Part shown: piece by piece, positions 1 through 64,000 of the stretch
How the letters are laid out: the number at the start of each line of letters is the position of its first letter
Numbering within the stretch: the stretch's first letter is position 1
Assembly: GCF_035917275.1 (NCBI RefSeq)
Contig: NZ_CP108508.1
Span: 868,001-932,000, forward strand
DNA: 64,000 nucleotides
Direction: 5' to 3'
From: Streptomyces sp. NBC_01237
GTDB taxonomy: Bacteria; Actinomycetota; Actinomycetes; Streptomycetales; Streptomycetaceae
Position numbers and translations under genes: made by a program
Notes under the pieces: generated by a model
Seen by the model: only the letters and a program-made list of their open reading frames with translations
Told to the model about the DNA's origin: nothing
The model's database searches: none

Positions 1-1
1 C

Positions 2-223
2 GCGCTGGGAACAGAGCTACTCCGGCAGGCCGAGGACGAGGCTCGTGCCCGTGGCTGCCGCACGGCCGTGCTCTACACGATCACCTTCCAGGCCCCCGGC
101 TTCTACCAGAACCACGGGTGGAAGCGGCTCGGAGAGGTGCCCTGCGATCCGCCGGGCACCAGCCGCGTCTTCATGACCAAGGAACTCACGGCACCGACCG
201 GTGAACCAACCCGGTTCCGGTAA
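2..223 (+). CDS. GNAT-family N-acetyltransferase, C-terminal part only
   Basis: The frame is open from the left edge and ends at TAA 221-223, giving 73 visible residues. The stretch with FYQNHGWKRLGE followed by a short final beta strand (FMTKEL) is typical of the last part of a GNAT acyl-CoA-dependent acetyltransferase fold. The substrate cannot be told from this portion, and the acetyl-CoA-binding loop lies outside the window. The start of the transposase-like frame at 201 overlaps its last codons, so the insertion-like sequence abuts this gene closely and may have altered its original 3' end. Confidence 0.6.
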   Translation, partial: ALGTELLRQAEDEARARGCRTAVLYTITFQAPGFYQNHGWKRLGEVPCDPPGTSRVFMTKELTAPTGEPTRFR

Positions 224-1335
224 GGTCGCCGTGCTCGTTGCACCATCATCTGATCCGTCCGCTCCGCACCTGCCACAGGCCGCGTCTGGAGCGTCACGGC
301 CCGAGGCGGTGGTGCCGTCCGGTCTGCTCGACGCACTGGCCCAGGTGCCAGATCCGAGGAATCCACGTGGGGTGCGGTTCCGGCCGGCAACGCTGCTCGC
401 GGTCGGCGTATGTGCACTCCCCAGCGCCGGACACAACTCCCTGACCGCCATGGCCGAGTGGGTACGCCGCTGCGACCAGGATGTCCTGGCCCGGACCGGT
501 TACACCGGACTCCAGGCCCGCCCGATATCCGCAGCAACCCCGGACGGGACCGTAGAGCGCGAACAGCGCCGCGCCCACCGCACCGCCCAGCACGGGACGG
601 ACCCGCCGCGACCACGTCGTACGGCCTTCGCCGTGGACGGCAAATGCCTGCGCGGAGCCGTCCGTGCGGACGGCAGCCGCGTCTTCGTCCTGTCCGCAGT
701 GCGCCACCACGATGCGTTGACCGCCGCTCCACGCGAGATCGGTGCGAAGACGAACGAGATACCCGAGTTCGCTCCGCTGCTGGACACCCTCGATGATCAG
801 GACCTGACCGACTCCGTCGTCACCGTCGACGCCCTGCACGCCCAGACGAGCCACACTCGCTACCTCGTCCAGGACCGACAGGCCCACTGCCTGCTGTCGG
901 TGAAGAACAACCAGCCCGCCCTGGTACGCCAGTTGACCAAACTGCCCTGGAAGCAGGTACCCGGTCCTCGACCAGTCCCGCGACCGCGGGCACGGCCGGG
1001 AGGAGGTCCGCGAGGCGAAGGTGGTGAGTGTGGACGGACTGTTGTTCCCCCATGCCCGCCAGGTTGTTCGCATCCACCGCGAACGCCGCCGAATCGGCAC
1101 ATCGAAGTGGCAGACCGAGACTGTCTACGCCGTCACCGGTCTCGCGACCCATCAGGCGTCTCCCGCAGAGATCGCGCATGGGCGCGCGGCCACTGGATCA
1201 TCGAGAACACCGTCCACTGGACGAAAGACGTGACCTTCGCCGAAGATGCCGGTCAGATCCGCCGGCGTCGCACCCCCGCCGTCATGAGCGCCCTGCGCGA
1301 TCTTGCCCGCGCCACCCTCCTCCCGGGGCCCGGGA
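201..1335 (+). pseudogene. ISAs1-family transposase, frameshifted
   Basis: Blocks typical of ISAs1/H-repeat transposases appear in order: LLDALAQVPDPRNPRG near the start, AFAVDGKCLRGA with a putative catalytic Asp around 620-660, VTVDALHAQ around 823-849, SVKNNQPAL around 898-925, and RGHWIIENTVHWTKD around 1182-1230. The blocks are not in one frame. The piece from about 958 to 1175 (PVLDQSRDRGHGREEV, then VVSVDGLLFPHARQ) reads one frame away, and the frame returns at GHWIIEN. This implies indels near 955-960 and 1173-1180. The C-terminal end fades after ALRDLA. No terminal inverted repeats or target-site duplication were recognised. The element is almost certainly inactive. Confidence 0.75.
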
Positions 1336-1636
1336 CGCCGGCTCGCACCCGGAGCTCCCAGCGCTCCGCCGGTCGTCCCGATCCGGCGTGCTCCGGCATC
1401 GACGTCAGCCGGGCCCGGCACGAGGAGTGCGGCGCCGTGTTCGTGAGCAGGGGCGCACGCCCGATCCTGATACGCATCCGGCAGGCGCCGCCTGCTGCCT
1501 CACGGGCCGTGACCCTGGACGGGGGGGGCGGGCGACCGCCGCGCACCGCCAGAATTCTCCGGACACGGTCCATGCAATCCGTGAGCGGGGGTAGGCGAAC
1601 CCTTGTCAAGGTACCAACTCGACGGGGTGAGTGTGC

Positions 1637-2059
1637 ATGAGTACCGAAGAGCATATTCCGATGACGCGTTCACCCATGGGAGAGACGCGTACCGAGTTCG
1701 TCTGCCGGCCTCAACGGGCCGCCGAAGCGCGCGAGGCGGTCGCCTCGTTCCTGCTGCGGCTGAGTCCCGCACCGGCCGCGCACACGCTCCAGAATCTCCT
1801 GCTGCTCGTGTCGGAGCTGGTCACCAACGCGCTCCGGCACGCCGGAGGTGTCACCGCGTTGTGGCTGAAGGTGGACCGTAGCGGCGTCCACATCAGCGTC
1901 ACCGATCCGAGCTCCGTCCATCCCCAGCCCCGGACACCCGACCTGACGGGGCGGACCGGCGGCTTCGGATGGCTGATGGTGCGGCGGCTGGCCCCCGGGG
2001 TCAGCGTGCGCGACCGGTCCGGTGGCGGCAAGGTCATCACGGCCAGCGTTCCGCACTGA
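1637..2059 (+). CDS. RsbW/SpoIIAB-like ATP-binding protein (HATPase_c_2)
   Basis: This 140-residue protein is a stand-alone GHKL ATPase domain of the serine-kinase or anti-sigma type. The N-box reads VSELVTNALRHAG (about residues 58-70, with Glu60 and Asn64 the expected Mg-ATP ligands), and a G1/G2-like stretch follows (TGGFGWLMVRRL). Such proteins in streptomycetes act in partner-switching networks as kinases or anti-sigma factors; the partner here is unknown. ATG 1637 is preferred over GTG 1631 because the purine-rich CGGGGTGAG lies at a suitable distance. The gene may belong functionally with the SpoIIE phosphatase and the second such ATPase a few kb away. Its stop codon lies inside a short direct repeat that is duplicated just downstream. 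Confidence 0.75.
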   Translation: MSTEEHIPMTRSPMGETRTEFVCRPQRAAEAREAVASFLLRLSPAPAAHTLQNLLLLVSELVTNALRHAGGVTALWLKVDRSGVHISVTDPSSVHPQPRTPDLTGRTGGFGWLMVRRLAPGVSVRDRSGGGKVITASVPH

Positions 2060-2140
2060 CCACCGGGGGGACGACGGCGGACACTGACCACCGGGGGACG
2101 ACGGCGGACACCGATGACCGCCCGCCGATGACCGCCCGCC
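2055..2140. repeat. Two adjacent short tandem repeats at the 3' end of the RsbW-like gene
   Basis: A unit of 27-28 bp beginning ACTGACCACCGGGGG occurs at 2055-2082 and again at 2083-2109, differing by one G in a G-run. The first copy contains the TGA stop of the upstream gene. Directly after it the 14-mer GATGACCGCCCGCC is repeated at 2113-2126 and 2127-2140. The pattern fits replication slippage in noncoding DNA. Confidence 0.8.
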
Positions 2141-2446
2141 GATGTCCGCGACGCCGCAGAGTTCCCCGGCGCCGGTGGCCGGGTCCGTGGCGGACGCCCC
2201 GGCGGGAGCGTACGACGACCGGAAGCGTACGACGACCGTGGCAGGGCCCACCGCCGACGCCGACCGGGAGGATGCCGGGCCCCGACCGCTACGGAGTGCT
2301 CACATCGGGCCGCGGGGCGACCGGCGCGCCGCACCGATCGTGAAACTCGGGTGCGGCGCACGGGCAGGCAGGGGCGGCCCGACGGCGACGGCGGCGGTTG
2401 GGGGGCTGCGGGTGATCCACGGTACGCACCTTCCGGCCGGGGCGGG
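2060..2446. other. Intergenic region without a recognisable gene
   Basis: This gap between the RsbW-like gene and the convergent DUF1232 gene holds the tandem repeats at 2055-2140 and a further 15-mer, AGCGTACGACGACCG, at 2207-2221 and 2224-2238. The frames that cross it have arginine- and proline-rich translations with no family resemblance, so no gene is called. Confidence 0.6.
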
Positions 2447-2773
2447 TCACGTACCGTCAGTCGTTCCCGGCCGCCGAAAGGTCGCCGCCCGCCGGCGGGT
2501 CCCTCCCGCCCCGACTGCGGCCGCGGCGTGGAGCGAGCGCAGGGCCAGCATCAGGAACCCGATGTCGTCCAGGTAGACGGGGTCCGGCAGCAGGTCCACC
2601 GGGGACACGGTGTAGATCACCGCAGCCCACACCAGTGCCTTGTCACGCAGCGGGATTCCCGCGTCCAGCAGGAGCTTTCTGGCCTTGATCACGCGGACGA
2701 GGAGAATCGCCGCCACGCCCAGGGTGAGCAGCGCGGCGGCCGCGCCGATGAGAAGCCAAGCGGTGGTGTCCAT
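2447..2773 (-). CDS. DUF1232 (YkvA-like) small membrane protein
   Basis: The 108-residue product starts MDTTAWLLIGAAAALLTLG, giving one N-terminal transmembrane helix (about residues 5-27). A DUF1232 segment follows, with the family hallmark of a hydrophobic stretch then SPVDLLPDPVYLDDIG (about residues 57-72). The biochemical role of DUF1232 proteins is not established. The C-terminal tail (after about residue 88) is low-complexity and poorly conserved in type. It is transcribed towards the RsbW-like gene and lies downstream of the WhiB gene on the same strand, about 70 bp away, so co-transcription is possible. Confidence 0.75.
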   Translation of the reverse strand: MDTTAWLLIGAAAALLTLGVAAILLVRVIKARKLLLDAGIPLRDKALVWAAVIYTVSPVDLLPDPVYLDDIGFLMLALRSLHAAAAVGAGGTRRRAATFRRPGTTDGT

Positions 2774-2841
2774 GACTCATCGTGCACCGGAACGGTGTGG
2801 AAGGCGGGGCCGCGGGTGGTGCGGCATCGGCGCGGCGGCGG

Positions 2842-3096
2842 TCAGCGGGTCTCCTTGACGCGCCTGCGGGTGCGGCGCTTCAGGGCGCGCCGCTCGTCCT
2901 CGCCCATGCCGCCCCAGACGCCGGAGTCCTGTCCGTTCTCCAGGGCCCACCGCAGGCACTGCTCCCGCACGGGGCAGGTCGCGCAGACCGCCTTGGCGTC
3001 CTCGGTCTGGACGAGTGCCGGGCCTGTGCTCCCGATGGGGAAGAACAGGTCGGGGTCCACCTCGCGGCAGGCCGCGCGCATGCGCCAGTTCTCCAT
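2842..3096 (-). CDS. WhiB-like iron-sulfur transcription factor (WhiB1/WblE type)
   Basis: The 84-residue protein has the four [4Fe-4S] cysteines of the Wbl family at about Cys10, Cys38, Cys41 and Cys47 (pattern C...CxxCxxxxxC), followed by the GVWGG turn at 59-63 and a basic C-terminus (RRALKRRTRRR) for DNA contact. Length and the sequence DLFFPIGSTGPA are closest to the short WblE/WhiB1 class that works with the primary sigma factor. ATG 3096 is chosen because GGGAG sits 8 bases upstream. A longer frame from 3159 would add an unconserved leader. Regulon and exact orthology cannot be fixed from this sequence alone. Confidence 0.9.
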   Translation of the reverse strand: MENWRMRAACREVDPDLFFPIGSTGPALVQTEDAKAVCATCPVREQCLRWALENGQDSGVWGGMGEDERRALKRRTRRRVKETR

Positions 3097-3261
3097 GTGA
3101 CTCACTCCCGATGTTCGGGGTCGGTTGGTTCGGTCCGTACCGGTGCGCCTGACCGCCAACCGGCACCTGAAACCACGAAAGGCGCGGCAGTACGCATCGG
3201 GGGCGGAACCGGGCCGGTCCCGGCGGTCGGTCGGGCCGCTCGGAGCCGGCGCCCGGGAGTC

Positions 3262-3344
3262 GCGGCTCCGGGGCCGGGTCAGTACCGGGGGCAGGCCCGG
3301 GGGGGGGGCCGGTGCGGCTCCGGGGCCGGGTCAGTGCCGGGGGC
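3262..3344. repeat. 31-bp direct repeat containing the phosphatase stop codon, with a G10 run
   Basis: The 31-mer starting GCGGCTCCGGGGCCGGGTCA occurs at 3262-3292 and 3314-3344 with one mismatch, at a period of 52 bp. The right copy includes the stop codon of the SpoIIE phosphatase gene (3331-3333), so the left copy duplicates that gene's last codons. A run of ten G residues (3299-3308) lies between the copies and may be prone to slippage or sequencing error. Confidence 0.8.
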
Positions 3345-4467
3345 GGTGCAGGGCGAGAAGTGCCTGGTCGTCCTGGGCCCTGCCACCGGTGTGGCGTCCC
3401 ACGTCCTCGATCAGGATGTGGAGGATCTGCGCCGGAGTGGCCGCGTCGCCGACGAGCGCACGGTTCCGGAGCAGCTCCGGCAGGCGCACGACGGGGTCGT
3501 AGAACATTCCGTCGGCATCGCGGGCCTCGGTGATGCCGTCCGTGAAACACACCAGCGTCGCGCCGGGCGGAAAGGGAAAGGTGTCGACGGGGGACGTCCA
3601 GGCTCCCAGCGCGCTCATCCCCAGCGGAGGCGCCTCCTCCGACGGTTCGAGCGCGGTGGCGGCCCCCTGTTCGTCCAGCAGCAGGGGCGGCGGGTGGCCG
3701 CGGTTGACGATGCGTACGGCGGTGAGGTCCGCGGCGAACTCCGCGATCAGGGCGGTGGTGAACCCTTCCTCCTGCTCCTGGCCGCCCCGCCGCCCGCCCT
3801 CGCGCAGGAGCGCCCGCTCCAGTGAGAACACCAGACCGGGCAGGTCCTCGGCCTGGTCCGCGGCATACCGGAAGGCCCCCAGGTCCGCGGAGACCGCGCT
3901 CACCGCACCGAGCCCCTTGCCCCGTACGTCCCCGACCATCACACGGGTGCCGAACGGTGTGTCCTGTACGACGTAGAGGTCGCCGCCGATCATGGCCTCG
4001 TCCTCGGCGGGCACGTAGAGCGCCGCGATCCGCAGCTCGCCCAGGCGCGACGGGGGCCTGGGCAGCACGGCGCGCTGGGCCACCGCGGCGACCTGGCGGG
4101 CGCGCCGGGTCGTGGCGTGCTGGCCCTCCAGCGTGCGGTTGATGAAGACGGCGAGGACGGTTACGGCCAGCAGGGTGATCTGGTTGGCCACACCCCGTTC
4201 CCAGCCGAAAGTGCCGTCCACCTGGGCGAGCACCGCATGGACGGCCATGGAGACGAGGCCGATCGCGATGATGCCCCGAAGCCCCAGCAGCGGTGCGGCG
4301 GCGACGGGCGCCACCGTGAGCAGCGGCGCGGAGGTCACATCGGTCGGGGTCACCAGGTCGAACACGACGGCCAGGACGATGACCCCGACGGGGATCCACT
4401 GGGCTCTGCGCGGCTGCACCACTCCCCCACACTGTCCGGCACCGGCGCCCGCCGCCATCCCGGTCAC
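3331..4467 (-). CDS. Membrane-anchored SpoIIE/RsbU-type PP2C serine phosphatase
   Basis: The 378-residue protein begins with hydrophobic segments (about residues 24-115, three to four helices with IPVGVIVLAVVF and ITLLAVTVLAVFI). It ends with a SpoIIE/PP2C catalytic domain (about 145-375). Metal-binding motifs are visible: MIGGDLYVV and MVGDVRGKG each supply an Asp, and CFTDGITEARD and GRAQDDQALLAL complete the site. The family dephosphorylates anti-anti-sigma (STAS) proteins. Its likely partners are the RsbW-like ATPases encoded at 1637 and 5414. A GGGGGAG followed by GTG codons near 4422 is an alternative start. It lies 19 bp downstream of the XRE regulator gene on the same strand, suggesting an operon. 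Confidence 0.82.
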   Translation of the reverse strand: MTGMAAGAGAGQCGGVVQPRRAQWIPVGVIVLAVVFDLVTPTDVTSAPLLTVAPVAAAPLLGLRGIIAIGLVSMAVHAVLAQVDGTFGWERGVANQITLLAVTVLAVFINRTLEGQHATTRRARQVAAVAQRAVLPRPPSRLGELRIAALYVPAEDEAMIGGDLYVVQDTPFGTRVMVGDVRGKGLGAVSAVSADLGAFRYAADQAEDLPGLVFSLERALLREGGRRGGQEQEEGFTTALIAEFAADLTAVRIVNRGHPPPLLLDEQGAATALEPSEEAPPLGMSALGAWTSPVDTFPFPPGATLVCFTDGITEARDADGMFYDPVVRLPELLRNRALVGDAATPAQILHILIEDVGRHTGGRAQDDQALLALHRPRH

Positions 4468-4486
4468 CGCCGGTGCGCGGCCCCGC

Positions 4487-5323
4487 TCACCAGCCGGGCA
4501 GCGGCGTGCCGGGGTGCGGTGCGGCCGCGCACGCCGCGTCGAGCCGGATGCGGTGGCCCATCACGGTGTCCGGGTCGTCGATGATGTCCACCCGGACGCC
4601 CGGGGTCTCCAGGATGGCCTGGTCACCGATCTCCGGTGCGGGCACCCGCAGCAGGTGCAGCGGCGGTACGCCGGTCATGGCGTGCGGCGGATGGCCGAGC
4701 GGAACCACCTGCACGGTGAGGTGCTTCCGGTGCGCGGCGTCGGCCAGTGTCCCGCGCTGTTCGTCCATGACGTCGTGGCTGCCGACCAGCGTGTGCAGGG
4801 CGGCGGCGGGCAGCAGCGCCCACAGCGCGGCGCCTCGGTCGCGCAGGCGGCGCTGGCGCTCCCGCAGCAGCTCGACGCGCCTCTCCCGCTGGGCGGGGGT
4901 GTCTTCGGGGTACTGCGCCCGGTACAGCGCATCGGCGTACGCGGGGGTGCGCAGCAGTTCCGGCACGAGCGCGGGGTGCCAGGTCCGCACCAGGCCGGCC
5001 GAGGACTCCATGCCGATGACGTCCTGCTGCCAGCCTTCCATCGCGTCCCGCCACTGGTGCCACCAGCCGGGAAGGTTCGCGGCGCCGAGTCCGGCCATGA
5101 TCGGTTCGGCCACCGCGGCCGGGACCCGGTAGCAGTCGAGCAGTTCCCCGACCTGCCGGGCGTCCAGTCCGGTCTCGGCCCGTTCGATGCGCCGCACGGT
5201 GGCCGGGTGTGCGTCCAGCGCCTCGGCCGCGGCCTGCAGGCTGACGCCTGCCCGCTCCCGCAGCAGCCGGAGTCGTGCCGCCAGGACGCGGTGCTCCACG
5301 GTGGGGCCGGATCGGGGTCTCAT
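4487..5323 (-). CDS. XRE-family regulator with DUF5753 domain
   Basis: The 278-residue protein has an N-terminal helix-turn-helix of the Cro/CI type (about residues 12-65, with AGVSLQAAAEALDAHPATVRRIE). A C-terminal DUF5753 domain (about 95-270) carries the typical stretches WWHQWRDAM, EPALVPELLRTPAYA-like and LTVQVVPLG. Proteins of this type (WhiJ/AbaA-like in streptomycetes) usually sit beside a small RsbW-like ATPase or a DUF397 protein. Here the ATPase gene is divergent at 5414, no DUF397 gene is seen, and the phosphatase gene follows on the same strand. The inverted repeat at 5380-5399 in the divergent promoter region is the obvious operator candidate. Confidence 0.85.
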   Translation of the reverse strand: MRPRSGPTVEHRVLAARLRLLRERAGVSLQAAAEALDAHPATVRRIERAETGLDARQVGELLDCYRVPAAVAEPIMAGLGAANLPGWWHQWRDAMEGWQQDVIGMESSAGLVRTWHPALVPELLRTPAYADALYRAQYPEDTPAQRERRVELLRERQRRLRDRGAALWALLPAAALHTLVGSHDVMDEQRGTLADAAHRKHLTVQVVPLGHPPHAMTGVPPLHLLRVPAPEIGDQAILETPGVRVDIIDDPDTVMGHRIRLDAACAAAPHPGTPLPGW

Positions 5324-5379
5324 GCACGTGCCTTCCTCGGTGGGGCCTCAATAGGGAGCAATCCACACACTCTGTCGCT

Positions 5380-5399
5380 TGCAAAGTATGCGCTTTGCA
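5380..5399. promoter_or_regulatory. Operator-like inverted repeat between the XRE regulator and the ATPase gene
   Basis: A perfect 7-bp inverted repeat reads TGCAAAG, 6-bp spacer, CTTTGCA. It lies in the 90-bp divergent intergenic region, 57 bp from the XRE start and 15 bp from the ATPase start, in a locally less GC-rich stretch. Placement suggests autoregulation by the XRE protein and control of the ATPase gene; this is inferred from position only. Confidence 0.5.
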
Positions 5400-5413
5400 C
5401 CGAGAGTACATAC

Positions 5414-5929
5414 ATGTCGGAAATAGTCAGTTGCGCGAAACGCGCTCCCGATGCTGGCAGCACACGGGCACACAGCTGGTGGGTTCCCCGCATCGCCAAA
5501 GGCGTTCCGGAAGCCCGTCACCGTGTGCAGGAGGCGATGCGGGCGTGGGGCGAACCGGCGGACCGCGTCGAAGCCGCGGCCCTGATAGTGACCGAGCTGA
5601 TCACCAACGCCGTGCAGCACACCAGCACCCGACGGATCCGGTGCCGATTGCTCCGCTCCGCCGACGGGGTACGCATCTGCGTATGGAACCGCGGCCGGGC
5701 CGCCATTCCGTCCCCGGCCCCACCCGGAGACCGGGCGGGGCCCGAGCCCGGCGCCGCGGAGACGCCGGACGGTTCCGGCTGCCCCGACGGACCCGGCGGT
5801 TCCGCTGTCCGGGACGCGGACATGTCACTGCCGGAGGACGGCAGGGGCCTGCTGCTCGTGGACGCGCTGGCGGCACGGTGGGGGACGCGCGTCGCCCTGG
5901 CGGGCCGGCTGGTCTGGGCCGACATCTGA
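5414..5929 (+). CDS. RsbW-like ATP-binding protein (HATPase_c_2) paired with the XRE regulator
   Basis: The 171-residue protein starts at ATG 5414 (MSEIVSCAKR). It carries a GHKL N-box, LIVTELITNAVQHTS (about residues 58-72), and a degenerate lid with DGRGLLLVDALAARWG near the C-terminus. A proline- and glycine-rich insert of about 40 residues separates the two, longer than in the protein at 1637. It lacks the DHp and transmembrane parts of a sensor kinase, so an anti-sigma or serine-kinase-like role is expected. It is divergent from the XRE gene at 5323, an arrangement repeated many times in streptomycete genomes. Confidence 0.75.
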   Translation: MSEIVSCAKRAPDAGSTRAHSWWVPRIAKGVPEARHRVQEAMRAWGEPADRVEAAALIVTELITNAVQHTSTRRIRCRLLRSADGVRICVWNRGRAAIPSPAPPGDRAGPEPGAAETPDGSGCPDGPGGSAVRDADMSLPEDGRGLLLVDALAARWGTRVALAGRLVWADI

Positions 5930-6116
5930 TCCGAGCGCCGGCACCGGGCCGGGCGTGGCCATCACGCCGCCGGACGGCGCCACGGACCACCGGGCACCGC
6001 CCCCGGGCCCCTGGTACCGCCGCGGAGCCCCCTGTACCGCTTCAGGGCTCGGCGCCCCCTGCCCGCACGGCCGAGCACCACGTCCGGGCCGAGCGCCCCC
6101 GCCGCCCAGTACCGCG

Positions 6117-6824
6117 TCAGACCGAGGCGGCCCGGCACTCAGGGTGGCCCCAGCCGTTCGGGTTCTTCGCGATCATGTCCTTGGCCGCGTACGGCTTTCC
6201 GCAGTGGCACCGGCCCGCGAATCTGGCCCGGATCGTGCTGCTGGTGGAGCGCCCCGAGCGCGAGGCACCTGCCGCCTTGCCGGCCGTCCCGTCCGTACCC
6301 TCCGACCGGCCGGCCTTGGTGGACCGGGCAGGAGCGGGCGTCGGCAGTTCCGTGGAACCGTGTGCCGTGCCCGCCGCCCGCTGCGTGACCGCCGCCTCGC
6401 TGGCTGCCTGATCGGCCAGCGCGTTCAGCGGGTCCCCGTTCACCTGGTGGGCGGGCACATAGCGAAAGGTCACGTTCCGGCCGCTCAGCCGGTCGTCGAT
6501 CCGTGTGACCAGCTCCCGGTTGGCCACCGGCTTGCCGCCCGAGGTCTTCCAGCCGTTGCGCTTCCAGCCCGGCAGCCACTTCGTCACCGCGTTCATCGCG
6601 TACTGCGAGTCCATCCGCACCTCGACGGGCACGGCGGGATCGGTGGATTCCAGCAGTTCCAGCAGAGCCGTCAGCTCCGCGACGTTATTGGTGGCGGTGC
6701 CCAGCGGGCCCGCCTCCCAGCGCTCCGGGCGCCCCTGCGCGTCGGCCACGACCCACGCCCAGGCGGCCGGCCCGGGATTACCCTTCGACGCCCCGTCACA
6801 CGCGGCGATGATGCACTCGTCCAT
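6117..6824 (-). CDS. rnhA: Ribonuclease HI with zinc-finger-like C-terminal extension
   Basis: The RNase H fold (about residues 1-145) has the four acidic catalytic residues in context: CDGASKGNPGP (Asp), NNVAELTAL (Glu), RMDSQYAM (Asp) and LNALADQAA (Asp). The fold cleaves RNA in RNA-DNA hybrids. After a low-complexity Ser/Thr/Gly linker there is a C-terminal module with CHCGKPYAAKDMIA and GHPEC, whose Cys and His spacing suggests a metal or nucleic-acid-binding knuckle. A methionine four codons upstream (6836) is an alternative start. It is convergent with the ATPase gene, leaving about 190 bp with no gene between them. Confidence 0.85.
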   Translation of the reverse strand: MDECIIAACDGASKGNPGPAAWAWVVADAQGRPERWEAGPLGTATNNVAELTALLELLESTDPAVPVEVRMDSQYAMNAVTKWLPGWKRNGWKTSGGKPVANRELVTRIDDRLSGRNVTFRYVPAHQVNGDPLNALADQAASEAAVTQRAAGTAHGSTELPTPAPARSTKAGRSEGTDGTAGKAAGASRSGRSTSSTIRARFAGRCHCGKPYAAKDMIAKNPNGWGHPECRAASV

Positions 6825-6897
6825 ACCTCCGATCATGCCAGCACCGCATGACCGGTCGGTTCCGTCGCTCCGGCGTACCGGTCGGCGTCACCCTCGC

Positions 6898-7527
6898 TCA
6901 CGGCGACGCCACGGCCACCGGGGGCCTTCGGCCGGCCCAGCCGAGCAGGACGACCGAGCACACCGCCGCGAACGCGCACCAGGTGGAGATGAACTCCAGC
7001 CGCCACAGCGCCGCACAGACGACGGCACCGACCGCGACCAGCACTCCGAGGAGCGACAGGCGCCGGTCGCCCGACAGGAGCAGGGAGCCGACGGTGGCCA
7101 GGAGATAGCCCGCGACGAGCAGCTGCGGATGCGGCAGGTTCAGTACGTACCCGAGGGTGTGCCCCCTGATCTCGGCCGTCACCGGGCGGGCGGAGAGGGA
7201 GTACCCGAGGAACGCGGCGGTGACCGCTCCGGCGGCGAGGGGCACCAGCAGCCGGGCGCGGGCACGGGGCGGAGCCGCGCAGAACACGCCGAGCGGCACC
7301 CACACGGCCAGCAGCGGAAGCGCGATGACCGCCCAGGCGACGGTGGCCGGGCCGGTGCCGCCGTCGGAGCGCCAGACCACCGACTCGATGATCTGGTGCG
7401 CCCCGAGCAGCAGGGGCAGTGCGGCCAGGGGAAGATCGCGGGCCCGGCGGGTGCGCGCGACGGCGGCCACGCCGATCGCGACGATGACGGTGCCCGCCGC
7501 CAGGTCGGCGGTCGCACTCCAGCACAT
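6898..7527 (-). CDS. DUF6629 family integral membrane protein
   Basis: The 209-residue product starts MCWSATADLAAGTVIV, the usual beginning of DUF6629 proteins. It contains about six or seven transmembrane helices with short loops, including LPLAALPLLLGAHQIIE and LLVAGYLLATVGSLLL. The start at 7527 is preferred because the upstream 37 codons read as arginine-rich noncoding sequence. The function of the family is unknown. It lies 73 bp upstream of RNase HI on the same strand. Confidence 0.7.
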   Translation of the reverse strand: MCWSATADLAAGTVIVAIGVAAVARTRRARDLPLAALPLLLGAHQIIESVVWRSDGGTGPATVAWAVIALPLLAVWVPLGVFCAAPPRARARLLVPLAAGAVTAAFLGYSLSARPVTAEIRGHTLGYVLNLPHPQLLVAGYLLATVGSLLLSGDRRLSLLGVLVAVGAVVCAALWRLEFISTWCAFAAVCSVVLLGWAGRRPPVAVASP

Positions 7528-7938
7528 GACGTCACCCCCGGGCCCGGACTCGCGCGCAACGGTCGCTTCCGGGGCAACGCTACGGCTCCGCGGTTGCGGA
7601 CGCCGCCCCAGGTGTCGTCCGCTCCACGTGACGTCCACCCCGCGCGGCGCCCGCCCCGCACCTCACCCGCTCCACCCGGCGCCCGTCGCCCCGGCAGCCA
7701 CCGGGCATCCCAGCGCATCGGCGATCGTGTACCCCCGCCCCGGCCGGCCGTCGAGCCCGACACCCAACTCTCGTACGCACATACGGCGTTCTCTCTTCGC
7801 GCGCCCATAAGGTACGGGAGTCCCCGCCCGCACGCGCCCGCTTGACCTCAAGCTTGCCTGAGGTCCTAGCGTGCTGTGTACCGGAGGCCGCACGGCCGAC
7901 GGGATCCGCACGTCGGCCATCAGATTCCGGAGCATCCC
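7528..7938. other. Intergenic region upstream of the ABC exporter
   Basis: This 411-bp gap separates the divergent DUF6629 and ABC exporter genes. The only clear signal is the MerR/SoxR-type promoter at 7842-7872. The arginine- and proline-rich frames crossing the rest have no family resemblance. Confidence 0.6.
7842..7872 (+). promoter_or_regulatory. SoxR/MerR-type promoter with 19-bp spacer
   Basis: A -35 hexamer TTGACC (7842-7847) and a -10 hexamer TAGCGT (7867-7872) are 19 bp apart, the over-long spacing diagnostic of MerR-family activated promoters. The spacer carries the near-palindrome GACCTCAAG-CTTG-CCTGAGGTC (7844-7865, one mismatch), which closely matches SoxR boxes (CCTCAAG...CTTGAGG). 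It points towards the ABC exporter starting 67 bp downstream. No MerR-family regulator gene is present in this window, so the regulator must be encoded elsewhere. Confidence 0.75.
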
Positions 7939-9828
7939 ATGGACATGGAAGTCACGGCGTGGTCATCGCTGCACAGCGCGATGAACGCCCAGCAGGACCG
8001 GCGGCCCTTCTCCCGGGCCACCCTGGGCCGCATCGTGGCCTTCGCCCGGCCGCACCGCCGCCGGATGACCCGCTTTCTGCTGCTCAGCGTGGTCACCGCG
8101 CTGCTCGCGGTCGCCACGCCGGTACTCGCGGGGCGCGTCATCGACGCGATCGTGCAGGGCCGGGACACCGGCACGGTCACCCGGCTCGCCCTGCTGATCG
8201 CCCTCATCGCGGTCGCCGAGGCGGGGCTCGGTCTGCTCACCCGATGGCTGTCCTCCACCCTCGGCGAGGGGCTGATCCTCGATCTGCGCACCGCGGTCTT
8301 CGACCATGTGCAGCGGATGCCGGTCGCCTTCTTCACCAGGACCCGTACCGGCGCGCTCGTCAGCCGGCTGAACAACGACGTGATCGGCGCCCAGCGCGCC
8401 TTCAGCAATACGCTGTCCGGCGTCGTGTCCAACCTGGTGACCCTGTTGCTGACGCTCGCCGTGATGCTCACCATCTCCTGGCAGATCACCCTGCTCGCCC
8501 TGGTCCTGCTACCGGTGTTCGTCGTGCCCGCCCGCCGGACGGGAGCGAGGATGGCGGGCCTCCAGCGCGAGGCCGCCAACCACAACGCCACGATGGGCAC
8601 CCAGATGACGGAGCGGTTCTCCGCCCCCGGCGCGACCCTGATCAAGCTCTTCGGGCGCCCCGCCGACGAGTCCGCCGAGTTCGCCGCCAGGGCCGGCCGG
8701 GTACGGGACATCGGCATCCGTACGGCCATGGCGCAGGCCACGTTCATCACCGCCCTCACCCTGGTCTCCGCCCTGGCGCTCGCCCTGGTCTACGGGCTCG
8801 GCGGCTACTACGCCCTGCGCGGCAGCCTGGAACCGGGCGCCGTCGTGGCCCTCGCCCTGCTGCTGACCCGGCTGTACGCCCCGCTGACCGCGCTGGCCGG
8901 TGCCCGGGTCGAGGTGATGAGCGCCCTGGTCAGCTTCGAGCGGGTCTTCGAGATCCTCGACCTGAAACCCCTGATCGCCGAGAAGCCGGACGCCCGACAG
9001 GTTCCCGACGGTCCGGTGTCCGTGGAGTTCGACGGGGTCTCCTTCGGCTACCCGTCCGCCGACAAGGTCTCCCTCGCCTCCCTCGAAGAGGTCGCGACGC
9101 TCGACAGCCGCGGTGGCACCGAGGTCCTGCACGACATCTCCTTCCGGGCCGAGCCCGGCCGGATGATCGCCCTGGTCGGCTCCTCGGGCGCGGGCAAGTC
9201 GACGATCGCACAGCTGCTGCCCCGGCTGTACGACGCGGATTCCGGTTCGGTACGGCTGAACGGCGTCGATGTACGCGATCTGAGCACCGACTCGATCCGG
9301 GACACGCTCGGCATGGTCACCCAGGACGGGCACCTCTTCCACGAGTCCGTACGCGCCAACCTGCTCCTCGCCCGGCCAGGGGCCACCGAGGACGACATCT
9401 GGGACGCCCTGCGCCGGTCACGGCTCGACGGCCTGATCGCGTCCCTGCCCGAGGGTCTGGACACGGTGGTGGGCGAGCGCGGCTACCGGCTCTCCGGGGG
9501 CGAGCGGCAGCGGCTGACCATCGCCCGGCTGCTGCTGGCCCGCCAGCGGGTCGTCATCCTCGACGAGGCGACGGCCCACCTCGACTCCACCTCGGAGGCG
9601 GCCGTTCAGGAGGCCCTGGCCGAAGCGCTGGAGGGCCGGACGGCCGTGGTGATCGCCCACCGGCTCTCGACCGTACGTGCCGCCGATCTGATCCTGGTCA
9701 TCGAGGAGGGCCGGGTCGTGGAACGCGGCACGCACACCGAGCTGTTGGCCGCCCGGGGACGGTACGAGGAGCTGCACCGCACCCAGTTCGAGCGGCCCTC
9801 GGCCCCCGAGGCGCACCCCGTCCACTGA
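7939..9828 (+). CDS. ABC exporter half-transporter (fused TMD-NBD)
   Basis: The 629-residue protein has a six-helix type IV exporter membrane domain (about residues 35-330). An ATPase domain follows, with Walker A GSSGAGKST (about 412-420), signature LSGGERQR (about 517-524) and Walker B VVILDEATA (about 536-544). A stretch of about 20 residues (KVSLASLEEVATLDSRGG) sits between the A-loop region and the following strand and is longer than usual. The substrate cannot be read from sequence. Its SoxR-type promoter suggests export of a redox-active or toxic compound; S. coelicolor SoxR is known to control an ABC transporter gene. ATG 7939 is taken; ATG 7945 and 7981 are alternatives. Confidence 0.88.
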   Translation: MDMEVTAWSSLHSAMNAQQDRRPFSRATLGRIVAFARPHRRRMTRFLLLSVVTALLAVATPVLAGRVIDAIVQGRDTGTVTRLALLIALIAVAEAGLGLLTRWLSSTLGEGLILDLRTAVFDHVQRMPVAFFTRTRTGALVSRLNNDVIGAQRAFSNTLSGVVSNLVTLLLTLAVMLTISWQITLLALVLLPVFVVPARRTGARMAGLQREAANHNATMGTQMTERFSAPGATLIKLFGRPADESAEFAARAGRVRDIGIRTAMAQATFITALTLVSALALALVYGLGGYYALRGSLEPGAVVALALLLTRLYAPLTALAGARVEVMSALVSFERVFEILDLKPLIAEKPDARQVPDGPVSVEFDGVSFGYPSADKVSLASLEEVATLDSRGGTEVLHDISFRAEPGRMIALVGSSGAGKSTIAQLLPRLYDADSGSVRLNGVDVRDLSTDSIRDTLGMVTQDGHLFHESVRANLLLARPGATEDDIWDALRRSRLDGLIASLPEGLDTVVGERGYRLSGGERQRLTIARLLLARQRVVILDEATAHLDSTSEAAVQEALAEALEGRTAVVIAHRLSTVRAADLILVIEEGRVVERGTHTELLAARGRYEELHRTQFERPSAPEAHPVH

Positions 9829-9834
9829 ACCACC

Positions 9835-9879
9835 GGCCGCCGGGAGCGCCCCGCCCTCCGCCCCACCGGCCCGGCGGCC
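9835..9879. terminator. Inverted repeat between convergent genes, possible terminator
   Basis: GGCCGCCGGG (9835-9844) and CCCGGCGGCC (9870-9879) form a perfect 10-bp stem with a 25-nt loop, just after the ABC exporter stop and before the convergent FkbM stop. The position suits a bidirectional terminator; no T-tract is present, as is common in this GC range. Confidence 0.4.
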
Positions 9880-9901
9880 GATACCGGCCCGGCCTCACGT
9901 G

Positions 9902-10813
9902 TCAGGCGTACTCCTTCTCCCGCGGCGCGAAGATCAGGTTCCGGCTCTTGTCCGGTCGCTCCTCGGTGACCGGGACGAGCCGGCCCTCCGCCTCCGAGAT
10001 CCAGCGGAAGGTGTAGTCGAGATCGGCGAACGGCTCGGTGAGGGAGGCCAGTTGGGTGGACTGCAGGGCCTCCAGAATGATGACGGGGCGGTCACGCTCG
10101 ATGAGGCGACGGGCCCCGGCCAGCACCCGGGGCTCGTGCCCCTCGACATCGATCTTGATCAGGTCGACCGGGGTGTCCCCCAGCTTCTCGTCCAGGGTGC
10201 ACAGCTGGACGCGCGTGGTGAACGCGCCGGCCACCGGCCGGGCGAACTCCTCCAGCGAGGAGCCGGTGGACAGCAGATTGGCCAGCGGGAAGCGGATGTT
10301 GATGTCCGCGCTCCCGGCCCGGTCGGAGACCCCGTTCTGGTGCAGCACGAGGTTCCTGATCCCGTTCGCCCGGTGGTTGACCGCCAGTCTGGCGTGGATC
10401 GGGGGCACCGGCTCGAACGCGTGCACCGTGGCCCCGGGGGCGGCGAGGGCCGCGATCATCGCGTAGTAGCCGACGTGCGCACCGACGTCGAGCACCGTGC
10501 GGCTCGCGGCGGCCAGCCGGCTCCAGTGGTACAGGCTTCCCTGTTCGTAGCCGAACCGGCCGTTCCATACGGTGTCGAGGGCGACGGCCTCGTCGTTGAC
10601 GCAGAACATGACGAACGCGGGGCAGAGGCCCGACTCGACCTCCACCCACCCGTGGTACGGGAACGCCTTCCGGTGGCCCGTGAGGATGTCCGAGGTCGTG
10701 ACCGGCCGGGTCCGCGCGGCCTGCCGTACGGTCCGCCGGTTCATCTCGTCGAGATCACGGACCCGGGTGCCGCGCGACGCGCCGTCCGACGAGGTCTTGC
10801 GGAGGATCTTCAC
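9902..10813 (-). CDS. FkbM-family SAM-dependent methyltransferase
   Basis: The 303-residue protein contains a class I methyltransferase core with the SAM-binding motif VLDVGAHVGYYAM (about residues 103-115), followed by VHAFEPVPP, and the FkbM-typical acidic motif DLIKIDVEGHEPRVLAGA (about 218-235). FkbM enzymes O-methylate hydroxyls of sugars or natural products; the substrate here is unknown. GTG 10813 is chosen because GGAG is 5 bases upstream; the longer frame to 10930 adds arginine-rich noncoding residues. No biosynthetic cluster surrounds it. It is about 155 bp downstream of the PucR-type regulator gene on the same strand. Confidence 0.8.
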   Translation of the reverse strand: MKILRKTSSDGASRGTRVRDLDEMNRRTVRQAARTRPVTTSDILTGHRKAFPYHGWVEVESGLCPAFVMFCVNDEAVALDTVWNGRFGYEQGSLYHWSRLAAASRTVLDVGAHVGYYAMIAALAAPGATVHAFEPVPPIHARLAVNHRANGIRNLVLHQNGVSDRAGSADINIRFPLANLLSTGSSLEEFARPVAGAFTTRVQLCTLDEKLGDTPVDLIKIDVEGHEPRVLAGARRLIERDRPVIILEALQSTQLASLTEPFADLDYTFRWISEAEGRLVPVTEERPDKSRNLIFAPREKEYA

Positions 10814-10967
10814 ACGTGCTCCAGGGGAGGGATGAGGAAGGGGCGGCCGGGCACGTCGATGCTGCCGACAGTGGGAGTGCGCCGGGGGTCGGCAGGGTGA
10901 ACACCGTGCGAAACCTCCCCCGTTCAGCACCGGGGACGGCGGATGGCGGGACGGCGGGCCATGGATC

Positions 10968-12191
10968 TCACTGCGCCCCGAGCTGCTCCACGGCGGCCAG
11001 GGCCAGGGACAGTTCGACCGCGCCGGCCGGGTCGGTGAGTGTCCGTCCGGTGAGCTGCTCCAGGCGCCGCAGCCGGTTGGAGACGGTGTTGCGGTGGCAG
11101 TACAGGCGCTCGGCCGCGACGAGCGAGGAGCCGCCCGCCCGGAGCCAGACGCCGAGCGTGGTCAGCAGCGTGCCGCACTCCTCCGCGGGGAGCGCGAGGA
11201 CCCGCCCCAGAACCACCGTACGCAGCCGTCTGGCCAGGTCCGACTGGGCGGCGACCAGGGCGTCGGGCAGCCGTTCGTCGAGCAGCACGGTCGGCGCCCC
11301 GCCGGGCCGCCAGGTCCGCAGGGCCAGTTCGGCCAGCCAGCGGGCCCGCCCGAGGTCGGCCAGGGAGCCCACCACCGGGCTGACCCCGGCCCGTACGTCG
11401 TAGCCCGCCAGGTGCTTGCGGAGGTCCTCGGGGCTGCCACTGCCCAGGGGCACCAGCCCGGTCTCGCCGTCCGCCCTGATCCGCCAGAGGATGCGCAGGC
11501 CCGAGAAGAGTTCGGCGCCGGGATCGGACGACGGCGGGAGCGCACCGGGGACCGGGCGCAGGACGATGACGGCGTAGCGGCCGCGTTCGGGGAGCCCCAG
11601 GCGGGCGGCGGCCTCGGACGCGAGCCCGGCGGCCACTCCCGATCCGTCGAGCAGGGCGTCGAGCAGCGAGTGGCGGCGCTCCTGGTCGCGGGCCGCACGG
11701 GCGGCCTCGGCCTGGCGGTAGGACTCGGCGACGGCGTCGGTGATCTGTTCCAGGACGTCCCAGACGACGGCGGCCGCGGGCAGCAGCACGGGCAGGGCGG
11801 TGGGGTGACGCTCGGCGATCACCTCGTACATCATCTCCCACAGCAGCCTGCCGCCCCGGCGGTAGCTGTGCAGCAGGGAGGCCAGCGGCAGCCCCTGTTC
11901 GATGCGACGGCTCCCGGTGCTCATGGCGTCGTGGAGGTCCACCGGCAGGTTCTGCGCGGCCTGGGCGACACCGGTGAGCGCCTGGCAGAGGTTGCGATGG
12001 ATGCGGTCGCCCAGTTCCTTGCGGCCGATCAGCCTGGCGTACGCGGGGTCCTCGACGAGGATCTGCGCGGCCATCCGGTCGGCCGCCGGGGCGAACCGGC
12101 TCCGCAGCTCGTCCCGTACCTCCCCGATGAGCAGGGGCACACTGACGGGCGGCGCACCGTCTGTGCGGGGTGACAGCGTCGTCGGCTCCAT
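10968..12191 (-). CDS. PucR/CdaR-type helix-turn-helix regulator
   Basis: The 407-residue protein has a long N-terminal helical sensor region (about 1-170, with IHRNLCQALTGVAQA), a GGDEF-like middle domain (about 180-300) and a PucR C-terminal HTH (about 350-385, with YCHRNTVSNRLRRLEQLTG). Such regulators control catabolic genes. It starts at ATG 12191, divergent from the secreted lipase gene, with the acyl-CoA ligase gene next. It therefore probably regulates lipid or fatty-acid use; the inducer is not known. The 207-bp divergent region holds the promoters, but no clear operator palindrome was recognised. Confidence 0.82.
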   Translation of the reverse strand: MEPTTLSPRTDGAPPVSVPLLIGEVRDELRSRFAPAADRMAAQILVEDPAYARLIGRKELGDRIHRNLCQALTGVAQAAQNLPVDLHDAMSTGSRRIEQGLPLASLLHSYRRGGRLLWEMMYEVIAERHPTALPVLLPAAAVVWDVLEQITDAVAESYRQAEAARAARDQERRHSLLDALLDGSGVAAGLASEAAARLGLPERGRYAVIVLRPVPGALPPSSDPGAELFSGLRILWRIRADGETGLVPLGSGSPEDLRKHLAGYDVRAGVSPVVGSLADLGRARWLAELALRTWRPGGAPTVLLDERLPDALVAAQSDLARRLRTVVLGRVLALPAEECGTLLTTLGVWLRAGGSSLVAAERLYCHRNTVSNRLRRLEQLTGRTLTDPAGAVELSLALAAVEQLGAQ

Positions 12192-12398
12192 GGCCGGTGA
12201 GGGTGGCACGCCCCGGCCGGAAACGGGAGACCCCTGACCGGAATTCCTTGCCGCCACTGTGCACGGCGCACAACGCGGCACCGTCGGGTTTGGCACCCGG
12301 CAACCGATCCCGCCTCCGGCCTCGCGGTCCGGGACCCGGTGGTGCTGCCATGTGCGCCGACCCGGAGCCGCCGGGTCGACGACATCCGGGAGGGCATC

Positions 12399-13367
12399 AT
12401 GTCCATCCGCATCCGGCTTCGGCGCACGGGACGCGCCGCGGCTCTGTGCGCGGCCGGGATCCTCATCACCGCCGGCCTCGGCGCCACCCACGCCGCGGCA
12501 GCCACCCCCACCGCTTCCCCCACCCCCACGACCCCCACCACCACCGCTGCCGCGTCCACCGCCGACGCCGGAGGTGCGATCGACGCGGCCAAGGCGCTGC
12601 AGGCGGTCGCGCTGCCCGGCGCGAACGACTGGAACTGCAAGCCGGGCGCCGCACACCCGCGCCCGGTCGTCCTGGTGCACGGCACCTTTGTGACCGGCAC
12701 CCTGAACTGGATCGAGCTGGCCCCGCTGCTGAAGGCCAGGGGCTATTGCGTGTTCGCGCCGACGTACGGCCGGATGCCCAACATCCCGGCGCTGGCCGCG
12801 ATCGCCCCGATGGAGCGGTCGGCCGCCGAGCTGAAGACCTTCGTCGACGGTGTTCTCGCAGCGACCGGCGCTTCGAAGATCGACATGGTCGGGCACTCCC
12901 AGGGCGGGCTGCTGCCGCGCTACTACCAGAAGTTCCTGGGCGGGGCGGAGAAGACCGAGAGGTACATCGCGCTCGCTCCGACCAGCCACGGCACCACCCT
13001 GTCCGGCCTCGCCACCCTGTTGCAGAGCATCAAGGGCGCACCGGAGGCGCTGTTGGAGAGCTGGTGCCCCGGCTGCCTGGACCAGACCCCCGGTTCGGCG
13101 TTCCTGCAGAAGGTCAACGCGGGCGGGGACACCGCGCCCGGCGTCGAGTACACCGTGATCTCCACGAAGCTCGACTACATCGTGACACCGGTCGCTTCGC
13201 AGTTCCTCCAGGGGCCGAACGTCCGCAACCTCTACACCCAGGACATGTGCTGGTACGACCTGGCCCAGCACGCCACGATGCAGGTCGACTCCGAGGTGCT
13301 GCACGAGGTGATGAACGTCCTCGATCCGGCCAACGCCACCAGGACGGGCTGCCGCATCCTCCCGTGA
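12399..13367 (+). CDS. Secreted lipase (lipase class 2 / alpha-beta hydrolase)
   Basis: The 322-residue protein begins MSIRIRLRRTGRAAALCA, a Sec signal peptide ending near GATHAAAA (about residue 35), then a Thr/Pro/Ala-rich linker. The hydrolase domain has the oxyanion strand PVVLVHGTF (about 88-96) and the nucleophile elbow GHSQGG (about 164-169), followed by a late Asp and His (KLDYIVTP and QHATMQ). The pattern matches extracellular triacylglycerol lipases of actinomycetes (Pfam Lipase_2). Four cysteines in the mature part could form disulfides. GGGAGG precedes ATG 12399. The next gene, an acyl-CoA ligase, could activate the released fatty acids. Confidence 0.85.
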   Translation: MSIRIRLRRTGRAAALCAAGILITAGLGATHAAAATPTASPTPTTPTTTAAASTADAGGAIDAAKALQAVALPGANDWNCKPGAAHPRPVVLVHGTFVTGTLNWIELAPLLKARGYCVFAPTYGRMPNIPALAAIAPMERSAAELKTFVDGVLAATGASKIDMVGHSQGGLLPRYYQKFLGGAEKTERYIALAPTSHGTTLSGLATLLQSIKGAPEALLESWCPGCLDQTPGSAFLQKVNAGGDTAPGVEYTVISTKLDYIVTPVASQFLQGPNVRNLYTQDMCWYDLAQHATMQVDSEVLHEVMNVLDPANATRTGCRILP

Positions 13368-13416
13368 CACCGCCGCAACGCCCGTAGCCGCCCTTCCCGT
13401 TCACCAGGAGACCCCT

Positions 13417-15054
13417 GTGCTCAGCACCATGCAGCGTCATCCCCTGACCGTGACCACCCTGCTGCGTCACGGCGCCACCGTGCACGGCCGCAGCGAGGCG
13501 GTCACCTGGACGGGCGGGGCGGCCCGGCGCGCCACCTACGCGGAAGTCGCTCTCAGGGCGACCAGGCTGGCGGCCGCACTGCGCGGCCTCGGCGTCACCG
13601 GCGACCAGCGGGTGGCCACCCTGATGTGGAACAACCAGGAACACCTGGAGGCGTATCTCGCCATCCCCTCCATGGGCGCCGTGCTCCACACGCTCAATCT
13701 GCGGCTGCCCGCCGATCAGTTGCGGCACATCGCCCGTCATGCCGAGGACCGCGTCGTCCTGGCGGACGCGAGCCTGGTTCCGCTGATCGCCCCACTGCTG
13801 CCCGGACTGCCCGCTGTCGGGCACCTCGTCGTCGTGGGCGAGGGACCGCTGCCGCACCTCCCCGGAGTACGGGTCCACCGCTACGAGGAACTGCTCGCCT
13901 GCGCACCGAGGGACTTCGACTGGCCGGAGATCGACGAGGACGCGGCTGCCGCGATGTGCTACACCTCCGGAACCACCGGCGATCCCAAGGGAGTTGTCTA
14001 CTCCCACCGTTCGATCTATCTGCACTCCATGCAGGTGTGCATGCCGGAAGCCCTCTGCCTGGACGACACGAAGCGCGCCCTCGCCGTCGTGCCGATGTTC
14101 CACGCCATGGCCTGGGGAATGCCGTACGCCGCCTTCATGGCCGGCGCCTCCCTCCTCCTGCCCGGCCCCCATCTCCAGGCCGAACCGCTGGCCGGGTTCA
14201 TCGCCGCCGAGAAGCCGCACACGGCCGCCGCCGTGCCCACCGTCTGGGCGGCGCTGCTGGCCCACCTCGACACGCACGGCGGCGACATGTCCTCGCTGCG
14301 CGAGGTCCTGGTCGGCGGTGCGGCCTGCCCGCCGTCGCTGATGACCGGCTTCGAGGAGCGGCACGGCGTACGGGTCGTCGCCGCCTGGGGCATGACCGAG
14401 ACCTCACCGCTCGGTACGGTCGCCAGGGCGCCGCATCATGTCCGCTCCCCGGAAGGGGCCATGCTCTACCGCTCCACGGCCGGCCGGCCCCCGGCGGGGG
14501 TCGAACTCCGGCTCACCCGTGAGGACGGCACGGTTCTGGCGAACGACGGTGCGACGGTGGGAGAGGTCGAGGTCCGGGGCCCGTGGGTGACCGGCTCGTA
14601 CCACCTCGTCGGGGCGCCGTCCGACAAGTTCAACGGTGGCTGGCTGCGTACCGGCGACCTCGGCACCCTCACCTCCGACGGCTATCTGCGCCTGACGGAC
14701 CGGGCGAAGGACGTCATCAAGTCGGGCGGTGAGTGGATCTCGTCGGTCGAGCTGGAGAACCATCTGATGGCCCACCCCGCGGTCCGGGAGGCGGCGGTGA
14801 TCGGCGTCCCGGACGACCGGTGGGACGAGCGCCCGCTCGCCGTGGTGGTCTGGGCCGGGGAGGCGGGCGACTACACCGGGCTGCGTGCCCACCTCGGTGA
14901 CCGGGTCGCCCGCTGGCAGCTCCCGGAGCGCTGGTCGGCCCTGCCGGAGATCCCCAGGACCAGCGTCGGCAAGTTCGACAAGAAGGAACTGCGCCGCCGG
15001 TACGCACAGGACGAGCTTCCCGTCGAGCGGCTGTCGCCGTCGGCGGTGGTGTAG
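13417..15054 (+). CDS. Long-chain fatty-acid-CoA ligase (AMP-binding enzyme)
   Basis: The 545-residue protein shows the adenylate-forming signature [16 protein letters not shown] (about residues 180-195), the A5 motif [12 protein letters not shown] (about 326-337), [11 protein letters not shown] (about 409-419) and the C-terminal Lys in [11 protein letters not shown] (about 514-524). It converts fatty acids to acyl-CoA through an acyl-AMP intermediate, the first step of beta-oxidation. The GTG start at 13417 has AGGAG 6 bases upstream. It lies 49 bp after the secreted lipase on the same strand, so lipase and ligase probably form a lipid-use operon controlled by the divergent PucR-type regulator. 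Confidence 0.88.
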
Positions 15055-15103
15055 CCGGGCCTCGCGCACGGCCGGGGTCCGCAGCCCGCGACGGGGTGTT
15101 CCG

Positions 15104-15355
15104 TCAGACGCGCTCGGCGGTCCTCCACCGCCGCAGCGCGTGCCTGCCGCAGCGGCGCCACTCCTTCGGCGGCACACGGACCCGATGGCCGCCGTTGGTG
15201 ACCAGCGCGTTCACCGACGTCATGGGGTCCGCCGCCATCGTCCTGGCCAGCAGGACTCCGACCACGAGCGGGAGCAGCGTCACGGCCAGGGCGGTTCCGG
15301 CGGTGGTGACGTGCTGGATGCGCGGGTGCCGCGGCGCTTCGGAGTCGTTGTTCAT
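15104..15355 (-). CDS. Small hypothetical membrane protein
   Basis: The 83-residue product (MNNDSEAPRHPRIQHV...) has one hydrophobic segment around residues 19-38 (TALAVTLLPLVVGVLLA) and a basic C-terminal tail with several Arg and Trp residues. No family is recognised. It is supported by a clean ATG start with GGGA upstream and by codon third positions typical of the window. It is convergent with the acyl-CoA ligase gene. Confidence 0.5.
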   Translation of the reverse strand: MNNDSEAPRHPRIQHVTTAGTALAVTLLPLVVGVLLARTMAADPMTSVNALVTNGGHRVRVPPKEWRRCGRHALRRWRTAERV

Positions 15356-15468
15356 GCCGTCATCCCACCAGTTGGCGGCCCACGGCGAATCGGAGAAGAT
15401 ACTCAGCCGCCGGTTGTCACCTACTCAGAACTCGAACGGGGCAGTAAGCCGGCTGCCCCTCGCGGCCG

Positions 15469-16149
15469 CTACGGCACTGTCACGTGCTGAACGATGGTGT
15501 CCTCGCAGGGCCCCTCGGCGAAGACCTTGAGCGCTTCGTGCTCGTCGGTGTCGGCGTCGAGCCGCCACCGCAGCTTGGTCGCCACCCATTCGGCGATGTA
15601 GCGGCAGTGCTCCGCCGGCACCGGCGGCAGCCAGTCGGCCGGGTCGCGGTCGCCGCGCTGCTTGGCGGTACGGGCCGTGATCGCGGTCAACGAGGTGCTC
15701 GCGCCCTGGTCGTTGGCGTACGCCTCACGCCGGGCCGCGGTCCACTTCGACGCCCCCGATCCCCATGCCTCGGCGAGCTGCACGGTGTGGACGACTTGCA
15801 GGGCACCGGGCTCGGTGGTCTCCTGACCGTCGTAGTTCGACCGCCATCTGCCGCCCGACAGCACGCATCCGGCGCCGGTCCTCGGCTCCTCGATCGCCTC
15901 CTCCAGCAGCACCTCGCCCCGGGTGTCGCAGCCGTCCTCGGGGTCCTGGCCCGCGTTCCAGTGAGGGAACGCACCGGGTGTGAAGCCGCCGCTGTGTTCC
16001 GGGACGACGGGGACCTTGCCCACGGCGTCCGCCAGCGTGGTGACCCCGGCGGCACGGGCGGGCGAGGGCGGGCCGAAGGCGGGGAGGGCGAGAGCCAGGA
16101 CGCCGACGAGGGTGAGGGCGCCGGCACCGCGGCACCAGTTCGTGATCAT
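15469..16149 (-). CDS. Secreted HNH-type protein (DUF1524 family) with altered catalytic motif
   Basis: The 226-residue product starts MITNWCRGAGALTLVGVLAL, a Sec signal peptide ending near ARAAG (about residue 34). The rest follows the secreted DUF1524 nuclease pattern: CDTRGEVLLEE, LAEAWGSGASKW, YAND, GDRDPADWLPP, CRYIAEWVATKLRW and a late Cys. Family members normally have an Asp-His pair (DxDHVVPLAEAW) and an Asn in NRSKGD. Here these read VVHTVQLAEAW and ARTAKQRGD, so the Asp and the Asn are replaced while one His remains. It is likely a nuclease-fold protein with reduced or lost activity. The GAGGG ribosome-binding site is close to ATG 16149; a GTG at 16227 is an alternative. Confidence 0.65.
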   Translation of the reverse strand: MITNWCRGAGALTLVGVLALALPAFGPPSPARAAGVTTLADAVGKVPVVPEHSGGFTPGAFPHWNAGQDPEDGCDTRGEVLLEEAIEEPRTGAGCVLSGGRWRSNYDGQETTEPGALQVVHTVQLAEAWGSGASKWTAARREAYANDQGASTSLTAITARTAKQRGDRDPADWLPPVPAEHCRYIAEWVATKLRWRLDADTDEHEALKVFAEGPCEDTIVQHVTVP

Positions 16150-16434
16150 GTCCCTCTGGATAGCGGGTGCCGGACCGTGGGCGGGTCCCGAAACCGCTGA
16201 CTCACCCGCGCGGGGGCGGAAGTTCACCGCGGAGGGTCATGCGCCCGCGCCCGGCGTGTACGGCAGGGGCAGTACGGACAACGGCCTGCACGTGCACGAC
16301 GACGTGACGCCCCCCGTCACGAAGGATTGCGGTACTCCCCCGGTCCCGGATCCGCCCCGCCTCGTCGCGGGCTCCGGCCCGGAGGGCGCAGCACCACCGT
16401 CCCGTCGCACGATCCAGTCTGGAGCGCCTCCTTC

Positions 16435-16530
16435 GTGGCTACCTTCCTCTACCGGCTAGGCCGTCTGTCCTTCCGGAAACGGCGACTCGTCGTCCTGATC
16501 TGGGTGGCGCTGCTCGCCGCCGGGCGGCTC
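16435..16530 (+). pseudogene. N-terminal fragment of an MMPL-family transporter
   Basis: From GTG 16435 the frame reads ATFLYRLGRLSFRKRR then a hydrophobic run VVLIWVALLAAG, which is the usual beginning of actinobacterial MMPL (RND-type) lipid or drug exporters. Resemblance stops after about 30 codons, where the proline- and serine-rich continuation is unrelated. Family members have about 700 residues. GGAG lies 11 bases before the GTG. The fragment is joined to a response-regulator remnant in another frame. Confidence 0.6.
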
Positions 16531-16550
16531 CGCGCTCACGCCGGAAGCCG

Positions 16551-16862
16551 TCCCTCCTCTCGCCCGTCGCGATCCGTTCGCTCATCAGCCGCTATCTCGC
16601 CCGTCCCGAGCCGGAGCTCTCGGCGCCGGAGGACCTGGCCGTACTGACCGCACGCGAACGCGAAGTCATGGCGCAGGCGGCCGAGGGGCTTTCGAACACC
16701 GAGATCGCCGGGCCGATGCACCTGAGCCCGCTGACCGTACGCACCCATGTCCACCGGGCCATGTCCAAGCTGCACTCCCGGGACCGGGCCCAGTTGGTGG
16801 TCATCGCCTACCGGACGGGTCTCGTCCGCGTGACACCGCCCCGGCCGCCCGCCGCCCGGTGA
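16551..16862 (+). pseudogene. C-terminal part of a NarL/LuxR-type response regulator
   Basis: Reading from 16551 gives SLLSPVAIRSLISRYL, the usual linker of NarL regulators, then a complete LuxR HTH: LTAREREVMAQAAEGLSNTE and LTVRTHVHRAMSKLHSRDRA, ending at TGA 16860-16862. The whole receiver domain (about 120 residues) is missing and no good start precedes the linker. ATG 16668 would give a 64-residue piece lacking the first HTH helix. MMPL genes and NarL-type systems are often neighbours in streptomycetes, so an internal deletion that fused two neighbouring genes explains both fragments. Confidence 0.65.
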
Positions 16863-17010
16863 CGGCAGCGGGTCTCCCGACAGGTCAGCCGGTTCTCCGG
16901 TGCGGACGGCGGGTGTCCCGATGGGCGTCGACTGCCGCGTGGACGTTGAGGGCCGCCGGGAATGATGCGACGATCCCGGGGAACCGCCGGGCAAGGGAAG
17001 GACCGACTTC

Positions 17011-17658
17011 ATGGATGAGGACCGCCACCTCTCGGCCGCAGCGGCGTTCGACTCGCTGGGGGCCGACTACGAACGGGCCTTCGCCCACTCGGCCGCCCAC
17101 CACGCCTCGCTCCACCGGCTGCTGGAGGACCTCGCGCCCGGCAGCCGGGTCCTGGACGTGGGCTGCGGTACGGGGCGGCCGACCGCACAGACCCTCGCGG
17201 ACGCGGGCCATGAGGTGCTCGGTGTCGATGTGTCGCCCGTCATGACGGAGATCGCGGCCCGGCAGGTGCCCGGCGCGGCCTTCCGGTGCGCCGACATCCG
17301 TACGCTGCCGCTGCCCGGGACGGACGCGGAGGAAGAGGGCTTCGATGCCGTCTGCGCGTACTTCTCACTGCTCCAGATGTCCCGCGAGGACCAGTCCCGG
17401 CTGCTGAGCAAGCTCGGCCGGTCGCTGAGGCCGGGAGGTCGGCTGGTCGTGGCGACGGTGCCGCTGGACGTGGAGGATGCCGGCGTCGTCTTCATGGGCC
17501 GGCCCGTGCGGGTGACCAGTTTCGGCGCGGAGGAGTTCACCGCGCTGGTGGTGCGGGCCGGGTTCGCGGTCCAGTGGCAGCAGGACAGCCTCTTCACCCC
17601 CGCCCACCCGGCGGGCGAGCCCGAGCCGCAGCTGTTCCTGCACTGCCGTCGCCTCTGA
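17011..17658 (+). CDS. Class I SAM-dependent methyltransferase
   Basis: The 215-residue protein has motif I VLDVGCGTGRPTA (about residues 47-59), a GVDVSPVM acidic turn (about 74-81), RCADIRTLPLP (about 95-105) and LRPGGRLVVATVP (about 146-158). These are typical of small Methyltransf_11/25 enzymes. The substrate is unknown and no biosynthetic neighbours suggest one. GAAGGA lies 8-9 bases before ATG 17011. It is downstream of the response-regulator remnant and convergent with the APC permease gene. Confidence 0.8.
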   Translation: MDEDRHLSAAAAFDSLGADYERAFAHSAAHHASLHRLLEDLAPGSRVLDVGCGTGRPTAQTLADAGHEVLGVDVSPVMTEIAARQVPGAAFRCADIRTLPLPGTDAEEEGFDAVCAYFSLLQMSREDQSRLLSKLGRSLRPGGRLVVATVPLDVEDAGVVFMGRPVRVTSFGAEEFTALVVRAGFAVQWQQDSLFTPAHPAGEPEPQLFLHCRRL

Positions 17659-17718
17659 CATACCGGCACCGGCCGGTCACGGCCCCTGCCCGGCCCCCCG
17701 AGGCGGGGCGGGGCGGGT

Positions 17719-19764
17719 TCACGTCGGCCGGTCGTGGCCGACCGGCTTCCCGGCCGACTGGCCGGGCGGGGCGGGTTCGCCGCGGCGTACGGCGCCCGGC
17801 GCCCGTACTGCCGGATGGTTGGCGTGGCGGGAGGAGTGCAGCTGCCACGGCACACTGATCACCATCACGCCCGGCGTGAAGAGCAGACGGCTCTTCAGCC
17901 ACAGCGCCGACTGGTTGTGCAGCGCGTTCTCCCACCAGTGGCCGACGACGTACTCGGGGATGAACACCGCCACGACATCGCGCGGACCGGCGCGCCGGAT
18001 CGAGCGGACGTACAGCACGACCGGCCTGGTGATCTCGCGGTACGGGGAACTGATGACCTTCAACGGCACCTGGATGTCGTACTCCTGCCACTTGTGCTGG
18101 AGGTCCGCCAGTGCCTCGGGGTCGACCGCGACGGTCAGGGCCTCCAGCTGGTACGGCCGGAAGGCTCGGGCGTAGGCCAGGGCACGCAGGGTCGGCTTGT
18201 GCGGCGTGGAGACCAGCACGATCGCGAACACTCTTGATGGAGGGGCGAGTTCGCTGTGCGGGTCGGTGACTTCCAGCTCGGCGGCGACACTGTCGTAGTG
18301 GCGGCGGACGGCCCGCATCAGCAGCCACAGCACCCCGGCGGCCAGCACGGCGAGCCAGGCGCCCTGGGTGAACTTGGTGGCCAGCACGATGACCAGGACC
18401 AGCCCCGTGACGACCGCTCCGGTGGCGTTGATGGTGCGGGCCAGGTGGTGCCGGCGTCGTACGACGAGGTCGGTCTCGGTGCGCAGTTCACGGTTCCAGT
18501 GCCGGACCATGCCGGACTGGGAGAGCGTGAAGGAGGTGAACACGCCGAGGATGTAGAGGTGGATCAGGCTCGTCACATTCGCCTTGAAGCCCCACAGCAG
18601 CAGTCCGGCGACCACGGCCAGCGCCAGGATGCCGTTGGAGAAGGCCAGCCGGTCACCCCGGTTGTGCAACTGGTGCGGCAGGTAACGGTGCTGGGCGAGG
18701 ATCGAGGTGAGCAGCGGAAAGCCGTTGTACGCGGTGTTCGCGGCCAGGATCAGGACCAGGGCGGTGGCCGCCTGGATGAAGTAGAAACCGACGCTGTCGC
18801 CGCCGAAGACGGCGGCGGCGACCTGGGCGATGACGGTGCGCTGGGTGTGGCCCTCGCAGTCGCCGCCGAGGCCCGTCAGCCGGCAGGCGTTGTCGGTGAT
18901 GTGCACCTTGGCGATCAGCGCGAGTGTGGTGACGCCGACGAACATGGTGATCGCGATGAGGCCCATCGCGGCCAGGGTGGTCGCGGCGTTCTTCGACTTG
19001 GGGCGGCGGAACGCGGGCACGCCGTTGGAGATCGCCTCCACACCCGTCAGGGCCGTACAGCCGCTGGAGAACGCCCGCAGGACCAGCATCACCAGGGCCA
19101 GCCCCATGAGGTCGGATTCCCCGGCCTCCGGCCTGATGCCGTACGCCGCGCTCTCCGACACCGGTGCGTCGCCGAGCACATAGCGGAGCAGGCCGGTGGC
19201 GACCATGATCAGCACGCCGCCGATGAACAGATACGTGGGAGCGGCGAACATGTGGCCCGACTCGCGCACACCGCGCAGGTTCATCGCGGTCAGCAGCGCG
19301 ACGAAGACCAGCGCCATCGGCACCCGGTAGTCGACCAGCGCGGGCAGCGCCGAGATGATGTTGTCCACCCCGGACGCCACGGACACGGCCACGGTCATGA
19401 CGTAGTCGACCATCAGCGAGGCGGCGACCACCAGTCCGGCCGACGGTCCCAGGTTCGTCGAGGCCACCTCGTACGAACCGCCACCGCTCGGGTAGGCGTG
19501 CACGACCTGACGGTAGGAGAGCACCACCACCGTCATCAGCGCCACGACGGAGGCCGCGATCCATGGGGTGAAGTGGAGGTACGCCAGGCCCCCGAGCGTG
19601 AGCACGAGCAGGATCTCCTGGGTGGCGTAGGCCACCGAGGACAGCGGGTCGGAGGCGAAGATCGGCAGGGCCAGCCGCTTGGTGAGCAGCGTCTCGCCCA
19701 GTTCCTCGCTGCGCATGGCCCGGCCGATCACCAGGCGCTTGAGGAGTTCCGGCACGTTGAACAC
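17719..19764 (-). CDS. APC-superfamily permease with C-terminal cytoplasmic domain
   Basis: The product is about 681 residues from GTG 19764 (FNVPELLKRLVIGRAM). The membrane domain (about residues 30-480) has the APC consensus ALPIFASDPLSSVAYATQE in helix 1, about 12 helices, and the glycine-rich helix 6-like segment SGCTALTGVEAISNGVPAF. A soluble tail of about 190 residues follows (IVLVSTPHKPTLRALAYARA and PFKVISSPYREI-like strands), with a universal-stress-like alternation. The transported ion or amino acid is unknown. Earlier in-frame starts up to 19902 exist but read as unconserved leader. It is separated from kdpDE by one convergent small gene. Confidence 0.8.
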   Translation of the reverse strand: MFNVPELLKRLVIGRAMRSEELGETLLTKRLALPIFASDPLSSVAYATQEILLVLTLGGLAYLHFTPWIAASVVALMTVVVLSYRQVVHAYPSGGGSYEVASTNLGPSAGLVVAASLMVDYVMTVAVSVASGVDNIISALPALVDYRVPMALVFVALLTAMNLRGVRESGHMFAAPTYLFIGGVLIMVATGLLRYVLGDAPVSESAAYGIRPEAGESDLMGLALVMLVLRAFSSGCTALTGVEAISNGVPAFRRPKSKNAATTLAAMGLIAITMFVGVTTLALIAKVHITDNACRLTGLGGDCEGHTQRTVIAQVAAAVFGGDSVGFYFIQAATALVLILAANTAYNGFPLLTSILAQHRYLPHQLHNRGDRLAFSNGILALAVVAGLLLWGFKANVTSLIHLYILGVFTSFTLSQSGMVRHWNRELRTETDLVVRRRHHLARTINATGAVVTGLVLVIVLATKFTQGAWLAVLAAGVLWLLMRAVRRHYDSVAAELEVTDPHSELAPPSRVFAIVLVSTPHKPTLRALAYARAFRPYQLEALTVAVDPEALADLQHKWQEYDIQVPLKVISSPYREITRPVVLYVRSIRRAGPRDVVAVFIPEYVVGHWWENALHNQSALWLKSRLLFTPGVMVISVPWQLHSSRHANHPAVRAPGAVRRGEPAPPGQSAGKPVGHDRPT

Positions 19765-19961
19765 AGGGCGAGCGTAAGTCGCCGCGCGTGGGGACCCCGG
19801 AAGCGGTGGAGCATTCGGCGTAGTGCGCACACTCCCGGCAGCGCGTGTCTGCGCACCGATGGGGGCCCGCCGTATCAGACCTCCGTCAAGACGGGCGGCC
19901 ACCGCGTCAAAGTCACGTCAGACCGTGCCGGATCGAGGGGTGGCGTTCCTAATGTCGCCTC

Positions 19962-20522
19962 ATGCATCGACGCATCACACCGGGCCGTACCCGGACGCCC
20001 GCCGGAGATCCCGCGACACCCGGCGCGGTCCACGACAGTTACTGGCCGGGGGAATTCCGGGCGGCGTGCGGTTGCGCGGTGCTGTTGCTCGGGCTGCTGG
20101 TCACCGTCGACGCGGGCGACGGCACACTGACGGCACCCCGCGCGGTTCTGTGGTCCGGGCTGGCGCTGCTGCTGTTCGTGATCCTGCTGCCCCCACGGGT
20201 GGCCGCGGGCGAGAACTGGCTGGAGTCGCGCGGGCCACTGCGCAGACAGCGGGTACGGACCGACCGGCTGGTCTCGGCGCGATGGTCCGGCGAGGTGGTG
20301 CGACGGCTCGTCATCTGCGACGAGGACGGGGGCCGGGCCGAGCTGGATCCGCGGGTGCTGGCCTCGAATCCCGCGCTGTGGCATCAGGTGGACGCGGCGG
20401 CCCGTGTCTCGCAGGCGCGCGGGCGGCTGCGGTACGGGGAGTCGGCGCTGCTGGAGTTGTCACGGCAGATCGACGGGGCGACCGCCCTGACGATCTTCAA
20501 GATCTCGCGTTTCGACGAGTAG
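19962..20522 (+). CDS. Small membrane protein with PH-like domain
   Basis: The 186-residue product has two hydrophobic helices (about residues 36-52 and 62-79: AACGCAVLLLGLLVTV and AVLWSGLALLLFVILLPP). A soluble part follows with alternating strands (NWLESRGPLRRQRVRTDRLVS, VVRRLVICDEDGGRAELDP), as in bacterial PH-domain membrane proteins. No enzyme motif is present and the function is unknown. The ATG at 19962 lies about 200 bp from the divergent permease start. Confidence 0.55.
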   Translation: MHRRITPGRTRTPAGDPATPGAVHDSYWPGEFRAACGCAVLLLGLLVTVDAGDGTLTAPRAVLWSGLALLLFVILLPPRVAAGENWLESRGPLRRQRVRTDRLVSARWSGEVVRRLVICDEDGGRAELDPRVLASNPALWHQVDAAARVSQARGRLRYGESALLELSRQIDGATALTIFKISRFDE

Positions 20523-20703
20523 GGGTCGTTCCGCCGTCCCCCCGGCTGTTCCGCCGCCCCCGGCTGTTCCGTCGTCCCCGGTGGTCGGCGGGCGGCTCGC
20601 CCGGTGGGTCGTCCTGTCGTCCCCACGGGTCCGGTGCCGCTCGCCGAGGAGGGCGGCCCGCTCCGGACGGTGGGCCGCGCGGCGTCCCGTGATCAGCCGT
20701 TGG

Positions 20704-23250
20704 TCACGAGGTGGCCTGGGCCGGGAGGTCGGGCCGCGTGGGTGGGCGCCCGTCCGCGATCCGGAGGGTGAGCACCATGGTCAGGCCGCCGCCGGGGGTG
20801 TCCTCGGCGTCGAGTGTGCCGCCCATGGCCTCCACGAAGCCGCGGGCGACGGCGAGACCGAGGCCGACCCCGGCGCCGCGCGGAGCGTCGCCGTACCGCT
20901 GGAAGGGCTCGAAGATCCGTTCCTTGCCCTCGTCCGGAACCCCGCGGCCCCGGTCCACGACGCGCAGTTCGACCCGGGTGCCGAGCGCGCTGGCCGACAC
21001 CAGGACCGCTTCTCCGCCGGGGCTGTACTTGACGGCGTTCTCCACGACGTTGGCCGCTGCCCGTTCCAGCAGGCCGCGATCGACGGCGACCATCGGCAGC
21101 GACTCAGGGATGTCCAGTTCGACACTGTCGTCCGGCACCCCGGCCAGTGCCATCGGGATGACTTCGTCGAGATCCGTCTCGCGGATCAGCGGGGTGACGG
21201 TGCCGGTCTGGAGGCGGGACATGTCCAGGAGGTTGCCGATCAGATGGTCGAGGCGGTCGGCACCGGCTTCGATGCCCTCGAGGAGTTCGGCCTCGTCCTC
21301 CTCCGACCAGGCGACGTCGTCGGAGCGCAGCGAGCTGACGGCGGCCTTGATGGCGGCCAGCGGGGTGCGCAGATCGTGGCTGACGGCGGCGAGGAGCGCG
21401 GTGCGTATGCGGTTGCTCTCGGCGAGGGTGCGGGCTGCCTCGGCCGCGCTGACCAGGCGCCGGCGGTCCAGGACGACGACGGCCTGCGCGGCGAACGCGG
21501 CCAGTACCCTGCGGTCCTCGGCAGGCAGGACGCGGCCGGACAGGGCGAGCGCCATGTGGTCGCCGACCGGTACGTCCACGTCGGCGTCCTCGGGCTGTTC
21601 GACCCGGTGGGCGTTTCCCACGCTGCCCGCACAGGTCCACGGTTCGACGTCGCTGCCCCGCTCCAGCAGCACCGCGGAATCCATGGCGAAGGTCTCCCGG
21701 ACCCGTTCCAGCAACGCCTCCAGACTGGTCTCGCCGCGCAGGACGCTGCCCGCGAGGAAGGAGAGGATCTCCGACTCGGCACGCAGCCGGGCCGCCTGAT
21801 GGGTGCGGCGGGCCGCCAGATCCACCACGGAGGCGACCGCCACCGCGACCGCGAAGAAGATCACGATCGCGACGATGTTCTTCGGGTCGGAGACGGTCAG
21901 CGTATGGATGGGCGGAGTGAAGTAGTAGTTCAGCAGCAGTGAGCCCACCGCCGCGGAGGCGAGCGCGGGCCGCACACCACCGAGGAGCGCCGCGGCCACC
22001 GTGAGCGACAGGAACAGCAGCACGTCGTTGGCGAGTCCCGGGCCCGGCTGAAAGCTTGTGAGCAGGGTGGTCAGCAGGGCGGGTCCTGCGACGCCGACGA
22101 GCCAGCCCCAGATGATGCGGGCACGGCCCAGCCGGGCACCACGGGCGATGGGCAGACCACGCCCCTTGGCGACTTCCTCGTGCGTGACGATATGGACATC
22201 GAGGTCGGGGCCGGAGTCACGCGCGACGGTCGACCCGACACCGGGACCATAGATGTACTGCCACGTCTTGCGCCGGCTGGAACCCAGAACGATCTGCGTG
22301 GCATTCACCCCCCGCGCGAACTCCAGAAGAGCCGCGGGTATGTCATCACCGATCACATGATGAAACGTCCCCCCGAGATCCTCCACCAACGTCCGCTGGA
22401 CCGTCAGCTCCTTCGGCGACGCCGCCGTCAGACCATCACTCCGCGCGATATACACCGCGAGAATCTCACTGCCCGACCCCTTCGCCGCCATCCGCGACGC
22501 ACGACGGATCAGCGTCCGCCCCTCCGGACCCCCCGTCAGCCCCACCACGATCCGCTCACGCGCCTGCCACGTCGAACGGATGTTGTGCTCACCCCGGTAC
22601 TGCTGCAGATACTCATCCACCCGGTCCGCGACCCACAACAACGCCAGCTCACGCAGAGCCGTCAGATTCCCCGGACGGAAATAATTCGACAACGCCGCGT
22701 CCAGCTTGTCCGGCTGATAAATATTCCCGTGCGCCATCCGCCGCCGCAACGCCTGCGGCGACATGTCCACCAGCTCGATCTGATCCGCCCGCCGCACCAC
22801 CTCGTCCGGCACCGTCTCCCGCTGCCGCACCCCCGTGATCGACTCCACCACATCACCCAGCGACTCCAGATGCTGGATATTCACCGTCGATATCACATCG
22901 ACACCCGCCCGCAGCAGCTCCTCCACGTCCTGCCACCGCTTCGCATGACGCGAACCCGGCACATTCGTATGCGCCAGCTCATCCACCAACGCCACCGCCG
23001 GAGCCCGCTCCAGCACCGCATCGACATCCATCTCGGTAAAAACCGCCGAACGGTACTCGATCTCACTGCGCCGCACCTGCTCCAGACCGTGCAGCATCAC
23101 CTCCGTACGCGGCCGCCCATGATGCTCCACGAACGCCACCACACAGTCCGTACCCCGCTCCACCCGACGATGAGCCTCCGACAACATCGCGTACGTCTTA
23201 CCGACACCGGGTGCCGCACCCAGATAGATCCGAAGCTTGCCGCGCGCCAT
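20704..23250 (-). CDS. kdpD: KdpD sensor histidine kinase
   Basis: The 848-residue protein has all KdpD parts in order. The KdpD_N domain carries the Walker-like GAAPGVGKTYAML (about residues 11-23); a universal-stress-protein domain spans about 230-360; four close transmembrane helices lie around 385-490; a GAF-like region spans about 500-620. The DHp helix has AVSHDLRTPLAAIKA (His about 630) and the HATPase domain has NVVENAVKYSPGGEA and DRGRGVPDEG. It senses low K+ or osmotic stress and phosphorylates KdpE. No kdpFABC genes lie next to it. The first third has strikingly different codon use (18 of the first 71 codons end in T, against 2 of 61 codons near the phosphorylated His), suggesting a recombinant gene. 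Confidence 0.93.
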   Translation of the reverse strand: MARGKLRIYLGAAPGVGKTYAMLSEAHRRVERGTDCVVAFVEHHGRPRTEVMLHGLEQVRRSEIEYRSAVFTEMDVDAVLERAPAVALVDELAHTNVPGSRHAKRWQDVEELLRAGVDVISTVNIQHLESLGDVVESITGVRQRETVPDEVVRRADQIELVDMSPQALRRRMAHGNIYQPDKLDAALSNYFRPGNLTALRELALLWVADRVDEYLQQYRGEHNIRSTWQARERIVVGLTGGPEGRTLIRRASRMAAKGSGSEILAVYIARSDGLTAASPKELTVQRTLVEDLGGTFHHVIGDDIPAALLEFARGVNATQIVLGSSRRKTWQYIYGPGVGSTVARDSGPDLDVHIVTHEEVAKGRGLPIARGARLGRARIIWGWLVGVAGPALLTTLLTSFQPGPGLANDVLLFLSLTVAAALLGGVRPALASAAVGSLLLNYYFTPPIHTLTVSDPKNIVAIVIFFAVAVAVASVVDLAARRTHQAARLRAESEILSFLAGSVLRGETSLEALLERVRETFAMDSAVLLERGSDVEPWTCAGSVGNAHRVEQPEDADVDVPVGDHMALALSGRVLPAEDRRVLAAFAAQAVVVLDRRRLVSAAEAARTLAESNRIRTALLAAVSHDLRTPLAAIKAAVSSLRSDDVAWSEEDEAELLEGIEAGADRLDHLIGNLLDMSRLQTGTVTPLIRETDLDEVIPMALAGVPDDSVELDIPESLPMVAVDRGLLERAAANVVENAVKYSPGGEAVLVSASALGTRVELRVVDRGRGVPDEGKERIFEPFQRYGDAPRGAGVGLGLAVARGFVEAMGGTLDAEDTPGGGLTMVLTLRIADGRPPTRPDLPAQATS

Positions 23251-23293
23251 GGTTCTCGGTTCTCTTCCGGTCGGGACAGTGTGGGTGGAGGCA

Positions 23294-23977
23294 TCACTTC
23301 TCGAAGCGGTATCCCATGCCGGGCTCGGTGATGAGATGCCGGGGGTGCGCCGGGTTCGCTTCGAGTTTGCGCCGTAACTGGGCCATGTAGACGCGGAGGT
23401 AATTGGTCTGGGTCCGGTAGGACGGCCCCCAGACCTCCTGGAGCAGCTGAACCTGGCTGACGAGCCGGCCGGGGTTGCGGATCAGTACGTCCAGCAGATG
23501 CCATTCCGTCGGGGTGAGCCGGACGTCGTGGCCGCCCCGGTGCACCTTCTTCGCGGCGAGGTCGACGGTGAACTCGTCGGTGGTGACGATCACCTCCTCC
23601 TCGGCCGTCGTGACGGTCACCGCGCGACGGATCGCGGCCCTCAGCCTGGCGAGAAGTTCGTCGATGGCGAAGGGCTTGGTGACATAGTCGTCGGCCCCCG
23701 CGTCCAGCGCCTCGATCTTCTCGTCGGAGGCCTGGCGGGCGGAGACCACGAGCACCGGCACCCGGATCCAGCGGCGAAGGTTCCTCAGAACGTCGAGTCC
23801 GTCCATGTCGGGCAGACCGAGGTCCAGCAGGATCGCGTCCGGGTGGTGGGCGGCGGCCAGCCGGAGCGCCGTGGCCCCGTCGGGCGCCGTGTCCACCTCG
23901 TACCTGCGCGCCTTCAGGTTGATCTCCAGGGCCCGGACCAGCTGTGGCTCGTCCTCCACCACGAGCACCCGGGTCAT
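23294..23977 (-). CDS. kdpE: KdpE OmpR-family response regulator
   Basis: The 227-residue protein has a receiver domain (about 1-115: VLVVEDEPQLVRALE, LLDLGLPDMDGLD with phospho-acceptor Asp about 52, VLVVSARQ, YVTKPFAIDELLARL). A winged-helix DNA-binding domain follows (about 130-225, with LTPTEWHLLDVLIRNPGRLV and TNYLRVYMAQLRRKLE). It is the partner of KdpD, encoded 43 bp downstream on the same strand. In the classical system it activates kdpFABC, which is not in this window, so its targets here are elsewhere. Direct repeats at 24113-24161 upstream of its start are candidate binding sites for autoregulation. Confidence 0.92.
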   Translation of the reverse strand: MTRVLVVEDEPQLVRALEINLKARRYEVDTAPDGATALRLAAAHHPDAILLDLGLPDMDGLDVLRNLRRWIRVPVLVVSARQASDEKIEALDAGADDYVTKPFAIDELLARLRAAIRRAVTVTTAEEEVIVTTDEFTVDLAAKKVHRGGHDVRLTPTEWHLLDVLIRNPGRLVSQVQLLQEVWGPSYRTQTNYLRVYMAQLRRKLEANPAHPRHLITEPGMGYRFEK

Positions 23978-24316
23978 CGGCGTGCCGCCTTCCTGTCATC
24001 GAGGTGCTGAGCCAGCCCCGGCGCGACGGCCTGCCCTCGCACGTTCCTGAGCGGAGGAGGGGCTGAACGGACTCCCTGAGGAAACCCCCTCACCCGGCGG
24101 ACCCGCCCCGCGTTGACGCCTCCCTGACGTACACCGGCGCTCCTTTGACGCCTCTCTTACGCCCCGGCCGTCCGACACCTCTCCGGCACCCGGGCCGTCG
24201 GCGCACACCGCCGGAGCCGGTACCGAGGTGCCGTCCGCGTAGGTCGTGAGTATGAGATCGGGCAACGGGACCTACGACTGATGCCCCGGCCACCAGCATC
24301 TTTTAGCGTCTTCCTT
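23978..24316. other. Divergent intergenic region upstream of kdpE and the NarL-type kinase
   Basis: This 339-bp region contains the TTGACGCC-type direct repeats at 24113-24161. It also has a longer-spaced inverted repeat, CGTAGGTC (24238-24245) and GACCTACG (24269-24276). No coding sequence is supported. Promoters for both directions must lie here, but no convincing -35/-10 pair was found for either. Confidence 0.6.
24113..24161. promoter_or_regulatory. Paired direct repeats, candidate KdpE binding sites
   Basis: The 17-mer TTGACGCCTCCCTGACG (24113-24129) recurs as TTGACGCCTCTCTTACG (24145-24161), 15 of 17 bases identical. Each contains two TGACG-like half sites 11 bp apart, and the copies are 32 bp apart. 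Tandem half sites on one face of the helix are the usual mode of OmpR-family regulators. They lie 136-184 bp upstream of kdpE in the divergent promoter region. Confidence 0.45.
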
Positions 24317-25678
24317 GTGAAACCCGATCAACTCGACCCCCCTCGGACGGCGGACATGGTGCGCGATACACCCAGCGGTACGAAGAGTGGTGGGCGCGGC
24401 ATCCCGGCACCGGCGTTCGCCGCCCTGCGCGACGACCTCTGCCGTCACGCGTTCGCCGTCCGCCCCCTCCCCCCGCTGAACGAGTCACCCGCTCTGAGCC
24501 GGGCCCGCGCGCTGCTGCCGTCCGGGCTGGAGCACTCCGCCCGGTGGGCCCCGCACCTCGCGGTCTGCGCGCTCGCCCTGGTGGCCGTACTGGTGTCGCT
24601 GCGGTTCGTGAGCCCGGCGGCGGGAATACCGGGCCTCCTCCTGATCGGCGGGCCCGTCATGCTGACCCTGCTGATGCCGGTGACGGCCTGGTTGCTGACG
24701 CTGCTCGCGCTCGTAGTGGGTTCGTTCGACCTGGCGGGCCTCGGCGGCTCGGGTTTCCTCCTCATCCACGTCACCTGCCCGCTGGTGCTCATGGTCGCCA
24801 CGATGCGGCTGCGTCCCGGGGGTGCCGCCTGGATGTGGCTGATCACCGGTGCCGTCGTTCTCGGGGGTGAGGGGAGCCTGGCCGTCCCCGCCCCCGTATC
24901 CCTCCTCGTCCTCGCTCTCGCCGCGGTCGTCACCGTGCTGCTGAGCGGCTGGCTGCGCGCGGGACGACGCGCCGCCGAGCAGACCTCGGCCGCCCAGGAC
25001 GAGCGCGACCGGCGGGCCGGGCTGGAGGAACGCACCGCCATCGCCCGTGAACTCCACGATGTCGTGGCGCACCACATGTCGGTCGTCGCGATTCAGGCGG
25101 AGGCCGCGCAGTACCGTGTGAAGAACCCCCCGCCCGAGCTGACGGAAACCTTCGCCACCCTGCGCGAGAACGCCGTCCTCGCACTCGCCGAGATGCGCCG
25201 GATCCTGGGCGTCATCAGGGCGGACTCGGAACCTGCGACCGGTACCGGGAGCAGGGCGCCCCAGCCCACCCTCGCCCGCCTCGACACGGTGATCGCCGGG
25301 GTGCGCACATCGGGGTCCGCGGTGACCAGGACCGTGACCGGGAAAGTGCGCGTACTGGCCCCGGGCGTCGAACTGTCCGCCTACCGGATCGTGCAGGAAG
25401 CACTCAGCAACGTCCTGCGGCACGCGCCCGGCGCATCGGTGGACGTCGAACTCTCCTACGTGACGACCGGCCTGGGCCTGCGGGTGGTCAACGGTCCCGC
25501 ACACCGCCCGGCAAGCGCCTCGCCGGGCGCCGGACACGGCCTCGTGGGGATGCGCGAGCGCGTCTCCATGCTCGAAGGACGGCTCACCGCGCGGCCGACC
25601 GCCGAGGGCGGCTTCGAGGTCACCGCCTTCCTGCCCGACGTGTCGCGCACCGACGAGGAGGACATCAAGAATGTCTGA
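24317..25678 (+). CDS. NarL-type sensor histidine kinase (HisKA_3)
   Basis: The product is about 453 residues from GTG 24317. An N-terminal unconserved stretch is followed by about five or six transmembrane helices (about residues 70-215). The HisKA_3 dimerisation helix has ERTAIARELHDVVAHHMSVV (phospho-His near 246) and the HATPase_c domain has AYRIVQEALSNVLRHAPGA and GHGLVGMRERVSMLEG. No separate sensor domain is visible, so it may sense the membrane itself, as DesK-like kinases do. Its stop overlaps the start of the response regulator by 8 bp, indicating coupling. ATG 24356 is an alternative start; neither start has a strong ribosome-binding site. Confidence 0.87.
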   Translation: MKPDQLDPPRTADMVRDTPSGTKSGGRGIPAPAFAALRDDLCRHAFAVRPLPPLNESPALSRARALLPSGLEHSARWAPHLAVCALALVAVLVSLRFVSPAAGIPGLLLIGGPVMLTLLMPVTAWLLTLLALVVGSFDLAGLGGSGFLLIHVTCPLVLMVATMRLRPGGAAWMWLITGAVVLGGEGSLAVPAPVSLLVLALAAVVTVLLSGWLRAGRRAAEQTSAAQDERDRRAGLEERTAIARELHDVVAHHMSVVAIQAEAAQYRVKNPPPELTETFATLRENAVLALAEMRRILGVIRADSEPATGTGSRAPQPTLARLDTVIAGVRTSGSAVTRTVTGKVRVLAPGVELSAYRIVQEALSNVLRHAPGASVDVELSYVTTGLGLRVVNGPAHRPASASPGAGHGLVGMRERVSMLEGRLTARPTAEGGFEVTAFLPDVSRTDEEDIKNV

Positions 25679-26390
25679 GCAGCCGCCGGTGAGAGTACTG
25701 ATCGCGGACGATCAGGCGATGGTCCGTGAGGGGTTCGCCGTACTCCTGGCGTCCCAGCCCGGGATCGAGATCGCGGGCACCGCGGCGGACGGCCTCGAAG
25801 CCCTCGTCAAGGTGGCCGAGCTGCGCCCGGACGTCGTGCTCATGGACGTACGGATGCCGGAGATGGACGGTCTGGAGGCCACCGCGCAGATCGTCGCGAG
25901 CACCCCGGACACAAAGGTGCTCATCCTCACCACGTACGACCTGGACGAGTACGTGTACCAGGCGCTGTGCGCCGGGGCGAGCGGCTTCCTGCTCAAGGAC
26001 GCCTCGGCACGGCAGCTGGCGGAAGGTGTGCGGATCGTCGCCGCGGGCGAATCCCTGCTGGCCCCGTCCGCCACCCGCCGGCTGATCACCGAGTTCACCC
26101 GCCTCGCCGGGACCGAGGCCGCGACCGGGAACGACAGCGGTCCCCACCACGGGCCGCGGCCACCGGCGAGAACCAGCCTTCCCGAGCTGACCGAACGGGA
26201 GACGGGCGTGCTGGCCCTGATCGCTCAGGGCCTGTCCAACACCGAGATCGGCAGCCATCTCTTCGTCACCGAGTCCACCGTCAAGACGCATGTCAGCAAG
26301 GTGCTCGTGAAGCTCGGGCTGCGTGACCGTACCCAGGCCGCCATCTACGCCTACGAGAACGGAGTGGTGGTCATCGGCGGCAGGGACTGA
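25671..26390 (+). CDS. NarL/FixJ-family response regulator
   Basis: The 239-residue protein has a receiver domain (about 1-125: VLIADDQAMVREGF, VLMDVRMPEMDGLEA with phospho-acceptor Asp near 59, ILTTYDLDEYV, GFLLKDASARQL). A LuxR HTH follows (about 170-232, with LTERETGVLALIAQGLSNTE and STVKTHVSKVLVKLGLRDR). It is the cognate partner of the kinase whose gene overlaps its start. Targets are unknown; the nearby methyltransferase is a possibility from position only. Confidence 0.92.
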   Translation: MSEQPPVRVLIADDQAMVREGFAVLLASQPGIEIAGTAADGLEALVKVAELRPDVVLMDVRMPEMDGLEATAQIVASTPDTKVLILTTYDLDEYVYQALCAGASGFLLKDASARQLAEGVRIVAAGESLLAPSATRRLITEFTRLAGTEAATGNDSGPHHGPRPPARTSLPELTERETGVLALIAQGLSNTEIGSHLFVTESTVKTHVSKVLVKLGLRDRTQAAIYAYENGVVVIGGRD

Positions 26391-26394
26391 TCCC

Positions 26395-26520
26395 GGCCCG
26401 CCCCCGATCCGCACCCCGCCCGCTCCCGTCCCCGCCTTCCTCTCCCTCTCCTCCCTCTCCGTACTCCACCACTCCCCTGTTTCCCCGTTTCCCGGAGCCC
26501 CAGGGCGCCGTCTCCCTACC
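26395..26520 (+). other. Polypyrimidine-rich intergenic tract
   Basis: Between the response regulator and the methyltransferase the plus strand is strikingly rich in C and T, for example CCGCCTTCCTCTCCCTCTCC near 26430-26450, with few purines over more than 100 bases. Nothing coding is seen. Such tracts can form triplex DNA or weakly structured transcripts; no function is shown. Confidence 0.5.
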
Positions 26521-26558
26521 CCGCCATGCCCATTTCACCCGACGCCGAAAGTCGCATC

Positions 26559-27350
26559 ATGCCGAAGAAGACCCCCGCATCCCTGGCCGTGAACCGTTCC
26601 GCCCTGACCCACCGGATCGGCTACGCACTGCGCAACCCCGCGCGCATCGCTCCCTATGTGCGCCGCTCCGTGCGCGACACCTGGCTGAGCGCCAAGCACC
26701 CGAACCACGTCGACTACTACCGCGCGGTGATGGCGTCGGACACCAGCCGCAACCCCGAGGCGGCCGTCGGCAGCCAGACCCATGAGCGCTGGCTCGCGCT
26801 CGGCGCGATGCAGTTCGACTACCTGGCGGAGCACCATCTGAAGCCCGGCCACCGGATGCTCGACATCGGCTGCGGCAACCTGCGGGCCGGCTGGCGCTTC
26901 ATCGACTACCTCGACGCCGGGAACTACTACGGGATCGACATCTCGCCGGACATCCTCATCTCCGCCAAGCGCACCGTCAGCACGTACCACCTGCAGGACA
27001 AGCTTCCGCATCTCACGATCACCCATGACCTGACCCTGGACTTCCTTCCGCAGGGCCATTTCGACGTGGTTCACGCGCACAGCGTGTTCTCGCACTCGCC
27101 GATCGAGGTCATCGGGGAGTGCCTGGCCCACGTCGGCCGCATCCTCGCGCCCGGGGGCTTCTTCGACTTCACCTTCGACCGCACCGACGGCGTCGAACAC
27201 GCGGTGCTGCGGGAGGACTTCTACTACCGCACCGAGACCCTGATCGCCCTCGCCGCCGAACACGGACTCGTCGCCCGGTTCATGGAGGACTGGGAGGACC
27301 GGCCGCACGGCCAGTCGAAGATCCGCGTCCACGCCCCCGAGAACGGCTGA
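26559..27350 (+). CDS. Class I SAM-dependent methyltransferase
   Basis: The 263-residue protein has an N-terminal helical part with YVRRSVRDTWLSAKHPNHVD. A Rossmann methyltransferase core follows, with MLDIGCGNLRAGWRFIDYL (about 98-116), YYGIDISPDILI (about 121-132), HFDVVHAHSVFSHSP (about 166-180) and LAPGGFFDFTFD. Such enzymes often act on sugars or lipids, but the substrate is not deducible. ATG 26559 is preferred over 26526 because a GAAAG lies upstream. The preceding 170 bp is an unusual pyrimidine-rich tract. Confidence 0.78.
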   Translation: MPKKTPASLAVNRSALTHRIGYALRNPARIAPYVRRSVRDTWLSAKHPNHVDYYRAVMASDTSRNPEAAVGSQTHERWLALGAMQFDYLAEHHLKPGHRMLDIGCGNLRAGWRFIDYLDAGNYYGIDISPDILISAKRTVSTYHLQDKLPHLTITHDLTLDFLPQGHFDVVHAHSVFSHSPIEVIGECLAHVGRILAPGGFFDFTFDRTDGVEHAVLREDFYYRTETLIALAAEHGLVARFMEDWEDRPHGQSKIRVHAPENG

Positions 27351-27421
27351 CGGCTCCGCCACCGGTACGGGCACGGGTGGGAGCGGGGGCTGTCATCAGG
27401 ACAGCGGGCTCCGAAACCCGC

Positions 27422-27450
27422 CTGACCGAGCGGCCCGGGTCACCTATCGT
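27422..27450 (+). promoter_or_regulatory. Possible promoter of the aldo/keto reductase gene
   Basis: CTGACC (27422-27427) and TATCGT (27445-27450) are 17 bp apart, a fair match to the housekeeping consensus of streptomycetes. Transcription would start near 27457, just before a strong hairpin. Confidence 0.35.
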
Positions 27451-27460
27451 CGACGTGATT

Positions 27461-27488
27461 CCTGGCGCGGGCCTCGGCCCGCGCCAGG
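27461..27488 (+). promoter_or_regulatory. Perfect 13-bp inverted repeat in the 5' leader of the aldo/keto reductase gene
   Basis: CCTGGCGCGGGCC (27461-27473) and GGCCCGCGCCAGG (27476-27488) are separated by only two bases. The element ends 16 bases before the GGAGGA ribosome-binding site at 27505-27510. It could be an operator palindrome or an RNA hairpin affecting early transcription; it is too early to be a gene-end terminator for this gene. Confidence 0.5.
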
Positions 27489-27515
27489 GCAAGGACCATG
27501 ACGTGGAGGATGATT

Positions 27516-28481
27516 GTGCGCTACCGCGAGCTGGGACGCAGCGGTTTGTCCGTATCCGAGATCGGTTACGGCGCGTGGGGCATCGGTGAGTCCGGCTGGG
27601 TGGGTGCCACGGAGGACGAATCCGTACGCGCCCTGCACCGCGCCATCGACCTCGGGGTGAACTTCATCGACACCGCCCGTGGCTACGGCGAGAGCGAGCG
27701 GATCGTCGGCCGGGTCGTCCGCGAGCGGGCCGGTGACGGGGTACGCGTCGCGACGAAGGTGCCGCCGAAGAACGCCGTATGGCCCGCACCGGACGGCCTG
27801 GACCCGGCGGCCGCCTTCCCCGGCGAGCACATCCGCGAGAGCCTGGAGACCAGCCTGCGCGCCGCCGGCCTGGACCACTTCGACGTCCTGCAGTTCCATG
27901 TCTGGAACGACGAGTGGGTCGGCCGCGGGGACTGGCTGGAGACGATCACCGAACTGAAGAAGGAAGGAAAGATCGGACTGTTCGGCGTCTCCATCAACGA
28001 CCACAGGCCCGACAGCGCACTCGAACTCGTACGCAGCGGCTCCGTGGACAGCCTGCAGATCATCTACAACATCTTCGACCAGTCCCCCGCCGACGAGCTG
28101 CTGCCGCTCTGCGCGGAACACGGTGTCGGTGTCATCGTGCGCGTGGCACTGGACGAGGGCGGTCTCACCGGCCGGATCACCGCCGGTACGACGTTCCCCG
28201 AGGGCGACTGGCGCAACCGCTACTTCCGCGGTGACCGCCCGGCACAGATCGAACAGCGGGTGTCCGCGATCGTCGCCGACCTCGGTATCGCCCCCGACGA
28301 GATCGCGGAGAACGCGCTGCGGTTCGTCCTGAGTTCACCGGCGGTCTCCACCGTCATCCCCGGAATGCGCACCCTGCGCAACGTCGAGCGCAACACGGCG
28401 GTGAGCGACGGACGCCCGCTGACCGTCGACCAGCTCGCGGTGCTGGCCAAGCACCGGTGGGAGCGCAACTTCTACAGCTGA
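27516..28481 (+). CDS. Aldo/keto reductase
   Basis: The 321-residue protein is a TIM-barrel NADPH-dependent reductase. The catalytic tetrad is present: Asp and Tyr in NFIDTARGYGESE (about residues 49-61), Lys in VATKVPPKN (about 83-91) and His in LQFHVWNDEW (about 126-135). The cofactor end shows RNVERNTAVSDGRPL. The GTG start at 27516 is chosen because GGAGGA is 5 bases upstream; ATG 27498 and 27510 lie before or within the ribosome-binding site. The substrate is unknown. Two strong hairpins follow the gene, so it is probably monocistronic. Confidence 0.88.
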   Translation: MRYRELGRSGLSVSEIGYGAWGIGESGWVGATEDESVRALHRAIDLGVNFIDTARGYGESERIVGRVVRERAGDGVRVATKVPPKNAVWPAPDGLDPAAAFPGEHIRESLETSLRAAGLDHFDVLQFHVWNDEWVGRGDWLETITELKKEGKIGLFGVSINDHRPDSALELVRSGSVDSLQIIYNIFDQSPADELLPLCAEHGVGVIVRVALDEGGLTGRITAGTTFPEGDWRNRYFRGDRPAQIEQRVSAIVADLGIAPDEIAENALRFVLSSPAVSTVIPGMRTLRNVERNTAVSDGRPLTVDQLAVLAKHRWERNFYS

Positions 28482-28491
28482 TCCGCCGGGC

Positions 28492-28571
28492 CGCCCGACG
28501 GCACCACCGTCGGGCGATCGGCCCCCGCCCGTGTTCGGCGAGACCCCTTCCGCACCCGCGGAGGGGGTCTC
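28492..28571 (+). terminator. Double hairpin terminator after the aldo/keto reductase gene
   Basis: The first stem, CGCCCGACGG / CCGTCGGGCG (28492-28501 and 28507-28516), is a perfect 10-bp stem with a 5-nt loop. The second, GAGACCCCTTCCGC / GCGGAGGGGGTCTC (28540-28553 and 28558-28571), has 14 pairs including one G-T, a 4-nt loop, and is followed by TCTGTC. Together they form a convincing intrinsic termination region 10-90 bp after the stop. Confidence 0.75.
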
Positions 28572-28766
28572 TCTGTCGGGGCGCCGATGTGAGAGCCGCG
28601 GCCCGCGGTTTCCAGGCCGTTGAGTACCGTGTACCCCGAACACGTCACCGGGATCATCGTTCCACCGTACGGAGAATTCGCCTGGATGCCGCGCTCTCCC
28701 TTGCTTTCCCGAGATCAGGAAAGCGCCTTACGCGTCATTTTCCCATGAACCACTCTTACCCGGGGG

Positions 28767-29948
28767 TTGGCAATCCAAGCGCAGTCGATCGGCACATCAC
28801 AACCCCGCCGACCCTCCGTAGAAGTCAAGAGCAATCGCCTCGACAGCGCCCTCGCGGCCGTATCCCTCTACGCGGCGATCAAAATCATCGGCCTCATCGG
28901 CTTGATCACCTGGTCCGCCTTCCATCAGAAGAGCGCCCATGAGCTGTTGGGCCGGCGCTGGGACTCGCTCTGGTACACGCGCGTCGCCGAGAGCGGCTAC
29001 TCGTTCACGGTCCAGGCCCCCGACGGGCGGAATCTCTCCAGCATGGCCTTCTTCCCGCTCCTCCCCTGGCTGGAGGATGCGGGATCCCGCATCGGCCCCT
29101 GGAACGCGTCCGACACCGGGCTGGCCATCAGCGCGGTGTCCTCGCTGGCCGCCGCGCTGGGACTTTTCCACCTGGGACGCCACGTCCACAGTGCACGCGC
29201 CGGAGTCATCCTGGCCTGTCTGTGGGGCGCCCTGCCGGTCGGCATCGTGCAGTCCATGGCCTACAGCGAATCACTCTTCGTCGCGCTGGCGGTCTGGGCG
29301 CTGCTCTCCCTGCTGCGCGATCAGTGGATGACGGCAGGCGTTCTCTCGCTCCTCGCCGGGCTCACGCGGCCTGTCGGGATCGCGATCAGTGCGGCCATCG
29401 TCGTCACCGCGGCGGTCGTGCTCGCGACCAGGCGGTCCGAGCTCAGCAGAAGGAAGCACATCAGCGTCATCGCGGGCGCTCTCGTCTCCCCGCTCGGCGC
29501 GGCCGGCTACATTGTGTGGGTCGGACAGCAGAGAGGGAAATTTCTCGGCTATCTCGACGTGCAGGCGGAGTGGGGAAACGGATTCGACGGCGGAATCGCC
29601 TTCGCGAAATTCCTGGCCGCTTCCCTGGGGAATTCCGGAATTCTTTCCGCAGGTATCCTTCTGGCCCTTGTCCTGCTCTGTGTGTGGCCGCACCGGATCG
29701 CCTGGAAGCAACGGCAGCCGATCGCGCTCGTGGTCTACTCCGCCATCATCACGATCATGGCGGTCGGCGCATCGGGATACTTCGGGTCGAAGCCCCGTCT
29801 GCTGATCCCCGCCTTTCCCCTTCTGCTGGTGGCGGCGATCGGGATGGCCCGTGCGCGCCCCGCCTGGACCGTGGTGGTGCTCCCGGCGATGACCGTCGTG
29901 AGTTCGGTGTACGGAGCGTTCTGGCTGAACGGCTCCGGCCCTCCGTGA
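28767..29948 (+). CDS. PIG-V-like mannosyltransferase, integral membrane
   Basis: The 393-residue protein has about nine or ten transmembrane helices and the family motif GRRWDSLWYTRVAESGY (about residues 62-78) in the first loop, where an acidic residue of GT-C glycosyltransferases binds the polyprenyl-phosphate sugar. SMAFFPLLPWLE and YSESLFVALAVWALLS are also typical of Pfam Mannosyl_trans2. It probably transfers mannose from polyprenyl phosphomannose at the outer membrane face; the acceptor is unknown. The only available start after the upstream in-frame stop is TTG 28767, which is unusual. The upstream 100 bp is less GC-rich than the surroundings and contains the inverted repeat GCTTTCC-8-GGAAAGC (28703-28724). 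Confidence 0.78.
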   Translation: MAIQAQSIGTSQPRRPSVEVKSNRLDSALAAVSLYAAIKIIGLIGLITWSAFHQKSAHELLGRRWDSLWYTRVAESGYSFTVQAPDGRNLSSMAFFPLLPWLEDAGSRIGPWNASDTGLAISAVSSLAAALGLFHLGRHVHSARAGVILACLWGALPVGIVQSMAYSESLFVALAVWALLSLLRDQWMTAGVLSLLAGLTRPVGIAISAAIVVTAAVVLATRRSELSRRKHISVIAGALVSPLGAAGYIVWVGQQRGKFLGYLDVQAEWGNGFDGGIAFAKFLAASLGNSGILSAGILLALVLLCVWPHRIAWKQRQPIALVVYSAIITIMAVGASGYFGSKPRLLIPAFPLLLVAAIGMARARPAWTVVVLPAMTVVSSVYGAFWLNGSGPP

Positions 29949-30101
29949 CATAGCGCGCCCACGGCCCCCGCCGCCAGTGACACATATCAGCGAAAGCCAT
30001 GAGAGATCCCAACGGATCGCGGGCCCGACGGCACTTAGCGTTCGAGGGAGCGGGCACACCCGGTGACCGCACACCGCACGTACGAACGCCAAGGAGACAT
30101 C

Positions 30102-31379
30102 ATGTCGAGCCCGGCCCCGACTCCGCACCGGCTCAGCAGGAGGCACGTGGTGAGCACGGGCGCGGCCCTCGCCGCGGGTATCGCCTCCGGCCTCGCCGTG
30201 ACCGCGGCACCCGCCGCCGCGGCGGCGTCCGGAGGGGCACCGGGTGCCGTCCGGCCCACCGGCACCGAACCGCCCGTGCGGCTCGTCCTGCCCCGCCCGA
30301 CCGGCCGTCACCCCATCGGCACCGTGGCCCTGCACCTCAGCGACCGTAGCCGCCGCGATCCATGGGTGACCACCCAGCCGGTGCGGGAGCTGATGGTCCA
30401 GTTCTGGTACCCCGCCCGCGAAGCCGCCGTCCGGAGCAGGCCGGGCCACCCCAGGGCTCCATGGATGACCGCGGAGGCCGCCAAGGTCTTCCAGAAGACG
30501 GGGGTCCTGCCCGCCGGATACGTCACGCTGCCGGTCACCCACGGACGTACCGGCGCCCCGGCCGACACCCGAGCGGGCCGGCGCCCGGTGATCCTCTTCT
30601 CGCACGGACACGGTCAGCACCGCGCGTCCAGCATGACCCTGGTCGAGGACCTCGTCAGTCATGGATACGTCGTCGTCACGATCGACCACACCTACGACGC
30701 CGGGCAGGTCGAGTTCCCCGGCGGCCGGGTCGCCCCCTACGCGATGCCGCCCTTCGGCGAGGAGGACGACGACCCGGTCATCCTGAAAGCGGTCGACGTA
30801 CGGGTCGCCGACACCCGGTTCGTCGTGGAGGAGCTGTCCCGGATCGTACGGTTGCGGCGCTCCGGCGCCGGACCGCTCCCGCGCGGCCTCGCCGACCTCC
30901 TCGACCTCTCCGCGCTCGCGATGTTCGGCCACTCGCTCGGCGGCGCGACCGCGGCCTCGGCGATCGCGTCGGGGGTGCCGCTCCGCGCGGGCGTGGACCT
31001 CGACGGCACCCTCTTCGGCCCCGTGGTGACATCGGGGCTGCGCAGGCCGTTCCTCCTGATGAGCGAGGACGCGGACACCAACCCGAGCTGGGTGGAGGTC
31101 TGGCCCCATCTGCGGGGCTGGCGTCGCCGGCTCCGTATGACCGGGACGCGGCACTTCTCGTACACGGACTACGAGAGCTTCCTGCCCCAGGCGGCCGCGC
31201 GCCTCGGGGCGACCGACGAGCAGGTAGCCGAGTTCATCGGCCCGCTCGACAGCGCGCGGTCGATCGACATCCAGCGGCGCTTCCTGCGGGCCTTCTTCGA
31301 CCTCCATCTGCGCGACCGGCCGGCCCGCGTCCTCGAAGGTCCGTCCGCCCGCTATCCGGAGGTGCGCTTCGTCGGCTGA
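30102..31379 (+). CDS. Tat-exported esterase (platelet-activating-factor acetylhydrolase-like)
   Basis: The 425-residue protein starts MSSPAPTPHRLSRRHVVS, a twin-arginine signal followed by a hydrophobic run ending near APAAAAAS (about residue 45). The alpha/beta-hydrolase domain has the oxyanion region VILFSHGHGQHR (about 164-175), the nucleophile motif GHSLGGA (about 275-281), then DLDGT and a late His in TRHFSYTD. These resemble PAF-acetylhydrolase II and cutinase-like esterases, including polyester-degrading homologues. AAGGAGA lies 6 bases before ATG 30102. The true substrate is unknown. Confidence 0.82.
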   Translation: MSSPAPTPHRLSRRHVVSTGAALAAGIASGLAVTAAPAAAAASGGAPGAVRPTGTEPPVRLVLPRPTGRHPIGTVALHLSDRSRRDPWVTTQPVRELMVQFWYPAREAAVRSRPGHPRAPWMTAEAAKVFQKTGVLPAGYVTLPVTHGRTGAPADTRAGRRPVILFSHGHGQHRASSMTLVEDLVSHGYVVVTIDHTYDAGQVEFPGGRVAPYAMPPFGEEDDDPVILKAVDVRVADTRFVVEELSRIVRLRRSGAGPLPRGLADLLDLSALAMFGHSLGGATAASAIASGVPLRAGVDLDGTLFGPVVTSGLRRPFLLMSEDADTNPSWVEVWPHLRGWRRRLRMTGTRHFSYTDYESFLPQAAARLGATDEQVAEFIGPLDSARSIDIQRRFLRAFFDLHLRDRPARVLEGPSARYPEVRFVG

Positions 31380-31474
31380 CGGGGGACGGGCCGCCGCGCG
31401 CTCACCCGGGCGAAGCCGCCGCGGTGAGCGCGCGGGGGCTTCGCGATACGCCGGCCGCCGCCCCGGGCGCGGAG

Positions 31475-31915
31475 TCAGACCTGGCCGAGATCCGAACTGA
31501 CCCAATGCTGGGGCCGCATCCGGATCACCACCTGCTCACCGTGGTTCTCCGAGGCGAAATCGACATAGCCGGCGACCTTGTCCGCCGCGAGGTAGCGCGC
31601 CGAGACCTCTTCCAGGTCACCGCGCGTCGCGGGACGGGTCTCGACGACGGGGCCCTCGACGGACACATAGCGGATCGTGGGCTCCACCCGGTCCACCAGG
31701 ATCGTGAACCGGCCTGCGGCACCGATGAGTTCGGCCTTGCGTGAGGTGCGGCCCGTCAGGATCCTGAGGTCGCCGCCCGGGGTGTACTGGTACCAGATGG
31801 GCACGCTGAGCGGCGCCCGGTCCCCGTCCCCGGCCGCCACCGCCAACGCGGCGATGTGAGGCTCGGCAAGGAACTGTTCACGCTCTTCGCGGGTGAGTGC
31901 CACGGCAGACTCCAT
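31475..31915 (-). CDS. Pyridoxamine 5'-phosphate oxidase-like (PPOX) flavin or F420 split-barrel protein
   Basis: The 146-residue protein MESAVALTREEREQFLAEPH has the split-barrel pattern of the PPOX class: IAALAVAAGDGDRAPLSVPIWYQY (in two strands), LRILTGRTSRKAELI, FTILVDR and IRYVSVEGPVVE. Such proteins bind FMN, heme or F420 and reduce small molecules. The cofactor cannot be assigned by eye. ATG 31915 is preferred over longer frames, whose upstream residues are arginine-rich. It is convergent with the Tat esterase gene. Confidence 0.75.
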   Translation of the reverse strand: MESAVALTREEREQFLAEPHIAALAVAAGDGDRAPLSVPIWYQYTPGGDLRILTGRTSRKAELIGAAGRFTILVDRVEPTIRYVSVEGPVVETRPATRGDLEEVSARYLAADKVAGYVDFASENHGEQVVIRMRPQHWVSSDLGQV

Positions 31916-32004
31916 TCGTACGTGGACCGGGCCACCCAGTGTGCCCCCGGCCGCCCGTCGTCGCCCCGACCGTCCCGCCCCTGGCGGTGGCGTGTCGTCG
32001 GTGC

Positions 32005-32175
32005 GGCCCCCGCAGGTCCGGGTCCGGATCAAGGGGCGCCGGCACAACGGCACCGCGCACCTGGTCCCGGACGACGACGCGCGCCCGGCTGAAGCAGCTG
32101 CCGCGCTTCAACAGTGCGGCGGTCCGCGCCTTCGGTACCGACCTGCTGACCGTAGGGGTGGACCTCACCGACTGA
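32005..32175 (+). pseudogene. C-terminal remnant of an F420-dependent nitroreductase-like protein
   Basis: Two adjacent frames give pieces of one typical ending. VRVRIKGRRHNGTAHLVPDD reads in one frame up to about 32085, and ARLKQLPRFNSAAVRAFGT continues in another, closing with DLLTVGVDLTD and TGA 32173-32175. This resembles the end of deazaflavin-dependent nitroreductase or PNPOx-like proteins. The N-terminal two thirds are absent and a frameshift separates the halves, so it is a decayed fragment. The 310-bp gap between the PPOX gene and the SGNH hydrolase holds nothing else recognised. Confidence 0.45.
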
Positions 32176-32225
32176 CCCCGCGCGGCCGTTCGCCGGTGGC
32201 CTCGGTCCGAACGCAGACCCACGGG

Positions 32226-32954
32226 TCACCGTGGACCCAAAGGCCCACCGTGCCCCTCACGGGCGCGGGAGCCGTCCGGGCGGTCCCGGCCGACCGCGTG
32301 CAGCCAGGCGTCGGCGATGAGCCGGTGACCGAGGGGGCTGGGATGGACCCCGTCCGGGGCCAGCTCCGCCGCCTCGCTGTCCTCCGCCGCGCGGAGCAGG
32401 GCGAGGTCGGCACGTACCACCTGGGCTCCGTTGGCCGTCGCGGCACGAAGGACGGCGTCGGTGCGGGGCGACAGGTCCTCGAACCAGCCTTCCTGGTCCG
32501 AGGTGACCGGAAGCAGGAACGGAGTGATGACGACCAGTCGCGCGGACAGTTGCCGCGCGGTGCCGGCGAGGAGGCGCGCGAGGCATGCCTCGAACTCGTC
32601 GGCCGGGCTGTGGAGTCCCCGGTCGTAGCGCCGCCAGGTGTCATTGATTCCGATCTTGACCGTGACCACGGTGGGCCGGTGGCCGATGACGTCGGCGGCC
32701 CAGCGGGATTCGAGGTCGTACACGCGATTGCCGTCGATGCCCTTGTTGATGACGGTGGGGCCGGGTCCGGCGCTCTGCCGGGCGCGCAGTGTCCGCGCGA
32801 TCTCGTGGACGTAGCCGTCGCCGAGCGATGCGGGGTCCGAGCGGTCGCGGCCCGCGTCGGTGATGGAGTCACCGATGAACAGGAGCCTGTCGTTCTGCCC
32901 GATGTGCATGTCCGCCGTCCTGGCGTCGGGGGTGGAGGGGGTGGAGCCGGTCAT
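32226..32954 (-). CDS. SGNH/GDSL-type esterase
   Basis: The 242-residue protein shows the SGNH blocks: RLLFIGDSITDAG with nucleophile Ser (about residues 23-35), INKGIDGNRV with Gly, VTVKIGINDTWRR with Asn, and PDGVHPSPLGHRL with the Asp-His pair near 215-222. There is no signal peptide, so it acts inside the cell, probably removing acetyl or other acyl groups from imported oligosaccharides. Its ATG overlaps the TGA of the sugar isomerase gene (ATGA at 32951-32954), so it is translationally coupled and forms the last gene of the polysaccharide-use operon. Confidence 0.85.
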   Translation of the reverse strand: MTGSTPSTPDARTADMHIGQNDRLLFIGDSITDAGRDRSDPASLGDGYVHEIARTLRARQSAGPGPTVINKGIDGNRVYDLESRWAADVIGHRPTVVTVKIGINDTWRRYDRGLHSPADEFEACLARLLAGTARQLSARLVVITPFLLPVTSDQEGWFEDLSPRTDAVLRAATANGAQVVRADLALLRAAEDSEAAELAPDGVHPSPLGHRLIADAWLHAVGRDRPDGSRAREGHGGPLGPR

Positions 32955-33706
32955 CGGGCCGCCGCGCGCCGCAAGGTGGCGGCCTCGCGCGCCAGCACGG
33001 CGGGATCGTCGCCGGGTACGAACTCCAGGAGCGCCTCCAGCCGGGCGGGCCGCCGCTTCAGCAGGTCGAAGACCCCGGTCCACAGGGCCTCACGGTCCGC
33101 CAGCGGCAGTCGGCGGTTGCCCGGCCACCACGAGAAGACGTGTACCGCCGCGACCCGGTCGCCGAGCTCCGCGAGCCCGGCCAGCGCCTCGTCGTCGGGA
33201 ACGTCGAGCGGTGGCTGCCAGTAGGTACGGAGGTTGTCCGCGCCCACCTCGTCCAGCAGCCGGACGGTTGAGGCGACGGTGTCGGTGAGGGTCTTCGAGT
33301 GGAACTCCAGCGCGATCTCCAGGCCGTGGTCCGCGGCGGTCCGGGCCGCTTCCCGCAGACAGTCCGCGGTCCCGCGCCGCTCCTGCGGCGCGGCGGCCGA
33401 CGAGCCGGCTCCACCCGCCCAGACCCGCACCCGCGGCGCCCCCAGGAGCACCGCGGCTCGGGCGATCGCCGGGAATTCGGCGGCCTCACCCGGCGTGGCG
33501 CGGAAGTACGAACCGTACGAGCAGGAGGTGATCCCGTACCGGTCGGAAGCGTCGCGGGCCGCGCGGACGGCGCCGGGGTCGTCCGGCGGCGCGTGCACGT
33601 CGGCACCCCACTCGACCACATCGAGGCCCGCCTGCGCGGCGCGGCGTGCGACGTCGGCGGCGGGCAGCCCCCGGAAGGTGACCGAACACAGTCCCATCCT
33701 GGTCAC
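32951..33706 (-). CDS. Sugar phosphate isomerase/epimerase-like TIM barrel protein
   Basis: The 251-residue protein has the xylose-isomerase-like (AP_endonuc_2) pattern: MGLCSVTFRGLPAADVARRA at the N-terminus, GLDVVEWGADVH, ARAAVLLGAPRVRVWAG, GLEIALEFHSKTLTD with a probable metal-binding Glu and His, and VAAVHVFSWWPG. Members isomerise or epimerise keto sugars. The substrate is unknown but should be a product of the PL6 lyases or fucosidase encoded upstream. It is followed by the coupled SGNH gene. Confidence 0.78.
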   Translation of the reverse strand: MTRMGLCSVTFRGLPAADVARRAAQAGLDVVEWGADVHAPPDDPGAVRAARDASDRYGITSCSYGSYFRATPGEAAEFPAIARAAVLLGAPRVRVWAGGAGSSAAAPQERRGTADCLREAARTAADHGLEIALEFHSKTLTDTVASTVRLLDEVGADNLRTYWQPPLDVPDDEALAGLAELGDRVAAVHVFSWWPGNRRLPLADREALWTGVFDLLKRRPARLEALLEFVPGDDPAVLAREAATLRRAAAR

Positions 33707-33870
33707 GGCATCCCTTTCTCCCTGCGGTCGCCTCTCGGCGGCTCTTCTGTCGGTCTGCTGCTGCTCTTCCGCGGTGTATCCCCGGGGCCCGTTCGGTGGC
33801 TGCGGGGAAAGCGGTCCGCCCGGGGCGGACGGGCGGACCGTCTCACCGGCGCCCCGTCACCGGTGACGGG

Positions 33871-35295
33871 TCACGCGGCGTTCGGGCCCACGTCCGCGGT
33901 CGTGAGTGGGCGGCGGACCGGGGGCACCGTGGCGTACTCGTCGGCGCCGATGTCACGGGCGCTGCCGCGTGCGTCGCCGTCGATGTCGTCGGTCACCACG
34001 GGGCTGCCCAGCGTGGCCGCGCCGATCGCCGGGCTGCCCGCCGACAGCCGGGCGATGCCGTCCGTCCCTGTCGCCAGCTTCGGGTCCACGCGGGTGTATC
34101 CGCCCGAGGGCGCGTTGCCGTTGGACGCGGCTCCCCACAGGATGTTGCTCTGCCAGGTGAAGGCGGTGGTCGTCCCCATCGCGACGAGGCTGCCCGCGCT
34201 GCCCACGAGCAGGTTGTCGGCGATGACGACGTTGCGGGGCTCGAACGCCCGTGTCTCGCCGGACAGGGTGCTGGAGTTGTCGAGCAGCGTGTTGTGCACG
34301 ATCACCGCGCGGTCGCAGGCGTCGTTGCCCCGCCGTTCCTCGGTCGTCTCACCCGAGTTGTGGTCGCGGGTGGTGCCGCTGCCCACGACCAGGGCCCGGC
34401 CCGACAGCCCGCCGAGGTAGTTGTTGAGGACGAGGTGGTCGTTGCCGTAGAGGCGCAGGCCGTCCGTGCCACCGAGCAGGTAGTTGCCCTCCACCCTGGA
34501 ACGGTTGCCGTGCCGCAGCACGATTCCGCCGACGCTGTCGCGGATGGTGTTGTACCGGATGATGTTGTCGGAGGACTTCACCGAGATCGTCTCGGGGTCG
34601 CCGTCGCACCGCTCGAACAGGTTGTACTCCACCACCGCGTTGGCGCCGGACAGCGCCCGGCCGCTGACGCCGAGACGGATCGGCTCGCCACCGTTGGCCC
34701 CGCCGAAGCTGTGGTCGGAGAAGTGGTTCCGGAAGATGTGCAGGCGCTGGGCCATCGCGGTCGAGCCGGGGCCGTCGACCACGATGAAGATGCCCGCGGT
34801 GGTCTTGTCGTGGAAGTGGTTCCGGTCGATCTTCGCGTCGTCCGCCCGCACGACGACCCAGTAGAGCCCTTCGATGTCCGCGAACCGGAAGTCGTTGCGG
34901 GTCAGCCGGATGCGCGAGCAGTTCGCCGGGAGTTCCAGCGAGGTGCTCTGGCGGAAGGCGAAGCCACTGACGGTGACGTTGCTGGAGTTGCTGAAGACGA
35001 AACTGCGCTCGCCCTGGAGCACCGCACCGCCGCGGGTTTCCGAGACGATGGTGATCGGTGCGTCGGTGGTGCCGTTCCTGCCCGACACGCTGATGCCGCC
35101 CGACGGGACGGTGTAGGTGCCGTCCGCCAGAACGATCCGGTCGCCCGGCGCGGCGGCGTTGATCGCGGTCTGGAGCGCGGCCAGGGTAGCGACCGGTGGT
35201 GCGGCCTCCGCCGCGCCCGCCGATGGCAGGTGGGTGAGCGGCACGGCGGCCAGCGCTGCCACGGCGGTGCCTCTGAGGAACGTGCGTCGTTGCAT
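33871..35295 (-). CDS. Tat-exported PL6-type parallel beta-helix lyase (copy 1)
   Basis: The 474-residue protein starts MQRRTFLRGTAVAALAAVPL, a twin-arginine signal. The rest is a parallel beta-helix of the chondroitinase B / alginate lyase type (polysaccharide lyase family 6), starting with LAALQTAINAAAPGDRIVLADG. The active-site region shows GGEPIRLGVSG, DGDPETISVKSSDN with the candidate general-base Lys, and GGIVLRHGNRSRVEGN with the candidate Arg, plus nearby Glu residues that could bind Ca2+. It should cleave uronic-acid glycans by beta-elimination outside the cell. The downstream gene order and the close paralogue at 35424 indicate a tandem duplication. Confidence 0.85.
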   Translation of the reverse strand: MQRRTFLRGTAVAALAAVPLTHLPSAGAAEAAPPVATLAALQTAINAAAPGDRIVLADGTYTVPSGGISVSGRNGTTDAPITIVSETRGGAVLQGERSFVFSNSSNVTVSGFAFRQSTSLELPANCSRIRLTRNDFRFADIEGLYWVVVRADDAKIDRNHFHDKTTAGIFIVVDGPGSTAMAQRLHIFRNHFSDHSFGGANGGEPIRLGVSGRALSGANAVVEYNLFERCDGDPETISVKSSDNIIRYNTIRDSVGGIVLRHGNRSRVEGNYLLGGTDGLRLYGNDHLVLNNYLGGLSGRALVVGSGTTRDHNSGETTEERRGNDACDRAVIVHNTLLDNSSTLSGETRAFEPRNVVIADNLLVGSAGSLVAMGTTTAFTWQSNILWGAASNGNAPSGGYTRVDPKLATGTDGIARLSAGSPAIGAATLGSPVVTDDIDGDARGSARDIGADEYATVPPVRRPLTTADVGPNAA

Positions 35296-35423
35296 GATGC
35301 CTCCATGTAGGGACAGGAAGGTGCCGGGCCGCTCCGTGCAGCCCCCGCGGCTGGACGTGCTGCGACCGGCGGAGGGGACAGCCGCCGGCGCACCGGTCCG
35401 GCTGTCCCCCCGCGGACGTGTGT

Positions 35424-36857
35424 TCAGCGGGACCGGGGGCCCACGTCGGCCGGGGTCAGCGGCTCGCGCCTGACCGGCCCGCGGGTGTACTCGTCCGCGC
35501 CCACATCCCGGGCCCGCCCGCGCGGCTGCCCGTCGATGTCATGGGTGACGTAGCGCCGCCGGAGCGTGGCCGCGCCGATCGCCGGGCTGCCCGCGGTCAG
35601 TCTGGCGATGCCGTCCCGGCCCGTCCTCAGTTTCGGGTCGACGCGGGTGAAGCCGCCGGCCGGGATGTTGCCGTCGGCGGCCGCACCCCACAGGATGTTG
35701 CCCGACCAGGTGAAACGTACGGTGTTCGCCATCGTGACCAGCTCGCCCGACTCCGCGACGAGCAGGTTGTCGGCGACGGTCACGTCCCGCGGTTCGTGCG
35801 GGCGCTGGCTCTCGCCGGAGAGCATGCCGTGGTTGTTCACCAGGGTGTTGTGGGCGATGACGACCCGGTCGGGTGCGTCGTTGCCGCGGCGCTGGTCGGC
35901 CGGCTCTCCGGGCAGGTGGTCGCGGGCCGAACCGCTGCCGATCACCAGGGCCCGACCGGACAGTCCGGCGAGGTGGTTGTTGACGATCACATGGTCGTCG
36001 CCGTAGATCCGCAGGCCGTCCGTGCCACCGATGAGGTGGTTGCCCTCCACCCTGCTGCGGTTGCCGTGCCGCAGGACGATCCCGCCGAGGCTGTCGCGGA
36101 CGGTGTTGTACCGGATGGTGTTGTCCGAGCTCTTGACGGAGATCGCCTCGGGGTCGCCGTTGGCGCGCTCGAACAGGTTGTACTCCACGACCGCGTGGGC
36201 GGGGGACAGCGCCCGTGGGCTGACGCCGAGGCGGATCGGTTCACCGCCGTTGGACCCGGCGAAGCTGTGGTCGGAGAAGTAGTTCCTGAACACATGGACG
36301 CGCTGGGCCATCTCCTCCGTACCCGCGCCCTCCACACAGAGGTAGACGCCGAGCGTGGTCTTGCCGTGGAAGTGGTTGTGGTCGACCTCGCTGTCGTCGG
36401 CGCGCACCATGACCCAGTGCAGGCCCTCGATGTCGGCAAGCTGGAAGTCGTTGCGGGTCAGCCTGATGTGCGAACAGTTGTCGGGGATCTCCAGGGTGCT
36501 GCTCTGACGGAAGGAGAACCCGCTGAGGGTGAGGTGGCTGGAGGCGTCGAGGACGAAGCTCTGTACGCCGCCGAGGACGACCCCGCCGAGGGACTGGGCG
36601 GCGATGGTGATGGGTGCGCGCGCGGTGCCCCGCTTGTTCCGGATGGTGAGGGGCCGGTCCGGGGGCACCGTGTAGCTGCCGTCGGCCAGGACGATCCGGT
36701 CACCCGGCCGGGCCCGGTCGATCGCGGCCTGGAGTTCGTCCAGCGAGCCGGCGACGGCCGGGGCGGCTGCGGCGCTGCCGGTCAGGAGAGAGCCGGTGGG
36801 GACGGCGGCCAGCGCCGCCCCCGCCGCTGTGCCCATGAGGAACGTGCGGCGTTGCAT
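35424..36857 (-). CDS. Tat-exported PL6-type parallel beta-helix lyase (copy 2)
   Basis: The 477-residue protein is a paralogue of the product of the next gene (33871-35295) along its whole length, from MQRRTFLMGTAAGAALAA to DVGP near the end. It keeps the same active-site blocks: NGGEPIRLGVSP, NGDPEAISVKSSDN and GGIVLRHGNRSRVEGN. Differences are spread evenly, so the duplication is old enough for divergence and the two may split endo- and exo-activity or substrates. The 128-bp gap between the copies has no recognised promoter. It is preceded by the GH29 fucosidase gene, 43 bp away. Confidence 0.85.
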   Translation of the reverse strand: MQRRTFLMGTAAGAALAAVPTGSLLTGSAAAAPAVAGSLDELQAAIDRARPGDRIVLADGSYTVPPDRPLTIRNKRGTARAPITIAAQSLGGVVLGGVQSFVLDASSHLTLSGFSFRQSSTLEIPDNCSHIRLTRNDFQLADIEGLHWVMVRADDSEVDHNHFHGKTTLGVYLCVEGAGTEEMAQRVHVFRNYFSDHSFAGSNGGEPIRLGVSPRALSPAHAVVEYNLFERANGDPEAISVKSSDNTIRYNTVRDSLGGIVLRHGNRSRVEGNHLIGGTDGLRIYGDDHVIVNNHLAGLSGRALVIGSGSARDHLPGEPADQRRGNDAPDRVVIAHNTLVNNHGMLSGESQRPHEPRDVTVADNLLVAESGELVTMANTVRFTWSGNILWGAAADGNIPAGGFTRVDPKLRTGRDGIARLTAGSPAIGAATLRRRYVTHDIDGQPRGRARDVGADEYTRGPVRREPLTPADVGPRSR

Positions 36858-36900
36858 GATGCCTCCGAGAGTGTAGTGGTGGATCGGGGCCGGTACCGGG

Positions 36901-38247
36901 TCAGCCGTCGGCCGGCTCGTCCAGGAACAGCTCGATGACGGGCACGGGGGTGTCGGGGCGCTGGACGGGGATCTGGAGAGTGAGCGTTCCGGCGGGCTGT
37001 CCGCCCATCTCGGTGTTGACCGCGGGCCGGTCCGGGGCGATGTGGACCTGGGTGATCTCGGACGCGTCGTTCAGCAACTGGGCGTAGCGCACCCGGCCGG
37101 CGAGTCCGGGCAGGTGCAGATGGCGCAACGGCCAGGCGAACAGATGGACGTAGAGCCGGTTGCCGCGCCGGGTGTACCGGCACTCGGAGGGTGCGGTGTA
37201 CGGGGCGGGGCCGCAGCCGCGCACCGAGCGCTCGTGCAGCTCCATCCACCGGCCGATCTCCCCGAGTACGGCGACGGCGTGCGGGTCGAGGTCGCCGCGG
37301 CCGGTGGGGCCGACGTTGAGCAGCAGGTTGCCGTCCTTGGACACCCCGTCGACCAGCATGCGGATCAGCAGATCGGCGCTCTTGTGGTCGAGGTTGTCGC
37401 GGTCGTAGCCCCAGCTTCCGTTGAGCGTCTGGCAGGCCTCCCACAGCACGGGCCGCCCGTCGTCGGTCATGGGACCGGAGGGCTGGTACTGCTCGGGGGT
37501 CACGAAGTCGCCGGGAATGCCCGTCCTGTCGTTGACGAGGACGTGCGGCTGGAGTTCACGGATCGTCTCCATGAGCTTCGGGGAGTCCCAGTCGTCCGGG
37601 CCCTTGCCGCCCCACCAGGTGCGGCCCGCGTACGAGAAGTCGAAGAACAGGTAGTCGATGCGCCCGAAGGACGTCAGCAGCTCTCGGACCTGGCCGTGCA
37701 GGTAGCGCCGGTAGTCGCGGATGTCGCGGTCGGCCGTCGCCGTCTTGAACTCCTCGTCGTCGCGCTGCGGATGAGTGCCGTCCACGGGGAAGGAGGGGTG
37801 GTGCCAGTCGATCAGGGAGTAGTAGAGACCGACCTTGAGCCCCTCGGCACGGCACGCCTCGACGAACGGTCCGACGAGGTCGCGGCCGTGCGGGGTGTTG
37901 GTGACCTTGTACTCGGTGAGGGCGCTGTCCCACAGGCAGAAGCCGTCGTGGTGCTTGGTGGTGAGGACGACGTACCGCATGCCCGCGGCTCTCGCCGCCC
38001 TGGCCCACTGGACCGGGTCGTAGCGGTCGGGGTCGAAGTGGTCGAAGTACACCTGGTACTGCTCGTCGGTCAGCTTCTCCCGGTTCTTCACCCACTCGTG
38101 CCGTGCGGCGAGGGAGTACAGGCCCCAGTGGACGAACATGCCGAACCGGTCATGGGTGAACCAGGCCGTCTCCGGGGCCGTTGCGGGCGCCGGGGTCGCG
38201 GCGGGCGCGGGCGACTGCGCCGCGGGGGTGTCAGCGCTCGGGGTCAT
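36901..38247 (-). CDS. GH29 alpha-L-fucosidase, probably cytoplasmic
   Basis: The 448-residue protein has the GH29 core: WFTHDRFGMFVHWGLYSLAA (about residues 29-48), YVVLTTKHHDGFCLWDS (about 92-108), LKVGLYYSLIDWHHP, and IDYLFFDFSYAGRTWWGG with the probable nucleophile Asp near 218. DGNLLLNVGPTGRGDLD follows the catalytic barrel, then a C-terminal beta domain. There is no signal peptide; the N-terminus is an Ala/Pro-rich tail. It should remove alpha-L-fucose (or a related sugar) from imported oligosaccharides. ATG 38247 is preferred because AAGGAG lies 10 bases upstream. It is 152 bp after the permease gene. Confidence 0.88.
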   Translation of the reverse strand: MTPSADTPAAQSPAPAATPAPATAPETAWFTHDRFGMFVHWGLYSLAARHEWVKNREKLTDEQYQVYFDHFDPDRYDPVQWARAARAAGMRYVVLTTKHHDGFCLWDSALTEYKVTNTPHGRDLVGPFVEACRAEGLKVGLYYSLIDWHHPSFPVDGTHPQRDDEEFKTATADRDIRDYRRYLHGQVRELLTSFGRIDYLFFDFSYAGRTWWGGKGPDDWDSPKLMETIRELQPHVLVNDRTGIPGDFVTPEQYQPSGPMTDDGRPVLWEACQTLNGSWGYDRDNLDHKSADLLIRMLVDGVSKDGNLLLNVGPTGRGDLDPHAVAVLGEIGRWMELHERSVRGCGPAPYTAPSECRYTRRGNRLYVHLFAWPLRHLHLPGLAGRVRYAQLLNDASEITQVHIAPDRPAVNTEMGGQPAGTLTLQIPVQRPDTPVPVIELFLDEPADG

Positions 38248-38398
38248 GGGGGTATCGCTCCTTGTCGTCGGCATCGGGTGGCGTGCTCGGGGCGCGCTCG
38301 GCGCTCCGGCGGACGCGACCGGAGGGGCTGGTGGTGCGGGGGTCGCGAAGAGCGGGGGCGGGCGGGCTCGCGGCCCGGGGTCGGGAGACTGTGCCGGG

Positions 38399-39265
38399 TC
38401 AGCCCTTCAGGGCGCCGGAGGTCAGACCGTGGACGAAGGACCGCTGGAAGAACAGGAAGACGACCACGGAGGGGAGCAGGGCCAGCAGGGACGCGGCCAT
38501 CACCACGCCGGGGGTGACGGCGGGGTCGATCCGCAGGGTGCGCAGGGCCAGCGGGAGCGTGTAGGAGGAGGAGTCCGTGGAGACGAGGAGCGGCAGCAGG
38601 TACTGGTCCCAGATCATGGTGAAGCCGAAGACTCCGATGACGCCGAGCGCGGGCTTGCACATCGGCATGATGATCTGGGCGAAGATACGCAGATCTCCGG
38701 CACCGTCGATCCGGGCGGCCTCTTCGAGTTCCCGGGGTACGTCCTTCATGAACTCCGTCATCACCAGGATGGAGAAACCCCAGGCGCCCAGCGGGACGAT
38801 CATTCCGGCGAGGGTGCCGATGAGGTTGAAGTGGACCACCGGCAGGTCGGCGAGGATCAGGGACAGCGGGAGGGCCAGGATCTCCTCGGGCAGCATCAGC
38901 GTCGCCAGGATGGCGACGAGCGCCAGCGTCATCCCGGGGAAGACCTTCCTGGCCAGCGCGTAACCGGCCAGGACGGAGACCGCCACCTGGAGCAGCAGTC
39001 CGAAGCCGACCACGAAGAACGAGTTCAGCAGGTAGCCGAGCACCCCCTGGTCGAAGGCGATCCTGAAGTTGTCCAGCGTGGCGCCCGAGGGGATGACGCT
39101 CAGTTCCGTCGGGTCCTTGACGTGGCTGAAGGCGCTGACCAGCAGGGCCAGCAGGGGCCCGGCGAAGACGATCAGGACCAGCAGGTAGGTGACGGCTTTG
39201 AGGATCCGCCCGCCCGTGCTCCTGCTCTCGGTCAGCCCCAGCGCGGTCTCGGTCGGCGCACTCAT
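38399..39265 (-). CDS. Carbohydrate ABC transporter permease (MalG-type)
   Basis: The 288-residue protein has six transmembrane helices and the EAA motif ELEEAARIDGAGDLRIFAQI (about residues 188-207) that contacts the ATPase. It ends with QRSFVHGLTSGALKG, the usual MalG-type C-terminus. It pairs with the MalF-type permease encoded just upstream; their genes overlap as ATGA at 39262-39265. No ATPase gene is in the operon, so a shared MsiK-like ATPase, usual in streptomycetes, is expected. Confidence 0.92.
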   Translation of the reverse strand: MSAPTETALGLTESRSTGGRILKAVTYLLVLIVFAGPLLALLVSAFSHVKDPTELSVIPSGATLDNFRIAFDQGVLGYLLNSFFVVGFGLLLQVAVSVLAGYALARKVFPGMTLALVAILATLMLPEEILALPLSLILADLPVVHFNLIGTLAGMIVPLGAWGFSILVMTEFMKDVPRELEEAARIDGAGDLRIFAQIIMPMCKPALGVIGVFGFTMIWDQYLLPLLVSTDSSSYTLPLALRTLRIDPAVTPGVVMAASLLALLPSVVVFLFFQRSFVHGLTSGALKG

Positions 39266-40236
39266 TTGCTCTCCCTGCGTCGCAACAGATGGACGACGAT
39301 GGTCAGGATCAGCGTCGCGATGAACAGCAGGACGGCTCCAGCCGCGCCGACGCCGAGTCGGTTCTGCTCCAGCCCGAGCTTGTAGATCAGGGTCATCACT
39401 ACCTCGGTGGAGCCGTCGGGCCCACCGTTGGTGAGCAGGAACACCTCGGTGAACACCCGCAGTCCGCGAATCGCGGCGAGGATGAACAGGATCGAGAACA
39501 CCGACCGCAGTCCGGGCACCGTCACATGCCACACCCGTTGCGTCCTGGAGGCGCCGTCGACCTTCGCGGCCTCGTACAGACCTCGGTCCACGCTGGTCAG
39601 CCCGGCGAGGATGATCATCATGTCGTAGGGGGCGCCCCGCCAGATGCCGGTGAGCATGATCGAGGCCATCGAGGTGTCGGGGTCGTTGATGAATCCCGAG
39701 GGGCCGAGCCCCACCATGCCGAGGATGCCGTTGAGCATGCCGTCCTCGGTCGGGTGGTACATGATCCGCCACAGTTCGGCGACGACCGCGATCGGCACCA
39801 CCACCGGCAGGAACGCCGCGGAGCGCACGAATCCCAGCCGGCGGCCCTGCCCTTCCATCAGCAGGGCGAGCGCGAGACCCAGCGCCATCGAACCGGCCGT
39901 CTGCCCGGCGGCGAGGACGACGGTGTGCCACGCGGCTTCGCGGAATCCCTCGGAGTGGAGCACCGTGGAGTAGTTCTCGGTGCCGACCCACTTGTTTCCG
40001 AGGTAGGGCTGGACCTCCTGGAAGGACATGGTCAGCGCGTTGGCCATGGGGATGAACTTGAAGTACAGGAAGAGGAGCAGCGCGGGGGCCAGGAACAGCC
40101 ACGGCGTCCACCATCGGCCCGCCCGGCGGTTGCTGCCTCGGCGGGCCGAGGCGGCCCCGCCGTCCTTGCGGCCCGTCTTCCGGGCGGCGGGGCCGGCCGC
40201 CGGGAGGGCGGCCGGATCCGCCTGGTCAAGGCTCAT
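39262..40236 (-). CDS. Carbohydrate ABC transporter permease (MalF-type)
   Basis: The 324-residue protein has a charged N-terminal tail and then six helices, starting with WTPWLFLAPALLLFLYFKFI. The EAA loop reads GLYEAAKVDGASRTQRVWHV (about residues 215-234). It forms the membrane channel with the MalG-type subunit and receives sugar from the lipoprotein encoded upstream. Its start overlaps the stop of the binding-protein gene (ATGA at 40233-40236), consistent with equal expression of the two permeases. Confidence 0.92.
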   Translation of the reverse strand: MSLDQADPAALPAAGPAARKTGRKDGGAASARRGSNRRAGRWWTPWLFLAPALLLFLYFKFIPMANALTMSFQEVQPYLGNKWVGTENYSTVLHSEGFREAAWHTVVLAAGQTAGSMALGLALALLMEGQGRRLGFVRSAAFLPVVVPIAVVAELWRIMYHPTEDGMLNGILGMVGLGPSGFINDPDTSMASIMLTGIWRGAPYDMMIILAGLTSVDRGLYEAAKVDGASRTQRVWHVTVPGLRSVFSILFILAAIRGLRVFTEVFLLTNGGPDGSTEVVMTLIYKLGLEQNRLGVGAAGAVLLFIATLILTIVVHLLRRRESK

Positions 40237-41561
40237 GACGCGGCGATTCCCTGCTCCTTGAGGATGTCGGCGAGCTGCTTGTCGAGCTCCCCCAGCTTCG
40301 TCTCGACGTCCAGGTCGCAGTCGGCCATCAGCGCGTTGACGGTCTCCGCGGTCGTCTGCCGCACCGGGGTCCAGTTGGGGATGGACGGGGCGTACCGGCC
40401 GGAGTTCTCGTACACGTCGGCGTACGTCTTCCAGCGGGGGTCGGGGCGGACCGCGGAGACGTCCACCGTCTTGTTGACGGGCAGTTGCACGGTGAAGCCG
40501 GTGTCGCCCTGCATCCCGATCTTCTGCCCCTCGGCGGAGAGGGCGAAGTCGGCGAAGGAGTCCTGGCCCGCCATGTTCTCGGAGCCCGCCATCAGATAGA
40601 CGGAGGCCCCCTCGGCGAGGACGGTCGCGTCCTTGGGCCCCTTGGGCATCGGCACGACCTCGTACTTGTCCTTGCCGAGGGTCTCGTCGAAGCGGGGCAG
40701 CAGATAGGGCCCGACGACGAACATGCCGGTCCGGCCCGCCTCGAACGTCTCGTTCGTGGGCGGGGTCTCCATGGTCACGGCACCGGGCTGGATGACCTTG
40801 TCCTTGCAGCCGAGATCGCGGAACCACTGCGTGGCCGCCACCGATTCCTTTGTGCTCATCGTGGGCTTGTACGTGCCCTTTCCGGCTTCGGTGATGAAGT
40901 CGCCGCCCGCGGCCCAGAGGAAGTTGGAGAAGTACCAGGAGGCGTATCCGCGCTTGGTGGAGAGCGGAGCGGCAAGGCCGGAGGTGTTGTTCTTGCCGTC
41001 ACCGTCCGGGTCCTCGGTGGTGAAGGCGGAGGCCATCGCGGCGAAGTCGTCCCAGCTCCGCGGGACCTCCAGCTTCAGCTTCTCCCGCCAGTCCTTGCGG
41101 ATGAGCAACGCGGACGCCTGTGCCGAGTACGGCAGGCCGAACTGCTTGCCGTCCACGCTCTTGCCGGAGTCCAGCCCCTGGCCGATGATCTGTTCGGCGC
41201 TCTTGATCTTGCCGAGGTCGATCTCGCGGAGCAGGCCCTGGCTGTGCATGGCACCGAGCTGCGTCACATCGTTCATGACGATGTCGGGCAGGTTCTTCTG
41301 CGCGGCCCGCTGCTGCAGTTTGGTCTCGAAGTCGTCGAAGATCGCCGTGACCTCGACCTTGAAGCCCGTGGCCTTCTCGAACGCGGCGGCGAGCTTGAGC
41401 GTGCCCTGCTCCCCCGGTCCGCCCGGTGTCGTCCTGGTCCATAGTTCGAGCGGTGCCTTGGAGTCCTGTTCGGCGGACACTCCCGCAGGCCCTGATGTAC
41501 AGCTGGTGAGGACCAGCGCCGAGGCGAGGAACCCCGCACCGACCCAGTGCGATCTCTGCAT
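40233..41561 (-). CDS. Extracellular sugar-binding lipoprotein of the ABC transporter
   Basis: The 442-residue protein begins MQRSHWVGAGFLASALVLTSC, a lipoprotein signal peptide with the lipobox LTSC (Cys about residue 21). The mature part is a type 1 extracellular solute-binding protein (SBP_bac_1 pattern: ELWTRTTPGGPGEQGTLKLA, AFEKATGFKVEV, DIVMNDVTQLG, YSAQASALLIRKDW, SWDDFAAMA). It captures the oligosaccharide released by the secreted PL6 lyases. AGGAG is 5 bases before ATG 41561. It is the first gene of the nine-kb operon running to the SGNH hydrolase. Confidence 0.92.
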   Translation of the reverse strand: MQRSHWVGAGFLASALVLTSCTSGPAGVSAEQDSKAPLELWTRTTPGGPGEQGTLKLAAAFEKATGFKVEVTAIFDDFETKLQQRAAQKNLPDIVMNDVTQLGAMHSQGLLREIDLGKIKSAEQIIGQGLDSGKSVDGKQFGLPYSAQASALLIRKDWREKLKLEVPRSWDDFAAMASAFTTEDPDGDGKNNTSGLAAPLSTKRGYASWYFSNFLWAAGGDFITEAGKGTYKPTMSTKESVAATQWFRDLGCKDKVIQPGAVTMETPPTNETFEAGRTGMFVVGPYLLPRFDETLGKDKYEVVPMPKGPKDATVLAEGASVYLMAGSENMAGQDSFADFALSAEGQKIGMQGDTGFTVQLPVNKTVDVSAVRPDPRWKTYADVYENSGRYAPSIPNWTPVRQTTAETVNALMADCDLDVETKLGELDKQLADILKEQGIAAS

Positions 41562-41595
41562 GACAACTCCTGTTTCGCCGCATCACAGCTGGCCT

Positions 41596-41642
41596 GGAAA
41601 GCGCTTGCTGGGGACGCTAACGGGGTCGGAATCCGCGGTCAA
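41596..41642 (-). promoter_or_regulatory. Promoter with LacI-type operator for the polysaccharide-use operon
   Basis: On the minus strand a -35 TTGACC (41642-41637) and a -10 TAGCGT (41619-41614) are separated by exactly 17 bp. Directly downstream, covering the expected transcription start, lies AAGCGCTT (41599-41606) in the context GCAAGCGCTTTCC, the core of a LacI-family operator. This is a good arrangement for repression by blocking the start site. No LacI-family gene is in the window. Confidence 0.65.
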
Positions 41643-41667
41643 TAGTCCGATGAATACAAAAATCTCG

Positions 41668-41862
41668 CTACGGACCGCCGAACACGCGACTGACACACCC
41701 CCGCATGTCACCTCTGCGACGCAACGCCTCCACAAGAGGAATGTCCACCCCCAGATACCGCCTGATGAACCGGCAGACCAGCCACTCAGGACGCCCGTCA
41801 CCCTTCTCCACACCCTCACGCACGGACACGGAAGCAGCCGGGGCACGACGAGCACAAGGCAA
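41668..41862 (-). CDS. Unrecognised short reading frame, possibly a foreign fragment
   Basis: The minus strand carries a 64-codon frame from TTG 41862, with the stretch EWLVCRFIRRYLGVDIPLVE and no family recognised. Codon use (many T-ending and G-ending codons) differs from neighbouring genes and resembles that of mobile DNA. There is no convincing ribosome-binding site and an in-frame stop lies about 30 bp upstream. It may be the remnant of a transferred gene. The surrounding 41643-42047 region has no other gene. Confidence 0.25.
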   Translation of the reverse strand: MPCARRAPAASVSVREGVEKGDGRPEWLVCRFIRRYLGVDIPLVEALRRRGDMRGCVSRVFGGP

Positions 41863-41890
41863 CGGGGAACCGCCTAGGGGCTTTTCCAGT

Positions 41891-41899
41891 CATCCGATG
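41891..41899. promoter_or_regulatory. Short palindrome CATCCGATG upstream of the dehydrogenase gene
   Basis: CATCCGATG is a 9-bp palindrome centred on one base, set in TCATCCGATGTA. Motifs of this kind occur near sugar-acid genes controlled by GntR- or IclR-family regulators. It lies 149 bp before the dehydrogenase start. The assignment rests on resemblance only. Confidence 0.25.
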
Positions 41900-42047
41900 T
41901 ATCGTGCTGCAGGCACGCGGACCGCGATGCCGAACAAGCCACGCCAATCCGCGACATCCGCTCGGACATTTCCCCACACGCCCAACCAGGGCCGGACGTC
42001 GCGTCACTGATGAACCGTCAACTGAGGTGCTGAGGAGCGCAATCCGC

Positions 42048-43058
42048 ATGAACGAGCCGGCAGCCAGGCCGACAGCACTGTTGGTCATGGAGGAAGAACG
42101 CAGGGCAGACGTCTACCCCCGCGAGGTTCTGGCCGGGATCGACCGGCTCGTGGACCGGCAGGGACCGCCCCTCACCCGGCGGCGACTCGACGAGGATCCC
42201 GATGTGCTGCGAGGGATCGACGTGCTGCTCACGGGCTGGGGCGCACCCGTCCTCGACGCCGCCCTCCTGTCGCACGCCCCTCGGCTGCGGGCCGTCCTCG
42301 TCGCGGCGGGCTCGGTGCGGCACCTGACCACACCCGCGTTCTGGGCACGCGACATCCCGATCGTCTCCGCGGCCGCGGCCAACGCCGTACCGGTGGCGGA
42401 GTTCACCCTGGCCCAGGTCCTTCTCGGGCTGAAGCAGGTGCACCGCATCACCCGGGACGTGGCGAGCAGCCGTCGCTTCCCGCACAATCCCCAGGTCCCG
42501 GGCGCCTACCGCTCACGCGTGGGTCTGGTGGGGCTCGGGCACATCGGCCGCCTGGTCGCCGCCCACCTCGGCCGCTTCGACATCGAGGTCCTCGCCACGG
42601 ACCCCGTCGCCTCCACCGGCACGGCCCTGCGGGCGGGCGTCCGGCTCGTCAGCATCGAGGAGCTCTTCGCCACCTGCCATGTCGTCAGTCTCCACGCGCC
42701 CCTCCTGCCCGAGACCCACGGCATGATCGGAACCCGGCTGCTGAACTCCCTGGGGCCGGGCGCCACGCTGATCAACACCGCGCGTGGCGCGCTCCTCGAC
42801 GAGAGCGCCGCAGCCGACGTCCTGCGCGCGAGGCCCGACCTCACCGCCGTACTGGATGTGACCCACCCGGAGCCTCCGGCCGACGACTCGCCGCTCTTCA
42901 CCCTTCCCAACGTCGTCCTGACCCCCCACCTGGCCGGCGCCCTCGGGGCCGAACGCCACCGCCTCGGAGAGCTCGTGCTCGACGAACTCCGCCGCTTCAC
43001 CCGGAACGAGCCCCTCCAGTACGCCATCGACCCCGCCCACGCCGCGTCGCTGGCCTGA
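42048..43058 (+). CDS. D-2-hydroxyacid dehydrogenase (phosphoglycerate dehydrogenase-like)
   Basis: The 336-residue protein has the NAD-binding glycine motif VGLVGLGHIGRLVAAHLG (about residues 157-174). The catalytic set is present: Arg in NTARGALLDE (about 240-249), Glu in HPEPPADDSPLF and His in LTPHLAGAL (about 288-296). Such enzymes interconvert 2-keto and D-2-hydroxy acids. Divergent from the sugar ABC operon, it may act on sugar acids from uronate breakdown. ATG 42048 (MNEPAARPTALLV) has GGAG about 11 bases upstream. Confidence 0.88.
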   Translation: MNEPAARPTALLVMEEERRADVYPREVLAGIDRLVDRQGPPLTRRRLDEDPDVLRGIDVLLTGWGAPVLDAALLSHAPRLRAVLVAAGSVRHLTTPAFWARDIPIVSAAAANAVPVAEFTLAQVLLGLKQVHRITRDVASSRRFPHNPQVPGAYRSRVGLVGLGHIGRLVAAHLGRFDIEVLATDPVASTGTALRAGVRLVSIEELFATCHVVSLHAPLLPETHGMIGTRLLNSLGPGATLINTARGALLDESAAADVLRARPDLTAVLDVTHPEPPADDSPLFTLPNVVLTPHLAGALGAERHRLGELVLDELRRFTRNEPLQYAIDPAHAASLA

Positions 43059-43146
43059 CCCGGTGCCTGCGGCCCGGTGCCGCGGACCACGCCGCGGCGC
43101 GGCGCGGCCGGACGACAGGTCATGGCGACGCGCCCGCCGCACAGAT

Positions 43147-43165
43147 ATTGCTGGCAATGCGCAAT
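43147..43165. promoter_or_regulatory. Operator-like inverted repeat before the YhgE-like gene
   Basis: ATTGC-TG-GCAAT (43147-43158) is a perfect 5-bp inverted repeat, followed after GC by another GCAAT (43161-43165). It lies in the 222-bp region upstream of the DUF3533-like gene, in an AT-richer island. TetR-type regulators often bind such sites, but no TetR gene is adjacent. Confidence 0.3.
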
Positions 43166-43280
43166 TTGTGAACTCCGTCCGCCGACGATGGGCAGGCGCG
43201 GAACGGGACGGGAGCACCACCCTTCACGGGGTTCCCGTCCCGCCGCCCCACCATGCCCGAACCAGCATCCACGGAGAACC

Positions 43281-44555
43281 ATGGCCTCTGCGATCCCTCC
43301 GGACGCCCCGGCCCCACAGGCAGGTGCCGGCGCCCTCGTCCGGCACGCCAAGCTGTGGCTCGTACCGACCGTCCTCAGCGCACTGGTCGCGCTGGTGCTG
43401 TCGCTCCTCTACATGGGCGGCATCCTCAACCCGAGCGACTCCTTGCGCCGGCTGCCCATCGCCCTCGTCGACGAGGACCGGAGCCACCCGCTGCCGGGGC
43501 AGCGGCAGAACCTGGGGAAGCAGCTCGCCGCCTCGGTCAGCTCGGCCGGCCCCTCGGACACCGTGCAGTGGCGACGGCTCGGCCTCGCGGCGGCCGAGGA
43601 CGAGCTGGCCTCCGGCAAGGTCTTCGGCGCACTGATCATTCCGGACGGCTTCACCAGGTCCGTCGGTGCCCTGACCACCAGCCGGGCGACAGTCCGGCCG
43701 ACGCTCACCGTGCTGACCAACCCCGGCCTCGGCAGCCTCGGCTCCTCACTCGCGGCCCAGATCAACCAGAGGGCGGCCCAACAGGCTTCACTGGAGCTCG
43801 GCAAGCAGCTCACGGCCTCCGCCGCCGACCCCACCACACGCCTGCTCCTGACCGACCCCGTGACCGTCACCACCCGCGTCGGCCATCCGATCGGCCGGCA
43901 CAGCGGCCTCGGGCTGACCGCCTTCTACTACACCCTGCTGCTCGTCCTGAGCGGCTTCATCGGAGGAAACCTCGTCAACAGCGGCGTCGACACCGCGCTC
44001 GGATACGCCGACAGCGAGATCGGCCCCTGGCACACCCGCCGGCCGACCGTCCCCATCAGCCGCACCCAGACGCTGCTGCTGAAGATGCTGATGACAGCGG
44101 GCATCTCCGTGCTGACCACCACGCTCGTCATGGTGGCGACGGTCTCGATCCTGGGCATGGACGCCACACACCTGCCGATGCTGTGGCTCTTCTCCTACTG
44201 CGCGACCGTGGCCGTCGGCCTGGGAGTCCAGGCCATCAACGCCGCCTTCGGCGGGATCGGACAGCTCGTCTCGATGTTCGTCTTCATCGCGCTGGCCCTC
44301 CCCTCCTCCGGTGCCACCGTCCCGCTGGAGGCCACCCCCGGCTTCTACCGCTTCCTGGCCACCTTCGAGCCGATGCACCAACTCAGCTCCGGGGTACGGT
44401 CCCTCCTCTACTTCGACGCCCGCGCCGACGCGGGTCTGACCCGCGGCTGGACCATGATCGCCGTGGGCTTCGTCCTCGCCCTGGCGTTCGGATTCGCCAT
44501 GACCCACTACTACGACCGCCGGGGCCTGCGCCGTCTCACCCCGCAACCCGCGTGA
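43281..44555 (+). CDS. YhgE/DUF3533-like ABC-2-type membrane protein
   Basis: The 424-residue protein has one N-terminal helix (about residues 26-47, LWLVPTVLSALVALVLSLL) and a large extracytoplasmic region of about 170 residues. A cluster of five helices follows in the C-terminal half (for example FYYTLLLVLSGFIGGNLV and MLWLFSYCATVAVGLGVQA). The extracellular part begins RRLPIALVDEDR, a family hallmark. Homologues are linked to export or phage-infection-protein-like functions, but the true role is unclear. GGAG precedes ATG 43281. No ATPase gene is adjacent. Confidence 0.72.
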   Translation: MASAIPPDAPAPQAGAGALVRHAKLWLVPTVLSALVALVLSLLYMGGILNPSDSLRRLPIALVDEDRSHPLPGQRQNLGKQLAASVSSAGPSDTVQWRRLGLAAAEDELASGKVFGALIIPDGFTRSVGALTTSRATVRPTLTVLTNPGLGSLGSSLAAQINQRAAQQASLELGKQLTASAADPTTRLLLTDPVTVTTRVGHPIGRHSGLGLTAFYYTLLLVLSGFIGGNLVNSGVDTALGYADSEIGPWHTRRPTVPISRTQTLLLKMLMTAGISVLTTTLVMVATVSILGMDATHLPMLWLFSYCATVAVGLGVQAINAAFGGIGQLVSMFVFIALALPSSGATVPLEATPGFYRFLATFEPMHQLSSGVRSLLYFDARADAGLTRGWTMIAVGFVLALAFGFAMTHYYDRRGLRRLTPQPA

Positions 44556-44648
44556 GTATCGGCCCCGGACGCGTTCGCTCGCCCCAGGTCCACGGGTCGC
44601 TGCCGGGGCGGGCCGAGGGGTGAGTGCGCCCGCATAGACTCCCCGGTC

Positions 44649-45473
44649 ATGAACGTACTGATCTCTGTGGACATGGAAGGCATCTCGGGGATCGTGCATC
44701 CCACCGAGACCAACCCGGATCGCTACGACTACGAGCGCGGCCGGGCCCTGATGACGGCCGAGGCGAACGCCGTGATCGCCGGTGTGCTGGAGGCCGAACC
44801 CTCCGCCACGGTTCTGGTGACCGACGCACACGGGCCGTTCCGGAACCTGCTGCCGGAGGAGCTCGACCGCCGGGCCCACCTGGTCCGCGGCAAACCGCGC
44901 CCGCTGGGCATGCTCGGCGGCCTCGACGAACACACCGACGCCGTCATGCTGGTCGGCTACCACGCCCGCGCCGGTGGTGGGCCGGCCGTGCTGGCACACA
45001 CCATGAACGACGGCATCCTCGACGTACGCGTGGCCGGGCGCCCCATGGGGGAGATCGGCCTCAACGCCGCCATGGCCGGGCACCTGGGCGCGCCGGTCGT
45101 GCTGCTCAGCGGCGACGACGCCGCCTGCGCCGAATTCGGTGACCTGGTCCCCGCCGCGGTCACCGTCGCGGTCAAGCAGGCTCTCGGTCAGGCCGCCGCT
45201 GTCGCTCTGCACCCCGAGGAGGCCCGGGAGCGGCTGCGCCGGGCGGCGGCCGACGCCCTCGCCCGGAGGGCCGGGGTCTCGCCGCTCGCCCTTGCCGGAC
45301 CGCTCGATGTCGAGGTGGACCTCTACCCGCACACGGTCGATCTGGCGACGCTCGTGCCGGGCGTCTCCCGTGCCGAGGGCGGCCGGACGATCACCTTCAC
45401 CGCCGCTCACTTCGCCGACGCCTACCGACTGATCCTGCTGATCGGCCAGCTCGCGGGCATCAAACCCGCCTGA
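44649..45473 (+). CDS. M55-family metallopeptidase (D-aminopeptidase DppA-like)
   Basis: The 274-residue protein shows the DppA zinc-binding pattern: MNVLISVDMEGISGI (Asp and Glu near residues 8-10), VLVTDAHGPFRNL (Asp-His near 60-61), VGYHARAGGG (His about 105), and AVMLVG. The family cleaves D-Ala-containing dipeptides and related substrates in the cytoplasm. The nearby Dpp-type transporter is 8 kb away on the same strand and belongs to the sulfur island, so a direct link is not implied. It ends just before a strong bidirectional hairpin. Confidence 0.85.
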   Translation: MNVLISVDMEGISGIVHPTETNPDRYDYERGRALMTAEANAVIAGVLEAEPSATVLVTDAHGPFRNLLPEELDRRAHLVRGKPRPLGMLGGLDEHTDAVMLVGYHARAGGGPAVLAHTMNDGILDVRVAGRPMGEIGLNAAMAGHLGAPVVLLSGDDAACAEFGDLVPAAVTVAVKQALGQAAAVALHPEEARERLRRAAADALARRAGVSPLALAGPLDVEVDLYPHTVDLATLVPGVSRAEGGRTITFTAAHFADAYRLILLIGQLAGIKPA

Positions 45474-45507
45474 GGGCCGTCCCGTCCGTCTCCGTGACGG
45501 CCGGATG

Positions 45508-45550
45508 CCCGGTGCGGGCCGAGCCCCTCGTGCGTTCGGCCCGCACCGGG
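45508..45550. terminator. Bidirectional terminator hairpin
   Basis: Positions 45508-45522 and 45536-45550 form a perfect 15-bp stem (arm CCCGGTGCGGGCCGA) with a 13-nt loop. It lies between the convergent M55 peptidase (ends 45473) and JmjC protein 2 (ends 45631), so it can terminate transcription from both sides. Confidence 0.7.
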
Positions 45551-45604
45551 CAGGGAGCGGACGAGCCGCGTTCGGCCGCACCGGACAGGGAGCGGACGAG
45601 CCCG
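45534..45604. repeat. 36-bp tandem repeat next to the terminator
   Basis: The unit beginning GTTCGGCCCGCACCGGGCAG occurs at 45534-45569 and again, with small differences including one missing base, at 45570-45604. The first copy includes the right arm of the terminator stem, so the repeat probably arose by duplication of that arm. Confidence 0.7.
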
Positions 45605-45630
45605 CGCCCGGCCTCGCGCTCATGGCCGGG

Positions 45631-46533
45631 TCAGCCCAGAAGTGCGCTCAAGGAACCGTTGGCGGTGCGCTGTTCGCCGCGCATCGCGCCACGGGCCAGA
45701 CGCACCAGTTCGTCCGGCGTGAGGCCGGTGAGCGTGCGGTGGAAATGCGCGATGAGGTCGCTCGCGGCCCCGGACAGTGCCGCGTCGTCGTTGGGGCGGG
45801 CGGGCAGTCCGTCGCCGTCCAGCAGGAGTGCTTCGACCACGGCGTACAGATGGGCGGAACCGGCCTCGCGGACCGTGAGCGAGAGGTGGGCCGAGGCGCT
45901 TCCCCCGGCCGTCTCGGCCATGTGCGCGAACCCGCGTGGTACGTAGAGGACTTCGCCCTGCCGCAGAACCACGTCCAGCAACGGCTCGCCCGGGTCGCCG
46001 TCCACACGCTCGGGCTGCCAGTTCCCGTCGGGCGGTCCCGGATACACCCGCCACCGCTTCGAGCCGTGGATCTGCACGGCCAGCACGTCGGCGTCGTCGC
46101 GGTGCACGGGACGGCCCTGTGTTCCCGGCGGGGTGAGGAAGAAGAATGCCTCCACCTGGCGTCGGAATCGCTCCGCGAGTCCGTCGGTCAGCTCCCGTAC
46201 GCCCGCGTGCCACTGGTCGACGTACCGCAGAAGGAGCGTCGCACCCTCCTCGCCGACCAGTCGTCGTACGGCCCCCGCGTCCAGGTAGCGGTCGTCGATC
46301 CCGCCCAGGATGACGCGAGGGGAGCAGTAGCTCTCGTGCGGTACGGGGCCGTCCTTGTGCACGAGGGTCGCGTAAGGGGCGGTGAGGAGTCCCGCGTCCA
46401 GGATCCGGTCCAGCTCGGCGACCGTCAGGACGTCCGGCGGAGGGGTACGGGGGCGCAGCACGGCGGGGGTGCGGCGCCACAGTGTGTGGTGAAATGCCTG
46501 CTCGTCGTCCACGTATCGTGCGAGCCAGTCCAT
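45631..46533 (-). CDS. JmjC/cupin-8 oxygenase 2 of the peptide cassette
   Basis: The 300-residue protein starts MDWLARYVDDEQAFHHTLWR. It has the JmjC iron-binding triad: His and Asp in GRPVHRDDADVLAVQIHGS (about residues 138-156) and the distal His in YVPRGFAHMAETA (about 196-208). KRWRVYPGP and the basic residues that would bind 2-oxoglutarate are also present. Such Fe(II)/2-oxoglutarate enzymes hydroxylate residues in proteins or peptides. It is a paralogue of the enzyme encoded upstream, 34 bp away, sharing the same start and the VDQWHAGVRELTDG block. It is the last gene of the cassette and probably co-transcribed with the secreted peptide gene. Confidence 0.82.
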   Translation of the reverse strand: MDWLARYVDDEQAFHHTLWRRTPAVLRPRTPPPDVLTVAELDRILDAGLLTAPYATLVHKDGPVPHESYCSPRVILGGIDDRYLDAGAVRRLVGEEGATLLLRYVDQWHAGVRELTDGLAERFRRQVEAFFFLTPPGTQGRPVHRDDADVLAVQIHGSKRWRVYPGPPDGNWQPERVDGDPGEPLLDVVLRQGEVLYVPRGFAHMAETAGGSASAHLSLTVREAGSAHLYAVVEALLLDGDGLPARPNDDAALSGAASDLIAHFHRTLTGLTPDELVRLARGAMRGEQRTANGSLSALLG

Positions 46534-46567
46534 CGTTGCCTCTTCGTTTTCCGTGCCGTCGGCCTGA

Positions 46568-47437
46568 TCAGACGGTCTGGCGGTTGCTGTACGCACGCGG
46601 CCGTGCCCGGCCGATGACTTCCTCCGGAGTGGCCGCGGCGAGCCGTGCGCGCAGATGGTCCAGGAGTCCGGCGGCGGAGCGCAGCAGGGCGTCATCGTCC
46701 AGTGGGCGGCCCGGCAGGGAGAGACCGTCCACGAGCTGTGCCAGCAGGGCGCTGCGCAGATGTTCCGCACCGGCTTCCCTGACGACCACCGTCAGATGGG
46801 CCGACGAATCGTCGCCCACGGCCGCGGCGGTGTGGGCGAATCCTCTGGGCACATAGAGCACTTCGCCCGCCCGGAGGACCGTGTCCAGCAGGGGCTCTCC
46901 CGGATCCTCCGCACGGACCGGCGCCCAGTCGCCGTCGCCCGGCCCCGCGTACACCTGCCAGTGCTTGGCACCGCTGAGCTGGATGGCCAGCAGGTCCCCG
47001 TCGTCCCGGTGCACCGGACCCCGGCGGCCGGGAAGGCTCAGGAAGTAGAACGCCTCGACGAGCCTGCCGAGCCGCTCGGCGATGCCGTCGGTGAGCTCAC
47101 GCACCGGGGGATGCCATTGGTCGACGTAGCGGAACTGCAGCGTCGCCCGCTCCTCACGGATGAGCCGGCGCACCGCCGCCCCATCGACGTATCCCTCGGC
47201 GGGTTGCCCGGTGATCACGCGCGCCGGGCAGAAACGCTCGTCGGCGATGCCGCCCTGTGCGGTGTACAGGCCGACGTACGGAACGCGCAGCAGCCCGCCG
47301 TCCAGAAGGGCGTCCACGTCCGCGCGGGTCAGCACCTCCGACGGTGGGTTCCCCGGCCGCAGGAGCACCGGCCTCTTCCGCCAGTACGAGCCCAGGAGCT
47401 GTTCCACGTCCGGTACACACCGCTCCAGCCAGTCCAT
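46568..47437 (-). CDS. JmjC/cupin-8 oxygenase 1 of the peptide cassette
   Basis: The 289-residue protein begins MDWLERCVPDVEQLLGSYWR, the usual N-terminus of cupin-like JmjC proteins (compare ribosomal oxygenases). The iron ligands are in GPVHRDDGDLLAIQLSGAKH (about residues 141-160) and YVPRGFAHTAAAV (about 198-210). VDQWHPPVRELTDG and the winged C-terminal region resemble its paralogue at 45631. It is a probable Fe(II)/2-oxoglutarate hydroxylase. GAGGAAGGA precedes ATG 47437. A perfect hairpin separates it from the peptide gene, so the enzyme is probably made at a lower level than the peptide. Confidence 0.85.
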   Translation of the reverse strand: MDWLERCVPDVEQLLGSYWRKRPVLLRPGNPPSEVLTRADVDALLDGGLLRVPYVGLYTAQGGIADERFCPARVITGQPAEGYVDGAAVRRLIREERATLQFRYVDQWHPPVRELTDGIAERLGRLVEAFYFLSLPGRRGPVHRDDGDLLAIQLSGAKHWQVYAGPGDGDWAPVRAEDPGEPLLDTVLRAGEVLYVPRGFAHTAAAVGDDSSAHLTVVVREAGAEHLRSALLAQLVDGLSLPGRPLDDDALLRSAAGLLDHLRARLAAATPEEVIGRARPRAYSNRQTV

Positions 47438-47456
47438 CGGTCGGTCCTTCCTCGAA

Positions 47457-47488
47457 GGGACCCGCCGATGCGGACATCGGCGGGTCCC
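47457..47488 (-). terminator. Perfect hairpin between the peptide gene and the JmjC genes
   Basis: Arms 47457-47470 and 47475-47488 pair perfectly over 14 bp (GGGACCCGCCGATG and its complement) around a 4-nt loop, which on the transcript reads UCCG. It lies 42 bp after the peptide stop and 20 bp before the first JmjC start. It has no T-tract, so it is either a leaky terminator or an RNA-stabilising stem that raises the peptide level over the enzymes. Confidence 0.7.
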
Positions 47489-47529
47489 GGTCATGCGTGC
47501 GAGCCCTCGCGTGCGCGTCGGTCAGCCGG

Positions 47530-47721
47530 TCAGATGACGTCGGGGTAGCAGTCCCCGCAGCCGGCCTCGACCTTCTGGTCCGACGCCGGAGGTGCGGCGG
47601 CGTGCCCGACGGACGGTGCGAAGAGCGCACCTCCGGCGACGGCGAGCGCCGCCACGCTCAGCGCCGCGCGCTTGGAGATCTCCGTACGCTTGGACGGCTC
47701 CGCGACCTGGAAAGACGACAT
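47530..47721 (-). CDS. Secretion-leader peptide, candidate precursor of an oxygenase-modified peptide
   Basis: The 63-residue product begins MSSFQVAEPSKRTEISKR. A hydrophobic stretch (about residues 20-40: AALSVAALAVAGGALFAPSV) ends at GHAAA, a good Sec signal-peptidase site. The remaining 20 or so residues finish with KVEAGCGDCYPDVI, with two Cys spaced CxxC, two Asp and a Tyr. AAGGAG lies 5 bases before ATG 47721; a GTG two codons earlier is too close to the ribosome-binding site. Two JmjC oxygenase genes follow on the same strand behind a strong hairpin. I do not recognise the peptide family. A plain small secreted protein unrelated to the oxygenases is the main alternative. Confidence 0.6.
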   Translation of the reverse strand: MSSFQVAEPSKRTEISKRAALSVAALAVAGGALFAPSVGHAAAPPASDQKVEAGCGDCYPDVI

Positions 47722-48045
47722 GACCACTCCTTTCCCCGGCTGCGATGTACGCCGCGGCCGGGTGTTCGATCGGCCCCGGTTCCGAGGCCGGGACTGATCT
47801 TGCTTCGGGCCACGCGCACGGGAGAAGCGGCACTGACGTGTTCCATACGCCGCTTACGGATCCCTGACGCGCCCTCACCTGCGCGGAAACCCTGGCGGGT
47901 GACGTTCGGAGCGATCGGAGCGGGCCCGGCTCCGGACATCCGCGCTCTCCTTGAGTGGCAGAGTGGCAAAGCGGCAGAACGTCGGCAGATGGTGCGGGCG
48001 AGGACGGCCCGCCACCCGGTCGTGGGGCACCCCGCCGACGGGCTG
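47722..48045. other. Intergenic region upstream of the peptide cassette
   Basis: This 324-bp gap lies between the sulfatase stop and the peptide start on the minus strand. It must hold the promoter of the peptide cassette and perhaps a terminator for the sulfatase operon. No clear -35/-10 pair, hairpin or gene was recognised. Confidence 0.5.
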
Positions 48046-49521
48046 TCAGTGTGCGGACCGATGGCCGAACGCCACTCCCTTCCACGGCACTTGGGACGGG
48101 AACGACTCCGCACGGCGCTGACCGGACGGGCGCGGGGCCGCCCGTCCGATCTCGGGTTCCGTGTGCTCGACCCGCTCCAGCCACTCCAGCAGCTCCTGGC
48201 GCAACCCGTCGGCGACCTCGCGGTGCGAGGCGAGCCCGGCGAGGTTGTCCAGCTCGTACGGATCGGCTGCCAGGTCGTACAGTTCGCTCTCCTCGTAGCG
48301 GTCCGCGTCCGGGTCGTTCCACGCGTCCGCCCCCGGTGCCTCCACCACGTACTTCCACCGGGAGGTGCGTACCGCACGGCCCACCCGGTCCTCGCTGATC
48401 TGGATGAACACGGAGCCGGGACGACCGGGGTCACGGCCCCCGCCGGTCAGCGGCAGCAGGGACCGCCCCTGTACGCCGTCCGGTACCGCGATGCCCGCGG
48501 CCGCCAGCAGCGTGGGCATCAGGTCCACCGTGCCGACCGGCTCCCGGACGAGCCCGCCTCCGGTGAAGCCGGGCCCGGTGAGGGCGAGCGGCACGCGAAC
48601 GGACGCCTCGTGCGCCGAGCGTTTGTACTCGCTGTTACGGGTACGGAAGTGGGAGCCGTGATCCGCCGTCCAGGCCAGCACCGTGCCGTCCTCGGTGCCC
48701 AGGCTCCGCAGCGCGTCGCGCAGCCGGCCCACCCCCTCGTCGACCCGCTTGATCTGGCCGAGGTAGCCGCCCAGATGGCGATGGGCCCCACCCTGCGCGG
48801 CACCCGGTGCGAGCGCGGCGAGGTCCGGCGGCAGCCAGGTGCCCTCGTAGCGCTCGCGGTAGCCCGCGGGGGCCGGGTAGTCGTCGGCCGGGTTCTGGTG
48901 GTGCGGCTCCAGCAGGGACAGGAAGAGCAGGTACGGACGGTCGTGGTGGTCGGCCACGAACCGGATCGCCGCGTCGATCAGCGCGTCGGAGCGGTAGCCG
49001 GGGAGCCGGACCGGCTCGCCCTCCTCGTCGTACACCACGGTGCGGTGGGCGTCCGAGGTGAATTCGAGCCGGTCCGAGGCGAGCCACTTCCGGTAGCCGC
49101 CCCGGCGGCCGGGCGGCACGGGGCCGTCCGGGCCGTCCTCGCCCCCCAGATGCCACTTGCCGATGTAGCCGGTCGTGTACCCGGCCGCGGCGAACTCCCC
49201 GGCGAGCGTCGGGATGTCCTGCGGAAGCGGCAGCCCGTTGCGGAACACGCCCGTCGCCGTGGGGTAGCGGCCGGTCTGCAGGGCCGAACGGGCCGGGGCG
49301 CAGACCGGGTTGGAGGTGATCGCCTGCTCGAACAGGGTGCCCTCGCGGGCGATCCGGTCGAATTCGGGGGTCACCCCGGCCCGGTTGCCGTGGGCGCCGG
49401 TCGTGTCCCATCGCTGCTGGTCGGTGAGGACCACGATCACCTGGGGAGGCGCCCCGGTGGGCGGCACCGGGGCGCCTCCCACCGGTGGGGTCGTCCCGTC
49501 GCGCGGGGCGGACCCGCTCAC
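48046..49521 (-). CDS. Cys-type sulfatase (arylsulfatase/choline-sulfatase family)
   Basis: The 491-residue protein has the alkaline-phosphatase-like sulfatase fold. It has the metal-binding start [15 protein letters not shown] (about residues 28-42), the formylglycine motif [11 protein letters not shown] (about 74-84), YIGKWHLGG (about 118-126), [13 protein letters not shown] and WTADHGSHF (about 283-291). The Cys must be converted to formylglycine by the enzyme encoded at 58065. There is no signal peptide, so sulfate esters must enter the cell first. The start overlaps the stop of the dioxygenase gene as ATGA (49518-49521), so the two are coupled. Confidence 0.9.
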
Positions 49522-50477
49522 GCTCCGGCCTTCTCGGCGGCCGGGGCCGCCGCCGAGGCGCCGGAGGCGATGCCGAAGGCGGGGTCGGGCACCTCCTCGG
49601 GGCTGATGAGGGTGGAGGAGCGCCCGTCGACACCGACCGGGACGTCACCGTCGATGGTGACGCGGCGGAGCTTGCGCTCGTGGGCGTCGGAGTCGTCCAC
49701 CCCGTAGTGCTGGGTGGCACGGTTGTCCCAGATGGCGACGTCGCCGGTCTGCCAGTGCCAGCGCACGGTGTTCTCCGGGCGCTCGATGTGCGCCTGGAAC
49801 AGGTCGAGGAGTGCACGGGAGTCGCGGCCGGTCAGTGTGCTGATGCGCTGGACGAAGTTGCCCAGGAGCAGGGTGCGTTCGCCGGTCTCGGGGTGGACGC
49901 GCACCACCGGGTGCTCGGTGAGGAACTTCGTCGAGGTGAACACCTTCCGGTACTGGGCCAGCGCCTCGGGCCGCGCCTGCGGGCGCAGCGCGGCATAGTC
50001 GTAGTCGTTGGAGTGGACCGCGCGCAGGCTGTCGGCGAGGACGCGCAGCGGCTCGGGGAGTCCGGCGTACGCCGTCGCGGTGTTCGCCCACAGGGTGTTG
50101 CCGCCGTACGGAGGGATGACGACGGCGCGCAGGATCGAGAAGGCCGGGTAGGCCGGCACGAAGGTGACGTCGGTGTGCCACTGGTTGGCCCGGCCGCCGT
50201 GATCGGAGTCGATGCCGAGCGAGTAGCGGCCGTCGGCGGACGGGACGGTGGGGTGGGCGACCGGTGTGCCGAGCAGGCGGCCGAACGCCTCGTGGCTGTC
50301 CTCGTCCAGGTGGTCCTGACCCCGGAAGAGGACGACCTTGTTGGCCAGCAGGGCGGCCCGGACGGCCGCGACGGTCTCCGGTTCGAGGTCGCCGCCGAGG
50401 CGCACGCCGGAGATGACGGCGCCGATACGGCCGCCGAGCTTCTGGACGGTGACGGTGGAGGCGGAGGTGGTCGACAT
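49518..50477 (-). CDS. TauD/AtsK-like Fe(II)/2-oxoglutarate dioxygenase (alkylsulfatase type)
   Basis: The 319-residue protein has the TauD-type facial triad: His-Asp in [15 protein letters not shown] (about residues 101-115) and the distal His in [13 protein letters not shown] (about 251-263), followed by the 2-oxoglutarate Arg in [12 protein letters not shown] (about 267-278). [10 protein letters not shown] and [13 protein letters not shown] are family blocks. In AtsK-like enzymes alkyl sulfates or sulfonates are oxidised and sulfate or sulfite released. Coupling to the sulfatase gene supports a role in organosulfur use. ATG 50477 has AAGGAA upstream. Confidence 0.87.
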
Positions 50478-50497
50478 GACGGGGTTCCTTTCGGAGG

Positions 50498-50523
50498 CCA
50501 AGATCGTCACTGATTAATCTTGG
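50498..50523. promoter_or_regulatory. Operator-like inverted repeat upstream of the dioxygenase gene
   Basis: CCAAGAT (50498-50504) and ATCTTGG (50517-50523) form a perfect 7-bp inverted repeat with a 12-bp spacer containing GATTAAT, the most AT-rich spot in the region. It starts 20 bases upstream of the dioxygenase start codon, inside the promoter or leader. It may bind a sulfur- or ROK-type regulator. Confidence 0.45.
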
Positions 50524-50880
50524 AGAGGAAGTAATTGGGCCGAGCGTGCGTCCGTCAGGGACGCGCGACGAGGTGGAGTGCGATGGGGCGGGGCTGCGGG
50601 ATGTGCGGGGGCGGCCGGAGCGAGGTCAGGCAGCGGTACAGCGGCCCGGACACACGAGTGGCACGGCGGAGCGGCCGGCGCGGGCGGGCCGCGCTCGGGG
50701 AACGGCCGTCGCGAACATGTCCCGGAGACTTCCAGCGCCCCGCGCCGGACGTCAAGCACGCGACCGCTCCCCCGACGGTCCCCCGCAGTGGTTCAATCGG
50801 CGCTTGCGCGAGGCCCGCGCCCCCTCCGCCCACGCACCGTCAAAGCACCTCTGAGCAGCGACTTTCCCGGTGCGCCGACT

Positions 50881-50920
50881 CGGGGCTCGTGCCCTGCCCC
50901 GGGGCAGGGCACGAGCCCCG
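50881..50920. repeat. Perfect 40-bp palindrome with no spacer
   Basis: The right arm (50901-50920) is the exact reverse complement of the left arm (50881-50900, CGGGGCTCGTGCCCTGCCCC). The symmetry stops exactly at both ends (T at 50880, G at 50921). It lies 65 bp upstream of the ROK gene, between two divergent genes. That is not where a gene-end terminator is expected. Confidence 0.9.
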
Positions 50921-50984
50921 GCGCGATTTCATGCCGCCGTAATGTTGCGACCGCTCCGTGTCGCAGGACCGAAGGAACACCCCC

Positions 50985-52190
50985 ATGACCGTTCCCCCGC
51001 AGATCTCCCGGACGACCGGTGACGGACGCCGGGAGGCCAACGCCGCCACGGTGCTGCGTGCCGTGCTCGATCACGGGCCCGTCGCGCGCAGATCCATCGC
51101 GCGGCTGTCCGGTCTGAGCCCGGCCGCCGTCTCACGCCAGTGCACCGATCTCGTCCGCCTGGGCCTGGTGAGGGAGTTGCCCGACCTGGTGGAGAGCACC
51201 GGGGTGGGCAGACCCCAGATCCCGGTCGACCTGCACACCGGACAGACCTCGGGCCCGGTGGCGGGCGGCGTGCACATCGGCGTGCCCGGTTCGACGTTCG
51301 GGCTGCTGGATCTGCGCGGCCGGCTGCTGGCCCGTCGCTCGCTTCCGCACGACGGCATCGCCCCGGCGGAACTGTCGGGCCGGATCCTGGGCGGGCTGCG
51401 CACGTTCCTGGCCGAAGCGGGCCGTGGCCGCCGTCTGCTGGGCGTGGGCGCGGCACTCGGCGGGTGGGTCGATCCCGGCCTGGGTACGGCCGTGCGCCAT
51501 GACGCACTGGGCTGGCACCAACGTCCGCTCGCCGCCGAACTCGCCCGTGGGCTGGGCGGACTTGAGGTGCGGATCGACAATCACGCCCGCGCCATCGCCC
51601 AGTCCGAGATCCTCTTCGGCAGGCCCGCGGCGCGCCGCAGCCTGGTCCATCTCTTCGTCGGCAATGTGGTCGACGCCGCGCTCGGCATCGCCGGAGTGGT
51701 CCACCAGGGCCCCGGGTCCGGCGCGGGGGACGTGGCGCATCTGCCCGTACCGGATTCCACGGCCCCCTGCCCGTGCGGACGGTCCGGCTGTCTGGAGGCG
51801 ACGGCCTCCAACACGGCCGTCGCACTGACCGCCGTGCGGCGCGGGATCGTGCCCGAGCCCGATGTGTTCCTGGTGGTCGACGCGGCGGCTGCCGGGGACC
51901 GGCGCGCGGACCGGCTGCTGCGCGAGCGGGCCCGTGCGGTCGGCCGGGCGACGGCCCTGCTGCTCGATGTCCTCAACCCCGATCTGGTCGTGGTGACCGA
52001 GCACTCCAGCCTGGTCAACCCGGAGTACCTGGAGGAGATCCGGGGCGCCGCGATCGATCTGTCGCATGTCTGCGGGGACCCCGAGCGGATCGTCAGTCCG
52101 CATGCCGGTACGGCGGTTCTGCCCGTGGCCGCCGGCACCATTCTCCTGAACCCGCTGTTCAGGAGCCCTTTGGCAACGTTCGACCGATAG
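50985..52190 (+). CDS. ROK-family transcriptional regulator
   Basis: The 401-residue protein has an N-terminal winged HTH (about residues 20-75, with GPVARRSIARLSGLSPAAVS) and a ROK sugar-kinase-like domain. The ROK zinc motif appears as CPCGRSGCLEATAS (about 263-276), and VVDAALGIAGVVHQGPGSGA is a typical ROK block. The glycine motif near HIGVPGSTFGLLDL is of the non-kinase type, so it acts as a DNA-binding regulator sensing a sugar-like ligand. GAAGGA precedes ATG 50985. Lying between the sulfatase-dioxygenase pair and the transporter operon, it is the obvious local regulator. Confidence 0.88.
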   Translation: MTVPPQISRTTGDGRREANAATVLRAVLDHGPVARRSIARLSGLSPAAVSRQCTDLVRLGLVRELPDLVESTGVGRPQIPVDLHTGQTSGPVAGGVHIGVPGSTFGLLDLRGRLLARRSLPHDGIAPAELSGRILGGLRTFLAEAGRGRRLLGVGAALGGWVDPGLGTAVRHDALGWHQRPLAAELARGLGGLEVRIDNHARAIAQSEILFGRPAARRSLVHLFVGNVVDAALGIAGVVHQGPGSGAGDVAHLPVPDSTAPCPCGRSGCLEATASNTAVALTAVRRGIVPEPDVFLVVDAAAAGDRRADRLLRERARAVGRATALLLDVLNPDLVVVTEHSSLVNPEYLEEIRGAAIDLSHVCGDPERIVSPHAGTAVLPVAAGTILLNPLFRSPLATFDR

Positions 52191-52242
52191 CCGCGGGCGG
52201 GCGGCGGGAGGATGATCCGTACCAGGATCCGGACAGACCAGG

Positions 52243-52272
52243 TTGACCGCCCGGCGGAGCCACTGCCATATT
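52243..52272 (+). promoter_or_regulatory. Promoter of the leader peptide and transporter operon
   Basis: TTGACC (52243-52248) and CATATT (52267-52272) are 18 bp apart, a good housekeeping-type promoter. The expected transcription start, about 7 bases after the -10, coincides with the GTG of the leader peptide at 52279, which implies a leaderless mRNA. Confidence 0.65.
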
Positions 52273-52278
52273 GCTCCC

Positions 52279-52362
52279 GTGAACCCGGACTTGCGCCTCA
52301 TCTCCCGCAGGCATGTCGACCTCTGTCGACAGGCCAGCGCGGTCTGTGCCGTCCACCACTGA
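52279..52362 (+). CDS. Cysteine-containing putative leader peptide (sulfur-gene attenuator type)
   Basis: A 27-codon frame from GTG 52279 encodes MNPDLRLISRRHVDLCRQAS, then AVCAVHH and TGA 52360-52362. The RRHVDLxRxxSAxC pattern is that of short actinobacterial leader peptides commonly found upstream of sulfur-assimilation and organosulfur transport genes, where ribosome stalling at Cys codons is thought to sense cysteine supply. The two Cys codons (positions 16 and 23) are TGT. No ribosome-binding site precedes it, as fits a leaderless start. The transporter operon begins about 400 bp downstream. Confidence 0.72.
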   Translation: MNPDLRLISRRHVDLCRQASAVCAVHH

Positions 52363-52768
52363 CCCGGACCGTCTCTTCTGCGGGCCCTGCCGGGTGTCCG
52401 CAGCGCGTGCCTGACACAGCACCGGCGGAGCGGCGCGTCCCGCCGGAGCGCTGCCCCGCGTCCCCGCACCGCGTTCCGGACTGATCCTTCGGCCCGCTCC
52501 CCCCTTCCGTTCCGGCGGCAACCCCCGCGGCTGTCCGCGCTGATCCCGCACGCCCGAAGAGCCCCACATCAGCGGAGCCGTAGCCCTTCGGAGCCGTACG
52601 CCCCCGGAGCCCGAACGCCCCGGGATCTCGTGCGTCGTTCGAACCGTGGCCTCTTGCTCCCTCAATTCCTCCCGCAGCGGAATCAATACGCGATTGCGCC
52701 CATTTCACCTCACCTTCGACGCCCTTCACCGTCCCTCACCACCCTTCACCGTCACAGGCAGGCTTCCG

Positions 52769-54361
52769 ATGACCGAACCGCACCCTTCCCTGTCCACCGG
52801 ACCGACCCGGCGCTCCGCGCTGCGCGCCGCGGGCGGCGGCACCCTGCTTCTCGGACTGGGTCTGGCGGGCTGCCGTTCGGCGGTCTCGGAGACCTCGTCC
52901 GGCTCCGGGGACGCCGGTGCCTCGCCCCGTCGCGGCGGCACCCTCGACGTCGCCGTCAACAGCGACTTCACGCCCGGCCTGCTGTTCTCGCAGAGCGGGC
53001 AGTCCTATCAACACCGGCTGATCTACAACACCCTGACCCGCTACGACGACCGGCTCCGCCCGAAGCCCGAGCTGGCCACCTCCTGGACGTACGCGAAGGA
53101 CGGACGCGGGATCACGCTCCGGCTGCGCGACGACGTCACCTTCCACAACGGCCGGAAGTTCACCGCGGACGACGTCATCTTCGCCGTGAAGAACCTTCAG
53201 AATCCGGTACGCGCGGCCCAGTTGCGCAGCACGGCCGCGACGATCACCGGGTTCGAGAAGCGCGGTGATCACGAGCTGGTGCTCAAGCTGGCGCATCCGG
53301 TGAACAATCTCTTCGACCTCTTCGAGTTCATGATCATCACCGACCCGGAGACCGTCGAGGACGCCGTCACCGGAAGGAAGCTCATCGGCACCGGCCCGTT
53401 CAAGCTCAAGAAGTGGAGCCCCGGCTCCGGTCTGAGTCTGACGAGGCACGACGGCTACTGGCAGCCCGGCCGCCCCTATCTCGACGGGGTCGAACTGCGG
53501 GTGATACCCCAGGCCGACGCGCTGATCTCGTCCCTGCGCTCCGGCCAGTCCCAGCTCTCCTACAACGTGCCGGGCAAGAGCCTCGGCACGGTCAAGGACG
53601 ACCCCGGACTCACCATCACCACCTACGACACCGGCTCCGGTGCCGTCTACATCGGCGTCAACACCACCGTCGCACCGCTCGACGACCGGGCCGTACGACA
53701 GGCCATCGCCTGGGCCGTCGACCGCGAGCGGCTCCTCGCGCAGGCGCTCGGCGGCTACGGGCTGGCCTCCGCCGCCCCGTGGCCCAAGTCCTCGCCCGCC
53801 TTCACCGAGGCCCATCGCACCCATTACACCCACGACGCGGGCAAGGCCCGGGAGCTGCTGAGGTCGGCCGGGCACAGCAAGCTCGAACTTCCCCTGCTGC
53901 ACCTCGCGCTGCCCGGCGACACCGCGATCGCCGAAGCCCTCCAGTACGACCTCCAGCAGGTGGGAATCCACGTCACGCTCCAGCCCACCGACCCGGCCAC
54001 CGCACAGAAGAAGCTGATCTCCCAGGACATGCCGGCCCTGTGGACCATGGGGCACGGTTTCTCCCAGGTGCAGCCCTCCACCCTCGCCGTGAGCGCCTAT
54101 CCGTTCAACGAGAAGAAGAACACCTCCAAGTACCGCTCCGCCGACTACACCGCTGTCGTGCAGGAGGCGTGGACGAAGCCGGAGTCGAGCGCGGCGCGGG
54201 CCAACGCCCTGCACGAGAAGATCTCCGGCATCCTGCTCGACGAGGCGTTCATCATCGACCTCGTCGTGCGCGGGCAGGTCCAGGTCGCCGCCGACGGGCT
54301 GCGCGGCGTCACCCTGAACAAGTTCTCGTACCTGAACCTCGACCACGCCTACCTGGTGTGA
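52769..54361 (+). CDS. Dpp/Opp-type ABC substrate-binding lipoprotein, Tat-exported
   Basis: The 530-residue protein starts MTEPHPSLSTGPTRRSALRA. It has a twin-arginine followed by a hydrophobic run and the lipobox GLAGC (Cys about residue 35), so it is a Tat lipoprotein. The SBP_bac_5 fold is shown by LATSWTYAKDGRGITLRLRD, VTFHNGRKFTADDVIFAVK (about 128-146), GTGPFKLKKWSPGS and DDRAVRQAIAWAVDRERL. It captures the substrate for the DppB/C/D-F proteins encoded next. The operon context suggests a sulfate ester or other organosulfur compound rather than a peptide. The ribosome-binding site is weak. Confidence 0.9.
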   Translation: MTEPHPSLSTGPTRRSALRAAGGGTLLLGLGLAGCRSAVSETSSGSGDAGASPRRGGTLDVAVNSDFTPGLLFSQSGQSYQHRLIYNTLTRYDDRLRPKPELATSWTYAKDGRGITLRLRDDVTFHNGRKFTADDVIFAVKNLQNPVRAAQLRSTAATITGFEKRGDHELVLKLAHPVNNLFDLFEFMIITDPETVEDAVTGRKLIGTGPFKLKKWSPGSGLSLTRHDGYWQPGRPYLDGVELRVIPQADALISSLRSGQSQLSYNVPGKSLGTVKDDPGLTITTYDTGSGAVYIGVNTTVAPLDDRAVRQAIAWAVDRERLLAQALGGYGLASAAPWPKSSPAFTEAHRTHYTHDAGKARELLRSAGHSKLELPLLHLALPGDTAIAEALQYDLQQVGIHVTLQPTDPATAQKKLISQDMPALWTMGHGFSQVQPSTLAVSAYPFNEKKNTSKYRSADYTAVVQEAWTKPESSAARANALHEKISGILLDEAFIIDLVVRGQVQVAADGLRGVTLNKFSYLNLDHAYLV

Positions 54362-54362
54362 C

Positions 54363-55307
54363 ATGCGCGGCTATCTGCTCCGACGGCTGCCGTCCGCCCT
54401 CCTCGTCCTGCTCGGGGCCTCGTTCCTGATCTTCGCCATCCTGCGGCTCGTCCCCGGCGACCCCGCCACCTCGCTCGCCGGCCCCGACGCGGACGCGGCG
54501 ACCGTCGCCGCGATCCGTGAACGGCTCGGCCTCGACGCACCGTTGCCCACCCAGTACGTCCACTGGCTGGGCTCCCTGCTGACGGGTGACCTGGGACCGT
54601 CGTACGCGATCGGGGGCCGGACCGGTGACCTGATCGGGGACGGGCTCGGGGCCACCACCGAACTCACTCTGGCAGCGCTGCTGTTGGTGATCGTGCTCGG
54701 TACGGCCTTCGGCATACTCGGGGCCACCTCCCGCAGGCGCTGGGTCCGCACCGCGATCCGGGTGATCACGACCGCTGCCCTGGCCGTGCCGCCCTTCGTC
54801 AGCGGGGTACTCCTCGTGATGCTGTTCGCCGTCGTCCTGGGTGTGCTGCCGCCGGGCGGCCGGGTGGCCTTCCTGACCGCCCCCGACCTCGCGGTCCAGT
54901 ACCTGCTGCTGCCCGCGCTCTGCCTGGCCCTGCCCAGCGCCGCCGTCCTCGGCCGCTATCTCAAGGACGGCATCGAACGCGCGCTGGCCGAGGACTGCGT
55001 CCGGACCGCGACCGCGGCCGGGATAGCACCGCGCCGACTGCTGTGGCGGCACGCCCTGCCCAACGCCCTCCCGCCCGTCGTCACCCTGCTCGGCATGCAG
55101 ACCGGGCATCTGCTCGGCGGCGCCGTACTCGTCGAGGCCATCTTCGCCTGGCCCGGACTGGGCCGGCTCGCCGAACAGGGCCTCGCCCGCAGGGACTATC
55201 CGGTCGTCCAGGACCTCCTGCTGCTCCTGGTCGCCGTCTTCGTCCTCGTCCAGCTGGTCACGGACCTCGTGTACGCCTGGCTCGACCCCCGTATCAGGTG
55301 GGAGTAA
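54363..55307 (+). CDS. ABC permease, DppB type
   Basis: The 314-residue protein begins MRGYLLRRLPSALLVLLGAS, the usual first helix of DppB/OppB permeases, then ILRLVPGDPATSLAGPDA and about six helices. The C-terminal EAA-like loop reads DCVRTATAAGIAPRRLLWRH (about residues 212-231). The start lies one base after the stop of the binding-protein gene, so they are coupled. It forms the channel with the DppC-type subunit. Confidence 0.92.
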   Translation: MRGYLLRRLPSALLVLLGASFLIFAILRLVPGDPATSLAGPDADAATVAAIRERLGLDAPLPTQYVHWLGSLLTGDLGPSYAIGGRTGDLIGDGLGATTELTLAALLLVIVLGTAFGILGATSRRRWVRTAIRVITTAALAVPPFVSGVLLVMLFAVVLGVLPPGGRVAFLTAPDLAVQYLLLPALCLALPSAAVLGRYLKDGIERALAEDCVRTATAAGIAPRRLLWRHALPNALPPVVTLLGMQTGHLLGGAVLVEAIFAWPGLGRLAEQGLARRDYPVVQDLLLLLVAVFVLVQLVTDLVYAWLDPRIRWE

Positions 55308-55312
55308 CCGTC

Positions 55313-56215
55313 ATGCCCCCGACCGCCGACCTCACCACCGGCCTCACCAGCGGCCCGCCCCCGGCCACCACGACCCGCACGGCACGCCGCCCGGCCCGCA
55401 ACCGCCACCCGTACCGCGACGCGCTGTCCACCGCACGCGGCCGCACCGGTCTCGTCCTCGTCGGAGCGGTGGTCCTCGCCGGGCTGCTCGCGCCGCTCCT
55501 CGCCGGGTACGGGCCCACCGAGCAGAGCGGCCGGAGCCTCGCGACCCTCGGCACCTCCGGGCATCCGCTCGGCACCGACGATCTCGGCCGGGATCTGCTC
55601 AGCAGGCTCCTGTACGGCATCCGCGCCGACCTCGGCATCATCGCCACGGCCGTCCCCGTCGGCGCCGTGCTCGGCTGCCTGTCCGCCCTCGTCGCCGCCG
55701 CGCACCCGGTCGCCGACACCGTCGTCCAGCGGATCTTCGACCTCCTTCTCGCCTTCCCCGGCCTGATTCTGGCGCTCGCCGTCACGGCGGTCCTCGGACC
55801 CGGACGGCTCCCCGTCGTCCTCGTCATCGCCCTCGCCGAGATCCCGGTCTTCGGGCGGCTGCTGCGCGGCGGGATCCTCGTCCAGCGGGAGCGCGAGTAC
55901 GTCACCGCCGCCCGGGTCGGGGGCAGTTCGGGCCCCCGGGTGCTGGTCCGGCACATCCTGCCCAACGCCGCCGACCCGCTCATCGTCCAGATCGCCGTAT
56001 CGCTGACCGTGGCCGTCTTCATCGAGGGTGCGATGAGCTTCCTGGGCGTGGGGGTACGGCCGCCGGAGCCCACGCTCGGAGCCGTCCTGAGCCAGTCCAT
56101 GCCCTATCTCGCCCAGGCCCCCCACTTCGCGGCGGGCCCCCTGATCACCGTGACCGCGCTCGTCCTCGGCCTCTCGCTCATCGCGGAGGCGCTCAACCGG
56201 GAGATACGCCGATGA
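55313..56215 (+). CDS. ABC permease, DppC type
   Basis: The 300-residue protein has a Pro/Thr/Arg-rich N-terminal tail and then DppC-type helices. [20 protein letters not shown] (about residues 85-104) is the family hallmark, and the EAA loop is [20 protein letters not shown] (about 198-217). ATG 55313 has GGGAG upstream, overlapping the stop of the DppB-type gene. Its stop overlaps the ATPase start as ATGA (56212-56215). Confidence 0.92.
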
Positions 56216-58068
56216 CCGCCCAGGAGCTGCTGCAGGTCCGCGACCTCGGCGTCGAGTTCACCGCCCCCGACGGCTCGGCCCTGCGCGCCGTGCGCGGGGT
56301 CTCCTTCGGCCTGCGCCGCGGCGAGACCCTGGCCGTCGTCGGCGAGTCCGGGTCCGGGAAGTCCACCACCGCGCTCGCCCTGACGAGGATGCTCCCCGGC
56401 ACGGGCCGCATCACCACCGGCTCGGTCCGGCTGGACGGCCAGGACCTGGCCTCGGCCACCGAGGAGGAGCTGCGCGCAGTGCGCGGCGCCCGCATCGGGA
56501 TGATCTTCCAGGACCCGATGACGGCCCTGAACCCGGTCCTGACGGCCGGCCGTCACCTCGACGAGGTACTGCGCGCCCACGGGAACCACGACCGCGGAGC
56601 ACGCCGTGCCCGCACGGTCGAACTCCTCGACCGGGTCGGCATCCCTGACCCGCACCGTCGTGCGGACGACCATCCGCACCAGTTCTCCGGCGGCCAGCGG
56701 CAGCGCGTCCTCATCGCGATGGCCCTGGCCGGCGAGCCCGACATCCTGCTCGCCGACGAGCCGACGACCGCACTCGACGCCACCGTCCAGGACCAGATCC
56801 TCACCCTGCTGGCCGACCTCAACCGGGAGACCGGCACGGCTCTGGTCCTCATCACGCACAACATGGGCGTCGTCGCCCGCTCCTGCGAACGCGTCCTGGT
56901 CATGTACGGCGGCACGGTCGTCGAGGACGGGCCCACCGCCGAGGTGCTCACCCGCCCACGCCACCCGTACACCGCGGGCCTGCTCGCCGCGGTGCCCCGC
57001 CTGTCCAGCCCCTCCGGCACCCGGCTCACCGGCATTCCGGGCACCCCGCCCGACCTCACGCTGCTCGGCGACGGCTGCGCCTTCGCCGAGCGGTGCACGC
57101 TGGTGGAGGAGCGCTGCCGCACCGGAACGCCGCCGCTCACCCCGGTCGCGGACGGCGTACGCGCCGCCTGTCCGCCCGCCGCCGGGCGCACCGGACCGCT
57201 GCCCGTCCCCGCCCCGCCCGGCCGCATCGACCGCCCCGCGCCGGGGCCCGTCGTCCTGGAGGCCCACGAGCTGCGCAAGACGTACAAGGGGCGCGGGGCC
57301 CGCGGGCGTGCCTTCACCGCGCTCGACGGGGTGTCGCTGACCCTCGCCGCCGGGGAGACCCTGGGCATCGTCGGCGAGTCCGGCTCCGGGAAGTCCACCC
57401 TGGCCCGGGTCCTGGCCCATGCCCACCGGCCGGACGGCGGCACCGTGCGGCTGCGCGGCGCGGACGTCACACGGCCCTCGCGCCGTGAACTGCACGCGGT
57501 GCGCCGCCAGGTCCAGATGGTGTTCCAGGACCCCTACGCCTCGCTCAACCCGCGGATGACGGTGGGTGAGATCGTCGCCGAACCCCTGATCGCGTTCGGC
57601 CTCGGCGGCCGGGAGGAACGGGAGGAGCGGGTGGCGGAACTGCTGCGCCGGGCGGGTCTCGATCCGGCGGTCGCCGACCGGCACCCGCGCTCCTTCTCCG
57701 GCGGGCAGCGCCAGCGCATCGGGATCGCCCGCGCCCTCGCCCCCGAACCGTCCGTCCTCATCTGCGACGAACCCGTCTCCGCACTCGATGTCTCCGTCCA
57801 GGCGCAGATCGTCGGGCTCCTCACCGACCTCCAGCGCGACCTGGGTCTCGCCCTGGTCTTCATCGCGCACGACCTCGCGGTCGTCCGGCAGGTGAGCCAC
57901 CGCATCGCCGTGATGCACCGCGGCCGGATCGTGGAGAGCGGCAGCGCCGACGAGGTCTGCGAGCACCCCCGGGACCCGTACACCCGCGCCCTGCTGGCGG
58001 CGGTGCCCGAACCCGTACCCAGGACCGCGCGGCTTCCGCTCGCCCGGAGGACGGGAGTGCCCGCGTGA
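56212..58068 (+). CDS. Fused DppD-DppF-type ABC ATPase
   Basis: The 618-residue protein contains two complete ATPase domains. The first has Walker [12 protein letters not shown] (about residues 44-54), signature [11 protein letters not shown] and Walker [13 protein letters not shown]. The second has [11 protein letters not shown] (about 388-398), [11 protein letters not shown] and [12 protein letters not shown]. Each is followed by the oligopeptide-transporter C-terminal extension, the first with the four-Cys-like [14 protein letters not shown]. Fusion of DppD and DppF in one chain is common in actinobacteria. It powers the importer and is coupled to the DppC gene before and the FGE gene after. 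Confidence 0.93.
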
Positions 58069-58994
58069 ACGCGTGCTGCGCGCCAGGCCGCGCCTGTACG
58101 GGTGTGCTCCCGCTGCCCCCGGTACCCCGCGCGGCTCCGGCCCCGGCCGTCGCGCACCGGGCGATGGCCGAACTGCCGGGCGGGGTCTTCCGGATGGGCG
58201 ACGCGTTCGGCGAGGGCTGTCCCACCGACCGGGAGGGGCCGGCCCGCGAGGTGGCCGTGGCGCCGTTCGCCATCGACACCACCGCCGTCAGCAACGCCGA
58301 CTGGGCGGCCTTCGCCGACGCCACCGGATACCGCACCGACGCCGAGCGCCACGGCAGTTCCTACGTGTTCCACCAGTGCCTCCACCCGGCGGCCCGGCCG
58401 CACATCATCGGGCGGGTCCCCGGTGCGCCCTGGTGGCTGGGGGTCGCGGGGGCGTCCTGGGAGGCGCCCGAGGGGCCGGGCTCCGAAGTCGCGGACCGGG
58501 CGGACCATCCGGTCGTCCATGTCTCGCACGACGACGCCCTGGCCTACTGCGACTGGGCCGGGGTCCGGCTGCCCACCGAGGCCGAGTGGGAGTACGCGGC
58601 CCGCGGCGGCCGGGAGGGCGCCCGCTATCCGTGGGGCGACGACCTCACGCCCGGCGGACGCGAGATGTGCAACACCTGGCGGGGCCGCTTCCCGCACCGC
58701 TCGGACCGGCCCGGCGGCCGCACGGGCACGGTGCCCGTCACCGCGTACGAAGCCAACGGCTACGGCCTCTTCAACACCTCCGGCAACGTCTGGGAGTGGT
58801 GCTCCGACGCCTTCGGGCCCGGCGAGCGCGTCATCCGGGGCGGCTCCTACCTGTGCCACGCCTCGTACTGCAACCGCTACCGGGTGGCCGCCCGCTCCCG
58901 CAACACCCCCGACTCCTCGACCGGCCACGGCGGTTTCCGCTGCGCCCGCGACCTCCCCACGCCCACCGCTCCGGAAGGACGTACCACCCAGTGA
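58065..58994 (+). CDS. Formylglycine-generating enzyme (sulfatase-modifying factor)
   Basis: The 309-residue protein is an FGE-sulfatase domain protein. It shows [20 protein letters not shown] near the start, [29 protein letters not shown] (about residues 175-189), [19 protein letters not shown], and the copper-binding active-site pair in [17 protein letters not shown] (two Cys five residues apart, near 267 and 272). It oxidises the Cys of CxPxR in sulfatases to formylglycine. GTG 58065 overlaps the ATPase stop. Its clients are probably the two sulfatases encoded next and the one at 48046. Confidence 0.95.
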
Positions 58995-60790
58995 AGGCCG
59001 TCATGGTGATGTTCGACAGCCTCAACCGGCATCTGCTGCCGCCCTACGGCGCGGGCTGGATCCACGCCCCGAACTTCCGGCGTCTGGCCGACCGCACGGT
59101 CACCTACGACACCTGCTACGCGGGGTCCATGCCCTGCATGCCGGCCCGCCGCGAACTGCACACCGGGCGCCACAACTTCCTGCACCGCGGCTGGGGGCCG
59201 CTGGAGCCGTTCGACGACTCGATGCCCGAGATCCTGAAGCGGCACGGTGTCTACACCCACCTCGTCAGCGACCATCAGCACTACTGGGAGGACGGCGGCG
59301 CCACCTACCACGGCCGCTACAGCTCCTGGGAGTTCTTCCGCGGCCAGGAGGGCGATGCCTGGAAGGGACAGGTCGCCGACCCGGAGGTCCCCGACGACCT
59401 GCGGGCCACCCGCAACGACCTGTGGCGACAGGACTGGGTCAACCGTCAGTACCTGGACACCGAGGCGAAGCAGCCGCAGACCCTCACCTTCGACGCCGGG
59501 CTCGAATTCCTGCGGACCAATCACGCCGAGGACGACTGGTTCGTCCAGATCGAGACCTTCGACCCGCACGAACCGTTCTTCACCCAGGACCACTACAAGG
59601 ACCTCTACCCGCACGACTACGAAGGGCCGCACTTCGACTGGCCCGACTACAACCGGGTCACCGAGACGAAGGACCAGGAGACGCACGCACGCTACGAGTA
59701 CGCGGCGCTGCTCTCCATGTGCGACCACTCGCTCGGCCGGGTCCTCGACGCGATGGACGCCCATGGCCTGTGGGACGACACGATGCTCATCGTCTGCACC
59801 GACCACGGCTATCTGCTGGGCGAGAAGGGCTGGTGGGCGAAGGTCGTCCAGCCCTGGTACAACGAGCTGGTCCACACCCCGCTCTTCGTGCACGACCCGC
59901 GCCGCCCGGACCGGGCCGGGAGCCGCGACGGCGCACTCGTCCAGACCATCGACCTCGCGCCGACCCTCCTCGACTTCTTCGGCGCCGACCGCACCCCGGA
60001 CATGCAGGGCCGCCCCCTCAGGGAGGCCGAACAGCCCCGTGAGTCAGCCCTGTTCGGCATGTTCGGCGGTCATGTGAACGTCACCGACGGGCGGTACGTC
60101 TATATGCGGTCCTGCCACGACGACAGCAACGGGCCGCTGTACGAACACACCCTGATGCCCACCCGTATCCGGGGCCGCTTCACCCCCGGGGAACTGTCCG
60201 GCCTGACCCTGGCGGAACCGTTCACCTTCACCAAGGGCGTACGCACCCTCAGGATCGCCGCCCATCCCTCACCGCTGCTCGGGCCCCAGCGGTTCGGCAC
60301 CCTCCTCTTCGACCTGGAGACCGACCCGCACCAGGAGAAACCGCTCGTCGACGACACCGTCGAACTGCGGATGATCCGGCTCCTGGTGGAGCGCCTGAGA
60401 GCGAGCGACGCACCGGCCGACCAGTACGAGCGGCTCGGCCTCCCGCAGGACCCCGACGAGGTCGGCGACGCCCATCTGCCGGCCGCCGCCCAGCGCGAAC
60501 GGGGCGAGGCGGCCCGTGAACCCGCCCCGCGCTCGGACGAGTTCACCGAGGGCGCGCTGAATCTGCGCACCCCGCTGGTGCGGCTCCTGGCCGAGCCCGC
60601 CGCCGCCGAGGCGATCCGCCGGATCGTTCCCGGGCTGCTCGACACCGAACTGCTGACGGTCCGGGGCGGCGGCACCCTGCTCCAGATCGCGGGCTTCGCC
60701 GGACATCCCGGGCGGGCCCAGCTCACCGCCCTGGCCGACGAACTGGCCCGGCTCTTCCCGACGCACGACGACGGAGACCCCCGCCGATGA
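58991..60790 (+). CDS. Cys-type sulfatase (long form)
   Basis: The 599-residue protein starts at GTG 58991 ([19 protein letters not shown]), overlapping the FGE stop as GTGA. It has the metal-binding Asp of MFDSLN, the formylglycine motif [12 protein letters not shown] (about residues 48-59), [10 protein letters not shown] and [14 protein letters not shown] (about 269-282). The C-terminal 180 residues (after [13 protein letters not shown]) form an extra region with [19 protein letters not shown]. No signal peptide is visible. It resembles N-sulfoglucosamine- or iduronate-sulfatase-like bacterial enzymes in layout, but the substrate is not deducible. Confidence 0.9.
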
Positions 60791-63138
60791 CCACCAGCGA
60801 CAGTCCGGCCCCGAACGGCCGGGGGAACGCCGGCACCCGACGCGATCCCCACGACGGCTTCCCCGGCCGGATCGGCCGCACCTTCGCCGAGTCCGAGCCG
60901 GCCTGGCCGCGGCGCACCGCCCCGCCGCCGAGGGCCCCGAACATCGTCGTCGTCCTCGTCGACGACATGGGCTACAGCGACATCGGCCCGTTCGGCTCCG
61001 AGATCGCCACCCCCACCCTCGCGGCGCTGGCCGAGGAGGGGGTCCGGCTCACCAACTACCACACCATGCCGCTGTGTTCACCGGCGCGCGCCGCATTGCT
61101 CACCGGGCTCAACCCGCACCGTGTCGGCTACGCCATGGTCGCCAACTCCGATCCCGGCTTTCCCGGTTACGGCATGGAGATCGCCGACGACATCCCCACC
61201 CTCGCCGAACTGCTCCACGACGCGGGCTACGCCACCTACGCGGTCGGCAAATGGCATCTGGTCCGCGACTCGGCGTCCAACGCCGCCGACGACCGGAACA
61301 ACTGGCCGCTGCGCAAGGGCTTCGACCGGTACTACGGCGTCCTGGAGGGGCTGACCAGCCTCTTCCACCCCCACCAGCTGGTCCGGGACAACAGCCCCCT
61401 GGACATCGACGAGTTCCCCGACGGCTACTACTACACCGACGACATCACCGATCAGGCGATCTCCATGGTGAAGTCGCTGCGCGCCCACGACCCCGACAAA
61501 CCGTTCTTCCTCTACCTGGCGCACAACGCCGTCCATGGCCCCCTCCAGGCCAAGGAGGAGGACATCGCCCGCCACCGCGGACGCTACGACGAGGGCTGGG
61601 ACGTGCTGCGCGAGCGGCGCTTCGCCGCCCAGCTCGCCGACGGGCTGTTCCCGCCCGGCACCCGGCTTCCCGAGCGCAACAGCGAGGCCGGGCTGGACGT
61701 ACCGGCCTGGGCCGACCTCACCGACGAGCAGCGGAAGCTCTACGCCCGTTACATGGAGGTGTACGCGGCACTCGTCGACAACATCGACCAGAACCTGGGC
61801 CGGCTGACCGAGACCCTGGAAGCGCTCGGGGAGCTCGACAACACCGTCATCGTCTTCACCTCCGACAACGGCGGCACCGGCGAGGGCGGCGCCGAGGGGA
61901 CCCGCTCCTACTTCAGCCGCTTCGTCCACCACCCCGCCCTCCCCGGCGACTGGACCCCGGACGTCGACCGCGACCCCGAACTGATCGGCGGCCCGCGCAG
62001 CCTGGTCCACTACCCGCGCGGCTGGGGCATGGCCTCCAACACCCCCTTCCGCCTCTACAAAGGACACACCTACGCCGGCGGTGTGCGCGTCCCGTTCGTG
62101 CTGTCATGGCCGAAGGGGGCACGCGAGGGGCTGATCGCCCCCGGGCCGCGTACGCAGTACCAGTACGTCACCGACATCGCCCCCACCCTGCTGCGGCTGG
62201 CCGGTCTCGAACGGCCGGCCGAGCGGCGCGGCGTCACGCTCCAGGAGCCGGACGGGTTCGGTTTCACCCCCGTACTCGCGGACGCGGAGCACCGCTCCAC
62301 CCATCGCGAGCAGTACTGCGAGATGACCGGCAACCGCAGCTTCTACCGGGACGGACACAAGCTCGTCACCCTGCACCGGCCCGGCACGCCCTACGACGAA
62401 TCCGAGTGGGCGCTGTACGACATCGCTGCCGACCCGACCGAGATCCACGACCTGGCCGCAGAGCATCCTCATCTGGTAGCGGAGTTGGCTGCTTCCTGGG
62501 AGGAGGCGGCTCGGCGCAACGGGGTCTTTCCGCTGCCCGACGGCAGTGGCGCGCTCGCCCGCCGCAACCCGGCCGAGCGGCGGCTGTCCCGCCCGCTGAC
62601 CCTGCTGCCCGGCACCCCGGAGCTGGAGCGCTACCGCTCCTCCCGTCTGATCGCGCTGCGGTCCTTCGAGATCTCCGTCGTCCTCGACGAGGCCGGTGAG
62701 GGGGTGCTGGTCTCCCACGGCGACCAGGGCGGCGGCTACAGCCTGTACGTGGAGGACGGCCGGCTCCACTTCGCCTACAACGAGTACGGCGTGCTCCACG
62801 GGAGCGACGCCGGGCCCCTGACGCGCGGGGAGCATGTCGTCGTGCTCGCCGCCGCGGCCGAGCGGGGGCTGCGCTGGGGGTTCACGGTGAGCGTCGACGG
62901 CGTGGTGCGGGCCGCCCCGCCGAGCGTCCACCAGCTCATCGGCATGGCCCCGTTCCAGGGCATCAGTGTCGGGATCGACCGCAAGTCCCCGGTCTCCTGG
63001 CCACTGTACGAACGTCATCGCTCCTTCCGGTACCGCGGCCGGCTGAGGTCGGTGACCTACCGCCCGGGGGCCCCGGGACCCGACTCCCCCGAGGCGGTGG
63101 CCGCCGCGCTCAGGGAGGCGGCGGCCACGTTCGAGTGA
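60787..63138 (+). CDS. Arylsulfatase (AtsA-like, with C-terminal LamG-like domain)
   Basis: The 783-residue protein has an N-terminal tail and then IVVVLVDDMGYSDIGPFGSE (about residues 53-72) with metal Asp residues, the formylglycine motif CSPARAALLTGLNP (about 98-111), AVGKWHL, LAHNAVHGPL and FTSDNGGTGEGG (about 358-369). A C-terminal beta-rich domain of about 170 residues (RSFEISVVLDEAGEG, GGGYSLYVEDGRLHFAYN) resembles the extra domain of large actinobacterial arylsulfatases. No signal peptide is seen. The start overlaps the preceding sulfatase stop, so it is the last gene of the import-desulfation operon, closed by a hairpin at 63142. Confidence 0.92.
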   Translation: MTTSDSPAPNGRGNAGTRRDPHDGFPGRIGRTFAESEPAWPRRTAPPPRAPNIVVVLVDDMGYSDIGPFGSEIATPTLAALAEEGVRLTNYHTMPLCSPARAALLTGLNPHRVGYAMVANSDPGFPGYGMEIADDIPTLAELLHDAGYATYAVGKWHLVRDSASNAADDRNNWPLRKGFDRYYGVLEGLTSLFHPHQLVRDNSPLDIDEFPDGYYYTDDITDQAISMVKSLRAHDPDKPFFLYLAHNAVHGPLQAKEEDIARHRGRYDEGWDVLRERRFAAQLADGLFPPGTRLPERNSEAGLDVPAWADLTDEQRKLYARYMEVYAALVDNIDQNLGRLTETLEALGELDNTVIVFTSDNGGTGEGGAEGTRSYFSRFVHHPALPGDWTPDVDRDPELIGGPRSLVHYPRGWGMASNTPFRLYKGHTYAGGVRVPFVLSWPKGAREGLIAPGPRTQYQYVTDIAPTLLRLAGLERPAERRGVTLQEPDGFGFTPVLADAEHRSTHREQYCEMTGNRSFYRDGHKLVTLHRPGTPYDESEWALYDIAADPTEIHDLAAEHPHLVAELAASWEEAARRNGVFPLPDGSGALARRNPAERRLSRPLTLLPGTPELERYRSSRLIALRSFEISVVLDEAGEGVLVSHGDQGGGYSLYVEDGRLHFAYNEYGVLHGSDAGPLTRGEHVVVLAAAAERGLRWGFTVSVDGVVRAAPPSVHQLIGMAPFQGISVGIDRKSPVSWPLYERHRSFRYRGRLRSVTYRPGAPGPDSPEAVAAALREAAATFE

Positions 63139-63141
63139 GGA

Positions 63142-63166
63142 GCCCCGCCGGGCGTGCGGGCGGGGC
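63142..63166 (+). terminator. Terminator hairpin after the sulfatase operon
   Basis: GCCCCGCC (63142-63149) and GGCGGGGC (63159-63166) form a perfect 8-bp stem with a 9-nt loop, 4 bases after the arylsulfatase stop. Confidence 0.6.
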
Positions 63167-63180
63167 GCCGGTGGAGCGGA

Positions 63181-63345
63181 TCAGGAGCGGTAGACCTCCG
63201 GTTCGCCGATCTGGGCCGCGGGCCGGCCGGTGTCGGCGGTGGCGGTGACCCGCAGGTGCCGGGTGCTGGTGCCCGGCGGCAGGTCCGGGGTCGCGGTGTT
63301 GCCGGTGGCCGGGGGATCGGCTGTCCGGCGGTCCGGCCTCGGGGG
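63181..63345 (-). pseudogene. C-terminal remnant of a carbohydrate-binding (F5/8-like) domain
   Basis: The minus strand between the TGA of the alpha-glucosidase (63346-63348) and TGA 63181-63183 encodes 54 residues ending TSTRHLRVTATADTGRPAAQ and then IGEPEVYRS. This matches the usual end of discoidin-like or CBM32-type domains in secreted glycoside hydrolases (TRYVRLxxTGNTGxxAAQISExEVY). It is exactly in frame with the alpha-glucosidase but separated by its stop codon. It is either the scar of a deleted secreted enzyme or a tail reached only by readthrough. Confidence 0.5.
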
Positions 63346-64000
63346 TCAGGAAAGCAGCCACACCGCCGTGTCCTGCGGGAGAGCGCCGCCCTCGTCCAGG
63401 GGGCCGCTGGCGATCAGGACGTCCCCGTGGGCCGGGAGCTCCACGGGCTCCTCGGCGAGGTTGACGACACAGGTCAGGCCGGGGCCGCGGCGGAAGGCCA
63501 TGACTCCCCGTTCCGACGGGAGCCAGGTCAGCGGCTCGCCCCGGAAGCCGGGGACGCCGCGCCGCAGCCGCAGCGCCTCGCGGTACAGCGTCAGCATCGA
63601 GGCGGGGTCGGCGCTCTGGCGGTCGACTGCGTAGGCCGACCAGCCTTCCGGCTGCGGCAGCCACGGCTCGCCCGGCGTACCGAAGCCGCAGGCGGCAGCG
63701 TCGGCGACCCAGGGAAGGGGCACCCGGCAGCCGTCGCGCCCCGGGTCGGTGCCGCCGGAGCGGAAGTGCATCGGGTCCTGGATGCGGTCCAGGGGTACGT
63801 CGGCCTCGGGCAGGCCCAGTTCCTCACCCTGGTACACATAGACCGAGCCGGGCAGTGCGAGGGTCAGCAGGGCCGCGGCGCGGGCCCGGCGGGTGCCGAG
63901 CGCCGGGTCCGAGGGTGTTCCGAAGGTCTTCTCCGCGAAGTCGAACCCCGTGTCCTCGCGGCCGTACCGCGTCACGGTCCGGGTCACGTCGTGGTTGCAC
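63346..64000 (-). CDS. GH13 alpha-glucosidase, C-terminal part (5' end outside the window)
   Basis: The frame enters from the right edge and ends at TGA 63346-63348; about 217 residues are visible. CNHDVTRTVTRYG contains the conserved NHD of the GH13 active site (transition-state-stabilising Asp). LLTLALPGSVYVYQGEELGL, RIQDPMHFRSGGTDPGRDGC and the C-terminal beta domain (GLTCVVNLAEEPVELP) are typical of oligo-1,6- and alpha-glucosidases. It hydrolyses alpha-glucosides in the cytoplasm. It is convergent with the sulfatase operon and unrelated to it by position. Confidence 0.9.
   Translation of the reverse strand, partial: CNHDVTRTVTRYGREDTGFDFAEKTFGTPSDPALGTRRARAAALLTLALPGSVYVYQGEELGLPEADVPLDRIQDPMHFRSGGTDPGRDGCRVPLPWVADAAACGFGTPGEPWLPQPEGWSAYAVDRQSADPASMLTLYREALRLRRGVPGFRGEPLTWLPSERGVMAFRRGPGLTCVVNLAEEPVELPAHGDVLIASGPLDEGGALPQDTAVWLLS

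Follow-up and report, generated by a model that had tools for sequence, protein, structure and literature searches.

NO66, MINA53 and YcfD modify ribosomal proteins, and ribosomal oxygenases (ROX) are characterized by dimerisation and a C-terminal winged-helix part. JmjC enzymes have also been reported in RiPP biosynthesis, where those found in the sources consulted act as tailoring enzymes of larger clusters. PbsQ (PMC12257519) and BipG (PMC12707348) are JmjC/cupin-like enzymes that hydroxylate biphenomycin-type RiPP precursors; their reported target is an ornithine made from Arg, and they serve as tailoring enzymes together with an MNIO, an arginase and a radical SAM enzyme. JmjC proteins of Pfam family PF08007 are mentioned in RiPP-like contexts in a remark on RRE-fused proteins and their bacterial homologues (PMC12710340). 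According to an article on bufferins (PMC12452194), a Sec signal peptide is rare in bacterial RiPP precursors; bufferin precursors carry one, and preliminary results in that article indicate that this signal contributes to recognition by the modifying complex.

In the window, i.e., the whole stretch of 64,000 nucleotides of Streptomyces DNA analysed here, a small peptide gene is followed by genes for two paralogous JmjC oxygenases, JmjC-A and JmjC-B. The three open reading frames of the original prediction were all found at their positions on a single strand, the minus strand, within the following features:

45609 to 47880, minus strand: cassette block common to relatives in other genomic contexts (blastn blocks)
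47722 to 47880, minus strand: conserved region upstream of the peptide gene, presumed to hold its promoter and ribosome-binding site (alignable in 6 relatives)
47530 to 47721, minus strand: gene for a 63-aa precursor-like peptide (ORF call, profile searches, genome co-occurrence)
47611 to 47670, minus strand: hydrophobic signal-like segment, residues 18-37 of the peptide (pN/pS 0.44; mean identity 0.74)
47533 to 47559, minus strand: conserved C-terminal core CGDCYPDVI, residues 55-63 (pN/pS 0.33)
47457 to 47488, minus strand: 14-bp perfect stem with a 4-nt loop and no T-run, between the peptide gene and JmjC-A (RNA fold z -2.55)
46568 to 47437, minus strand: JmjC-A, PF08007 oxygenase of 289 aa (Pfam match; A clade support 100/100)
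45631 to 46533, minus strand: JmjC-B, PF08007 oxygenase of 300 aa, paralogue of JmjC-A (Pfam match; B clade 98/95, sister to A 98/89)

Like PbsQ and BipG, this cassette associates a JmjC-type Fe(II)/2-oxoglutarate enzyme with a ribosomal precursor peptide, the substrate relation being one that we infer here; judging from the published descriptions, it is set apart from them by a JmjC pair that stands alone and by a core without a conserved Arg. With bufferins and other MNIO-modified precursors, as described in the passages concerned, it shares a signal-like N-terminus in place of a leader and a Cys-containing core and, with bufferins, a precursor gene preceding the enzyme genes and presumed export by the general Sec machinery. 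Unlike bufferins in the same description, it has JmjC enzymes instead of an MNIO (DUF692) or DUF2063 partner, was found here only in Streptomycetaceae, and carries a short core at the extreme C-terminus. The remark on PF08007 proteins concerns the Pfam family of JmjC-A and JmjC-B, and the passage describes no peptide family like that of the cassette. Among the literature matches listed for JmjC or cupin RiPPs, Sec-type RiPPs and FxLD RiPPs, mostly non-subscription papers, the three-gene unit was undescribed. The cassette had been proposed as new, which holds for the unit among these matches but not for its elements, since the articles cited above already report both JmjC enzymes that act on RiPP precursors and RiPP precursors of the Sec type.

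The peptide gene starts at the ATG at 47721, preceded at 5 nt by an AGGAG sequence (about 47727-47731), which bears out the predicted ribosome-binding site. It is separated from JmjC-A by 92 bp, and JmjC-A from JmjC-B by 34 bp. Using blastn, the window matched S. atratus, DvalAA-43, G513 and ADI95-17 from about -159 to +2093..+2112 relative to the peptide ATG (the ADI95-17 block being lengthened by an internal run of N). The block common to the window and four other relatives was essentially 2.3 kb, from the presumed promoter region to the end of JmjC-B, and outside it only two short, scattered matches were observed, both to DvalAA-43. This block contains the peptide gene and the two JmjC genes and nothing else; the cassette is thus self-contained. 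Some relatives had more in common: S. atratus and ADI95-17 shared about 455 bp beyond the block, and long flanks were common to the pairs spiroverticillatus/G479, klenkii/hiroshimensis and G459/G480. The same-species strain TSRI0281 shared the downstream flank of the window and had a different upstream flank, and the blastn comparison of G509 with G554 returned no block.

The absence of a protease, also part of the original prediction, was verified for the conserved block but not for its vicinity: among the seven genes scanned by family (43.1-50.5 kb), one encodes a predicted D-aminopeptidase (Peptidase_M55, 44649-45473, plus strand). This downstream gene was rejected as a member of the cassette because it lies outside the conserved block. 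Upstream, genes for a sulfatase and a TauD-type dioxygenase (48046-50510) lie on the same strand as the cassette, with longest frames overlapping by 4 bases; these were also rejected as members, since they are outside the block and the upstream genes of TSRI0281 differ. A role in anti-phage defence was rejected, as there was no PADLOC match.

A close adjacent JmjC pair (matches of 60% or more) was present in 7 of the 392 genus genomes, and the peptide in the same 7, with E-values of 1.2e-8 or lower; outside them, the best peptide match had an E-value of 4.2e-4. Below the close pair, the next best JmjC matches were in G039 (54%, half the protein) and G023 (53%, full length), and 186 of the 392 genomes had some JmjC-B match at E 1e-5. 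A loose peptide search (E 1) gave matches in 390 of the 392, which are chance matches by E-value. In the family sample, JmjC-A (56% or more) was detected in 9 of the 249 genomes, the next genome standing at 48%, and the peptide in the same 9, with a peptide profile that was built partly from the same loci and could miss more distant peptides. Both searches scored only the best few candidates per genome (6 to 25), and the two samples overlap, the window genome and others belonging to both. The pair without the peptide was observed in 0/7 and 0/9 genomes, as was the peptide without the pair; the pair was therefore not widespread without a peptide, nor was the peptide alone in most genomes. This exclusive co-occurrence in 7/392 and 9/249 genomes agrees with the proposed cassette of three genes: peptide, JmjC-A and JmjC-B form one cassette.

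In the class sample, 2 of 296 genomes had the peptide, and both belong to the genus of the window. A scan restricted by a pattern, run over 84,980 named species genomes, revealed 8 loci, 7 of them with the peptide and its stop codon and one, that of Streptomyces sp. ISL-66, without the stop. After counting duplicates from the two routes once, the combined set comprised 20 loci plus one plasmid, and the peptide gene was directly upstream of JmjC-A and JmjC-B in all 20 loci and on the plasmid. The core motif followed by a stop was present in 20 of the 21 cassette loci (the exception being ISL-66), versus 0 of 36 loci of other JmjC relatives, a set that includes one locus, L076, without a called JmjC gene. 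The peptide profile retrieved 35 protein clusters including its own (8000 candidates scored); those with a named source were all from Streptomyces or Kitasatospora, and the named relatives were Streptomyces. Three S. atratus replicons deposited as plasmids also carry the cassette, at 86% DNA identity. Proteins related to JmjC-A at about 60% were seen on four plasmids (256-260 kb), one of which was inspected. The records seen label such peptides as hypothetical proteins.

The full sequence of the window peptide is MSSFQVAEPSKRTEISKRAALSVAALAVAGGALFAPSVGHAAAPPASDQKVEAGCGDCYPDVI. It is characterized by a charged start with KR/KR, a hydrophobic run, an Ala-rich end and a short tail finishing KVEAGCGDCYPDVI. 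The leader composition of the exported type that had been noted was thus seen, secretion itself being a prediction; the composition fits a Sec signal by eye, and the segment is conserved. Across 11 loci, pN/pS was 0.88 in the N-terminal part, 0.44 in the hydrophobic segment, 1.00 in the linker and 0.33 in the core. The hydrophobic segment and the C-terminal CxxCxPDVI are therefore constrained and the linker is free, an arrangement that corresponds to a RiPP precursor with conserved leader-like and core parts. Moreover, the distances of the peptide, JmjC-A and JmjC-B across the 11 loci correlated at 0.95-0.96. Among seven strains, the mean identity of the hydrophobic segment (0.74) was similar to that of JmjC-A (0.70). 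A control secreted-looking peptide from the same 7 strains reached 0.40 versus 0.74, with the hydrophobic segment higher in 21 out of 21 pairs, which are non-independent pairs compared over 21 residues anchored on a GG motif in one peptide and on residue number in the other.

In the core, both Cys, the Asp and the Val were invariant in an 18-row alignment. The variants observed were CxxC[YFHE]PDV[IM], CGGCPLDVI and, in two clusters, CPGPDGCFPDAI-like sequences. Tandem peptide genes were found in 4 of the 20 loci (two copies in G151, G480 and G554, three in G459). In Streptomyces sp. ISL-66 (L055, 7733-7921), the stop after DVI is lost and the frame continues; its relative on the L169 plasmid keeps the stop. 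Among the residues originally put forward as targets of oxidation, Lys was rejected because it is not conserved, and Tyr was weakened, its site being occupied by Y, F, H, E or P. Asp and Pro withstood the comparison and, given the variability of Lys and Tyr, Asp, Pro or Cys are better candidate targets. Cleavage of the C39 type after the GG of the hydrophobic segment was also considered and is disfavoured, as the plasmid copy has SG and the unit has no C39 peptidase.

Both enzymes matched Pfam JmjC_2 (PF08007) well over the cut-off (6.9e-16 and 9.8e-21), but Cupin_8 below its cut-off only, so that their original assignment as JmjC/cupin-8 paralogues is retained as JmjC (JmjC_2) paralogues with the HxD...H ligands. 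No NCBIfam family was above cut-off for the peptide, JmjC-A or JmjC-B, and there was no PF08007 match in the window genome other than these two proteins. The HRD...H motif was found in both window enzymes. Across the 20 loci, H143 and D145 were present in 40 out of 40 proteins and the third ligand, H202, in 38 out of 40, the losses affecting JmjC-A of G513a and JmjC-B of G498; the co-encoded, presumably modifying enzymes thus have intact catalytic residues, apart from one damaged enzyme in each of 2/20 loci. G513 holds two cassettes (L136 and L137), the first of which, with a JmjC-A lacking the third ligand and a JmjC-B lacking a conserved Lys, looks as if it were decaying.

Among solved structures, the nearest were NO66 and MINA53, followed by YcfD (PDB 4ccn, 2xdv and 4nub). 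These share with JmjC-A and JmjC-B the JmjC_2 catalytic domain with HxD...H; the cassette enzymes are, in contrast, shorter (289 and 300 aa), patchily distributed and linked to a peptide. The NO66/MINA match spans only profile positions 11-239 of 303 (ending at 236-239). A weaker match (2.6e-12) to YxbC, a putative asparaginyl hydroxylase (PDB 7zcc and 1vrb), covers nearly the full length (profile 13-279 of 303), a likeness drawn from the sequence match. In the phylogenetic tree, the A proteins formed one clade (100/100), as did the B proteins (98/95), and A and B were sisters (98/89). The next branch was L146, long and weakly placed (94/68), with no RiPP gene recognised at the locus, and then the trio L058, L145 and L148, joining at a fork with 100/98. 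Since A and B each form one clade and are sisters, the cassette probably spread after a single duplication. Five differences between A and B are fixed, one of them two residues after HxD, which suggests divided labour between the two enzymes.

No sigma-70-type promoter consensus was found upstream of the peptide gene. In close relatives, the stem downstream of it showed two compensated pairs (5 distinct rows), which 36 of 500 shuffles equalled. Of 15 loci tested for folding of the intergenic stretch, or of its part on the JmjC-A side, 10 had a z below -2 and the other 5 no better than -2. Leaving aside one locus that contains a run of N, the peptide gene and JmjC-A were 50 to 275 bp apart. The hairpin, which has no T-run, may make the peptide mRNA more stable or terminate a fraction of the transcripts.

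Overall, we consider it likely that the cassette encodes a RiPP-like precursor served by the two JmjC oxygenases as its sole dedicated enzymes, the C-terminal tail being oxidised in the cytoplasm before Sec export. The peptide gene would be transcribed first, from its own predicted promoter, and the hairpin 3' of it may leave the peptide mRNA in excess over that of the enzymes. JmjC-A and JmjC-B would act in the cytoplasm as Fe(II)/2-oxoglutarate oxygenases with different targets and would recognise the precursor probably through its signal-like segment and/or its C-terminus. Residues of the CxxCxPDVI tail would then be oxidised, most likely Asp, Pro or Cys. As the unit lacks a protease, transporter or immunity gene of its own, maturation must use general functions; the general Sec machinery and signal peptidase would subsequently export and cleave the precursor, in the order proposed here, to release a peptide of about 20-30 residues. 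The simplest guesses for the role of this product are metal binding through CxxC or signalling. If true, the product would represent an uncommon type of modified peptide, and a precursor with just two JmjC oxygenases would provide a minimal system that is easy to rebuild. With it one could ask how a signal sequence serves as leader, how export is kept from happening too early and how JmjC enzymes choose residues near a free C-terminus, and the cassette offers a route to finding such peptides.

A signal-like segment and a conserved C-terminus right before the stop, followed by a hairpin and the enzyme genes, are also what a regulatory nascent chain of the SecM, VemP or MifM type would present, i.e., a Sec-engaged peptide whose C-terminus stalls the ribosome and controls the JmjC genes via the hairpin. 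We regard this as highly improbable, as the two to three peptide gene copies in 4/20 loci are awkward for a cis-acting leader, the hairpin is absent or weak in some loci, and the distance to JmjC-A is variable. Moreover, the genes downstream encode JmjC proteins and not Sec or protein-localisation components, one locus has lost the stop, and two invariant Cys would better suit a product. The proximity of the enzymes to ribosomal oxygenases among solved structures would instead fit a pair modifying a cellular protein, e.g., a ribosomal protein, with the peptide as a non-substrate partner, an inhibitor or a secreted effector. Such a role appears very unlikely in view of the patchy presence of the pair, the linkage to a peptide in every locus examined, the RiPP surroundings of several JmjC relatives and the partial coverage of the NO66/MINA match.

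Concerning the product, a modified peptide could act as a pheromone read by adjoining LuxR-type regulators, which is compatible with a RiPP-like precursor oxidised by the JmjC pair. A LuxR-type regulator homologue was present in 12 of the 21 loci, and a degenerate JmjC-like companion in 10 of the 21; at least 9 loci encode a second small peptide of secreted appearance. However, the LuxR module was absent from the fetched stretch in 9 of the 21 loci, the window included, and a module of this kind lies elsewhere in the window genome with no JmjC cassette; we therefore hold this role to be rather unlikely.

The surroundings of the 36 loci of other JmjC relatives bear on the RiPP-like reading. Family searches confirmed LanB/LanC, YcaO/TfuA or C39-peptidase genes in 7 of them: YcaO and TfuA genes adjoin the JmjC gene in L058 and L145, LanB was found in L062 and L073 and LanC in L062, YcaO/TfuA in L077, and C39-peptidase transporters in L061 and L074. 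The annotation of one plasmid locus includes YcaO and a TOMM leader-binding protein. The remaining loci were assessed by eye, so that the RiPP context of most of the 36 was judged by eye or not seen, and several, e.g., L068-L071, showed no RiPP sign. In the trio L058, L145 and L148, there was no convincing candidate precursor, and a search of four genomes of this group, run without a positive control, found no cassette-family peptide.

Two arrangements were observed repeatedly among these relatives: a single JmjC gene with short precursor-like peptides that have an LDDIVGG leader and end in NCI, CVI or ACI (L061, L063, L149 and L151), and adjacent JmjC pairs with a small peptide ending in INEA (L077 and L079-L082). 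Candidate precursors were picked by leader pattern and by eye, and 21 of the 36 loci yielded such candidates: the last residue is Ile in 14, Leu in 1, Ala in 5 (the INEA type) and Glu in 1 (L078). In L074 and L075, a second, equally possible small peptide ends in Glu, and in L059 a candidate 6.7 kb away ends in Tyr. As a control, 30 canonical FxLD loci without JmjC (about 3.1 kb each) were used, of which 14 precursors were unreadable by the pattern and 0 of the 16 readable ones ended in Ile. All seven FxLD-like precursors beside JmjC genes ended in Ile; these were classed by eye, two having been tested in NCBIfam, where the sole matching one was below cut-off. The JmjC-linked and control FxLD sets are different subfamilies, and shared descent could explain part of the contrast. 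A C-terminal Ile is nonetheless a possible clue to site choice by the JmjC enzymes. More tentatively, and with somewhat more doubt than confidence, we suggest a RiPP class with JmjC enzymes only, in which each paralogue would have its own target and oxidise the last residues, the Sec signal would be the leader, and the enzyme clade would read the free C-terminal Ile across otherwise unrelated precursor types.

Finally, among loci L055-L057, L088, L089, L137, L139-L144 and L169, the LuxR-type regulator observed beside the cassette (12 of the 21 loci) is of about 330 aa and the companion (10 of the 21) of 130-175 aa. Five companions, once aligned, resembled a JmjC_2 domain without the iron ligands (hhalign 98.3%). 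The second small, secreted-looking peptide of at least 9 loci carried a DTSWG-like motif. In the window genome itself, locus L131 (contig C2) has a LuxR-type protein, a 161-aa companion-like protein and two small GNDSGWG peptides, with no JmjC cassette, and near other LuxR homologues of this genome there are likewise small peptides, with a Trp close to the end.
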